A stretch of DNA of 41,669 nucleotides from Bacillota bacterium (GTDB lineage Bacteria; Bacillota; Dehalobacteriia; UBA4068; UBA4997). The notes under the pieces were generated by a model. The model did no database searches, was not told where the DNA came from, and saw only the letters and a program-made list of their open reading frames with translations. The stretch covers positions 1 through 41,669 of the forward strand of contig JAETNY010000016.1 in the NCBI GenBank assembly GCA_021771915.1, in the 5' to 3' direction. This document shows positions 1-41,669 of the stretch, piece by piece (positions within the stretch are counted from its first letter, which is position 1; the number at the start of each line of letters is the position of its first letter). The translations under genes were made by a program, and so were the position numbers.

Positions 1-742
1 CCTGCACATAAGCCGTTGGATATTCCATTTCTCGCCCCAGTTTAATCACTGGGGATTTAGTCAAAGCAACCTCCAGCATAAGCTCCACCAACTCATCCAA
101 CTGATGCCGGTTGCCGGCGTTAGCTATGTAGGCATAACCGACCTGTTCTTTGATATTATCCCGGAGAGTTTGAATGTCCGTCGTTCCGTCCGTCTTTTCA
201 GCAGCTTTAATATTTTCGTCCTGCTGTTCTACTTGTTTGGCCGAACGACTGAATGAATGAGTATTTGATACCTCGTTATTTACTCGATTAGTATTTTCTC
301 GCTGGATATTTGCTGCTTTAGTATTTAATTCCGCAGGCTTTTTCGCAGCTGGCTTGTCCACGTCCGGCTTTTCCCCTAAAGGACTTCGCGTATGTGGCTC
401 ATTAAGATTTGCGACCTCCACATCTGACGGATTATCCAGAATAGTTTTATGCGGCTGCTCATAAATGGTATATTCCGTATCGCTGATACGGCCTTTCTCG
501 CCCCGCAGCTGCCGTCTGATGATATATCCGGCCTTTTCCAATTCCCGAACCGTACTGCCGATAGCGTCCACGCCCTCCTTGCTGATAGCGGCCAACCCTC
601 GCAGGGTATAGTTCCACTCGTCCGGCAGGGATAAAATCATCGAAAGCAAGCCCTTAGCCTTGAGGCTCAACTCTCGGTCTTTCAAATGATAATTGCTCAT
701 TACAGTGTAATCTCTGGTGCGCTCCACACGATAGATAGCCAT
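1..742 (-). CDS. DUF6017-type helix-turn-helix protein of a conjugative element (C-terminus cut by window edge)
   Basis: This gene is open to the left edge, so its C-terminus is missing. The minus strand from the ATG at 742 translates without a stop. It begins MAIYRVERTRDYTVMSNYH, followed by a winged-helix-like segment in roughly the first 90 residues (LKAKGLLSMILSLPDEWNY, then STVRELEKAGYIIRRQL). A low-complexity linker rich in N and T follows, and then a helical segment (DELVELMLEVALTKSPVIKL) typical of the DUF6017 C-terminal domain. Such proteins are common in Firmicutes integrative and conjugative elements and resemble plasmid replication initiators. A GGGAG Shine-Dalgarno lies 10 bases upstream. 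The stop of the PAPS-reductase gene is about 20 bases upstream, so they are probably co-transcribed. The family assignment is by recall. A role in element replication or regulation is inferred. Confidence 0.75.
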   Translation of the reverse strand, partial: MAIYRVERTRDYTVMSNYHLKDRELSLKAKGLLSMILSLPDEWNYTLRGLAAISKEGVDAIGSTVRELEKAGYIIRRQLRGEKGRISDTEYTIYEQPHKTILDNPSDVEVANLNEPHTRSPLGEKPDVDKPAAKKPAELNTKAANIQRENTNRVNNEVSNTHSFSRSAKQVEQQDENIKAAEKTDGTTDIQTLRDNIKEQVGYAYIANAGNRHQLDELVELMLEVALTKSPVIKLGREMEYPTAYVQ

Positions 743-763
743 TGTTTTCACTCTCCCAAATAT

Positions 764-1534
764 TTAGTTACATTTTTTTCTTATATATTTTTTGCCTTGC
801 TCCTCGGCGGCAAATCGCTCGCCTAACTCCGCCACGCTCCAATGCTGCTTAAACTGCCCCCAGGGGTTTGCCCCAAACTGCTCTCTGGCTCGCTTATCCA
901 TATCCAATAGTCTGTCCCAAAGCTGTGGATGGTGCAGCCTAAGCTGCCGCAATTCTTCTATACGCTGAAACGGGCAACAAAAGCAAGACGCTCGATGATA
1001 TATCCGATACAGGCCACCGAAATCAAATCCCCGGTCATAGCAAATCTGTAATGCCTGCGCCTCGTCAATTTCCCAATCCACCAGAGGATAACGTTTGTCT
1101 TTATCCGGTTTACAACGTCCGGCCTCATCGGCGGCAATGCCGATATACTGCACAATCTCCCGTCCCTGCGCTAAACGCTTTAATTCTTGCTCAACCAAAT
1201 GCACTTTCAACTGACCGCAGCACCAGCGCACCTTAATTCCCGGCCAGCCGTTGCCATAAGGCGGCAAACCCAAATCCTTTCGTTTGGCCAAACTGCTGGC
1301 TTTGATTTTCGGCTGCTCAAACATCAGCCATTCAAAACCTTTTGGGTGTTTAAGCGTAGTGATGTGCAAGCCTCGCTCCCGGTGCAGATATTCGTCAACC
1401 TTTTGCAAATGCTCGTACATTTTCGGGAACTCCATTCCCGTATCCGCCGTCATTACATAGTCGATGGGCATACATTTTTCAAGCATCAGAATTAACAGGG
1501 CGGTGCTGTCCTTGCCACCGGACAGCGCAACCAC
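764..1534 (-). CDS. Phosphoadenosine phosphosulfate reductase family protein (ATP pyrophosphatase fold)
   Basis: This 256-residue protein has the PP-loop SGGKDSTA within its first 12 residues, a conserved DTGMEFP segment near residue 33, and cysteine pairs (WCCGQLK near 104, CFCCPFQ near 185). These mark the PAPS reductase/N-type ATP pyrophosphatase superfamily. Members carried on mobile elements are often called PAPS reductases, but they are unlikely to serve sulfate assimilation. The tRNA- or DNA-modification roles sometimes suggested are unproven. The start is odd. The only standard in-frame start is GTG at 1534, which removes the first beta strand and has no Shine-Dalgarno. The reading frame stays open upstream, and a good GGGAGG at 1574-1579 sits 9 bases before an in-frame ATA codon at 1562-1564. 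The real protein therefore probably starts at ATA or depends on frameshifting in the TA run. Confidence 0.8.
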   Translation of the reverse strand: MVALSGGKDSTALLILMLEKCMPIDYVMTADTGMEFPKMYEHLQKVDEYLHRERGLHITTLKHPKGFEWLMFEQPKIKASSLAKRKDLGLPPYGNGWPGIKVRWCCGQLKVHLVEQELKRLAQGREIVQYIGIAADEAGRCKPDKDKRYPLVDWEIDEAQALQICYDRGFDFGGLYRIYHRASCFCCPFQRIEELRQLRLHHPQLWDRLLDMDKRAREQFGANPWGQFKQHWSVAELGERFAAEEQGKKYIRKKCN

Positions 1535-1581
1535 ATTTAATGGTTTAGTTTTAATTTCTTCTATATATATCCGCCTCCCAT

Positions 1582-2190
1582 TTATTTGATATTAAAGGCA
1601 TTAAGTCCGTATCGCTCAATGAGCAGGGCGTTGACAATAACGCAAAATTCCCTCAAACCAACCGCCGATATATCCGCCAGCTTTTTCAGCAGCCGGTGAG
1701 TGTTGCCGACTGCAATACTTCTGGCTGCTGCAAATAAAGCGTAATCTTCATCTGACATCTCGAAAGTGTCTGCCCAGGAAAAATCAATGCTTTGTCGTTC
1801 AACGCAGTTAATAGTCCGGCAGTTCAGTTCAATACTGCCGGAAAACAGAAAGATGACCGCATAATATTTGGCTAAATCCCTGCGCTTTTTGCTGTATCTA
1901 AACCTGCTCATAAGGTGATTAAACCGCTTTTGGTGCTGCTCATCTGCCCACAAGGAACCGTTAAATAGCTGTTTCGCCATTATAAGCCAGGCTTTTAGAC
2001 GGGCTTTTAGTATTGGCTTATCCGGGAAACTGCCCATAACAGCTTCGCTATAGCCAACCACGCCGGCTTCAATCCGTTCAGCCAGCCAGGGGCAAGCGCC
2101 CGGCACAATGCAGCCTTTGGGTTTCTGATATTCTGTACACAGCTTGCAATCTACCATTTCCGGCGTATATCTGAATGTGTTAAGGTACAA
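1582..2190 (-). CDS. Mobile-element protein with an N-terminal four-cysteine cluster, function unknown
   Basis: This 202-residue protein starts at TTG (2190), 7 bases after GGAGG. I do not recognise the family. It has a cysteine cluster near the N-terminus (CKLCTEYQKPKGC, then C in PGACPWL), which suggests a small metal-binding site. The rest is mostly helical, including SRFRYSKKRRDLAKYYAVIF and a C-terminal segment LREFCVIVNALLIERYGL. Its stop overlaps the Shine-Dalgarno region of the PAPS-reductase-like gene, so the two are likely translated from one message. The context is the accessory module of a conjugative-type element. A hairpin with a T-run on this strand lies just upstream (2217-2249), leaving no room for a promoter between hairpin and gene. 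Confidence 0.6.
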   Translation of the reverse strand: MYLNTFRYTPEMVDCKLCTEYQKPKGCIVPGACPWLAERIEAGVVGYSEAVMGSFPDKPILKARLKAWLIMAKQLFNGSLWADEQHQKRFNHLMSRFRYSKKRRDLAKYYAVIFLFSGSIELNCRTINCVERQSIDFSWADTFEMSDEDYALFAAARSIAVGNTHRLLKKLADISAVGLREFCVIVNALLIERYGLNAFNIK

Positions 2191-2216
2191 ATTTCAACCT
2201 CCCTTTAAGCATAAAA

Positions 2217-2249
2217 AAATCAGATAGTATTTATATCGCTATCTGATTT
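2217..2249 (-). terminator. Hairpin with T-run in the leader of the mobile-element operon
   Basis: Perfect 10-base arms AATCAGATAG and CTATCTGATT flank an 11-base loop. The minus strand continues with seven T residues, giving intrinsic-terminator form. The plus side has a shorter T-run, so it could work in both directions. It lies immediately before the Shine-Dalgarno of the 1582-2190 gene, so it may act as an attenuator or insulator. Confidence 0.55.
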
Positions 2250-2336
2250 TCAGTCTATTTAGTTTTATAATGAAAACGGCTTGTCCTATCTAATTTCTTT
2301 ATTTATAAACAATTTTCTAGCCAGTTCGTTCTTATT

Positions 2337-2358
2337 TGATTGTAGCAAGCTACAATCA
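2337..2358. repeat. Perfect inverted repeat, 10-base arms, 2-base centre
   Basis: TGATTGTAGC, AA, GCTACAATCA. There is no T-run on either side, so it looks more like a protein-binding site than a terminator. It lies at the mobile-element edge, about 50 bases from the cotJC breakpoint, which fits an operator or an excision-protein site. That role is inferred. Confidence 0.5.
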
Positions 2359-2410
2359 TCACAAACTAATCTTGGTCTTTAGCTGGGCTTTTATAAGAAT
2401 TTGTTCTTTC

Positions 2411-2620
2411 GTGATTGCAGCAGAACAAAAAGCACGCACAACCTACGACAACATAATCATGCTTGTTGATGACCCCGACATTCTTGACCCCATCAAATTT
2501 TTACGTGAAAGAGAAATTGTACATTTTCAAAGGTTTGGCGAAGCGCTGGAGCGTACCAAGGACCGCTTGAATTGCCGCAATTTTTATGCCATCAATCCGG
2601 AATTTCCCAGCAACAAATAA
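2411..2620 (+). pseudogene. cotJC: 3' remnant of a CotJC/manganese catalase-family spore-coat gene
   Basis: About 70 codons remain. The translated segment IAAEQKARTTYDNIIMLVDD, followed by a LREREIVHFQRFGEALE motif and a short tail, matches the C-terminal third of CotJC, a spore-coat protein of the manganese catalase family. The N-terminal two thirds, with most of the four-helix-bundle metal ligands, are absent. Sequence left of about 2411 is unrelated and belongs to the mobile-element side. The open frame extends left to 2336, but those residues do not look like CotJC. The gene still ends with its own stop and a terminator hairpin. Truncation by insertion of the leftward element is the simplest reading. 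The 5' part may survive on the far side of that element, outside the window. Confidence 0.75.
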
Positions 2621-2648
2621 ACAACATAAACCAAAATATCATTAAAAA

Positions 2649-2691
2649 CATCTCTCATGTTTAACAAATATATTATCAAACATGAGAGATG
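2649..2691 (+). terminator. Intrinsic terminator of the cotJC remnant
   Basis: Perfect 14-base arms (CATCTCTCATGTTT and its complement) flank a 15-base loop and are followed by GCTTTATTAT. It is placed 29 bases after the cotJC stop. Its right arm supplies the apparent ATG of the truncated transposase orfA, marking the junction between cotJC and IS sequence. Confidence 0.7.
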
Positions 2692-2861
2692 CTTTATTAT
2701 CCGGAATTCAAGCCGGACAGGCCAATCGGCTTAACCGAGAACAGCAAAAAATCAAAGAACTGGAAGCTGAACTCAAAATCCTCAAAAAGCAGGTATCTGA
2801 AAAAGACGAGGTTATCGATATATTAAAAAAATCTCTCGCAGCGGCTTTTATGAATGGTTAA
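2682..2861 (+). pseudogene. IS3-family transposase orfA, C-terminal remnant
   Basis: The open frame is 59 codons, and only residues from about 2695 onward look like transposase. It has the leucine-rich coiled coil typical of OrfA C-termini (QQKIKELEAELKILKKQVSE) and ends with MNG-stop. The N-terminal helix-turn-helix is absent and its place is taken by the cotJC terminator. At 2825-2831 a run of seven A sits in the frame A-AAA-AAA, the standard -1 slippery site joining orfA to orfB. After slippage the reading continues ISRSGFYEWL, the usual start of OrfB. Confidence 0.7.
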
Positions 2862-3707
2862 ATCGTAAACCATCAACCAGGGAGCAAAACAATATTGCTC
2901 TGAGAAATGCTATAATCGAACTTCATCACAAATATCCAACTCTCGGTCTTGATAGTATATATTACAACTAAAGCATCAATTTCATTGCTCCAGAAAAAGA
3001 GTTCATAAACAAATGCAGATTGCTCATATTCACTCTATCAGGCATAAAGCTTACAAATCTACCACCAACTCCAAACACAATTACAGCATCTCGCCAAATC
3101 TTCTGAAAAGAAACTTCTCTTTCAATTCTCTTAACCAGACCTGGGTGGGTGATATAACCTATATTCCCACTGACGAAGGCTGGCTGTATTTAGCCATTGT
3201 TAAGGATTTATGTGATAAAAAGATTGTCGGTTATGCTTTTTCTGAACATATTGATACCAATTTGACTTTAGCTGCACTAAATATGGCTATAAGCAGGAGA
3301 AAACCGGGTATTGGGCTAATATTTCATAGTGATAGAGGAGTGCAATATGCTTCGACAAATTATCTGGAGAGATTAAAGGCTTGTCATATTTGTCAGAGTA
3401 TGTCGCGTAAGGGTGATTCTTATGATAATGCTGTTACCGAAAACTTTTTCAGCTGCCTTAAATGCGAACTTATTTATCTTAAGCATTATCGCTCAAGAAC
3501 TGAGGCCAAATTAGATGTTTTTGTTTATATTGAGGCTTTTTACAACAATATTCGCACTCATTCTGCTTTAGGTTGGATTTCGCCTAATGCTTTTGACAGA
3601 CTTCTTAATAATTCATATATTGCTTAATCTACTTCTGACATCTTTATATTATTTTTATTCCGCTTTTTCAACTGCTTTTCTGTCCAGTTTTGCGAGAAGG
3701 ACTCAAT
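2692..3707 (+). mobile_element. Decayed IS3-family insertion sequence (IS150-like)
   Basis: This holds the remains of a two-ORF IS3-type element: the C-terminal end of orfA, a retained A7 slippery site, and an orfB with a full DDE triad but one frameshift. The left end and most of orfA are missing. The right end is estimated from where coding and compositional similarity stop, and no terminal inverted repeat could be paired, so both limits are approximate. Confidence 0.7.
2831..3627 (+). pseudogene. IS3-family transposase orfB (rve integrase core), frameshifted
   Basis: The frame entered by -1 slippage runs SRSGFYEWLNRKPSTRE through LGLDSIYYN and hits TAA at 2969-2971. The protein resumes in another frame (LKHQFHCSRKRVHKQMQ) and stays open to 3627. 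A one-base loss near 2966-2968 explains this. The integrase core after the break looks intact: first Asp in TWVGDITYIP, second in IFHSDRGVQY, and the Glu in DNAVTENFF. The stretch 3013-3627 could be read as a 204-residue protein, but it lacks the N-terminal region, so activity is unlikely. Confidence 0.8.
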
Positions 3708-3722
3708 GCTATGAAATAATAA

Positions 3723-3754
3723 AAGCAGAAACCATTTTTACATGATTTCTGCTT
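3723..3754 (-). terminator. Terminator of the kinase/solute-binding operon
   Basis: Nine-base arms AAGCAGAAA and TTTCTGCTT flank a 14-base loop. The minus strand continues TTATTATTTC. It lies 8 bases after the stop of the histidine kinase gene. Confidence 0.7.
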
Positions 3755-3761
3755 GAATAAT

Positions 3762-5846
3762 CTAAAAACATTGACGCATTACTTTCTCTAAAGCATCTAA
3801 ATCAACTGGCTTGGCAATATGTCCATTCATACCAGACTCCAACGCGTTTTTAACATCTTCCGCCATAGCGTTAGCTGATACCGCATAAATAGGCAGATTT
3901 TGCAATTTTGGCCGGTTCATAGCCCTAATTTGCCGCGCCGCTTCATAACCGTCCATAATTGGCATTTGGATATCCATAAAAATCAGATTATAGTAATCAT
4001 CAGGGTGTTCCGCTACCAACCGAACGGCCTCCTGACCATTATAAGCCTCCTCTGTTTGTACATCTGTCAAACTAAGCAATTCTACCATAATCTCCATGTT
4101 AAGTTCATTGTCCTCAACCAACAAAACCCGTTTATCAGCATAATTAGTTTCTTCCTCCGCAGTTTGAATAAAATCGGGCTCATCTGTCGTTTCGGTTGAA
4201 GAAGCAGTCGCCAGAGGCAATGTCAATTCCACGGTAAAAGACGATCCCTTTTCCGGTTCACTTTTAACATTAATTGTGCCACCCATCAAATCAACCAAAC
4301 GCTTAGTTATGGCCAGACCAACGCCGGTGCCGCTGATTTTGCTATCAGTAGTATTTCTGGCTCGTTCAAATGGCAAAAATACACGTTCCAGGAAATCCGC
4401 TTCCATGCCAATACCAGTATCAACACAGCTAAAACGATAAGTCGCCTTGCCTTCCGGTGCATCAGGCAGCTGTAATAAAGCAAGCTTAACCTGACCGCCA
4501 GGCGGCGTGTATTTAACAGCATTACTGATAATATTATGCATAATCTGACGCAAGCGCAGGGAATCTCCAATCACCAATTCATTCGTCAAATCAATCGGCA
4601 GAACCTGCATATCCAAACCTGCGTCATCTGATTTATGCAACATCAATTCCACAACCTCATCAAAAAGCTGCGGCAGACAGACAACCTCCTCCTGTAAAAT
4701 CGCTTTACCCTGCTCAATCTGCGACATATCCATAACATCGCTAACCAGACTTAACAAATGCGTACTGGAAATTTTAATTTTTTTCAAACAATCTTCAATA
4801 CGTGCCTGATTAGTAATATTTTCCTGGGCAATCACAGTCATACCAATAATTGCATTTAAGGGCGTGCGAATATCATGTGACATATCCATCATAAAACGCC
4901 CTTTAACCCGATTCGCCATATCCGCCATATGCAAGGCTTCCTGCAACTCCCTGGTATGGTTGTTGTTTTCATACATTTTCATGGCATAAAAGGCCAACAT
5001 CAACAGCAAAATAAACGCCACAACCGTACCGGAAAAAAACATTGTTTTACGCAAAATACTATTGGCCTGCAAAGAAATTACCTGCTCCGGCACCACCGAA
5101 ACCTGAAGCCAATCAGAATCTGCCCGTAACGGCTCATAACAAAAAACAAAACCAGCGTCATCATAAACAAATTTGGCCCAACCAGATTTCTGTTCATAAA
5201 TGCTATCCTTAAATGTTTGCAAAAGCTCGGCGTCATTGCCATGAGTTGAAATCATATCAAACAGATTAGCCACAGTCTTATTGCTGTTACGGTGTCCAGG
5301 CCGCACCATAATATCGCCCTGACGGTTAATTAAATAGGAAAAACCGGCATTTTCATAAAAAGAAAGCGTAAACTGCTCAGAAATTTCTCTGGTATGGTAT
5401 TCCTTAACCAAATACCCCTCTGTACCATCAGCAAAAACACCATGCATAAATATATTAAAAACATTTTCGCCGGTTAAACTGCTGATATGCGCATCTAAAA
5501 CACCTTGCTTAATTGTATTGCCAGACAGATAATCAACCACGACCTGGTCATTTGTTTGGTCTGAGCCAATATAAAGCTTAATATCCGGCTCAACCTCCGC
5601 ATAAAAACGCAGTACCATTTCCGGATTTTGGGCATTTTCAATATGCTGCCAAATTCTGCTTAACACATTAAAACCATTTTCCAGTTGCATATTTAATGCA
5701 TTGGCTCCCTGATGAGAACTTTCCGTAATAGTTCTTATAGAGTTCGTCCATAGTTGAGTTCTAACCCCCTCAACAAACTGCCATACTCCTGTGCTAAGTA
5801 CCAGAACCAGCAGGACAATTACAAAATATGCCAGCAATTTTTTCAT
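3762..5846 (-). CDS. Hybrid sensor histidine kinase with C-terminal receiver domain
   Basis: This membrane signalling kinase has about 694 residues. A first membrane helix (LLAYFVIVLLVLVLSTGVW) is followed by an extracytoplasmic Cache-like sensor of ~250 residues and a second helix near 275-295. The HisKA phosphoacceptor is near 325 (MSHDIRTPLNAIIG). The HATPase has an N-box (NIISNAVKYTPPGG), G1 (VDTGIGM) and G2 (GTGVGLAI). The receiver has its phosphorylatable Asp near 623 (FMDIQMPIMDG) and Lys in HIAKPVD. All catalytic residues are present. The open frame starts 7 codons earlier at TTG, but AAAGGGA lies inside those codons and points to the ATG at 5846. It follows the solute-binding protein gene by about 40 bases. 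No output regulator is adjacent, so the receiver may act by phosphotransfer or protein contact. Confidence 0.88.
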   Translation of the reverse strand: MKKLLAYFVIVLLVLVLSTGVWQFVEGVRTQLWTNSIRTITESSHQGANALNMQLENGFNVLSRIWQHIENAQNPEMVLRFYAEVEPDIKLYIGSDQTNDQVVVDYLSGNTIKQGVLDAHISSLTGENVFNIFMHGVFADGTEGYLVKEYHTREISEQFTLSFYENAGFSYLINRQGDIMVRPGHRNSNKTVANLFDMISTHGNDAELLQTFKDSIYEQKSGWAKFVYDDAGFVFCYEPLRADSDWLQVSVVPEQVISLQANSILRKTMFFSGTVVAFILLLMLAFYAMKMYENNNHTRELQEALHMADMANRVKGRFMMDMSHDIRTPLNAIIGMTVIAQENITNQARIEDCLKKIKISSTHLLSLVSDVMDMSQIEQGKAILQEEVVCLPQLFDEVVELMLHKSDDAGLDMQVLPIDLTNELVIGDSLRLRQIMHNIISNAVKYTPPGGQVKLALLQLPDAPEGKATYRFSCVDTGIGMEADFLERVFLPFERARNTTDSKISGTGVGLAITKRLVDLMGGTINVKSEPEKGSSFTVELTLPLATASSTETTDEPDFIQTAEEETNYADKRVLLVEDNELNMEIMVELLSLTDVQTEEAYNGQEAVRLVAEHPDDYYNLIFMDIQMPIMDGYEAARQIRAMNRPKLQNLPIYAVSANAMAEDVKNALESGMNGHIAKPVDLDALEKVMRQCF

Positions 5847-5887
5847 TTGGAAAGTCCCTTTCGTCAAAAGTCATACCTGAACTTCTT

Positions 5888-7171
5888 TTATTGATAAACA
5901 ACCAAAGCCCTGTCGTCCATATTCTGCATTATCTCCGTTAAATCCTTGCCGAACAAAAGTTCCTCAACGGCATCGTCCATAATATTCCATATCGGAAACT
6001 TAATTTGACTATCAGCCCCAATAACAGCCGCCTGATTACGATAGCTAAACACAATATCATGAATTTCTGATAAAGACGGCATATATTCATCTAACAGAGG
6101 ACTAAAAGAAGCTTGATTATCAGCCAACTGCCGCAAATTTTCCGGCTGCATAAAATATGCCAAAAACTGCTTTGCCAGTTCCTGATTGGTACTTTGTGCT
6201 GAAACACTAAGACGGATATCTGGATTAATCACCAATACCGCGCCATCGGGCAAAACTGGATAAGGAACTACTTTAAAATCAAAACCTGGCTCCATGCCTT
6301 TAACCCGGCCAGCCGCCCAAACCCCAGTCAGCATAAAAGGGGTTTCACCCTGCACAAACTCAGACAAATCATCAGATGTTCTATTAGTCTGCAAAGCCAG
6401 ACCAGCGTTAATATAACCCTTATCACAAAAATCTCTGGCCAAAGCCAAACCGTCCGCCAGATAATCGCTCAACCTGGCTTCTCCACTATTCAGCTTAACA
6501 AAGGCCTCCGCTTGTTTATTATCCTGATAAAGAGGATAAAAACCATGCGCCAAAACCAGAGTTTTTAATGAAATATCATTATTCGCCACAATCGGCGTTA
6601 TTCCTTGCTCCACAAAATAATCACAAACCGCCTGCCATTCGCCAAGATTAGTCGGAACTTTCTGACCATGCTGTTCTAACAAATCCAAATTACAATACAA
6701 ACCAAAGGCTGAAACAGTAGTCGGCAGCCAATAAATCTTACCATCTGGCGATTGCATTTGGCTGAGAATACTATCAGAAAAATTAATATTCGCCAGCAAA
6801 TCAGTTAAATCCGCCAGACTGTCATTAGCTGAAAAAGACAAAACAACATCATGATTAACCATAAAAATATCGTCCAAGTGCCCAGTAGATTCCCGATTTT
6901 GCAATGCGTCATAATATTCAGAGCCTTTTATACTTTCATATGACACCACTACATCTTGATTGACCTCCATAAAATTAGTCATAATTTCCTCTATAACTTC
7001 AACATTAGCCGCTTCATGCTTATTACCAAAAAAAGTCAGCTTCTGACTGGCCATAGGTTGAGTTTCATAATTCACAACTTCATTTTTTTGCCCACAACCG
7101 GCCAAACAACCAAGCAAAATCAGTAGCATAAACAAAAAACCTGTTTTTTTGACTTCACTATAAATTATCAT
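5888..7171 (-). CDS. Extracellular solute-binding lipoprotein (ABC family 1 type)
   Basis: This 427-residue lipoprotein has an N-terminal hydrophobic segment and lipobox LAGC with Cys26, so it should be anchored outside the membrane. The body resembles sugar-type family 1 binding proteins (FFGNKHEAANVEVIEEIM; WLPTTVSAFGLYCNLDLLE; PFMLTGVWAAGRVKG). The ATG at 7171 sits 8 bases after GGAGG. No permease or ATPase genes are nearby. Its partner is the hybrid histidine kinase just downstream, whose outer sensor domain could read the ligand-bound form. Sensing rather than uptake is therefore plausible. Uptake with distant transporter genes cannot be excluded. Confidence 0.8.
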   Translation of the reverse strand: MIIYSEVKKTGFLFMLLILLGCLAGCGQKNEVVNYETQPMASQKLTFFGNKHEAANVEVIEEIMTNFMEVNQDVVVSYESIKGSEYYDALQNRESTGHLDDIFMVNHDVVLSFSANDSLADLTDLLANINFSDSILSQMQSPDGKIYWLPTTVSAFGLYCNLDLLEQHGQKVPTNLGEWQAVCDYFVEQGITPIVANNDISLKTLVLAHGFYPLYQDNKQAEAFVKLNSGEARLSDYLADGLALARDFCDKGYINAGLALQTNRTSDDLSEFVQGETPFMLTGVWAAGRVKGMEPGFDFKVVPYPVLPDGAVLVINPDIRLSVSAQSTNQELAKQFLAYFMQPENLRQLADNQASFSPLLDEYMPSLSEIHDIVFSYRNQAAVIGADSQIKFPIWNIMDDAVEELLFGKDLTEIMQNMDDRALVVYQ

Positions 7172-7446
7172 TTGCTAAACCTCCGCCTGATAAACAAAGA
7201 TTTTCCTGAATTACAAAAGTTTATATATAATTTACTTATATATTTTAATAAATTTCTCATAAAATGTAAAGAGTTTATTGCATTATTATTAAAAATTACC
7301 AATCAACCAAGCGCTACCCTAAATGGCGCGGCTGAGCGAAATGGTTCACACTAAGCTTCCACCCGGCCTATGGCCTCGGAACTAACTCCGTATCGCTGAC
7401 TGCGTCCCCTAAAATGGCCTTGCCAATCGCTAAGTATTCATACAAA
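7172..7446. other. Intergenic stretch with a GC-rich, self-complementary island
   Basis: The first ~130 bases are AT-rich with no gene. Positions 7310-7430 are markedly richer in G and C and self-complementary: GCGC/GCGC arms at 7311-7329, and TTCC..GGCC-TAT-GGCC..GGAA around 7358-7382. The island also holds two similar copies of CC(A)TTT(T)AGGG on the minus strand. It does not match a riboswitch I know. No start codon with a Shine-Dalgarno and sensible coding was found. Confidence 0.35.
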
Positions 7447-7476
7447 AGCCCTGTGTTCATCATCAAACACAGGGCT
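7447..7476 (-). terminator. Terminator of sigG
   Basis: Perfect 11-base arms AGCCCTGTGTT and AACACAGGGCT flank an 8-base loop. The minus strand continues TTTTGTATG. It lies 18 bases after the sigG stop. Confidence 0.75.
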
Positions 7477-7494
7477 AAATATCTTATATGAACA

Positions 7495-8262
7495 TCAAAC
7501 ATATTTGCGCAGATGCAGTAATGCATTCTTCTCCAGACGACTAACCTGTGCCTGACTAATACCAATCTCATCGGCCACCTCCATTTGCGTTTTACCCACA
7601 AAAAAACGCAAATTAATAATTCTTTGTTCCCGTTCATTCAGGCAGCCCAAAGCAGTAGATATACTCAACTCCTCCGTCCAGCGCTGGTCATTCTCTCGCT
7701 CATCTTTAACCTGATCAACCACATAGATAGGGTCTCCGCCGTCATTATAAATCGGCTCAAACAATGAAACCGGCTCGGCAATCGCGTCCAGGGCAAAAAC
7801 AACCTGAGAAGCCGGCAATGATAAACGCTCCGCAATCTCCTGAATTTTTGGCTCCACCCCTTTCTGCGCCGCCAACTCATCTCTGGCCGTCAAAGCCTTA
7901 TAAGCCACATCTCTAACGGAGCGGCTAACCCGAATAGCATTATTATCTCTTAGATAACGGCGAATTTCACCAATTATCATCGGCACCGCATAAGTTGAAA
8001 AACGAACATTTAAACTTAAATCAAAATTATCAATCGCTTTCAGCAAACCAATGCAGCCAACCTGAAATAAATCGTCCGGATTTTCACCACGATTACCAAA
8101 ACGCTGCACAATGGAAAGAACCAGACGCAGATTGCCCTGCACAAGCTTATCGCGCGCCGGCTTGTCACCAGACTGCGCCAGGGCAAAAAGTTCTCTCATT
8201 TCCTCATTGGTCAGCAAGGGCAGCTTGGCCGTGTTAACCCCACATATTTCCACTTTCCGCAA
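7495..8262 (-). CDS. sigG: RNA polymerase sporulation sigma factor SigG
   Basis: This 255-residue late forespore sigma factor directs forespore gene expression after engulfment. It carries the hallmark N-terminus KVEICGVNTAKLP, region 2 (NLRLVLSIVQRFGNRGEN, DDLFQVGCIGLLKAIDNFD, RFSTYAVPMIIGEIRRYLRD) and region 4 with helix-turn-helix (KTQMEVADEIGISQAQVSRL). Length matches the family. The start is TTG at 8262 after GGGAGG. A sigma-F/G-like promoter lies upstream at 8302-8330, consistent with the known autoregulation and forespore control of sigG. Position after spoIIGA-sigE is the conserved order in spore formers. Confidence 0.96.
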   Translation of the reverse strand: MRKVEICGVNTAKLPLLTNEEMRELFALAQSGDKPARDKLVQGNLRLVLSIVQRFGNRGENPDDLFQVGCIGLLKAIDNFDLSLNVRFSTYAVPMIIGEIRRYLRDNNAIRVSRSVRDVAYKALTARDELAAQKGVEPKIQEIAERLSLPASQVVFALDAIAEPVSLFEPIYNDGGDPIYVVDQVKDERENDQRWTEELSISTALGCLNEREQRIINLRFFVGKTQMEVADEIGISQAQVSRLEKNALLHLRKYV

Positions 8263-8301
8263 TAAAATCGCCTCCCAGCAAATTCGCTCAGACTTATAAA
8301 A

Positions 8302-8330
8302 ATTATTGCCAGGTAGATATGCAAATATAC
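8302..8330 (-). promoter_or_regulatory. Sigma-F/sigma-G-like promoter of sigG
   Basis: On the minus strand GTATA is followed after 15 bases by GGCAATAAT, close to the forespore pattern GYATA and GGNNANAAT. It ends about 40 bases before the sigG start, leaving room for the Shine-Dalgarno. Confidence 0.5.
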
Positions 8331-8400
8331 AAATTTGACCAAGCCAAATTTTACCCTTTTATGCCAAAGTATTACATAATATGTTAACAATAACGTTTCC

Positions 8401-9186
8401 CTATTCCATTCGGGTAATTTCCTTGCGCAGTCGGTTAAAAATACGCTTTTCCAAACGTGAAATATAAGATTGAGAGATACCAAGCAAATCAGCCACCTCC
8501 TTTTGGGTTTTAGCCTCGCCACCAAAAAGACCAAAACGCAGTTCCATAATCTTCTTTTCACGTGCAGAAAGCTTTTCAATCGCCATGCGCAATAATTTTT
8601 TATCCACCTCCTCCTCCAACTCACGATAAATTATATCACCGTCCGTTCCCAAAACATCAGAAAGTAACAGTTCATTGCCGTCCCAATCAATATTCAGCGG
8701 CTCGTCAAAGGAAACCTCACTTTTTAGCTTGCTGTTACGCCGCAAACACATCAAAATCTCATTTTCAATACAACGTGAGGCATAAGTGGCAAGCTTAATG
8801 CGCTTTTCCGGCTCAAAAGTATTAACTGCCTTAATCAGGCCAATTGTGCCAATTGAAGCCAAATCCTCAATGCCAATACCAGTATTTTCAAACTTGCGAG
8901 CAATATACACAACCAAACGTAAGTTATGTTCAATTAAAGCGCTGCGCACGCTAACGTCGCCGGCGGAAAGCTTGCGCATTAACTCGGCCTCCTCCTCGGC
9001 CGAAAGCGGCGCCGGCAGAGTTTCACCACTGCCCACATAAAATATACTTTCACTCTCGCCAAAATTGGGATTATCCAAACCCAGCAGCCGGTTCCAATAT
9101 GCGCCAAGCAAGCCCTTCAACGCATGCAGACCGCCCCGGCAATCAAAAATTTGCTTGCTGACGCCAAAATTACTCCAATTCTTCAT
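8401..9186 (-). CDS. sigE: RNA polymerase sporulation sigma factor SigE (pro-form)
   Basis: This early mother-cell sigma factor of about 261 residues is made as an inactive precursor. The N-terminal ~28 residues form the pro-sequence expected to be removed by SpoIIGA. They are followed by [14 protein letters not shown], the conserved [16 protein letters not shown], region 2 ([55 protein letters not shown]) and region 4 ([20 protein letters not shown]). The ATG at 9186 overlaps the spoIIGA stop as ATGA. AAAGGGA lies 6 bases upstream. A TTG six bases earlier is in frame but sits directly on the Shine-Dalgarno. The overlap implies coupled translation with the protease that activates it. Confidence 0.96.
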
Positions 9187-10235
9187 GCCCAATCCCTTTC
9201 TTTACATAAATCCACCAACGCCATTTCAATCTCTATCAATGCGCCAGCCGGTTGGCGGCTGGATACCGGCAACAACTGCAAATCTGCCGGTTCTGTAACT
9301 CCTGCCGCTTCCGGGTTGACCGTTAACAATGCTTCGTCCACCAAAAGCGCCTCTGGGTGAATAATAGCCCGGCAACCTTTCAAACCACGCAAGGGCAACG
9401 GTGAAATACCCAAAACCACCTCCTGCGCACATTCCACATTCCGTCCATCAGCCAGCTTAAACTGCAACTTTTCCGGTACAAAGCCCATCAAAAGCCCCCG
9501 ACTCTCACCAACGGAACTAAACGGCAGTAACAGCAGACGTTTGCTCCAGCTAAAGTTCTGGCAGTTCAACCAAACCTGATAAGGACGCGCTTCGTCCCCC
9601 TCTTTCCGATAAAGTTCAGTCAGCTGATGCCAAAGTTCTGAAGGCAAAACCCGGCGCAGCGCAGACAACTCTGCCAACATGACCGGCCGCTGCTGCAAAG
9701 GTTCGCGCAGATTATTGCCCGTATCCAAAAAGCAGGGCAAGCAGACTTTTTGCCCGTCAAAACTTATTTCTACCCGGCTTAACAGGCCGAACCTGCGCAG
9801 CATCTGACGAAAACCGCCTATGCCCAGCCGGGCAATTCCGACAGCCAATAACAGAGCCGGCAATAGCCAGGCAGCCGCCGCCGGCTCGCCCAGACCCCAG
9901 CCCAACAGTGAGCGCAACGCCAAAACCAGACCACCCATCGCCGCACTTATTAAGTAAAAGCTGACAAACAGCCAGGCAAATCGCCGCCAGGGCAAAAAGC
10001 CAAAGGCCACCAGCAACAGTAAAACCGAAACTATAATCACAACAGGCAGCACATAAAGAGGTGCCAAAGCCGGAAACAGCAAACCAACGCCATAAAAGGC
10101 TCCAAATGCCGCCGCCAGCAACAACCGCAACCAACTGGTAAAAAAACAACCAAAGCGAGCCGTTGCCCATAAGATTATCAAATCCAAAAGAAAATTAATC
10201 GCCCAAAGCACGTCCGCATAAACGGTATAAACCAA
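9183..10235 (-). CDS. spoIIGA: Sigma-E processing peptidase SpoIIGA
   Basis: This membrane aspartic protease cleaves pro-SigE at the sporulation septum. The N-terminal half has about five hydrophobic helices ([19 protein letters not shown], then [12 protein letters not shown] and others). The cytoplasmic half carries the aspartic protease motif [10 protein letters not shown] near residue 168. At about 350 residues it is somewhat longer than the Bacillus protein, with extra sequence at the C-terminus. Two TTG starts compete. The one at 10241 is only 3 bases from GGAGG, and the one at 10235 is 9 bases away and preferred. Its stop overlaps the sigE start. A promoter with an unusually long spacer lies upstream. 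Confidence 0.92.
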
Positions 10236-10261
10236 AAGCAACGCCCTCCTTCCTTGTGAAA

Positions 10262-10296
10262 ATTATAATCCTTTGCGCCGGCAAAAGATGTCACAA
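10262..10296 (-). promoter_or_regulatory. Candidate long-spacer promoter of the spoIIGA operon
   Basis: On the minus strand TTGTGA and a perfect TATAAT are 23 bases apart. The Bacillus spoIIG promoter also has an over-long spacer (22 bases) and needs Spo0A. The spacer here contains TTTGC-CGGC-GCAAA, a partial dyad. No exact Spo0A box (TGTCGAA) is seen. Confidence 0.35.
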
Positions 10297-10329
10297 TGGG
10301 TAGAGAACGCTGCTGTTTATTCCAACAAA

Positions 10330-10602
10330 TTATTCAGTTTTTGCTTGATTATCCCTCGATTTATTAATATTCCTGCGATTTTTTGGCTCCCTCTGCGGAG
10401 CCTTGCCGGGAAAACGCCCTGAAAGCACACCACCCAAACGTCCGCTTTCTGAAGCCGTCAGGCTGGCCCAACCCTCGGCCTGCACCTTATCCCAAAGCCC
10501 AAGTTCCCTGGCAACCTCCGCCTTGGCAGCTTCCCAACCGTCTGTTCGCCGCTTCATCTTACTTTTTCTTGAACGACCGTCATTTTGCTCTTTTTCCGGC
10601 AT
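10330..10602 (-). CDS. Small acid-soluble spore protein (SASP)
   Basis: This 90-residue protein has the SASP core AEVARELGLWDKVQAEGW, then SLTASESGRLGGVLSGRF, at about residues 27-64. It includes the EVA site where germination protease cuts in this family and the GRLGG turn. These proteins coat spore DNA and are degraded at germination. The ends are strongly basic (KSKMKRRTDG; PKNRRNINKSR), longer than in classic alpha/beta SASPs and with asparagine- and lysine-rich tails. The ATG at 10602 follows GAGGTGA. A sigma-G-type promoter at 10622-10651 supports forespore expression. The exact SASP subclass is uncertain. Confidence 0.82.
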   Translation of the reverse strand: MPEKEQNDGRSRKSKMKRRTDGWEAAKAEVARELGLWDKVQAEGWASLTASESGRLGGVLSGRFPGKAPQREPKNRRNINKSRDNQAKTE

Positions 10603-10621
10603 TCACATCACCTCATAGAGA

Positions 10622-10651
10622 TATAATGTCCGAATTAAGCAAAATTTATTC
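10622..10651 (-). promoter_or_regulatory. Sigma-G-type promoter of the SASP gene
   Basis: On the minus strand GAATA is followed after 18 bases by CATTATA, matching the sigma-G pattern GHATR-N17/18-CATNHTA. It ends 20 bases before the ATG. Confidence 0.65.
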
Positions 10652-10674
10652 TTACATATATTATAGTTATGTTA

Positions 10675-11322
10675 TTATACTTCTCCAACCGGCTTTTGCA
10701 GCCAGGCATTTTCATCTAAAACCATTATCTGCGGCTCTTTACCTAAAATCTCGGCCAGACGCTGTGGCAAACCTGCCGCCAGCACCAATGGCGCCGCAAA
10801 CTGCACGTCTACCCGGTCAGAAAAACTGGTGTTTTTCAACTCACAGCCACTACTTTGCAAAAAACTCTCCAAACGCTGCCAATTCGTATAATCCACCGCC
10901 AGCGCATAAAGCACGGCTCTTTCACAGCTAACCAACCCGGCCGCCGCCAGCGCCGCCTTGGCTGCGGCAGAATAAGCGCGCACCAAACCGCCTGTACCCA
11001 GCAGAATACCGCCAAAATAACGCGTCACCACCACCGCCGTGTTTTTCAGGCCGCGTCCCCGGATAACCTCCAAAATCGGCCGGCCAGCCGTACCAGAGGG
11101 CTCGCCGTCATCACTGGAGCGTTGAAACTGGTCATTTTCTCCAGCCTGATAAGCGTAACAGTTATGGGTTGCGTCACGATGACGGCTGCGAATTCCCTGC
11201 AAAAAATCCATAGCCGCCGCCTCGTCAGCTACCGGCGATGCATAACCAATAAAACGCGACTTTTTCTCAATTAATTCGGCCGCCGCTGGCCCGGCCAGCG
11301 TTATAAACTCCTGTTTATTCAT
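10675..11322 (-). CDS. YigZ/IMPACT family protein
   Basis: About 215 residues. The N-terminal UPF0029 domain is clear: EKKSRFIGYASPV, RHRDATHNCYAYQAG, SSDDGEPSGTAGRPILEV, then VVVTRYFGGILLGTGGLVRAY. A DUF1949-like C-terminal domain follows. The family is widespread and its biochemical role is unsettled, with proposed links to translation stress through the eukaryotic IMPACT homologue. The longer open frame adds 18 residues overlapping TrmL, but the ATG at 11322 has GGGTGA just upstream and starts 14 bases after the trmL stop, so this start is preferred. Confidence 0.85.
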   Translation of the reverse strand: MNKQEFITLAGPAAAELIEKKSRFIGYASPVADEAAAMDFLQGIRSRHRDATHNCYAYQAGENDQFQRSSDDGEPSGTAGRPILEVIRGRGLKNTAVVVTRYFGGILLGTGGLVRAYSAAAKAALAAAGLVSCERAVLYALAVDYTNWQRLESFLQSSGCELKNTSFSDRVDVQFAAPLVLAAGLPQRLAEILGKEPQIMVLDENAWLQKPVGEV

Positions 11323-11335
11323 AGACTCACCCTGC

Positions 11336-11914
11336 TTACAGCAAATCCGGAAAACCCTGCTGCCGTAGTGCTTCAAAAAGCACCACCGCTACAGCGTTAG
11401 AAAGGTTTAATGAGCGATATTCGCTGCGCATGGGAATACGCAGACGGTTCTCCGGATAAGCCTGATGCAGTTCTTCTGGCAGACCGGCCGTTTCTTTGCC
11501 AAACACCAGAAAAGCGCCGCGCGGATATTGAATTTCCGTATATGGCACACTGCCCTTGGTGGTTGCCAGAAAAATTTCCGCGCCGGGATTGCGCGCCAAA
11601 AAATCTTCCCAATTATGGTATGTATAAAGCTGCAATTTCTGCCAATAATCCAAACCAGCGCGCCGCACGGCACGCTCACTGATATCAAAACCCAAAGGCT
11701 CAATCAAATGTAGCGCTGCACCAGTTACCACACAGGTTCTGGAGATGTTGCCGGTATTGGCCGGAATTTCCGGCTCATAAAGCACAATGTTAAGTGCCGG
11801 CTCCGCCCAGGCGGCCACATTTGGCTGCGGCCAGTGGCATAAATCTGGCGCTGACGCCGCCTGCCCGACATTTTGATAAGTTTGAAAAGCGGTCTGTTTA
11901 TTCTGTTCGGTCAA
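11336..11914 (-). CDS. trmL: tRNA (cytidine(34)-2'-O)-methyltransferase TrmL
   Basis: This SPOUT-fold methyltransferase acts on the wobble ribose of certain leucine tRNAs. Motifs: LNIVLYEPEIPANTGNISRT near residue 43, VFGKETAGLPEE near 138, IPMRSEYRSLNLSNAVAVVL near 160, forming the trefoil-knot SAM site. The protein is 192 residues, with about 40 extra N-terminal residues (rich in Q, A and P) that usual 150-160-residue members lack. The start is TTG at 11914 with only a weak GGGTGTGA upstream, so the N-terminus is uncertain and could be shorter. It precedes the YigZ gene by 14 bases. Confidence 0.88.
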   Translation of the reverse strand: MTEQNKQTAFQTYQNVGQAASAPDLCHWPQPNVAAWAEPALNIVLYEPEIPANTGNISRTCVVTGAALHLIEPLGFDISERAVRRAGLDYWQKLQLYTYHNWEDFLARNPGAEIFLATTKGSVPYTEIQYPRGAFLVFGKETAGLPEELHQAYPENRLRIPMRSEYRSLNLSNAVAVVLFEALRQQGFPDLL

Positions 11915-11962
11915 ATTTTATCACACCCAAATTTAAAATAATACTTATATATTCAGCTGCAA

Positions 11963-12247
11963 CTATAAAATATCCTGCCTGATTTCCAGCAATTCCAACT
12001 CCGGACTGAAATCCTCCACAAATTCGGTTATGCTGGCCAGCATACTTTCCACATGCCGCTGCTGATTACCAACCACTGCCACGCCCAATGTGGAACGCTG
12101 CCAAAGTTCCTGTTGCTCCGCCTCACAAACCGCCGCCGGAAACTTGTTACGCAGACGCGCCTGCAAACTCTTCAGTAAGGCGCGCTTTTCCTTAAGCGAA
12201 TGAGCATTGGGCAAAAAAAGCTGATATTCACATACGCCAACCAGCAT
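11963..12247 (-). CDS. DUF503 family protein (YlxP-like)
   Basis: About 94 residues: MLVGVCEYQLFLPNAHSLKE, KRALLKSLQARLRNKF, then STLGVAVVGNQQRHVESML, the conserved layout of DUF503. Bacillus YlxP lies in the nusA-infB-rbfA region and is thought to relate to ribosome maturation, though the function is not proven. The ATG at 12247 follows AGAGGTGATG, which rules out the 8-residue longer frame. It follows the BofC-like gene by 30 bases, on the same strand. Confidence 0.82.
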   Translation of the reverse strand: MLVGVCEYQLFLPNAHSLKEKRALLKSLQARLRNKFPAAVCEAEQQELWQRSTLGVAVVGNQQRHVESMLASITEFVEDFSPELELLEIRQDIL

Positions 12248-12277
12248 CTCATCACCTCTGCTATTCAGCAAAATTTC

Positions 12278-12859
12278 TTAACCAATTAACTCGTCCAGAC
12301 TTTCCAACAACTCGTCCAACTCGCTTTGTGAAGCAAGCTGATAACCGCCAGCCGCCAAACTGGCCAGAAAATCCGGCGGCAATTCCGCACTCAGGCTACC
12401 CACCGGCATTTCCAGCAGCAACTGCCCGGTATGCTGTAAATTGCCCTCATAAACCGCCAAACCGCGTTCCGTCTGACAAAGCAGCCTTTGAGCTGCTTCT
12501 TCCGGGCAAAGTCCCTCCTGCTCTCGCTCCAGCAGCAGCCGCTGTTCACCAATCTGAGCCACAGACCAGCCAGCCAGCGCCAATTCATCAAAAGCAAGCC
12601 CCAGCATATCACTTTCCGCAGCTTTAACAATCTCCTCCTGAGTATGGCCGCAAGCCGGATAGGTTTCGCGAATAGTCAACTGAACCTCTGGCAAAACAGT
12701 TTTAACCTCAGTCGCCAGCTGGGTAACCGGCGTACCAAGCGCCATATAGGGCTCGTCCACCTCTTTAGGGCTATCAGCCAATGCAAAGTAAATGTATGAG
12801 GCCGAAGCCGTAAACACAAATACTAAAATCAAGGATACCACAAACCAAAATCGCCTCAT
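12278..12859 (-). CDS. BofC-like sporulation protein
   Basis: This 193-residue protein has an N-terminal membrane helix or signal (FWFVVSLILVFVFTASASYIYF) and a small extracytoplasmic body. TIRETYPACGHTQEE, a later CPEEAAQ cysteine, AVYEGN, then a segment ending ELDELLESLDELIG, follow the pattern of BofC C-terminal domain proteins in Clostridia (CGHTEEE, a second Cys, AVYRG, and EELxxLLEDL). In Bacillus BofC links forespore SigG activity to pro-SigK processing. The ATG is 12 bases from GGAGG. A three-codon ORF (ATG TCC TTA TGA) sits between them and overlaps the start. Identification is from motif recall, so it is moderate. Confidence 0.6.
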   Translation of the reverse strand: MRRFWFVVSLILVFVFTASASYIYFALADSPKEVDEPYMALGTPVTQLATEVKTVLPEVQLTIRETYPACGHTQEEIVKAAESDMLGLAFDELALAGWSVAQIGEQRLLLEREQEGLCPEEAAQRLLCQTERGLAVYEGNLQHTGQLLLEMPVGSLSAELPPDFLASLAAGGYQLASQSELDELLESLDELIG

Positions 12860-12894
12860 AAGGACATCAAACCTCCAGCATTTTTTATACTGTC

Positions 12895-12982
12895 AGTTTG
12901 CCCACTATTGACGCTGTGCATACTATCAGGCGGCATAATTTTTGAATTTTGTGCTTATTATACAGGTCAATAGTGGGAACTG
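12895..12982. repeat. Long perfect inverted repeat around a 53-base spacer
   Basis: CCCACTATTGAC at 12901-12912 is exactly complementary to GTCAATAGTGGG at 12966-12977. CAGTT and AACTG extend the arms after one or two mismatched bases. It lies between the PRC-barrel gene and the BofC-like gene. There is no T-run, so it is not a plain terminator. It may be paired operator half-sites, a MITE-like remnant or an RNA stem. Confidence 0.6.
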
Positions 12983-13031
12983 TCAATTATTTTCGGCAAT
13001 TTATTTAAATTATTTTAACGCCTGCGGCGAT

Positions 13032-13937
13032 TTAACTGCCTACAAGTTCATTAGCCGCCAGTTCCGGCAGAATTTCCGGCATTTCTGCGGCGTTCTCCAA
13101 ATTCTGCTGGCGATTATTACGGCTCTGTCGCCGCGCTTCATTGGCTTCATTAATATGCTGCAACACACCGCGCCCAAAACGCTGGGTATTCACAACAGTC
13201 TGCTGCCAGATATCCGCCGCTTTATCTCTGGCAGCCGCAAAATTCACCTGTAAAACCCCGGCATTAACCTGCAAATGCTCCAGACAACTTCTATCAACCA
13301 CCACGGCATCAGCGCCAATAGTAATGATAAAGCTAGCCGGCACGGCCACACGACCGCCCAAGAAACCGCCAAACACACTGCCGGCAATACCACCGGATAT
13401 CTCCAGCTTGCTAATCCGCCCGGTATCCCTGGCCAGGAAAAAGCGCTCCACCTTACCCAGCATCTGCCCCTCGTCGCTGATAATACGATTACCAACCAGT
13501 CCGCATGGCTTATGCATATACTCAACAATGCGCGGCAGATTAACCGTCCGCTTGGCCGACTGCTTTTCATCAATATTGATGACGTCCTCGCCGATACTGC
13601 GTATCTTGGCCGCCGGAATTACGCGCACATCATGATACCAGCCGCGTTTATCCACCGCCAAAGCCAGCAGGCATTTCTCCACTGGGTCAATAATAATATT
13701 TTTCACCACGCCGATGGCCTCGGCCTCATTAATACTGAAAACCGGCATATCCAACAGGTACATAGCGTTTACTTCATTAGAAACAGCTTCAGAAGCAGCG
13801 TCCGCCGTACGGACAATACGGCGGCCAGTCGCAGCCTCATCAGAACTTTCATCAGCCAACGCCCGAAAAATTTCTTTATCCAGTTTATAAAGTTTATTTT
13901 GCTTTTCAGCTTGATTATTATTTTGTGGGGTTAACAT
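13032..13937 (-). CDS. PRC-barrel domain protein
   Basis: About 301 residues. Two PRC-barrel-like modules are visible: VFSINEAEAIGVVKNIIIDP (near residue 68) and GNRIISDEGQMLGKVERFFL (near 150), each a short beta-rich repeat. A C-terminal helical tail follows, rich in N, Q, R and A (EANEARRQSRNNRQQNLENA). PRC-barrels occur in YlmC/YmxH sporulation proteins and in RimM, and the double copy plus tail resembles uncharacterised Firmicutes proteins. It is predicted to be cytoplasmic. GGGAG lies 10 bases before the ATG at 13937. A GTG three codons earlier lies directly on the Shine-Dalgarno. Function unknown. Confidence 0.75.
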   Translation of the reverse strand: MLTPQNNNQAEKQNKLYKLDKEIFRALADESSDEAATGRRIVRTADAASEAVSNEVNAMYLLDMPVFSINEAEAIGVVKNIIIDPVEKCLLALAVDKRGWYHDVRVIPAAKIRSIGEDVINIDEKQSAKRTVNLPRIVEYMHKPCGLVGNRIISDEGQMLGKVERFFLARDTGRISKLEISGGIAGSVFGGFLGGRVAVPASFIITIGADAVVVDRSCLEHLQVNAGVLQVNFAAARDKAADIWQQTVVNTQRFGRGVLQHINEANEARRQSRNNRQQNLENAAEMPEILPELAANELVGS

Positions 13938-14152
13938 TTTATTCACGCTCCCGTCTTTTTCTTTGCATGCTTTTTCTGCTGCTAAATTAATATGCTAAAC
14001 CCGACATAATATACCAGAAATATCGAGCATAATATCAGGAAAATTTTTTTGCCGAAAGTCTTTAACCAGCCGCCATTTTGTGTTAAAATAATCTACGTAT
14101 ATTTTTTTAACCGATTTATAAATATTTTAACATTTAAGGAGTATCTATATTA

Positions 14153-14743
14153 ATGAAGTTAATCGTCGGCCTGGGCAATCCGGGCGCTGAATATCAAAAT
14201 TCCCGACACAACCTGGGCTTTATCGCCATTAATTACCTGGCGGATAAGCTGGGATTGGAGTTTAACAAAAACAAATTTTTCGCCCAGACGGCCGAAGGGC
14301 ATTATCACGGCCAGAAGCTGCTGTTGTTGAAACCACAGACCTTTATGAACAGAAGCGGTCAGGCCGTACAGGCCGCCGTGGATTTCTATAAAATCCCACA
14401 TGAGAACATTTTAATCCTGTTTGACGACATGGATTTGCCGTGTGGTCAGCTGCGTCTGCGCCAAAAAGGCTCGGCTGGCGGCCATAACGGTATCAGGGAT
14501 ATCATTGCTCACTTGGGCAACGATAATCAGATAAGCCGCTGTAAAATCGGCATAAACCACCCCCTGTATGGTGATACGGTCAATTATGTCTTAGGCAGCT
14601 TCAGCGAGGAAGAAAAGGAACTTTTGCGCCCTGCCGTGCGCGATGTTGCCGACGCCACCATCTGCTGGCTGGAAAAAGGCATAAACGCCGCCATGAATGA
14701 GTTTAATGGTTTGGATAAGACAAACAAAAAAGAAGGAAAATAA
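14153..14743 (+). CDS. pth: Peptidyl-tRNA hydrolase
   Basis: This 196-residue enzyme releases tRNA from drop-off peptidyl-tRNA. MKLIVGLGNPGAEYQNSRHN contains the conserved GLGNPG and catalytic His19. KPQTFMNRSG, the catalytic-Asp region ILFDDMDLPCGQLRLR, and GGHNGIRDII follow. AAGGAG lies 11 bases before the ATG. It is the first gene of pth-mfd-prsA and is divergent from the PRC-barrel gene across about 215 bases. The mfd start is 5 bases after its stop. Confidence 0.97.
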   Translation: MKLIVGLGNPGAEYQNSRHNLGFIAINYLADKLGLEFNKNKFFAQTAEGHYHGQKLLLLKPQTFMNRSGQAVQAAVDFYKIPHENILILFDDMDLPCGQLRLRQKGSAGGHNGIRDIIAHLGNDNQISRCKIGINHPLYGDTVNYVLGSFSEEEKELLRPAVRDVADATICWLEKGINAAMNEFNGLDKTNKKEGK

Positions 14744-14747
14744 CCTA

Positions 14748-17700
14748 ATGCTGCAACAGGATTTATTAAACACCTTAAAAAATGACAATTCCATTAACAG
14801 CCTGTTCCAATATCAGGCCAATCGCGCCCCTTTTGCGGTTGGTCTGCCTGCTGGTTTGCTGGCGGCCGCTGCGGCCAATCTTTTTCAACAGCGCGCCCAA
14901 AGCCTCTGTCTGTTGGCGCCTGAAATGGAAAGCGCCGCCGCCTTTGCACACAATCTGAAAGCCCTGTTGCCGGAAGCGCCAATATTTCTGCTACCACCGC
15001 TGGAAATATCCCCTCTGACAGATTTTCAGCCTGAAGCCGAGGTAATTGCCGAGCGCTTGCAGGCGCTCTCCGCCCTGGTACAGAATGAGCCGGCTTTTAT
15101 CGTCACCCCGGCCGAATCTCTTTTAGGCAAGTTTCAGAACAAAACGGCCTTTCAGGAGGAACGCTTGTTGTTACGCCCGGGCGTAGAATTAGAAATTGAC
15201 GAATTAGCGCGCCGCTTAGTGGATTTGGGCTATCAGCGTGAAGCCATGATTGACGCACCAGGCGCTTTTGCCTGCCGCGGCGGTATTGCGGATATTTTTC
15301 CGATTGGCTGGAGCCGACCGGTGCGTCTGGATTTTTTCGACCGGGAAATCGAATCAATCCGTTATTTTGACCCGGACACACAGCGTTCCGCTGAAGCCTG
15401 CACACAAACTCTGGAGTTATATCCCTGCCAGACCGCCCACCAACAAAACGGTGAAATGCTGCTCTCTTATCTGCCGTCAGATGCACCGCTGCTTATTCTG
15501 GAGCCGGCGCTCTGTGAAAAAAGTCTGCTGGACGCCGAAAAAGAACGCCAGCTTTATTTTGACGACCTGCTGGACGCCAAACGACTGACCAGACAACAGC
15601 TGCAAACGGTTTTGGGCAACTATCTGCCAGCGGAACAGGTTATTGAGCAGATTAACCGCCAGGCGCATACCGGCTTTACTACCCTGCCGCAGCGTTCCGC
15701 TATAAGGCAGCAGCAACACATTGAGTTGCAGGCGCTGGAATTACCGTCTTATACCGGGCAAATGCCTCTATTCAATCAGGATTTGCAAAAATGGCGGCAA
15801 AACGGCTGGCACATCTTTTTTTGCGCCAGTTCTCAACTGCGCGCCGAGCGTTTGCGCGCCATTTTAAGTGAATATGACTATCCCCAGGCCGCAATCGGCG
15901 TTTGTGCGCTGGCCAGCGGTTTTGAATATCCGGCTGGGCGGCTGACTGTGATTACGGAAAAAGAATTGCTTGGTCAGGCCGCCAAAACCCAGCGCCAGGC
16001 ACGCAGCAATAAGGAAACGGATATCAGCACCTTTGTTGAGTTGAAGCCCGGCGACTACATTGTTCATACCAACCATGGCGTCGGCCTTTTCACAGGCATT
16101 GAAAGAGTAACCGCCGACGGAGTTACCGCCGACTATCTGAAAATTGAATATGCAGCTGGGGATAAGCTGTTTATCCCGGCTGAACAAATGCATCTGGTGC
16201 AAAAATATATCGGCAGCAATGCCACAGCACCCAAGCTTGACCGTCTGGGCAGCAACCGCTGGGAACGCGTTAAAGCCAAGGTTAAAGCATCTGTGCAGGA
16301 TATGGCGGAGGAACTTTTGCAACTTTACGCGCAACGCCAAAAGGCGCAGGGCTATGCCTTTTCTCCAGACACCGCCTGGCAGCGCGAATTTGAGGACGAA
16401 TTTGAATATGAAGAAACTACCGGTCAGCTGCAAGCCCTGACGGAGATTAAACGCGACATGGAAAGCAGCCGCCCCATGGACCGCTTACTCTGCGGCGATG
16501 TAGGCTACGGCAAAACGGAATTAGCCATGCGCGCCGCTTTTAAGGCATTGCAGGACGGTAAACAGGTGGCGCTGCTGGCGCCGACCACCCTGCTGGCAGA
16601 ACAGCATTTTAACACTTTCAGCCAGCGTTTTGCCAATTATCCGGTCAAAATCGGACTTTTAAGCCGCTTTGTCAACGCCAAAAAGCAAAAAGAAACCATG
16701 GCCGCGGCCGCAGCTGGCGGACTGGAAATTCTAATCGGCACCCACCGTCTGCTTTCCAAAGATATCAAATTTGCCGACCTCGGACTGCTGATTGTCGATG
16801 AAGAACAGCGTTTCGGCGTAGCGCACAAGGAGCGTATCAAACAAATGCGCGGCAATATTGACGTGCTGACCCTCTCCGCCACTCCTATCCCACGCACCCT
16901 GCATATGTCGCTGGTTGGTATGCGTGATATGAGCGTTATCAACACACCGCCCAAGGAACGTTTACCGGTGCAAACTTTTGTTACGGAACACCACCCCCGG
17001 CTGCTGAAAAACGCCATTGAGCGCGAACTGGCGCGCCAGGGGCAAGTTTATTACATTTTTAACAGTGTACGCAATATTGAAGAAAAAAAGGCCAAACTGC
17101 AACAGCTGGTGCCACAGGCTAAAATTCTCATGGCGCACGGTCAAATGACAGAAACCCAGCTAAACCCGGTAATGACGGATTTTCTGGCCGGCGACGGCGA
17201 TATTTTACTCTGTACCACCATTGCTGAAGCCGGTTTGGATATTCCCAACGTCAACACGCTGATTGTAGAAAATGCGGAAAACTTTGGTCTGGCTCAACTT
17301 TATCAGCTGCGCGGCCGCGTGGGACGCTCCAAGCGGCAGGCATTCGCTTATTTTACCTATCAGCCGGACAAGACGCTGGCGGACGATGCACGCAAACGGC
17401 TGGCAGCTATCCGTGACTTTACGCAGCTGGGCGCCGGCTTTAAAGTTGCCATGCGTGATTTGGAAATCCGCGGCGCCGGCAATTTGCTGGGCCCGGAACA
17501 GCACGGCCATATTGCAGCCGTCGGCTTTGACCTCTACTGCAAGCTGGTTAATGAAGCCATTGAACAGGGTCTGGGCGAAACAGCAGACACCAATATGAAC
17601 ATTGAATTAAAGCTGGATTTGGGTATCAGCGCTTTTATTCCAGAAAGTTATATCCCGGAAACTAACCTTAAATTTGAAATTTATAACCGCATTTCCGGCT

Positions 17701-18059
17701 GCCGCAGTCAGGCAGAAAGTGTGCTGCTGCAAAATGAATTGCAAGACCGTTTTGGTCAACCGCCGCAGCCCGTCTATAACCTGTTCAAAATTCTGCAAAT
17801 CCGCAATCTGGCTCAGGCACTACGAATTAATGCCCTGCTGGCTCCTCGTAATATGCTGACCCTGAACTTCGGCGAGCATAATCCTTTTAATGGACCGGCG
17901 ATGCTGCAACTTAGCCAGGAATTTGGGCGTAAACTTAAATTCAGCGGTCAAAAGCAGCTTTTAATCAAATTACAGCTGCAAAATCAGGACGATGAGCCGC
18001 GCTTAAAGGAAATTTCCGCATTTTTGAACAAACTGCTTGCATTAATTAATAAAAAATAG
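14748..18059 (+). CDS. mfd: Transcription-repair coupling factor Mfd
   Basis: This translocase of about 1103 residues removes stalled RNA polymerase and recruits the UvrA repair machinery. An N-terminal UvrB-like region is followed by the RNA polymerase interaction domain near 433 (LKPGDYIVHTNHGVGLFTG). Next are helicase motif I near 583 (CGDVGYGKTELAMRAAF), motif II near 682 (VDEEQRFGV), motif III (TLSATPIPRTLHMSL), motif VI (QLRGRVGRSKRQAFAYF) and a C-terminal TRCF domain. Length is normal for the family. The frame extends back to 14697 inside pth, but AAGGAAA and the ATG at 14748 fit better. It is coupled to pth by a 4-base gap. Confidence 0.97.
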   Translation: MLQQDLLNTLKNDNSINSLFQYQANRAPFAVGLPAGLLAAAAANLFQQRAQSLCLLAPEMESAAAFAHNLKALLPEAPIFLLPPLEISPLTDFQPEAEVIAERLQALSALVQNEPAFIVTPAESLLGKFQNKTAFQEERLLLRPGVELEIDELARRLVDLGYQREAMIDAPGAFACRGGIADIFPIGWSRPVRLDFFDREIESIRYFDPDTQRSAEACTQTLELYPCQTAHQQNGEMLLSYLPSDAPLLILEPALCEKSLLDAEKERQLYFDDLLDAKRLTRQQLQTVLGNYLPAEQVIEQINRQAHTGFTTLPQRSAIRQQQHIELQALELPSYTGQMPLFNQDLQKWRQNGWHIFFCASSQLRAERLRAILSEYDYPQAAIGVCALASGFEYPAGRLTVITEKELLGQAAKTQRQARSNKETDISTFVELKPGDYIVHTNHGVGLFTGIERVTADGVTADYLKIEYAAGDKLFIPAEQMHLVQKYIGSNATAPKLDRLGSNRWERVKAKVKASVQDMAEELLQLYAQRQKAQGYAFSPDTAWQREFEDEFEYEETTGQLQALTEIKRDMESSRPMDRLLCGDVGYGKTELAMRAAFKALQDGKQVALLAPTTLLAEQHFNTFSQRFANYPVKIGLLSRFVNAKKQKETMAAAAAGGLEILIGTHRLLSKDIKFADLGLLIVDEEQRFGVAHKERIKQMRGNIDVLTLSATPIPRTLHMSLVGMRDMSVINTPPKERLPVQTFVTEHHPRLLKNAIERELARQGQVYYIFNSVRNIEEKKAKLQQLVPQAKILMAHGQMTETQLNPVMTDFLAGDGDILLCTTIAEAGLDIPNVNTLIVENAENFGLAQLYQLRGRVGRSKRQAFAYFTYQPDKTLADDARKRLAAIRDFTQLGAGFKVAMRDLEIRGAGNLLGPEQHGHIAAVGFDLYCKLVNEAIEQGLGETADTNMNIELKLDLGISAFIPESYIPETNLKFEIYNRISGCRSQAESVLLQNELQDRFGQPPQPVYNLFKILQIRNLAQALRINALLAPRNMLTLNFGEHNPFNGPAMLQLSQEFGRKLKFSGQKQLLIKLQLQNQDDEPRLKEISAFLNKLLALINKK

Positions 18060-18122
18060 TAAAATTAGTAAAGTATAACACTTAACAAGCTTAAAAAAGC
18101 AAACAAATGGGAGGAATTAAAC

Positions 18123-19202
18123 TTGAACTTAAAATTAAACCTGACCGGCAAAAAAATTAAATCAATTCTGCTGGCAGCGATGATTTTGCTGGCCGCACTG
18201 TCACTGGCCGGCTGCTCCGGCTCAAAGGATAAAGCAGCCATGGTCATAAATGATGTGGCCGTTCCGCAGGGAGTTTTGAACTATTATATCAATTACGGCA
18301 AGGATTATCTGACCAGCTATGGCATTAATATTGATGACCCGGAAACTGGCGGCCAATATCTGAGCCTGATTGAAGAACAGGGCGTTGATATTGTTAAGGA
18401 AATCGCCGTGGTACGCTCTTTGGCCAAAGAGGCCGGCTTAACCGCAGACGAAACTGTATTAACCGAAAACTTGCAGGCTGAAAAAAACTATTTCGCTGAT
18501 GACGCGGCCTGGCAGGAATGGCTGACCACCTACCAGCTTACGGAAAATGACGTAAAATGGATTTTGGAATATCAGTTGCTTTCTGAAGCGCTTTACGAAC
18601 ATGTCAATCAGAATATCACCATGACCGACGCGGAAATTGAGGCAATTTATAACGCTAACCCGACCGATTATGATACTTTCAAATTTGCGCATATTTTGAT
18701 TACCCCCGAGGGTAACGACGACGCTGCCTGGGCGGCGGCACAACAAACGGCCAATGATGTTCTGGCGCAGATAAATAACGGCGAGAAAACTTTTGAGGAT
18801 ATAGCCGCCCAGTATAATACAGACAGCACCAAAGCCACCGGCGGTGATTTGGGACAATATGTTACCAAAAACGCCAGCCCCTATGTACCGGAATTTACGG
18901 AGGCCGCCTTTGCTTTAAGCGAGATTAACCAGGTTTCTGCCGAACCGGTTCGCACCAGTTTTGGTTATCATCTGATTAAGCTGTTGGACAAAAACACTGG
19001 CTGGCAAAACGTGCGTGAGTCTATTATTGAGCAGCAGTTGGGTTTGCAGCGTTCTGAAAATTACAACAACTATTTAAATGAAGCAATTACCAATGCGGTT
19101 ATTAATCAGGACTATGAACGCCAATATACTGTTGAAAGTAATACGGCGGTAAATAATGAAAATCAAGAAACACCAACCACCAACAACAATAGCAATCAAT
19201 AA
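18123..19202 (+). CDS. prsA: Foldase lipoprotein, parvulin-type peptidylprolyl isomerase (PrsA/SurA-like)
   Basis: This 359-residue lipoprotein aids folding of secreted proteins outside the membrane. The signal ends at lipobox LAGC, Cys31. A SurA-like N-terminal helical region is followed by the PpiC domain around 180-285 (FKFAHILITPEGNDD; GGDLGQYV; EFTEAAFAL; TSFGYHLIKLLD). The C-terminal tail is rich in N, Q and T. The start is TTG at 18123, 8 bases after GGGAGG. It follows mfd as in many Clostridia, but the spoVT gene often found nearby is absent. A terminator follows. Confidence 0.9.
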   Translation: MNLKLNLTGKKIKSILLAAMILLAALSLAGCSGSKDKAAMVINDVAVPQGVLNYYINYGKDYLTSYGINIDDPETGGQYLSLIEEQGVDIVKEIAVVRSLAKEAGLTADETVLTENLQAEKNYFADDAAWQEWLTTYQLTENDVKWILEYQLLSEALYEHVNQNITMTDAEIEAIYNANPTDYDTFKFAHILITPEGNDDAAWAAAQQTANDVLAQINNGEKTFEDIAAQYNTDSTKATGGDLGQYVTKNASPYVPEFTEAAFALSEINQVSAEPVRTSFGYHLIKLLDKNTGWQNVRESIIEQQLGLQRSENYNNYLNEAITNAVINQDYERQYTVESNTAVNNENQETPTTNNNSNQ

Positions 19203-19222
19203 AACAACTCAAACTAAATCAT

Positions 19223-19249
19223 AACTGCGAGGATAACTTCCTCGCAGTT
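19223..19249 (+). terminator. Terminator of the pth-mfd-prsA unit
   Basis: Perfect 11-base arms AACTGCGAGGA and TCCTCGCAGTT flank a 5-base loop, followed by TATTTATTC. Confidence 0.85.
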
Positions 19250-19274
19250 TATTTATTCAATCAGGAATAAAATT

Positions 19275-19730
19275 TTACATTATTGTATAAAATGGATATT
19301 GTAAAATAACTTTATTTTGCTTTTGAGCATAAGCCAAAGTTTGAGCTGGCTTGCCAACATTACGAATAACACCGGAAATCACTATGTCACTTTTAGTAAT
19401 CATAAAATGATTGCATTTTATAATTTCCTGACCAGGCTGTACTGGCCCTGTTTCCTCAAAATCATCAATAGGTGGATAAACAACCTGGTCATACAAAGAA
19501 AGTTCAAATTTTTTTTCGGGATAAGCCAAAACTAATATTGAATTAATATTTTTATGTACCTTTTTCTGAAACTTAAGTGCCAGAGCCGCCAAATAATCAA
19601 AATCGCCATAATTGCCCAGGTAAAATTTATTGGCACCACTGTCAATAAGCACCGGCAAAACATCATTAAGCCATTTGATAATTTTATCAGGCTCATTTAT
19701 ATGTCTATTGCCACAAAACGTAACATTCAT
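19275..19730 (-). CDS. SLOG/DUF1273-like protein
   Basis: About 151 residues. It starts MNVTFCGNRH, has a Rossmann-like first strand, then FYLGNYGDFDYLAALALKF, DQVVYPPIDDFEE, and SDIVISGVIRNVGKPAQTLA near the end. These are features of the DUF1273/SLOG superfamily, which binds nucleotide-derived ligands. Chromosomal members are poorly characterised. GGGGG lies 7 bases before the ATG at 19730, ruling out the 21-residue longer frame. A consensus promoter (19765-19793) lies upstream, divergent from the XRE regulator gene, so it is a single-gene unit. Confidence 0.6.
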   Translation of the reverse strand: MNVTFCGNRHINEPDKIIKWLNDVLPVLIDSGANKFYLGNYGDFDYLAALALKFQKKVHKNINSILVLAYPEKKFELSLYDQVVYPPIDDFEETGPVQPGQEIIKCNHFMITKSDIVISGVIRNVGKPAQTLAYAQKQNKVILQYPFYTIM

Positions 19731-19764
19731 TTGTATGCCCCCAATACTTTTATATATCGTTATT

Positions 19765-19793
19765 ATTATACGAAAATAATTATTAAAAATCAA
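19765..19793 (-). promoter_or_regulatory. Sigma-A promoter of the SLOG-like gene
   Basis: On the minus strand TTGATT, 17-base spacer, TATAAT. It is 35 bases upstream of the ATG. Confidence 0.65.
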
Positions 19794-19806
19794 CGCTTTT
19801 TACAAG

Positions 19807-19812
19807 TATAAT
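19807..19812 (+). promoter_or_regulatory. Candidate -10 box of the XRE regulator gene
   Basis: A perfect TATAAT lies 33 bases before the TTG start. No good -35 is seen at 17 bases, so it may need an activator or be chance in AT-rich DNA. Confidence 0.35.
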
Positions 19813-19845
19813 TAACGAAGAATAAAAGTAGAGGTGACAAAACCA

Positions 19846-20163
19846 TTGAAAAAAATTCTAGATGTCATTTCAGCTAACCGCGAAGCCAGAGGCTGGACGG
19901 AATATCAGCTGGCGGAACGCTCTGGTTTGCCGCAATCCACAATATCCTCCTGGTATCGCAAAAATATTTTTCCAACTGTCCCCTCGCTGGAAAAAATTTG
20001 TCTTGCCTTTGGTATAACCTTATCCCAGCTGTTTGCCGAAAACAATACACCAGTAGCGCTTACCAAACCACAGCACGAACTTTTGAAACGCTGGACAAAA
20101 TTAAATGAAAGACAGCAGTCTGTAATCTTACAATTAATTGACTGCATGACCATAAAAAATTAA
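19846..20163 (+). CDS. XRE-family transcriptional regulator
   Basis: About 105 residues. The helix-turn-helix is at residues 10-65: REARGWTEYQLAERSGLPQS, TISSWYRKNIFPTVPSLEKI, CLAFGITLSQLF. A short C-terminal helix follows (HELLKRWTKLNERQQSVILQ), as in many clostridial one-domain regulators. GAGGTGA lies before the TTG at 19846. The GTG four codons earlier is inside that Shine-Dalgarno and is rejected. It is divergent from the SLOG-like gene over about 115 bases and may control it, which is inferred. Confidence 0.85.
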   Translation: MKKILDVISANREARGWTEYQLAERSGLPQSTISSWYRKNIFPTVPSLEKICLAFGITLSQLFAENNTPVALTKPQHELLKRWTKLNERQQSVILQLIDCMTIKN

Positions 20164-20187
20164 CCTGGAGTCATAAAACTCCAGGTT
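20162..20187. terminator. Bidirectional terminator
   Basis: Ten-base arms AACCTGGAGT and ACTCCAGGTT flank a 6-base loop, with TTTTATTT on the plus side and AATTTTTTATG on the minus side. It serves the converging XRE and HD-GYP-like genes. Confidence 0.8.
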
Positions 20188-20210
20188 TTATTTACATTAG
20201 CAAAAATAAA

Positions 20211-21200
20211 TCAGGCACTTTCCAAAACACCCTCGCTAATCATACGGCGCTGCCCCACTAAACCAGTGAACACCGCCACCAATTCCGGATCCAGCGCAGT
20301 ACCGGCATACATTTGCAACATATCCAAAGCATCTTCAGGGGAAAGTCGCCAGGCACCATAAGGCTTGGTAAAAGCATTATAAACCCAAGCTACCGCAAAA
20401 ATACGGCTGCCCAGCGGAATATCCAAACCAGACATATGATATGGGCCGCTGCCGTCCCATTTTTCATGATGTGAATATACTAAAGAAGCGGCAGGCGCTA
20501 ACTCTGGCACGGTTGCAATAATATCAGCGCCAAACTGAGCATGATTTTCATAGGTTGCCCCACTGACAAACCGCCCTACATCATAGCAATAACACAAGGT
20601 ACGAATAGCGCTAAGTTCATCAACGCTTAATTTCAGCGCCCCACCCATACGGCCGCAATATTGCCAAAGCAGCATGGCCTCCGTAGTCTGAATAGTCTGA
20701 AAACGCTCCGTCAACAGATTATCAGACCGCTTCTGAGCGGCTGGCGAGGCAGAATGTGTCACATGCCCCTCTTTAACCTTACTTGATAATGCTTTTTTAA
20801 TCTGGTCGCTGTAATAAATCGGCCGGTTAGCAATATCAATATCAGGGTTTTTGTTAATATTCTCCACGTAACTCAAACCACGCAGAGTATCATCACCACT
20901 AAAACTTTTATCCTTTGAAGCATCTAAATATCTTTCATCTGTGAAAAGAGCGTCCGGCTCAAAACCGGTCATCGGTGAAATCACCTTTGTTGAAGCCTTA
21001 TAACCAGTATATACGCCAAGCAACAGGCACACCAAAAAAACCAGCACACGCAATGATAAACGCAGAATAGACACCTCTGTAAACAGGGCGCCGCTAATTG
21101 AAACGCTGGTCATGCCTAAGGCAAATATAATGCTATCAATGACCCAAAGTACACTACCAATCAACATACTGGTTATAATTGGAGAAATATACTTACCCAA
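20211..21200 (-). CDS. Membrane protein with a degenerate HD-GYP domain
   Basis: About 329 residues. Two membrane helices lie at the N-terminus (IGSVLWVIDSIIFALGM; LRVLVFLVCLLLGVYTGY), then a variable linker and an HD-GYP-type domain. HD-GYP proteins usually hydrolyse cyclic di-GMP. Here the HD signature reads CYCYDVGRFV, so the first metal-binding His is replaced by Tyr. NHAQFGADII and HHEKWDGSGPYHMSG retain later ligands and a GYP-like loop. Catalysis is doubtful, and a sensory or binding role is possible. GGAGG sits 9 bases before TTG at 21200. The open frame extends 12 codons further to 21236, but without a Shine-Dalgarno there. Confidence 0.72.
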   Translation of the reverse strand: MGKYISPIITSMLIGSVLWVIDSIIFALGMTSVSISGALFTEVSILRLSLRVLVFLVCLLLGVYTGYKASTKVISPMTGFEPDALFTDERYLDASKDKSFSGDDTLRGLSYVENINKNPDIDIANRPIYYSDQIKKALSSKVKEGHVTHSASPAAQKRSDNLLTERFQTIQTTEAMLLWQYCGRMGGALKLSVDELSAIRTLCYCYDVGRFVSGATYENHAQFGADIIATVPELAPAASLVYSHHEKWDGSGPYHMSGLDIPLGSRIFAVAWVYNAFTKPYGAWRLSPEDALDMLQMYAGTALDPELVAVFTGLVGQRRMISEGVLESA

Positions 21201-21450
21201 ATTATGTCTACCTCCAACCATATACTCTGCCAACATTTATGATATTTTGTAAGAACCGGGCAGAACACTATATACAGAGCAAGCTTGAAACAAGCCGCCC
21301 AAGATATAAGCGATTTAAGCAATTTAAGCAATTTAAAACGCTTATGAAAAATTTCAATTAAAATCAATACTTTTTTATATTTCTACTTCAACCAGGAATT
21401 TCCTGCTTTTTAAGAGATTTTTTTTACTTATTCCCATATAAGCTTAATTA
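21201..21450. other. Intergenic region with short tandem AT-rich repeats
   Basis: No gene was seen. It holds three tandem copies of ATTTAAGCA-like 9-mers (about 21312-21337) enclosed by AAGCG and CGCTT, a small hairpin GCTTG-AAA-CAAGC near 21281-21295, and CAGGAATTTCCTG near 21392. Confidence 0.4.
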
Positions 21451-21477
21451 AAGCCGGGGGAAAATTCCTCCCGGCTT
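21451..21477 (-). terminator. Terminator of the G5/3D protein gene
   Basis: Arms AAGCCGGG and CCCGGCTT, with TTTAATTAAG after them on the minus strand, 15 bases beyond the stop codon. Confidence 0.7.
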
Positions 21478-21491
21478 TACAGAAAACGCTG

Positions 21492-22466
21492 TTATTCCAA
21501 AATATAGACTCTAACAGTGCGCACACCCCAATCCGTACACTCTTTCTCACTGTTAAAAAACAGGTCAATCTTGCGGCCGGTAATAGCACTGCCAATATCC
21601 TCCGCCTTGGCATAACCATAACCATCTACATACAACTTGGTACCCAGTGGAATAACTTTGGGGTCAACCGCCACCGTATAACCGGCGCGCGGCGTGGTAC
21701 CGGTGTATGTTTTATTGCCAGTATGCGTATAAGCCGTTGCACTCATAGCCATAACATCTTTATAAGCATAGGTCTTACCGCCACGGCTGATAACCTGACG
21801 CGTTCCCACGGCCAAAACCTCGTCCTGCGCCGCAACAGTTACGGTTCGGTTAAGCTCTTGCCTGGCAATCGCCTCGCCGTCCTTGTAGGTTACCAAATTG
21901 GTAATTGTTAACACGCCAGGTTTACCGGCTGTTACAACCTTACTCTGGCCAGAATTTAGTGATGAATCCTCTTTGCGCACGGTTTTTGGCTCAATCGGCT
22001 GAGTAGTTTGTGTCTGCCGATAAGTAATACGGCTGACAACAACCGGCACGTATTCATCAACCATAGAATCTAAAGCTGGTGTAACCCAGTCATATTGCCC
22101 CACCTCAATATTGTTGGCCGCCAAAAACTCGGCCACAGTAACCGGCTGAGTTTGATAAGAGTTAGTAGCAAAATCGGCCGTTACCGTCACCGAAAAAGCA
22201 CGATGAATAATCACACGCCCACAGTTAGTCAGGCTGGTATCAACCCCCGGCACAACCTCATCTGCATCAATCAGCTTAATTCCGCGTTCTTCCAAAAGGT
22301 CGCCCACAGTGGCCGCATGTGTGCTGATTACATTAACCCGGCCATTATCAATAATCTCCACTTCTTTTTCGCTAAAAGCGTAGGCAGCAACGGCAAAACT
22401 CATCAACAGCAAAAAGATAACGAGAAATGGTATCGGTCTGATTTTCTTCATTTTGATATTTTTCAA
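21492..22466 (-). CDS. Cell-wall protein with DUF348, G5 and 3D domains (YabE/Rpf-like)
   Basis: About 324 residues. A signal or anchor helix near residues 12-30 (PFLVIFLLLMSFAVAAYAF) precedes two DUF348 repeats (EVEIIDNGRVNVISTHAATV; SVTVTADFATNSYQTQPVTV). A G5 domain follows (near 150-215), then a C-terminal 3D domain: MSATAYTHTGNKTYTGTTPR, TVAVDPKVIPLGTKLYVDG, AEDIGSAITGRKIDLFF, supplying the three aspartates. Such proteins are predicted peptidoglycan lytic transglycosylases, related to resuscitation-promoting factors. GGGGGG lies 9 bases before TTG at 22466, which is preferred over the 24-residue longer frame. A strong promoter lies about 150 bases upstream, giving a long leader. Confidence 0.88.
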   Translation of the reverse strand: MKNIKMKKIRPIPFLVIFLLLMSFAVAAYAFSEKEVEIIDNGRVNVISTHAATVGDLLEERGIKLIDADEVVPGVDTSLTNCGRVIIHRAFSVTVTADFATNSYQTQPVTVAEFLAANNIEVGQYDWVTPALDSMVDEYVPVVVSRITYRQTQTTQPIEPKTVRKEDSSLNSGQSKVVTAGKPGVLTITNLVTYKDGEAIARQELNRTVTVAAQDEVLAVGTRQVISRGGKTYAYKDVMAMSATAYTHTGNKTYTGTTPRAGYTVAVDPKVIPLGTKLYVDGYGYAKAEDIGSAITGRKIDLFFNSEKECTDWGVRTVRVYILE

Positions 22467-22612
22467 GCTGTCGTGCCCCCCTTTCCTGGTTTTCGGCAGC
22501 TGGCAAATTGGCGGCAGATTAACCGGACAATTCCCCACAACGACTATATAATCGCACTGATTTCCTTATCAAAAAACCACCTAATCCCTATTTATCGCTA
22601 TTTCCTGCTATA
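22467..22612 (-). promoter_or_regulatory. Long 5' leader of the G5/3D gene, no riboswitch recognised
   Basis: About 140 transcribed bases precede the start. The proximal half is GC-rich with complementary segments (GCTG/CAGC around the Shine-Dalgarno). Rpf/3D-type genes are sometimes preceded by the ydaO c-di-AMP riboswitch, but I cannot match its conserved blocks here. Confidence 0.3.
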
Positions 22613-22641
22613 ATTGTACTCCATTATGCACCTTTTGTCAA
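22613..22641 (-). promoter_or_regulatory. Sigma-A promoter of the G5/3D gene
   Basis: On the minus strand a perfect TTGACA, 17-base spacer, TACAAT. Confidence 0.75.
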
Positions 22642-22763
22642 ATTTATACCCAAAACATCATGAAATGTGGTACAGCCGCCGTATAAAGCCTTTTTGAGCC
22701 AGTTAATAAGCATGACAAATCAAAATATACCAAAAATTTACAAGATTTTTTTTAGTAATTAAA

Positions 22764-22799
22764 TAGCGTGTTTCAGCATATTTAATGCCAAACACGCTA
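22764..22799 (-). terminator. Terminator of tatD
   Basis: Perfect 10-base arms TAGCGTGTTT and AAACACGCTA. The minus strand continues TTTAATTAC. It lies 20 bases after the tatD stop. Between here and 22641 I see nothing else. Confidence 0.7.
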
Positions 22800-22819
22800 T
22801 AATTTGCCAATTATGTTGT

Positions 22820-23608
22820 TTAATTCAAAGATATACCATAAAATTTACAAGCATTAGCAGTAGTAATTTCAGCAATTTCTTCAATATCCATACCACGCAA
22901 TGCGGCCACTTTCTCCGCCACAAAGAAAACATTGGCCGGTTCATTAACCTTGCCACGACGCGGCTCCGGCGTTAAATAAGGACTGTCTGTTTCAATCAGC
23001 AACCTGTCCAAGGGGCAATTTTGCACTACCTCCGGTAATTGCCGCGCATTTTTATAAGTAACCGGACCAGCAATGGAAATGTAAAAATTCATGCGCAGAG
23101 CCTCCTTGGCCAACTCCCAGCTGCCAGAAAAGCAATGCATAATACCGCCAAACTCACCAGCCTTCTCCTGCCGCACAATATTAAACAAATCACCATGCGC
23201 TTCACGGTCATGAATAACAATCGGCTTATGCAAATCCTTAGCCAGATGAATTTGTTCCACAAACCATTTACGCTGCACATCACGCGGCGTGGAATCCCAG
23301 TAATAATCCAAACCAATTTCACCAACTGCCCTGGCTTCAGGTGCCGCCGCCAACTCGGCCAACTCGGCAAACCCCTTGGCATCCAAGTCTTTGGAGTCTG
23401 ACGGGTGTACCCCCACAGCGCAGGTTATCTGCGGATATTTTTCAGCCAAATGCAACGCAAACAATGATGAACGTAAATCGCAGCCAATCGTAGCCATGCC
23501 AATCAAACCGTTTTGCTCCGCGCGCGCCAGAACCTCAGCCAGGTCACCGGCCAGTTTAGCGTCATCTAAATGACAGTGCGAATCAAATAACCTTACTCTA
23601 TGCAGCAT
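22820..23608 (-). CDS. tatD: TatD family metal-dependent hydrolase
   Basis: This 262-residue protein has a TIM-barrel metallohydrolase fold with DNase or deoxyribonuclease-like activity in the family. Metal ligands: FDSHCHLDD at the N-terminus, VGEIGLDYYW, KPIVIHDREAHGD, GIMHCFSGS, and LIETDSPYLTPEPRRGK near the C-terminus. All are present. AGGCAGG lies 8 bases before the ATG. It is separated from the feo genes by about 80 bases and probably has its own promoter there. Confidence 0.92.
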   Translation of the reverse strand: MLHRVRLFDSHCHLDDAKLAGDLAEVLARAEQNGLIGMATIGCDLRSSLFALHLAEKYPQITCAVGVHPSDSKDLDAKGFAELAELAAAPEARAVGEIGLDYYWDSTPRDVQRKWFVEQIHLAKDLHKPIVIHDREAHGDLFNIVRQEKAGEFGGIMHCFSGSWELAKEALRMNFYISIAGPVTYKNARQLPEVVQNCPLDRLLIETDSPYLTPEPRRGKVNEPANVFFVAEKVAALRGMDIEEIAEITTANACKFYGISLN

Positions 23609-23691
23609 AAATTAAACCTGCCTTTTTATTTTAATAAATTTTTTATTATTATAGCACCGTCAATTCCAATTTGCAAGTTCCGGCCGCCAAA

Positions 23692-23850
23692 TCAGCGCTT
23701 ATTTTTTGCCGCACAACCCGGGCAACTGCCGCAGCCCCCACCACACATAACCGTGCCGCTGGTTTTGGCCATTCTATGCTGCCGCCACAAACTGCGGCAA
23801 ATCAGAGCAGAACCGCCAAACACCAACACTGCCACAACAAAAGTACCCAT
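23692..23850 (-). CDS. FeoB-associated Cys-rich membrane peptide
   Basis: A 52-residue protein. One membrane helix (MGTFVVAVLVFGGSALICRS) is followed by a basic stretch and a cysteine-rich tail, MCGGGCGSCPGCAAKNKR. This is the pattern of FeoB-associated Cys-rich membrane proteins, which sit next to feoB and are thought to bind iron or stabilise the transporter. The ATG at 23850 follows GGGGGT by 6 bases. It begins 17 bases after the feoB stop on the same strand, making it the last gene of the operon. Confidence 0.85.
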   Translation of the reverse strand: MGTFVVAVLVFGGSALICRSLWRQHRMAKTSGTVMCGGGCGSCPGCAAKNKR

Positions 23851-23867
23851 AAAAACACCCCCATAGA

Positions 23868-26111
23868 CTAATTTTCAAGCGCAGCCGAATGAATATTGGC
23901 TTGCTTTTGTTTATGTTCCGGCCGGAAAAGCAGGCACAGGAACACAAACAGTACAATCAAACTGATAACCGTCATAACACCAAAACCACCGCCGTTCAGA
24001 ACACTGCCCAGCTGATAGAACACCATAGCCGCGGCATAGGCCAACAAACACTGATAACCTACGGCAAAGGCAGTCCAGCGCACAGAACCTATCTCACGCC
24101 GAATAGCCCCAATGGCCGCAAAACAGGGCGCACACAGCAGATTAAACAACATAAACGAGAAAGCAGCCAGTGGCGTATATTGCGCAGCCACAACCGACCA
24201 AAATTCGTTGCCGTCCTCAGAAACCTCGTCCAAACCGGCATAAAGCGAACCGAAAGTGGAAACCACATTTTCCTTGGCTATCAAACCGGTGACAGTACCT
24301 ACGGCCGCCTCCCATTGCTCACCCCAGCCCAGCGGCGCAAACACCGGCGCTACGGTACGGCCTACATCAGCCAGCATGGAATCTTGCGTTTCAACCGACT
24401 GCATAGAAAAGTTATAACTGCTCAAGAACCAGATTACGATAGAAGAAAGCAAAATGATGGTTCCGGCTTTGCGCACGAAAGATTTTGCTCTGTCCCACAT
24501 ATGCAGCAAAACGCTTTTTACTCGCGGCATATGATAGCTGGGCAGTTCCATAACAAACGGAGAAGGCTCGCCAGCAAAGAAATGCATTTTTTTCAAAATA
24601 ATGCCTGATACAATAATTGCCGCAATGCCAATAAAATAGCAAACCGGAGCCACCCAACCAGATTCCGCAAACAAAGCGCCGGCAATCAGCGCAATAATCG
24701 GCAGTTTGGCGCTGCATGGCATAAATGTGGTGGTCACGATAGCAATTTTACGGTCGGCTTCCTTTTCAATGGTACGTGTGGCCATTACACCGGGTACGCC
24801 GCAACCGGTTGCCACCAACATTGGGATAAAGCTTTTACCGGAAAGTCCAAAACGGCGGAAAATTCTATCCATAATAAAAGCAACCCTTGCCATATAACCG
24901 CAATCCTCCAAAATTCCCAGGAAAATAAACAGCACCATGATTTGCGGCAGGAAGCCCAGCACAGCGCCAACACCGGCCACGATACCGTCCAGAACCAGCG
25001 ATTTCAGCCAATCTGCACAGTTCACGGCCTCCAGAACACCTTCCAGCAAAACAGGAATACCAGGCACCCAAACGCCAAACTCGACCGGATTAGCATCAGA
25101 ATCGATTTCTGCGGCCGCTGCATAATCAGAGGAACCAATGCCCAAAAGATGCCAACCATCACCAAAAACACCGTCATTGGCCCAATCCGTCAGTATACTC
25201 CCCACCGAGGTTATAGAAACGTAATAAATAATGAACATTATGACCGCAAAAATTGGCAGCGCCAGCACGCGGTTAGTCACAATCTTATCAATTCTGTCAG
25301 AAAACGTCAGTTCCCCAGCGGCATGTTGTTTGTTAGCAACCGTATTCAGGATTTTCGTTATGTATTCATAGCGTTCATTAGTGATAATGCTTTCGCTGTC
25401 ATCGTCCAGACTTTCCTCACAGGCAGCAATCAGCTTTTCCAATTCCTGTTTCTGCGCATCAGGCAAACTCAGCTGTTCCAAAATTTTCTCATCACGCTCA
25501 AAAACCTTAACGGCGAACCAACGCTGACTGGCCGGATTTGGAACCGTCAACCGCTCCGAAATTTCGGACAGCGTTTTTTCAACCTCGGCCACAAATGTAA
25601 CCGGCATTTCAGCAAGTTGTTTCTGTTCGGCAATAGCACAGGCCTTATCCACAACCTGTTGCAGACCTTCGGCATTGACCGCAGATGTTTCAACAACCGG
25701 GCAGCCCAAAGCTTTTTGCAGCTTGTCTGCAGAAATTATATCCCCACGTTTGCGCACAACGTCTATCATATTCAAAGCGATAACAATGGGAATACCAAGT
25801 TCCAACAACTGGGTTGTCAAATAAAGATTGCGTTCCAGATTGGAGGCGTCAACAATATTAATAACAACATCAGGAGACTCATTCAGCAAAAAATTACGCG
25901 TCACAACCTCCTCAAGCGTATATGGCGAAAGCGAATAAATGCCCGGCAAATCCTGAATAATTACATCGGCATGACCGCGCAGTCGTCCGTCTTTTTTCTC
26001 CACAGTTACGCCCGGCCAGTTCCCAACATACTGCGAACTGCCGGTAAGCGCATTAAAAATTGTTGTTTTGCCACAATTTGGGTTGCCGGCTAAGGCAATC
26101 TTTAAGCCCAT
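23868..26111 (-). CDS. feoB: Ferrous iron transporter FeoB
   Basis: A 747-residue inner-membrane Fe(II) transporter with an N-terminal GTPase. GNPNCGKTTIFNALTG (G1), VGNWPGVTVE (G2 region), DLPGIYSLSP (G3) and ALNMIDVV (G4) are visible. A helical spacer to about 260 precedes the Gate domains, with polytopic helices and the conserved GCGVPGVMATRTIE and CSAKLPIIAL segments. SLIVLFVFLCLLFRPEHKQK closes the C-terminus. AAGGAGGAG precedes the ATG. It follows feoA by about 110 bases and precedes the Cys-rich peptide gene. Confidence 0.97.
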   Translation of the reverse strand: MGLKIALAGNPNCGKTTIFNALTGSSQYVGNWPGVTVEKKDGRLRGHADVIIQDLPGIYSLSPYTLEEVVTRNFLLNESPDVVINIVDASNLERNLYLTTQLLELGIPIVIALNMIDVVRKRGDIISADKLQKALGCPVVETSAVNAEGLQQVVDKACAIAEQKQLAEMPVTFVAEVEKTLSEISERLTVPNPASQRWFAVKVFERDEKILEQLSLPDAQKQELEKLIAACEESLDDDSESIITNERYEYITKILNTVANKQHAAGELTFSDRIDKIVTNRVLALPIFAVIMFIIYYVSITSVGSILTDWANDGVFGDGWHLLGIGSSDYAAAAEIDSDANPVEFGVWVPGIPVLLEGVLEAVNCADWLKSLVLDGIVAGVGAVLGFLPQIMVLFIFLGILEDCGYMARVAFIMDRIFRRFGLSGKSFIPMLVATGCGVPGVMATRTIEKEADRKIAIVTTTFMPCSAKLPIIALIAGALFAESGWVAPVCYFIGIAAIIVSGIILKKMHFFAGEPSPFVMELPSYHMPRVKSVLLHMWDRAKSFVRKAGTIILLSSIVIWFLSSYNFSMQSVETQDSMLADVGRTVAPVFAPLGWGEQWEAAVGTVTGLIAKENVVSTFGSLYAGLDEVSEDGNEFWSVVAAQYTPLAAFSFMLFNLLCAPCFAAIGAIRREIGSVRWTAFAVGYQCLLAYAAAMVFYQLGSVLNGGGFGVMTVISLIVLFVFLCLLFRPEHKQKQANIHSAALEN

Positions 26112-26224
26112 TTTTACTCCTCCTTTATTGGTTAGAAAACACTAACATACAATCTAAAGATATGCAGACAAGTCGCAAAAAATATGCGGTTTATCTGCTA
26201 AATTCACTCAAATATTAAGTAAAA

Positions 26225-26446
26225 TTACTGCACTTCAACCATTTTGGCGTCTTCCTTGCGGATAGAAAGTTCATAATTACGCAAATTAATCTCCAGCGGA
26301 TCACCCAGCGGCGCCACTTTGCGTACAGTTATAATTGTCCCCTTTGTGATACCCATATCCATAATGCGATGCTTCACCGGCCCTTGTCCCTGCAAACGCT
26401 GCACGGTCACACTCTCACCAGGGCGTACACAATCCAATGTTTTCAT
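26225..26446 (-). CDS. feoA: FeoA-family protein, second copy
   Basis: About 73 residues with an SH3-like beta fold: MKTLDCVRPGESVTVQRLQG, KHRIMDMGITKGTIITV, APLGDPLEINLRNYELSIRK. The LRNYELSIRK ending is typical of FeoA. It probably binds or regulates FeoB from the cytoplasmic side. AAGGAGG lies 9 bases before the ATG at 26446, so the frame from 26479 is 11 residues too long. It lies 29 bases after the first FeoA-like gene. Confidence 0.92.
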   Translation of the reverse strand: MKTLDCVRPGESVTVQRLQGQGPVKHRIMDMGITKGTIITVRKVAPLGDPLEINLRNYELSIRKEDAKMVEVQ

Positions 26447-26475
26447 CAATTTTAACCTCCTTATAAAATCAATTC

Positions 26476-26685
26476 TCAAATCATAATACGTCTGGCCAGC
26501 GCCATATCCAAAGCCAAACGGGTACCCCTGGCATTAATAATCAAACCGGCAGGGCTTTCGGCCACAACAGTAATTAATGCCCCAACAGCCACACCCAGAT
26601 TTTCCAAATGACGGCGCACCTCGTCCTGTCCACAAATTCGCTGCACAATATACTGCTGTCCTTTATCAGCTAGAGTAATTGGCAT
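26476..26685 (-). CDS. feoA: FeoA-family protein, first copy
   Basis: About 69 residues: MPITLADKGQQYIVQRICGQ, EVRRHLENLGVAVGALITV, then RGTRLALDMALARRIMI. It shares the FeoA fold but differs clearly from the next gene. Tandem feoA genes ahead of feoB are common in Clostridia. GGAGG lies 7 bases before the ATG at 26685. It is the first gene of the operon, behind the operator region at 26724-26819. Confidence 0.88.
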   Translation of the reverse strand: MPITLADKGQQYIVQRICGQDEVRRHLENLGVAVGALITVVAESPAGLIINARGTRLALDMALARRIMI

Positions 26686-26723
26686 AAACACACCTCCAAC
26701 AATCAAATTGACCAGAGCAACTG

Positions 26724-26739
26724 GTTAGATACTACTAAC
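26724..26739 (-). promoter_or_regulatory. Operator-like palindrome in the feo leader, copy 1
   Basis: GTTAG-N6-CTAAC followed by ACC on the plus strand. It resembles half-sites of DtxR/IdeR-type metal repressors. It has the same layout as the copy at 26760, 36 bases away. Confidence 0.5.
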
Positions 26740-26759
26740 ACCATGACCTTAAACAAGGC

Positions 26760-26775
26760 GTTAGCAATACCTAAC
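26760..26775 (-). promoter_or_regulatory. Operator-like palindrome in the feo leader, copy 2
   Basis: GTTAG-N6-CTAAC-ACC, matching copy 1 in half-sites and spacing. It lies just downstream of the feo promoter, where a bound repressor would block transcription. Confidence 0.5.
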
Positions 26776-26779
26776 ACCT

Positions 26780-26797
26780 TTAACATAGATATGTTAA
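26780..26797 (-). promoter_or_regulatory. Palindrome overlapping the feo -10 box
   Basis: TTAACATAGATATGTTAA: perfect 8-base arms with a 2-base centre, covering the predicted -10 hexamer. Confidence 0.5.
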
Positions 26798-26819
26798 CAT
26801 ATTTTGCCTGCCATGTCAA
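26791..26819 (-). promoter_or_regulatory. Sigma-A promoter of the feo operon
   Basis: On the minus strand a perfect TTGACA, 17-base spacer, TAACAT. Transcription would begin just upstream of the two GTTAG palindromes. Confidence 0.6.
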
Positions 26820-26922
26820 TATCTTTTCCAAAAAAATATTAGTCACAACAAACTTTTTTATATTGCCTTCTGTTCCACAAAAAAAAATTTGTAATTTTTT
26901 CAAAAAAAATTGCAAAAAGGGC

Positions 26923-26951
26923 TTGTCAAAAAAGCTTTTTTGTAATATAAT
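26923..26951 (+). promoter_or_regulatory. Promoter of tRNA-Ser
   Basis: TTGTCA, 17-base spacer, TATAAT. It lies 26 bases upstream of the tRNA. The spacer contains the palindrome CAAAAAAGCTTTTTTG. Confidence 0.75.
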
Positions 26952-26977
26952 AATAAAGCTGATGAAAAAAGCACTTT

Positions 26978-27069
26978 GGAATGGTATCGAAGTGGTCATA
27001 ACGAGCACGACTGGAAATCGTGTTGCCGTGATGAGCGGCACGCGGGTTCGAATCCCGCCCATTCCGCCA
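26978..27069 (+). tRNA. tRNA-Ser (anticodon GGA)
   Basis: A 92-base class II tRNA. Acceptor GGAATGG pairs with CCATTCC, with discriminator G and an encoded CCA. The anticodon stem CACGA/TCGTG holds loop CTGGAAA, giving GGA, which reads UCC and UCU serine codons. The long variable arm (TGCCG...CGGCA) and T-arm GCGGG-TTCGAAT-CCCGC are clear. It stands alone with its own promoter and terminator, facing away from feo. It marks the change from core to AT-rich DNA. Confidence 0.95.
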
Positions 27070-27070
27070 C

Positions 27071-27105
27071 AAACCCTTATCAAGTTAGACTTGATAAGGG
27101 TTTTT
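27071..27105 (+). terminator. Terminator of tRNA-Ser
   Basis: AAACCCTTATCAAG and CTTGATAAGGGTTT form a perfect 14-base stem with a 5-base loop and a following T-run. Confidence 0.85.
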
Positions 27106-27251
27106 CTTTGTATCATACAAAGTTGCTTTAGTGTGTTTATGCAAAACATTCAAACCAACGGCAATTATATGATACAGAAACAGGGAAAACGACCAAGCTT
27201 TGGCAACAAACAGGTATATTTTAAAGATTATTTTCAAGAAAAACTTTGTCT

Positions 27252-27488
27252 TTAATAATCTTCATCTTCTTTAATAACCAGCAAATCCTCAATGGAACTA
27301 CCAAACTGACGACTTATATTATAGACCAATGATATAGATACATTTTTATCACTTTTCAGTAATTTGCGCACATATCTATCTGAAATATATATTTCTTCCG
27401 CAAATTCTTCCTGTGTTATTCCTAATTTCGCTAACTCTCTGGCAAACTTTAGATGATTTAAGAGCGCCGTTTTTTTAACATTTTTCAT
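27252..27488 (-). CDS. Small XRE-family DNA-binding protein
   Basis: About 78 residues. The helix-turn-helix spans most of the protein: HLKFARELAKLGITQEEFAE, EIYISDRYVRKLLKS, then VYNISRQFGSSIEDLL. The tail is acidic (EDEDY). AAGGAG lies 9 bases before the ATG at 27488. Its own promoter-like site (TTGTCA-N18-TATGTT) overlaps the palindrome TTTGT-G-ACAAA at 27533-27543, which suggests autoregulation. It lies downstream of, and in the same direction as, the small-ORF unit at 27570-28027. The pairing of a regulator with tiny ORFs invites a peptide-regulator model, which is speculative. Confidence 0.8.
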   Translation of the reverse strand: MKNVKKTALLNHLKFARELAKLGITQEEFAEEIYISDRYVRKLLKSDKNVSISLVYNISRQFGSSIEDLLVIKEDEDY

Positions 27489-27532
27489 AATCACCAACTC
27501 CTTCTACTATTAAACATAGAAGAAAAAAGCGA

Positions 27533-27543
27533 TTTGTGACAAA
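27533..27543. promoter_or_regulatory. Palindrome over the -35 of the small XRE gene
   Basis: TTTGT-G-ACAAA overlaps TTGTCA, the predicted -35 on the minus strand. Candidate operator for the adjacent regulator. Confidence 0.4.
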
Positions 27544-27574
27544 GATTTATAACTTTTTTTGCCTTTAACAAAAA

Positions 27575-27616
27575 AAGGTGCGCAAACAGTCATAAAAACT
27601 GTCAACACACCTTTTC
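27575..27616 (-). terminator. Terminator of the small-ORF unit
   Basis: AAGGTG and CACCTT outer arms and ACAGT and ACTGT inner arms form a long, slightly bulged hairpin. The minus strand continues with a run of T. The plus side also has TTTTCTTT. Confidence 0.65.
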
Positions 27617-27635
27617 TTTATCTATTTCGCCGCCC

Positions 27636-27671
27636 AAACCGCTCAGCATAGGTTGGCATAACCAGCGGTTT
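27636..27671. repeat. Nested inverted repeat in the 3' part of the small-ORF transcript
   Basis: Outer arms AAACCGCT and AGCGGTTT enclose inner arms GGTT and AACC. It lies between the last tiny ORF and the terminator, so the transcript would carry two stems in its 3' end. Confidence 0.5.
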
Positions 27672-27691
27672 AGCTATTGCCGCTCTGCTCA

Positions 27692-27775
27692 TTAATGCAT
27701 AAAGTGTTTATTGTAAACAGGCTTAAAGTCGATTTTCGCTTGTTCCAATTTTTCTATAAATTCTAATTCGTTCAT
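27692..27775 (-). CDS. Tiny ORF, 27 residues, unknown
   Basis: The ATG at 27775 follows GAGGT by 5 bases. That Shine-Dalgarno overlaps the stop of the preceding tiny ORF (AAATGAGGT), as in coupled translation. The peptide begins MNELEFIEKLEQAKIDFKP and ends NKHFMH. It is charged and helix-prone with no signal or membrane segment. No family is recognised. A matching promoter, well-placed Shine-Dalgarno sequences and a terminator argue for translation, but the coding status is unproven. Confidence 0.4.
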   Translation of the reverse strand: MNELEFIEKLEQAKIDFKPVYNKHFMH

Positions 27776-27783
27776 GGTCTACC

Positions 27784-27894
27784 TCATTTATAATTAGCAT
27801 CAAGCAAGAAGAAAGCATTATATGTACTATCACCCAATTCAGCGTTTAACCCCTTGCCTATTGCTGCAATTACTTCACTTATCACTTCTAACAC
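27784..27894 (-). CDS. Tiny ORF, 36 residues, unknown
   Basis: GTG start at 27894, 4 bases after GGGAGG. The peptide starts MLEVISEVIAAIGKGLNAEL, an amphipathic helix-like segment with a hydrophobic face, and continues GDSTYNAFFLLDANYK. It resembles small helical peptides in general, such as toxins, holin-like or signalling peptides, but no known family. It is followed directly by the 27-residue ORF. Confidence 0.4.
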   Translation of the reverse strand: MLEVISEVIAAIGKGLNAELGDSTYNAFFLLDANYK

Positions 27895-27912
27895 TTTCCC
27901 TCCCACATAAAA

Positions 27913-27936
27913 TTATTGATTTGACGCATTAAACAT
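27913..27936 (-). CDS. Seven-codon leader ORF (MFNASNQ)
   Basis: The ATG at 27936 follows a strong AGGGGGC Shine-Dalgarno by 7 bases and stops after seven codons. It lies in the leader about 20 bases before the next tiny ORF. It may be a leader peptide or a short signalling peptide. Confidence 0.3.
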   Translation of the reverse strand: MFNASNQ

Positions 27937-27998
27937 TTTAACAGCCCCCTAAAATTTTTTTGTAAAACAAACACAGGCATTTTTAAAACTTATATAGT

Positions 27999-28027
27999 AT
28001 TATTGCTTTGTTTAAAAATAAACTCAA
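27999..28027 (-). promoter_or_regulatory. Promoter of the small-ORF unit
   Basis: On the minus strand TTGAGT, 17-base spacer, AATAAT. No gene was seen between here and the terminator at 28186. Confidence 0.45.
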
Positions 28028-28185
28028 ACTTTATTATCTGCCAACTTTTTACAATACCATTTTAATACACTTGAAACGAATAACTTTAATGTTTGAGTAA
28101 AAATCTTAAAGTCATATATTTGTCAAAAACTCCATATTTTTTCCGCAAGCAAATTCCTTAAACATCAGATACTTTTACATACAAA

Positions 28186-28211
28186 AAGGAGTCATGTTTC
28201 CACAACTCCTT
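28186..28211 (-). terminator. Terminator of the polysaccharide locus
   Basis: Arms AAGGAGT and ACTCCTT, with TTTTTGT following on the minus strand, 20 bases beyond the last GT-C gene. Confidence 0.7.
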
Positions 28212-28231
28212 AAATATTAATTTAACCAAAC

Positions 28232-30199
28232 TCAGTTTAACTGCAAATATCCAACACTATAACTGCCATCACCACCATATGGAATAATATTTATAGTATC
28301 GTAACCAAGTGCAGCAATATCTTTCGGCAAAATGACTTCTCGCTGCTGCATTCCAACACCTTCAACCGTTCCTTTATTCTCCCTGTAAATAATTTCTCCA
28401 TCATTTTCAAGCAACAACCAATATTCATCATTGTTATCGGCAAAGAAACTTATCTTCTGGTTATAGCTTATTTTATCAAGAACAATTTCCACACCATTTT
28501 TATCCAAAATCCAGGCATTAGGATTATTCCAGATATCACCAACCGTAATTGGTTTAGAAAAGTCCGCTATACTCATTTGTTTTTCAGCAACATATCCACG
28601 ATAAAAATCTTTATCTATCAAATAATCATATTTACCCAAATTCATATCTATAATTTGCTTAAAGCGTTCTTTAGAAAACAAATCGCCACTGATAATATTA
28701 TGTAAAACATCATAATATTCAGCCAAATTTTTATCTGCTATTACATTTTCGCCACTTTCAATAGTTTCCAAATAACCATCTGGAAACATTCTTCCTAAAT
28801 GTCCTATACGCCAGGAAGGCTTATAGACTATCGGCAACCTGCTAAATAAGGCGTCCCCCAAAGCAAGACCATCTACAACATGAATATCGGCCCCAACTGT
28901 CAAACCATAAAAACCAATATTTCCAATTACAACAACACTGTTGCCAGAATATAAATCAATTAACGCTCTTTGTTTCCCTGGATGCCTGTTAAATGTTAAC
29001 TCACCATTCTGACGCACTGCATTCAACAAACCAGTAAATTGATAATAAAAACTTCTTTCGTCTGCAATGCCAGAAACAGGAATCCCACTTGTCGGATATG
29101 ACGCATCACTCAAAATATTATTGTTTGGCAAACAAATTGTAATTAATAATATCGTCATTACAACTTTGAATATTTTTTGCAAATCTATTTTCAACTCTAT
29201 TAATATAATAGCCGATATAAATATAATAACAGCAAAAAAGCGCCCAGACATAAAATCTCCGCCTACACGCAAAATATAAATGTTGTATAGAAGCATACCA
29301 GCAGCCATACAAAGAAATTTATGCTCATGAAAATTAATATACCAATAAATCGCCAAACAACCTGCCAAAAGTATACCTAAAAATGCAATAGGGTCACGGT
29401 TAATAAAATCTAAATAATAAACAATTCCCTGTTGAATGTATTCTATATTTGGAATACCAGAATTCAATTTGGCATAAGCCGTGTTGGGAAATAAAAATCC
29501 ATAATAAAATAATGAAAACATTTCCCAGATAATGAATGGTATTATACCAATAACCCCAGGCAGAATATTTTTATACCACTTGTCCTCACCTTTGAGAAAA
29601 AAAGCGTCAAATAAAGCCGGCAAAAACAGTAAAATACTATCCATTCTGTTTAGCAGTGCCAAACAGCCAATAAAGGAAAGTATCAACAGCCGCTTTTTAG
29701 AAAATTTATCCCATCGCAAATAAAAATAATAGAAAATTGCGGCAATTAAATATTCCAGAGAATTTTCCAAACCCGATGTTGAAAAATCAATAAACGCCTT
29801 GCTGCATATCAACAAAACCATCGGCACGGCAAATCGGTTAGCCTTGCCTTTAGCAATACCAAACATCAAAATCAACACGGCCGCAAATGTGCAGCATATA
29901 TTGAAAATCATTGCCGTTAAATAGTATTCTTTGGTAAAAAAGCATAAAATTATCATGCAAAATACCATTAGAGGGTTGGTATATGTCTGCACTCTCTCCG
30001 ACACATTCCAACGCAGGCCATAACCATGCAGAAAATTATCCACGGTTCTAAAAGAAATGCAGGCGTCGTCACTTATCCAGGCAGTACGTATTAAAATAAC
30101 AAATAAAGCCAGCAAAATAAATATAGCGCACAAAATATCGCTGTTAATTGCTTTTTCAAAATTAACTTCTTCTTTAATATTCTTCATTTTATTATTCAT
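28232..30199 (-). CDS. GT-C type membrane glycosyltransferase
   Basis: A 655-residue polytopic membrane protein with about ten hydrophobic helices in residues 20-370 and a C-terminal extracytoplasmic domain. WISDDACISFRTVDNFLHGY, GLRWNVSERVQTYTNPLMV is the first-loop signature of GT-C enzymes resembling arabinofuranosyl/mannosyl transferases, where the acidic pair is catalytic. These use polyprenyl-phosphate sugars outside the membrane. AAGGA lies 5 bases before the ATG. It is the last gene of the locus, separated from the DUF4254 pair by 105 bases that hold a set of palindromes. Donor and acceptor unknown. Confidence 0.75.
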   Translation of the reverse strand: MNNKMKNIKEEVNFEKAINSDILCAIFILLALFVILIRTAWISDDACISFRTVDNFLHGYGLRWNVSERVQTYTNPLMVFCMIILCFFTKEYYLTAMIFNICCTFAAVLILMFGIAKGKANRFAVPMVLLICSKAFIDFSTSGLENSLEYLIAAIFYYFYLRWDKFSKKRLLILSFIGCLALLNRMDSILLFLPALFDAFFLKGEDKWYKNILPGVIGIIPFIIWEMFSLFYYGFLFPNTAYAKLNSGIPNIEYIQQGIVYYLDFINRDPIAFLGILLAGCLAIYWYINFHEHKFLCMAAGMLLYNIYILRVGGDFMSGRFFAVIIFISAIILIELKIDLQKIFKVVMTILLITICLPNNNILSDASYPTSGIPVSGIADERSFYYQFTGLLNAVRQNGELTFNRHPGKQRALIDLYSGNSVVVIGNIGFYGLTVGADIHVVDGLALGDALFSRLPIVYKPSWRIGHLGRMFPDGYLETIESGENVIADKNLAEYYDVLHNIISGDLFSKERFKQIIDMNLGKYDYLIDKDFYRGYVAEKQMSIADFSKPITVGDIWNNPNAWILDKNGVEIVLDKISYNQKISFFADNNDEYWLLLENDGEIIYRENKGTVEGVGMQQREVILPKDIAALGYDTINIIPYGGDGSYSVGYLQLN

Positions 30200-30229
30200 T
30201 CATTTCCTTAAAATTTCTTAGTAAACAGG

Positions 30230-30292
30230 CCTATTATATCCTATACTATGTATAGGATATAATAGGGGTACCCCTATTGGTTCAAAAACCAA
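30230..30292. repeat. Three consecutive, overlapping palindromes
   Basis: First: CCTATTATATCCTATAC (30230-30246), TAT, GTATAGGATATAATAGG (30250-30266), with perfect 17-base arms. Second: AATAGGGGTACCCCTATT (30261-30278), which shares bases with the first right arm. Third: TTGGTT-CAAA-AACCAA (30277-30292). No T-run follows on either strand. Confidence 0.75.
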
Positions 30293-30304
30293 AATACGAC
30301 CTTC

Positions 30305-30565
30305 TTAATCCTTAAATTTCTTTTCGTTATACATCTTCATTTGTCGAAAAGCTGTTAATTTTCGTTTGCCAGCCATAACTTCATCTAAAAGTTCCTGCAA
30401 TTCCGTCACCAGATTATTCCTCTGCATCACCAGGATATTCAAACGATTTTCACAATCCTGCCTGAAATCCGCCCCAACATCATCTCGGTTCCTCTGCTCC
30501 GTCATATGATAAATCTTCAACTCATTAATACTCAGCTTATCTATCAAACTGCCAACTGTTTCCAT
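30305..30565 (-). CDS. DUF4254 protein, C-terminal half (split gene)
   Basis: 86 residues: SLIDKLSINELKIYHMTEQR, ENRLNILVMQRNNLVTELQE, ending AFRQMKMYNEKKFKD. This matches the C-terminal half of DUF4254 proteins (IDRLSILALKIYHM..., YRQMKMYN). It is helical and cytoplasmic, of unknown function, and known from glycan loci. The normal protein is about 200 residues. Here it is split from the upstream half, with the stop and start overlapping as TAATG. One extra G in a G6 run at 30574-30579 would fuse the halves. The methionine is internal to the family alignment, which suggests it is not a natural start, though coupled translation could still produce it. Confidence 0.72.
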   Translation of the reverse strand: METVGSLIDKLSINELKIYHMTEQRNRDDVGADFRQDCENRLNILVMQRNNLVTELQELLDEVMAGKRKLTAFRQMKMYNEKKFKD

Positions 30566-30912
30566 TATGCTCGCCCCCCTGCTGCAACTCTGTCAGTAAT
30601 AATCTCATCAATTTCTTCTATTAAATCATTGCGGTGCTGATTAAGCGGATTGATATTGCGAATAGCTTTCAAAACTGTTGCGTCCACATCGCTTCTCACC
30701 TTATCTTCCTCATGCCACATCTCGGTGTTAGTAACAACCAATTCCTGTATAACCTGTTCCAAATCCTCACGATGTTCATTCAAAGGCTTAATGCGGCGAA
30801 TTTCATCAGTAACAATAACATAATCCGAATTTCTACCCACATTTTCTTCATGCCAGGTTTGAATAGTCGCCTTAGCCAGTTCCGCTATCTCCTGCGCTGT
30901 TTTAATCTCCAT
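30565..30912 (-). CDS. DUF4254 protein, N-terminal half (split gene)
   Basis: 115 residues with two internal helical repeats: TWHEENVGRNSDYVI..., PLNEHREDLEQVIQE, then MWHEEDKVRSDVDATV..., PLNQHRNDLIEEIDEI. A third copy of the same pattern lies in the C-terminal half, so the full protein is a three-repeat helical bundle. It ends at TAA overlapping the next ATG. The reading frame past the G6 run gives VAAGGRA-stop. With seven G it would read AAGGASI and continue into the C-terminal half. GAGGTAAG precedes the ATG. Confidence 0.7.
   Translation of the reverse strand: MEIKTAQEIAELAKATIQTWHEENVGRNSDYVIVTDEIRRIKPLNEHREDLEQVIQELVVTNTEMWHEEDKVRSDVDATVLKAIRNINPLNQHRNDLIEEIDEIITDRVAAGGRA
30574..30579 (-). 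repeat. G6 run at the DUF4254 split point
   Basis: Six C on the plus strand. Seven (or four) would join the two DUF4254 halves in one frame of about 201 codons. Confidence 0.6.
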
Positions 30913-30941
30913 AATTCTTACCTCAATTCTATTTATATCTT

Positions 30942-31319
30942 CTATAAATCTTTATCAACCAAAAAGTGCTCCGTCATAAACCTGTCGCGTTCCGTATTTA
31001 TAGCAACAGACATATTCAAACCAGACGGTTTGCGGTCATTGACCAAAATCCGCTCTCCATAAGGCGCATTAAAAATTATCTGGTCATATCTGATACCGTT
31101 TGCCTGCAAAAAATCCACCGTCATTTTCCTGCAATCGTCAGTTCTGGCTGTTATAAAAATAATCATATCCTCCGTCGGAATTGATTGCAAAAATTCCTTA
31201 GCTCCCGGCAAAAAACTATCATAACCGTCAATCTTATAACCATTATGTTTAACAATCGTGCCGTCTATATCCAAAACCCAGGTCTTAGCCAATGCCGAAA
31301 CTTTTATTACATCAGACAT
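30942..31319 (-). CDS. HAD-family phosphatase, small
   Basis: 125 residues. Motif I WVLDIDGTIVKHNG has nucleophile Asp17 and acid/base Asp19. Motif II is IIFITARTDD, and a final region includes VNDRKPSG. There is no large cap domain, so it is like KdsC/GmhB-size enzymes that act on sugar phosphates. The ATG overlaps the stop of the SIS gene by 8 bases. Its place between an isomerase and DUF4254 suggests dephosphorylation of a sugar phosphate intermediate, which is inferred from context. Confidence 0.78.
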   Translation of the reverse strand: MSDVIKVSALAKTWVLDIDGTIVKHNGYKIDGYDSFLPGAKEFLQSIPTEDMIIFITARTDDCRKMTVDFLQANGIRYDQIIFNAPYGERILVNDRKPSGLNMSVAINTERDRFMTEHFLVDKDL

Positions 31320-31896
31320 TTTTCAATTCTTCTCCAATATGACCGCCCGGGTGATTTTCCTTAAAATCACTCAGAGAAATATTCAACTCATCGCAAAGCC
31401 GCATGGCCAGCATTTGCAGCACAATCAAGTTCAGAGTTGTGGAATTGTTAGGCATAATATTCCATTTATCCCCCTCATGCTGCAATTCAATTAACAGAAC
31501 TTTTTCAATAGCTTTGGCCAGAGTGCTTTCCTTTTCAAAGGTCAGCAGCCAGATAATACAATCCCTTTTTTGCAGCTGCTTATACAAATACACTGACTCC
31601 GAAGTTTCACCGCTCTTAGTCAGAATAATTATTAAATCTCCGGAATGAATCATGCCCAAATCACCATGTACTGCCGAATTGGTATGCATAAAACAGGCAT
31701 TAAGCCCCAGTGAATTCATTGTTCCCACAAATTTGTCACAAATAGGCACATTTTTGCCCAAACCGGAAACTATAATCTTCTTATCACGGCGCAGCACAGC
31801 AGCACAATCCTGCACCAGTTCTGTAAATTTATCCTCACTGATAGACATCAGTGATTCGTCCAAAATGTTTAGCAAATTCTTAAAATCATTTTTCAT
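31312..31896 (-). CDS. SIS-domain sugar phosphate isomerase (KpsF/KdsD-like)
   Basis: 194 residues with a single SIS domain: IIVSGLGKNVPICDKFVGTM, HGDLGMIHSGDLIIILTKSG, ETSESVYLYKQLQKRDC, and a C-terminal FKENHPGGHIGEEL that recalls the HPGGALG motif of arabinose-5-phosphate isomerases. There are no CBS domains. GmhA-type sedoheptulose phosphate isomerase is the alternative. The start overlaps the fusion-gene stop as ATGA, and the HAD gene overlaps its end, so the three are tightly coupled. Confidence 0.8.
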   Translation of the reverse strand: MKNDFKNLLNILDESLMSISEDKFTELVQDCAAVLRRDKKIIVSGLGKNVPICDKFVGTMNSLGLNACFMHTNSAVHGDLGMIHSGDLIIILTKSGETSESVYLYKQLQKRDCIIWLLTFEKESTLAKAIEKVLLIELQHEGDKWNIMPNNSTTLNLIVLQMLAMRLCDELNISLSDFKENHPGGHIGEELKNV

Positions 31897-33398
31897 AATG
31901 CTTCCTCCAAATACTTTATCCCATTATAAAAAGCGCCGCAAATTGAATCATAATCTTCCCAGGCATAAGTTGTCAGAGATAACCAGATAATAGCGTGCAA
32001 CAGCTTAATCTGCTCTCGCTTAACCTCGTCTCCCAACAATTCAAAGAAATAATCCTCCATATCCTCCCAGCCAGAAGACTGAATAGCCAGATTTACATCA
32101 TGCTCGTTAATTTCCAGACTAAAACGCTTCAAATTAAACTGGTCATAATTGCCTACCACTGAATAATAAAGCTTAACCCAATCATAAGCAACATCACCAT
32201 AAAACTCTGTCCGACCAAAATACCCCCTGGGGTCAATAAGCACCGGCTCCCTGTCATCACGCAGCATAATATTGGAAAAAGTGCAATCACCATGCAGAAA
32301 TACAAATTTCTGCGGTTTCAACTCGTCCAAACGTCTTTTCAATTCATCTTGCACAAAGAAAATATTTCGGCACTTATGACCATTAATAGTTATGTATTCA
32401 TCATTGGCAAAAGGCACTAAATTCCGAACCTTAACCAAACGGTCAAAGGTTTTGCCTATATATGCTTCCTCAAAACTAAGGTCGTCATAAGCCACGCTGC
32501 CGCAGGCATGAAGCCTTTGCAGACAATCCACAATCTGTTTCAAAATATCCTGCTTTTGCTCAACAGACAAATCCTCATACTCATAAACATTTTTGCCGTT
32601 TATCCGCTCCAATTTTAATGGTTCTGTTTCATAAATCTGCGGCAGATTGGCAAAACCCAAAGACTGAACTTTTTCATACCACGCTCGCTCACGAACAGCC
32701 AGCTGCCTGCCCTGCTCATCAATTCCCTCCTTAACAATATACTCACCATTCAATGTTATCCGGTTAAAAGGACGACATTTAGTCTTGGGCAATTTAGCAT
32801 ATTCAGACAACAAACCATACTCCCTGGTACGTTCCAGAGTTATTGTATCAAACTGCATATTCTGCCCGGAAAGCCATTTAACAAACTCGCCGTCTGCCGG
32901 AACTTCCTGCAATACATCTTTATCCCTAAACATAAACAAACCGGCCACCCCACAGCTTTCAGAACGCTCCTCGCTGAAAATACCATTTTCATATTTCCAG
33001 CGACATTCAAAGCCTAAGGAAGTACCAACATAATTATTAACAGCCACACCCTCTACCGAAAATTCTTCCGGCAAAATTAAATCAGACCAAATAAGCATAA
33101 ACGACTCATTAGACGGCAATATAGCCAAAGACTGTTTCAGACCGGCACAGGTTCCTGTATGCCCCGAGGCATTAACCACCTTATAATCAACCTCTGCAAA
33201 AGCAGCCAGATATTTTTCTAAAACCACACATTTATAATCGCCAATAATGATAAACTTTTTATCCGGATATTTTCTGAACAGATGAAAAATAATCGGCAAA
33301 TTGTTAACAGGCACCAAGGCTTTGGGTTTATTATGCGTTAAATGCTGCATACGCGTCCCCTTGCCACCGGCCTGTACAATTATGTATTGAAAATCCAT
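31893..33398 (-). CDS. Nucleotidyltransferase-kinase fusion protein
   Basis: 501 residues with two enzymes in one chain. Residues 1-230 form a sugar-nucleotide-type nucleotidyltransferase: YIIVQAGGKGTRMQHLTHNK, PKALVPVNNLPI, and an acidic WSDLILPEE. Residues 240-501 form an aminoglycoside/choline-kinase-like fold, with LHGDCTFSNIMLRDDREP near 367 and VLIDPRGYFGRTEFYGD. Fused LicC/LicA-like or HddC/HddA-like activities are possible. AAGGAGG precedes the ATG. Overlap with the SIS gene suggests the kinase and transferase act on the same product line. The substrate is not known. Confidence 0.8.
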   Translation of the reverse strand: MDFQYIIVQAGGKGTRMQHLTHNKPKALVPVNNLPIIFHLFRKYPDKKFIIIGDYKCVVLEKYLAAFAEVDYKVVNASGHTGTCAGLKQSLAILPSNESFMLIWSDLILPEEFSVEGVAVNNYVGTSLGFECRWKYENGIFSEERSESCGVAGLFMFRDKDVLQEVPADGEFVKWLSGQNMQFDTITLERTREYGLLSEYAKLPKTKCRPFNRITLNGEYIVKEGIDEQGRQLAVRERAWYEKVQSLGFANLPQIYETEPLKLERINGKNVYEYEDLSVEQKQDILKQIVDCLQRLHACGSVAYDDLSFEEAYIGKTFDRLVKVRNLVPFANDEYITINGHKCRNIFFVQDELKRRLDELKPQKFVFLHGDCTFSNIMLRDDREPVLIDPRGYFGRTEFYGDVAYDWVKLYYSVVGNYDQFNLKRFSLEINEHDVNLAIQSSGWEDMEDYFFELLGDEVKREQIKLLHAIIWLSLTTYAWEDYDSICGAFYNGIKYLEEAL

Positions 33399-33408
33399 TG
33401 CTCCCTCC

Positions 33409-33873
33409 TTAATTTACTTTCTTAAAAATATATAATTTGCTTAAAATATAATTGGTAACAATAACCACAAACTGAGCACCCACCTTCACCGCCATACTGC
33501 TAAAACCAAGCTTGGTTATAAACAGAAACAAAATCAGTTCCTCCAAAAGCAGAGTCAAAACTCTGGCTGAAAAGAAATCCCCCATTTGACGAATATGACG
33601 ACGAATATCGTTATATTTAACCCGAAAAACATAGTTGCGGTTTGTCATATAGGCAAAGTAAACGGCAATAAACCACGATAATATATTGGCAACTAATTCA
33701 TTCAAATTGCATACAACATTAAATAAGCCATAGGTTGCCACACTTACCAAAAAGGTCAGCCCACCAAAGAAAAGATACAATAAACCTTCTTTATGCTTAA
33801 AATAAAATGGCTCAAATACCCTAAATCCAGGCATTCCCATAACCACATCAAAAATATCTCTATCCATTCCCAT
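33409..33873 (-). CDS. GtrA family membrane protein
   Basis: 154 residues with four membrane helices (LYLFFGGLTFLVSVATYGLF, LVANILSWFIAVYFAYMTN, LLLEELILFLFITKLGF, VGAQFVVIVTNYILSKLYIF). The family is thought to move or support polyprenyl-phosphate-linked sugars across the membrane. The adjacent GT2 gene, 12 bases upstream, is the usual partner that loads sugar on the lipid. GAGGT lies 8 bases before the ATG. Confidence 0.88.
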   Translation of the reverse strand: MGMDRDIFDVVMGMPGFRVFEPFYFKHKEGLLYLFFGGLTFLVSVATYGLFNVVCNLNELVANILSWFIAVYFAYMTNRNYVFRVKYNDIRRHIRQMGDFFSARVLTLLLEELILFLFITKLGFSSMAVKVGAQFVVIVTNYILSKLYIFKKVN

Positions 33874-33885
33874 TTGCCAATACCT

Positions 33886-34641
33886 CTAATTTTCGCTCGA
33901 CTTTTGCAGCAATATGTCCGCCTTGGGCATAAAACGAACATGCCACGCCGTTTTGAAATATTTAAAATTGGCAAAAAACGGATTAACCGAAGCCCCCTCG
34001 GTTCGAGCCTCCCACTGCGCCGGTACCTCCAGAAACTCCACTCCCAAACGAATTGGTTTAATCGCCGTTTCCAAAAAGAATGGGTGCTTGGCCTCCTCCC
34101 AATTTATGCTTTGCACCAATTCGGTCGGCAAACAACGATAACCATAAGTTAAATCGCTTAATTTCACCCCAAACAAAATTGCAATAAGCTTTTCAAATAT
34201 ATAATTACACACCAACTTTATTTTATTGTAATTACGGAAACCGCCACCTTTTATCCAACGAGAAGCTGTAATCACCTTTTCCGGATTTTGCTTGGCCAAT
34301 TCAATAAAGCGAGCGATGAGCTGCGGCGGTGTTTCCAAATCTGAACTCATCACCACTACATGGCTGCCAATCGCCAAATCAAAACCATCTTGTATGGCTC
34401 CGCCCACAAACGGACGCTTTTGATTATGTATGTATATCCTGAGCCTGTCCTGATATTGTTCAACCAGCTGCTCGGCCGTTCGGCGAGAATCCGTGCTGGT
34501 TCTTTCGCAGAGAATTATGATTATTTCTGCAATATCTGATAAGTTGCAGGTTTGCACTATTACATCTACCGTTTCCTGCAATGAATACGTTTCGTCCATT
34601 GCCGGTACCAACAAAGATAAGTTCTTGTATTTACCATTCAT
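33886..34641 (-). CDS. Family 2 glycosyltransferase (polyprenyl-phosphate sugar synthase type)
   Basis: 251 residues with a GT-A fold: LSLLVPAMDETYSLQETVDV at the start, acidic SSDLETPP near 100, ASRWIKGGGFRNYNK, YGYRCLPTE and FLETAIKPIRLGVEFLEVP. It lacks membrane helices at the C-terminus, so it works with GtrA. It likely transfers sugar from a nucleotide donor to a polyprenyl phosphate, giving substrate for the GT-C enzymes of this locus. That is inferred from the pair. Confidence 0.85.
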   Translation of the reverse strand: MNGKYKNLSLLVPAMDETYSLQETVDVIVQTCNLSDIAEIIIILCERTSTDSRRTAEQLVEQYQDRLRIYIHNQKRPFVGGAIQDGFDLAIGSHVVVMSSDLETPPQLIARFIELAKQNPEKVITASRWIKGGGFRNYNKIKLVCNYIFEKLIAILFGVKLSDLTYGYRCLPTELVQSINWEEAKHPFFLETAIKPIRLGVEFLEVPAQWEARTEGASVNPFFANFKYFKTAWHVRFMPKADILLQKSSEN

Positions 34642-34734
34642 TATTTTAACAACCTTCCTTAGATTTTTAGGAACCGTTTTATATAAGCTGTATATCTACA
34701 AAACAACAGTGCTCTTGTTTAGATGTCATATTAT

Positions 34735-35691
34735 TTATCTGGTAAGACTACTATCTGCAAATGTATCTACACAAATGCTATCTAATATATAGCCGGCCTT
34801 TTTATCATAAACTACAATGTTAATACCACGACTATTTATGGCATATTCCACACCATTTATCTTTATAGAACAATTATTCCCAAAATCATAACCTGCGCTT
34901 AATAAAGATATTTGGCTATCTGCAATAATTGTTTCATACTTTATTTCTTTATCTGATAAGTTTTCATAAATAACTTGTCCATTGTCAATTACAGCTAAGT
35001 ATGACCAACGATATTTCCCTGGCAAATCAAACTCTAAACCCATATTACAAAAATCCTGAACAATTTCCGCTGTTAAGGATTGGCTTGCTTCGTCTTTTAC
35101 CGCTATACAAACTACATAATCAGATTGACCTCCAATATAATTCAAAAAATCGGAAATACTTTTCTGGCTTTTGATTTCATTAGACACTATATTAATCATC
35201 TTATCCGTCCATAAAACACAATCTCTACCCTGTTCCGAAAAAATTAAACCTATTCTATATGTTCCATTTTCCACACTTTCTGCCGGAAACTTACCAAACC
35301 AGCCTACATATAAATTCTTATCATCAATATCAGATTGGTTCAAATAATATATATCTGTTCTTTTATTTGTGTATAAATCCAACTTGTAAGTTTTATCATC
35401 TGACATTAATAATAAATCGGCAGCAACAGGTAAATTTTTATCATCTTCTTTTTTCATTAAGTATCCTGAAATATTTACCAGCCTGTACAAATCTTCTTCA
35501 TCAATAAAACTGTTTTCAATTTCATATAAATAATCCCCCGAAGCCAAATATTCCGGAATAACTTTTAACTCCTTAATCGTACGCTCAAAAGTACATACAT
35601 TCGTACTTGCATAAATACTGATTATTTCCATAAAAAATAATATATATATCAAAACTGGTAATAAAAATCTTTTTATATATCGTTGCTTCAT
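34735..35691 (-). CDS. Secreted/anchored protein with ILEI-like domain
   Basis: 318 residues. An N-terminal membrane helix (FLLPVLIYILFFMEIISIYA) and a beta-rich middle domain are followed by a C-terminal region resembling the interleukin-like EMT inducer (ILEI/FAM3) fold: SDYVVCIAVKDEASQSL, SLLSAGYDFGNNCSIKINGV, NSRGINIVVYDKKAGYILDS, then a DTF ending. In bacteria this domain occurs in glycan-synthesis proteins. The first half has WFGKFPAESVENGTYRIGLI, an Ig-like or carbohydrate-related pattern I cannot name. It is expected to face the outside. GGTGAAAC precedes the ATG. Family by motif recall only. Confidence 0.6.
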   Translation of the reverse strand: MKQRYIKRFLLPVLIYILFFMEIISIYASTNVCTFERTIKELKVIPEYLASGDYLYEIENSFIDEEDLYRLVNISGYLMKKEDDKNLPVAADLLLMSDDKTYKLDLYTNKRTDIYYLNQSDIDDKNLYVGWFGKFPAESVENGTYRIGLIFSEQGRDCVLWTDKMINIVSNEIKSQKSISDFLNYIGGQSDYVVCIAVKDEASQSLTAEIVQDFCNMGLEFDLPGKYRWSYLAVIDNGQVIYENLSDKEIKYETIIADSQISLLSAGYDFGNNCSIKINGVEYAINSRGINIVVYDKKAGYILDSICVDTFADSSLTR

Positions 35692-35702
35692 GTTTCACCA
35701 AC

Positions 35703-37283
35703 CTATAAACCCAATAACGCTGATAAGAAAGTAACAAATTTAGATACCGTTACAATCCTTTCAGGTGCTGAATCAAACATTCCAAACATCAAATAAAATA
35801 CACACACAGCGACTGGCAATATATTCAGATTTTTCTGTTTGCTATTACCAAAATGTAAATTATCATAAATTAATTGTATTTTTTCCTCTTTTATGAAGAA
35901 AAAAATTATAACAATCATCGCATTTAGCATAAATGAAGAATATCTTCCAACATCTTGAGCTATAATCATAGGTACGAATGCAAACAATGGAGATAACATT
36001 AAATAAGCAAAGGACGTCTTTTGAAGTACTGTTAAGGTTTGATTTTTTTGCTTAAATTCTCTATATAAATTAAAACAGATACAACCCATTAAAATCATTG
36101 CTGGCAATAAAGCAAGATAAAATAGTAAAAATCCTTTATATTTTATGGTAACCATTTGATCCATAAAACTAAATTGTTCCGAAATATTCCAGGTTTCCCA
36201 GTTTAAAGCATTATAGTTAAGCTGAAATCCAGAATGATTTTGTAAATGGTTAACAATTTCTAAATTATTATATTGTAACCATGGGTCATCTCTAAACAGA
36301 AAAATACAACATATTAAAACAGTTATACCAAAGGAACCACATAATAAAAACAAATATTTTTTTCTTTTATATTTTAGATATTTATACAATAGTATCGCTA
36401 AAACAGGCATCAAAAAATATGTACAGCTTGTTTCATTAATTAAAAGCATATTTACAATTAATATAGGCAGTAACCACAATCCATAATCATTAGCAATTAA
36501 AAACACACAAATTGCAAATATTATAAAAAGATATATATCAAAATTTAGTCCATCAGGAATAAAAACAAATGTACTTGGCAAAGAAAGAATGAATAAAATA
36601 AAAAACCAACGAATTTTATCATCATTTTGTTTTTTAATTAATTGACCAATACATATACTCAATACAAGATAGAAAACTACAAAAAAACATAATTTAAATA
36701 TAAGTAATTTTTCTTGCGATATATACGGACTTATATTTAAAAATATATCACCTACTATCCCTCGTTTAACAAAACCAATTTCATAACCCTTAAAATAAAG
36801 ACTTGAAGCATAATCACGAATGTCAGGATAAAGGCTATATCTTACAAGCATAAAGATACTGCCTAAAAATAACATAATTTCATATCTGTATTTTTTTGCT
36901 TTTAACATTAGTTTTTCAAAGTATAATCTGATAAATATCCAAACGGTAGCAAAAACAACAGAATGTATGAACAAAAAAACTAATATCCGCAGCACTTCGT
37001 TCTTTAATAAAAGTTCACTTGTTGAATCTGGAATTTCTACTACAATGTCCTTACCCGTTTCAGAATATAAATTTACATCTTCAATAAAATCACCAACGGT
37101 AATATTTATCAATCCACCAGTATTTTGTCCCTGAAATACAATTTTTCTTGTTACACCAGCAGGCACTTTTAAGACGATACTATCTGTAATATCGTTATCT
37201 GCCTGCCAACCATACATTCCATTCAACCATACCCACTTGCCATTCTCAATCACAGGAAAATCAACAGGAACATATTGTACCAA
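35703..37283 (-). CDS. Membrane glycosyltransferase-like protein, main part, out of frame with its 5' end
   Basis: The frame is open for 526 codons but has no Shine-Dalgarno at its first TTG. It is really the rest of the gene starting at 37519. The first ~90 residues form an extracytoplasmic beta domain (ENGKWVWLNGMYGWQ, VLKVPAGVTRKIVFQGQN). The same domain lies in the 39143-41233 protein (ESGHWFWSGETYAWR, VLKIPVGWDRTLNFSS). About ten membrane helices follow, with loop motif RDYASSLYFKGYEIGFVKRG. The full-length protein would be about 605 residues with two N-terminal helices. Changing the G10 tract to 11 or 8 restores the frame. It is probably a GT-C or polymerase-like enzyme, with donor unknown. 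Confidence 0.7.
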   Translation of the reverse strand: MVQYVPVDFPVIENGKWVWLNGMYGWQADNDITDSIVLKVPAGVTRKIVFQGQNTGGLINITVGDFIEDVNLYSETGKDIVVEIPDSTSELLLKNEVLRILVFLFIHSVVFATVWIFIRLYFEKLMLKAKKYRYEIMLFLGSIFMLVRYSLYPDIRDYASSLYFKGYEIGFVKRGIVGDIFLNISPYISQEKLLIFKLCFFVVFYLVLSICIGQLIKKQNDDKIRWFFILFILSLPSTFVFIPDGLNFDIYLFIIFAICVFLIANDYGLWLLPILIVNMLLINETSCTYFLMPVLAILLYKYLKYKRKKYLFLLCGSFGITVLICCIFLFRDDPWLQYNNLEIVNHLQNHSGFQLNYNALNWETWNISEQFSFMDQMVTIKYKGFLLFYLALLPAMILMGCICFNLYREFKQKNQTLTVLQKTSFAYLMLSPLFAFVPMIIAQDVGRYSSFMLNAMIVIIFFFIKEEKIQLIYDNLHFGNSKQKNLNILPVAVCVFYLMFGMFDSAPERIVTVSKFVTFLSALLGL

Positions 37284-37291
37284 AATGGATT

Positions 37292-37519
37292 TTATAAAAA
37301 CATCTTGTTGATTAGTACCCCCCCCCCAACTTTTAGTCGAATTTCATCGAAACATAGAGAAGAAATAGGCCATACAAAAAATAACAGCATCTCTATTACA
37401 AATGTAACAATACAAGATGTAGCAATATATTTTATCGCAACCTTGTTGTGATAAAATAAAGCCATACTAACAAATGATATTATTATAATTGCTATACATA
37501 TTAAAATTGTTATGTACAT
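37292..37519 (-). CDS. N-terminal part of the phase-variable membrane protein (currently ends after a poly-G tract)
   Basis: The ATG at 37519 follows AGAGGT by 6 bases, so this is a genuine start. It encodes two membrane helices (TILICIAIIIISFVSMALFY; ATSCIVTFVIEMLLFFVW), then FDEIRLKVGGG. The G10 tract at 37318-37327 shifts it into VLINKMFL-stop, giving 75 residues. In the alternative frame after the tract the chain would read GTNQQDVFIKSILVQYVPV and run into the 526-codon frame. The paralogous protein at 39143-41233 has matching segments on both sides of this point (DTVTLTALGEK..., then the beta domain), supporting one gene. Confidence 0.7.
   Translation of the reverse strand: MYITILICIAIIIISFVSMALFYHNKVAIKYIATSCIVTFVIEMLLFFVWPISSLCFDEIRLKVGGGVLINKMFL
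37318..37327 (-). repeat. Poly-G tract, 10 bases (coding strand), gene out of frame
   Basis: Ten C on the plus strand, codons 65-68 of the gene starting at 37519. 11 or 8 G would connect both parts. Confidence 0.85.
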
Positions 37520-37529
37520 TATTTAACCT

Positions 37530-39071
37530 CTAAACCGATATGATATAAATATTAAAAATCAATGCCAAGACCGAAAAAGCCATGAAAATACATAAAATTA
37601 TATTAATAAAGGTGCCAATTATACTATTTTTCATTGTAATATAATTTTCTGAATACTTTTGTAACCAACAGGCTGTTCCAATAAAGGGAAAAAACATCAT
37701 TATAGGAACCAACCTGTAATTCATATGACAAATAAGAGGATAAGAAAGATTAAGGTTTATATAACTAAACATCAAGGCAATATAACTGATAAAAAGCAAA
37801 ACTTTTAATCCTTTATTTATTGTTTTCCTTTCAAAGATTGTCCATATAAAAAGAATATTCATAACAATCGCCAAAATAATGCTTATCCATAATAAAACTA
37901 ATGCCGAAGATGCTATAAAACCAGAAGCCCACCATTCATCAAATAAAGAGCTCCTTATAAGTGAAAGCCAAATATTGTTTTCTAATTCTGGGTTCCAAAC
38001 AGTAAAAGCATGAGATAACTGACCCAGCGGCGGCAAAAATATTGTTTGACTATCTATATATTGAGGACTATTTACATCATTTATAAGTTGCATATATATA
38101 AAAGGTAAATCAAACCTTATCATATTGCGTATCGGCCAAAACAAAGATATAGGAACGCATACTGTTAAAAATAAAATAAATTGGGATATTACTTCTTTCA
38201 ATTCACTTCTGCGCAACCACAGAACATATGCAAACATTCCGCCAACACCAACAGCCATAATTGCCACACTAAATTTGGTAAACATACCAATGCCAAAGGA
38301 TAATGCAAGATAAAACATTTTCACAAATGTCTGATTTTTATACCAACGTATTGCATTCCATATAATTAATGTCATTAAATACATTGTCATACAATCATTG
38401 TTTAAGGTTACAGACATTATTGAAAAAAAAGGATGTAATGCCAAAACAACTATTAAACAGCTTAACCACTTACAGTTAATATCAAATTCTTTCAAAATCT
38501 GATATACAGTCCAAATGGTTAAACAGGAACAACATAATGTAATTATTTGCAAACTTTCATAACATAACGGTTCCACAACATTAAACAGCCTTGTTATACC
38601 CAATATAATTGCACCAAGTATGTGAAAGCCTGGCGGCTGATAAAATTCCCAAACCCCTATATGTTCTGCATCAGGTAATTGATGGTTTTTATATAAATAA
38701 TCTATATAACCAAAATGCCCCCAGCCGGACTCCGCTGTGTCAAGCCCTATGAAATTGCCTACATCATGATTAGTAATATCAAAAGGCGCACAAAGCACAT
38801 AAAAGGATTTAAGTAGAAAACTGCCTAACAAAATATACCCAATTATTTGATTGCTATCTTTTTGCTTTTGTAATACAAACAAGTAAAATGCACTTACAAA
38901 ATATAACAAACACATACAGATAACCAATATATCTTTATATACAGAAATAAAATCAGTAATAATCTTATTACAACTTAAGAACCAAACACATAAACAGCCA
39001 AGAACTATAAATTGCCAGGACGCTCCCCCCCCCACAAAGTTTAACTTAACTAAGCATCTTTTATGGTTCAT
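37530..39071 (-). CDS. GT-C/GT39-like membrane glycosyltransferase with in-frame poly-G tract
   Basis: About 513 residues with around eleven membrane helices. The first outer loop holds FGYIDYLYKNHQLPD and VWEFYQPPGFHILGAI, in the style of PMT/ArnT (GT39) enzymes with the PP-G/H motif. KFSVAIMAVGVGGMF and SYPLICHMNYRLVPIM occur later. The ATG at 39071 follows AAGGTGAT by 7 bases. The frame from 39083 adds four codons over the Shine-Dalgarno. Nine G at codons 13-16 encode VGGG, just before the first membrane helix. Any change of one or two bases would end translation early. It lies 10 bases upstream of the other poly-G gene. Confidence 0.75.
   Translation of the reverse strand: MNHKRCLVKLNFVGGGASWQFIVLGCLCVWFLSCNKIITDFISVYKDILVICMCLLYFVSAFYLFVLQKQKDSNQIIGYILLGSFLLKSFYVLCAPFDITNHDVGNFIGLDTAESGWGHFGYIDYLYKNHQLPDAEHIGVWEFYQPPGFHILGAIILGITRLFNVVEPLCYESLQIITLCCSCLTIWTVYQILKEFDINCKWLSCLIVVLALHPFFSIMSVTLNNDCMTMYLMTLIIWNAIRWYKNQTFVKMFYLALSFGIGMFTKFSVAIMAVGVGGMFAYVLWLRRSELKEVISQFILFLTVCVPISLFWPIRNMIRFDLPFIYMQLINDVNSPQYIDSQTIFLPPLGQLSHAFTVWNPELENNIWLSLIRSSLFDEWWASGFIASSALVLLWISIILAIVMNILFIWTIFERKTINKGLKVLLFISYIALMFSYINLNLSYPLICHMNYRLVPIMMFFPFIGTACWLQKYSENYITMKNSIIGTFINIILCIFMAFSVLALIFNIYIISV
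39025..39033 (-). repeat. Poly-G tract, 9 bases (coding strand), gene in frame
   Basis: Nine C on the plus strand, codons 13-16 of the GT-C gene. It encodes VGGG, as in the neighbouring tract gene. Confidence 0.85.
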
Positions 39072-39142
39072 TTTACAAATCACCTTTTACCATTCACCTT
39101 AATAAAACACCATACCACATATCTGATATATAATTGTAAAAT

Positions 39143-41233
39143 TTATTTTCTAACATAAACCCTTACTTGCACATCTCTGTTATCTGACCCAAGTTTATAA
39201 TTATTATCTAAAATAGTCTGCAATTTCGGCGAAAGTTCGCCATGCGAATATTGTATATATATTCTGTTATATTGCAGTAACTGTTCTTCACTTATATCAT
39301 ATTGTGTAATTACCTGAATATCATTTCTTTTGCCTTGTCTGCTAATATAATATTCCTGCCAACTCTCTGCAATTAATCTGTTAGCATTACAGACAATCAA
39401 AGTATCATCATTATATATGTAATTACTTTGTGTATAAATCCAATCCGCAGCTTCACGAAAAGGCTCATTTGATTTAGATGTAGATACAACGCTAAAACAG
39501 TTCAATGTTAAAACCAGCAAAAAGAATATACAAAATACTTTTTTGTAATCTGTTTTTATAAATGAAATAGATGATACAGAAAGCAAGCATACATATGGAA
39601 TTAAAAATAAGAAATATCTGTTAGTCCATAAAGGAGCATTTGTATTAATAAAATTTCCATATAAAAACAACAGCAAAATAGATGAAGTAATAGCAAACAA
39701 AGAAAATACACAATAAAATCTTATCCATTTAACTTTATATATATTTTCTTTAGAATACAAAATTATTGATGTGGCAATACCAAAAACAAATAACCAGAAT
39801 GTTAATTCATAATCCCCCGAAATAAAATATAATAGTGATTTAATCGACAACAAATTGGGAACTGAATGCCATGCTGGAATTCCTTCCTTGTGTTTATATA
39901 TAAACACAAACGCAAACCAGATTAAACAAACAATGGCAAGAAAAGAATACGGAATAAAATCTTTTATTTTTAATTCTCTTTTAATAAGCAAATAGCCATC
40001 TGCACATGCAAACCATATACAAGCTAAAATACCAAAATAATGTGTCATGGCTAAGGCAGCCATGGAAAGGCTAAACAATATTGTCCACTTTTTTTGGTTT
40101 TTATTTTCATTACGCTTAATAAAGATATATAAAGTTAAAGTTGAAAATAATACCATACAGGCATAAGACCTATACTCATATGCAGCATAATTCCATATTG
40201 TTATAGATGTAGCCATAAGAATTGCAGCCAAAATACCACAATATTTATCAGCTATTTTTTCGCAAATAACCCCCATAATAAAAATTGCAATACATACAGG
40301 AATAATGCTAACCAAAAGCAAATATGGCTCACCATAAGGCACAATATGATACCATAGAGTTTCTAACAAAACCACAAGAGGCGGATTATCACAATTGGCA
40401 TACAAACAGTGCATTAAAGCTTCTTTTAATGAGCCATTAGTAAAAGCGACCTCATAAAGTTCATCATACCAAAATGAAATATTACCGGCATAATGAAACA
40501 TTAATAAAAGCGTAATAAATGCTATACATGCATAAATAAACTTACTATTATTTCTACAAAACCACTCCTTACTTTCAGGTTCATTATGCAATACTTTATT
40601 AAACAGCAAAATGCTTCCAAATACTATCAATAACATCATCGCTGTATACACTGCTACATATCTGACCTGATTTGCCAGCAAAACTCCAATTTCACTTTTA
40701 GCAATTTGAACAACTTTTATAGAACTTTTTTCTGCATATGTATCCTCAACCCAAACATTATACCCATCATCAATTTGAACCAAACCACGCCATTCACTAC
40801 TACTAAAGTTAAGCGTTCTATCCCAGCCAACAGGTATTTTTAACACAACCGTTCTGGTCATACCATCTGGCTGTCTGCTATCCGTTTCCGGCCTCCATGC
40901 ATATGTTTCACCACTCCAGAACCAATGACCTGACTCTATCTCAAGCGATTTACCAGCTAAATATTCTTCGCCATCAATTGTGTAGCCATTCAAATATACC
41001 TCCATACCTCTGGCTTCTTCTCGTTTCTCACCAAGTGCGGTTAAAGTTACAGTATCCGTCAATGGCGGTAACAAATTGGCTATATAATTGGCACAACAAG
41101 CAAAAATCGTTACCAAAATACCTAAAAATATAAGCTGTTTTTTATCTAATCTCTCAGAAAATATACGATAACAAAGTACTAAAGTTAAAATAAAAACCAA
41201 AATTTTAATTGCTGCTGCAGTGAACAAAATCAT
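39143..41233 (-). CDS. GT39/PMT-type membrane glycosyltransferase with extracytoplasmic beta domain
   Basis: 696 residues. Two N-terminal helices are followed by an extracytoplasmic beta domain at about 75-190 (LEIESGHWFWSGETYAWRPE, TVVLKIPVGWDRTLNFSSSE). The GT-C core begins near 225, with FWYDELYEVAFTNGSLKEAL (acidic DE near 256), CDNPPLVVLLETLWYHIVP and YEYRSYACMVLFS, the usual PMT_2 layout. A C-terminal outer domain ends with YKLGSDNRDVQVRVYVRK. AGGAG is 11 bases before the ATG. It has no homopolymer tract. It likely transfers sugar from a polyprenyl carrier to a surface polymer. Confidence 0.8.
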   Translation of the reverse strand: MILFTAAAIKILVFILTLVLCYRIFSERLDKKQLIFLGILVTIFACCANYIANLLPPLTDTVTLTALGEKREEARGMEVYLNGYTIDGEEYLAGKSLEIESGHWFWSGETYAWRPETDSRQPDGMTRTVVLKIPVGWDRTLNFSSSEWRGLVQIDDGYNVWVEDTYAEKSSIKVVQIAKSEIGVLLANQVRYVAVYTAMMLLIVFGSILLFNKVLHNEPESKEWFCRNNSKFIYACIAFITLLLMFHYAGNISFWYDELYEVAFTNGSLKEALMHCLYANCDNPPLVVLLETLWYHIVPYGEPYLLLVSIIPVCIAIFIMGVICEKIADKYCGILAAILMATSITIWNYAAYEYRSYACMVLFSTLTLYIFIKRNENKNQKKWTILFSLSMAALAMTHYFGILACIWFACADGYLLIKRELKIKDFIPYSFLAIVCLIWFAFVFIYKHKEGIPAWHSVPNLLSIKSLLYFISGDYELTFWLFVFGIATSIILYSKENIYKVKWIRFYCVFSLFAITSSILLLFLYGNFINTNAPLWTNRYFLFLIPYVCLLSVSSISFIKTDYKKVFCIFFLLVLTLNCFSVVSTSKSNEPFREAADWIYTQSNYIYNDDTLIVCNANRLIAESWQEYYISRQGKRNDIQVITQYDISEEQLLQYNRIYIQYSHGELSPKLQTILDNNYKLGSDNRDVQVRVYVRK

Positions 41234-41255
41234 TTAAGCCAAAACTCCTGTATAA

Positions 41256-41669
41256 TCATTTTTTCTCCAAAAACTCCGCATACCTATCACAAATCCCAGA
41301 CACATCAGAACCAAACTCCACCTGCCGCCCCTTATCCAGCCACAGTATCTTGCTGCACATCTGCCTAATCTGGTTTAATGAATGAGATACCAATATCGTG
41401 GTCGCTCCACCAGAGATAATCTCTTTCATCTTAGCTTCACTCTTCTTCCGGAAAGCACCATCGCCAACAGATAACACTTCATCTAATATCAATATATCAG
41501 GTTCCACCAAACTGGCTATCGAAAAGGCCAAACGGCTTTTCATACCAGAAGACAACTGCTTAAACGGTCTGTCCTCAAACTCTTTCAACTCTGCAAACTC
41601 TATTATCTGACCATAAGTTTCGTCCATAAACCTTCTGGTATAGCCCAGCATCGCCCCTCGCAGATAGGT
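41256..41669 (-). CDS. ABC transporter ATPase for polysaccharide/teichoic acid export (N-terminus cut by window edge)
   Basis: Only the last ~138 codons are inside the window and the frame is open to the edge. ABC signature QLSSGMKSRLAFSIA, Walker B DILILDEVLSVGDGAF and the switch histidine VSHSLNQIRQM are present. The segment matches the TagH/Wzt/RfbE class that exports lipid-linked polysaccharides. The chain ends at GICDRYAEFLEKK without the extra sugar-binding domain seen in some Wzt proteins. The Walker A and the permease gene are expected to the right. It stands first among the glycan genes visible here. Confidence 0.9.
   Translation of the reverse strand, partial: TYLRGAMLGYTRRFMDETYGQIIEFAELKEFEDRPFKQLSSGMKSRLAFSIASLVEPDILILDEVLSVGDGAFRKKSEAKMKEIISGGATTILVSHSLNQIRQMCSKILWLDKGRQVEFGSDVSGICDRYAEFLEKK

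Follow-up and report, generated by a model that had tools for sequence, protein, structure and literature searches.

Gram-negative bacteria of mucosal surfaces provide the best-known examples of random switching of surface structures through homopolymer slippage. The classical poly-G switches of surface glycans are those of Campylobacter (PMC6321876), and Campylobacter jejuni NCTC11168 has 29 loci with seven or more repeats (PMC4965091). The G-tract of the sortase-pilus genes of Bifidobacterium breve has been followed by maximum-depth sequencing in mice (PMC9187656). A 2025 review names Clostridioides for DNA inversion only (PMC11868660), and searches of the open-access literature gave no account of poly-G switching of glycans at multiple loci in spore-forming Bacillota. 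The window analyzed here (the whole stretch of 41,669 nucleotides, from contig JAETNY010000016.1) contains a G10 tract that breaks the frame of a gene in a cluster for an ABC-exported surface polysaccharide. We put the probability that this tract is a contingency element switching a membrane gene of that cluster (about 605 residues) at roughly 85%.

The ten-G tract that the original prediction placed at 37318 to 37327 is present exactly there, as C10 on the plus strand, and occupies codons 65 to 68 of the focal gene, which is encoded on the minus strand. As had also been predicted, this gene has a well-defined beginning: an ATG at 37519, with AGAGG upstream and ten bases past the stop of the preceding gene, opens a 5' part (37328 to 37519, minus strand) that encodes two predicted membrane helices and runs for 64 in-frame codons into the tract. 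The frame then ends at 75 residues, and the gene copy in this assembly is OFF, with a 75-residue product. The 3' part (35703 to 37317, minus strand) lies in the other frame, which is open for 526 codons past the tract, down to 35703, and offers as its first start only a TTG at 37283, in agreement with the earlier statement that it has no start signal of its own. The frame arithmetic of the original prediction, which gave a protein of about 605 residues, could be reproduced, as a tract longer by one G yields a single frame of 605 codons. The focal tract is, in other words, a homopolymer inside a coding region whose length sets the reading frame, as in poly-G translational phase variation.

The two parts are joined and intact in contig CATJCJ010000324.1 from a mouse-gut metagenome (uncultured Eubacteriales, iMGMC), which is 99.3% identical to the window across 10.5 kb and in which the focal gene is a single frame of 604 codons (ON). 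Tract length, which the original prediction had proposed to compare among related strains, is not fixed: the junction of this strain reads AAAAGTG9TACT, two bases shorter than AAAAGTTG10TACT in the window, and the frame is restored. This junction is the sole net indel in the 10.5 kb, the remaining indels being one compensating pair. The metagenome-assembled genome (MAG) that holds CATJCJ010000324.1 is probably mixed (4.8 Mb in hundreds of contigs), and therefore we relied on this contig only. Several points count against a switch. The focal tract is known in two alleles only (a scan of viral contigs found no further ones), and these differ by TG and not by a pure one-G step, so that connecting them would take either the deletion of two bases or a T-to-G substitution combined with slippage. 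Furthermore, the compared assemblies are metagenomic consensus sequences.

The likeliest alternative is a miscount of G residues in the consensus sequence of a tract that in truth keeps the frame, given that homopolymers are prone to error and that both sequences come from metagenome assemblies. However, the TG difference between the strains is beyond what miscounting of G alone yields, A/T runs of 6 to 8 within the same genes leave the frame unbroken, the tract is internal to the contig, with more than 4 kb between it and the contig end, and the same pattern is repeated by independent loci in two genomes, as described below. We consider such an assembly or sequencing error unlikely.

Still less probable is a reading in which the focal gene is decaying as a pseudogene and simply happened to break at the tract. 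This would fit the broken frame and the narrow distribution of the family: in a profile search of 398 phylum genomes, the full-length relatives among the matches listed came only from the same genome (the orthologue described next is outside the listed matches), and the partial, paralogue-type matches among those listed came from one congener only. Against decay, the break is the only lesion. The original prediction had named a tract length fixed in all related strains, with the gene decaying elsewhere, as what would refute the switch; in the strain comparison, no lesion other than the junction was found in the 526 downstream codons, and both the 99.3%-identical strain and a congener have the gene intact. 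The congeneric genome G008 encodes an intact orthologue of 608 aa, 51% identical from end to end, which lacks the tract and reads KVTALGNSNEN at the position of RLKVGGGTNQ in the focal protein. Because this orthologue is intact over its full length, the long frame is real, and the focal tract was probably gained within the present lineage. The 3' parts of the focal gene in the window and in CATJCJ010000324.1 differ by 3 synonymous and 3 nonsynonymous substitutions (pS 0.0092, pN 0.0023, pN/pS about 0.25), and this lean toward synonymous changes, though few, would be compatible with constraint.

The focal protein had been labeled glycosyltransferase-like, a label that found no backing in domain searches, as the protein has no match in Pfam or NCBIfam, PMT_2 and related domains included. 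Over its first 170 residues the protein is similar to the PMT_2 paralogues, but it lacks their DELYE-type motif. The alignment with the paralogue at 39143 to 41233, which was said to extend to both sides of the junction, is convincing over the N-terminal helices and the beta domain, but only there, with 15% identity overall. An AlphaFold model of the 604-aa form contains many helices and is of low confidence (pLDDT 47); in this model, the tract falls in a variable segment near the start of the outer beta domain, after the second helix. The product can be described as a membrane protein without a known family, which may be a glycosyltransferase (for now a tentative label), a polymerase, or another glycan-modifying protein. 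That the gene affects the surface glycan is a fair inference from its position among genes for a Wzt/TagH-like exporter, a family 2 glycosyltransferase, a GtrA-like protein, and a KpsF-like protein.

The genes of this cluster discussed here with their coordinates are all encoded on the minus strand. The next gene downstream of the focal one encodes a 318-aa ILEI-domain protein (34735 to 35691), and further along are the genes for the family 2 glycosyltransferase (33886 to 34641) and the GtrA-like membrane protein (33409 to 33873). On the other side lie a PMT_2 membrane glycosyltransferase gene (37530 to 39083; 513 to 517 aa; 35.1 bits, over the cutoff), the tract-free PMT_2 paralogue of 696 aa (39143 to 41233), and the C-terminal part of the Wzt/TagH-like ABC exporter ATPase, truncated by the contig end (41256 to 41651). 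The first of these, which is ON, has a tract of its own that the original prediction overlooked, a G9 at 39025 to 39033 (minus strand) in codons 13 to 16 counted from the ATG at 39071. It is in frame, and one G more or less would shorten the gene to 34 or 21 codons; however, its length is the same in both strains, which counts against switching. The tracts of these two adjoining genes are the only G/C runs longer than 6 within the window. Site-specific inversion as the switch was rejected, as no inverted repeats of 20 or more bases were found in the window from 30000 to 41669.

Two further features of the region were recorded. A DUF4254 protein (30305 to 30912, minus strand) is split over two overlapping open reading frames (TAATG) just past a G6 run, with a motif duplicated within the first of them; this could be a frame-switch site or a natural split. 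In addition, contigs C41 and C29 both end, with near-identical sequence, within the same Wzt/TagH-like ATPase gene (41256 to 41651 of the window and 15978 to 16373 of L024), so that a duplicated exporter gene, at which the assembly broke, is common to at least two polysaccharide clusters.

A pattern search of the 2.30-Mb genome listed eight runs of nine or more G, five of which have at least ten. Four of the eight are in surface-polysaccharide loci, three of these four being out of frame. On contig C20, within a glycosyltransferase cluster that includes a gene for a Wzm-like permease, one gene is divided by a G10 into a frame of 242 codons and another of 428 (OFF). The orthologue in G008 has G9 and a single open stretch of 662 codons (ON); the bases on both flanks of the run are identical, and the two regions share 88% identity over 8.8 kb. 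This pair represents a clean one-G step with an ON/OFF consequence. The C20 gene has no Pfam family match, and an SGGFDS motif, recognized by eye, suggests an asparagine-synthase-like enzyme. In another glycan cluster, on contig C29, a G14 stops an ATP-grasp gene at 317 codons (OFF); the likely C-terminal residues are in the other frame, one G fewer gives 381 codons, and an 82%-identical homologue has a G9 that is likewise out of frame. Thus, a difference in length between ON and OFF states is seen for the focal tract between close strains and for the C20 tract between congeners, and the proposal that the focal gene is a phase-variable gene in its OFF state draws support from both. The remaining four runs are outside glycan genes, two without a clear gene and two just before gene starts. 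The latter, a G9 at C3:38833-38841 and a G10 at C29:53136-53145, directly precede a permease-like and a sigma-like gene (assigned by eye), where the length of the run could tune translation instead of the frame.

The congener G008 likewise has eight runs of nine or more G. Three of them leave the frame open, in genes for an Acyl_transf_3 protein and a hexapeptide acetyltransferase and in the C20 orthologue. Three others break it: a G12 in another hexapeptide gene, a run in a GNAT gene of which the halves correspond to complementary parts of Acetyltransf_3, and a run in a gene resembling, by eye, the open reading frame at 764 to 1534 of the window. The remaining two of the eight runs were left unclassified. 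By these counts, both genomes have several candidate contingency loci in surface-structure genes (4 of 8 runs in the genome under study and at least 4 of 8 in G008, the latter in genes for acyl- or acetyltransferases or in the orthologue of the C20 gene). Other congeners have zero to three runs, mostly outside glycan genes. One contig of the mixed mouse-gut MAG (G001:C568) carries five runs of eight or more G in or beside glycan genes, among them an amine oxidase-like gene, a TylF methyltransferase gene, and a split GT4 glycosyltransferase gene. Since the search for homologues of this GT4 gene in the genus gave none, nor did the C20 gene turn up in the MAG, most tracts of the MAG were excluded as evidence. 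Another of its contigs (G001:C389) has an in-frame G10 in the AGG motif of a housekeeping gene that by eye is TsaD-like, possibly a chance tract or a cost of tract tolerance.

The number of runs was compared with Markov models trained on 125 kb of the genome with the tracts masked and scaled to 2.3 Mb. Models of orders 2 to 5 expect 0.4 to 1.5 runs of nine or more G, against the eight observed, and 0.07 to 0.3 runs of ten or more, against five. The order-1 model, however, expects 6.9 and 1.6, respectively, the former being close to the observed number, so that the argument from the number of runs alone is a moderate one; tract position and frame effect carry more weight. In a relative, G053, 48 runs of nine or more G are found; in the 20 stretches opened, almost every run has exactly nine G and many leave the frame of an ordinary gene unbroken, and these look like chance runs. 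Runs of eleven or more G occur in 123 of the 398 phylum genomes, which counts against the run itself as proof, and no recognizable split glycan gene was seen at the further phylum loci opened, where many runs are outside long frames. Because long G runs are by no means rare among Bacillota, a run by itself does not make the case, which depends on its position inside a gene, its effect on the frame, and its polymorphism. Runs of 11 to 23 G, many of them outside long open frames, were recorded in many distant Bacillota genomes (L184 to L203).

In the mechanism that we favor, slipped-strand mispairing during replication would alter the length of the G tract at random and thereby shift the reading frame of the focal gene, so that translation from the upstream start would either complete the protein or stop at about 68 to 75 residues. 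The adjacent PMT_2 gene, with its own G9, would be an additional switch, and the C20 (G10) and C29 (G14) loci would add others, so that several combinations of surface glycans would be open to the cells. We infer, from the sequences, slippage as the mutational cause, its reversibility, mixtures of states within a population, the activity of the enzyme, and the glycan phenotype. The genome has a mutS gene, whose product counts against unchecked slippage; slippage would have to outrun repair. Long homopolymers can also cause transcript slippage, and RNA polymerase or the ribosome could slip on the G run to give some full-length protein from the out-of-frame gene, even alongside slippage in DNA, but DNA tract lengths vary among strains and species with consequences for the frame, and the congener orthologue encodes the protein without any tract, which leaves expression-level slippage as the cause about as improbable as a pseudogene.

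By gene content, the host lineage is spore-forming: its SigE and SigG matches each exceed the curated cutoff, and the SpoIIGA match (150 bits) is under its cutoff of 209.6. The proposed mechanism, slipped-strand phase variation, is a classical one; the new element is a poly-G repertoire spread over several loci in an uncultured lineage of spore-forming Bacillota. That this gut genus has such a repertoire, largely for surface polysaccharides, with four or more switchable glycan genes in a single genome, several in a congener, and mutS present, seems probable, although we hold this with somewhat less confidence than the role of the focal tract. If so, selection by phages, the immune system, and the niche would, in gut Bacillota, act on preexisting glycan variants, and some apparent pseudogenes in assemblies of gut Bacillota would be OFF alleles.

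Compared with the described systems, the present one is closest in layout to that of C. jejuni, in which several genes of one genome for the biosynthesis of surface structures likewise carry intragenic G tracts with frame-dependent ON and OFF states (PMC6321876, PMC4965091). However, C. jejuni is Gram-negative and its switching has been measured, whereas the candidate glycan loci described here, at least four, belong to a spore-forming member of the Bacillota. The B. breve system shares the gut Gram-positive host and an intragenic G-tract that splits a surface gene, the frames being rejoined in B. breve by replication slippage, but it belongs to an actinomycete and concerns pilus genes (PMC9187656). 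Frame-breaking 5' homopolymers are known within the Bacillota in swrA of Bacillus subtilis and inlA of Listeria monocytogenes, which differ in being poly-A tracts at single loci in nonglycan genes (PMC2831843). Finally, Clostridioides difficile is, like the present organism, a spore-forming gut member of the Bacillota; its phase variation proceeds through site-specific DNA inversion (PMC9286219, PMC5386303).
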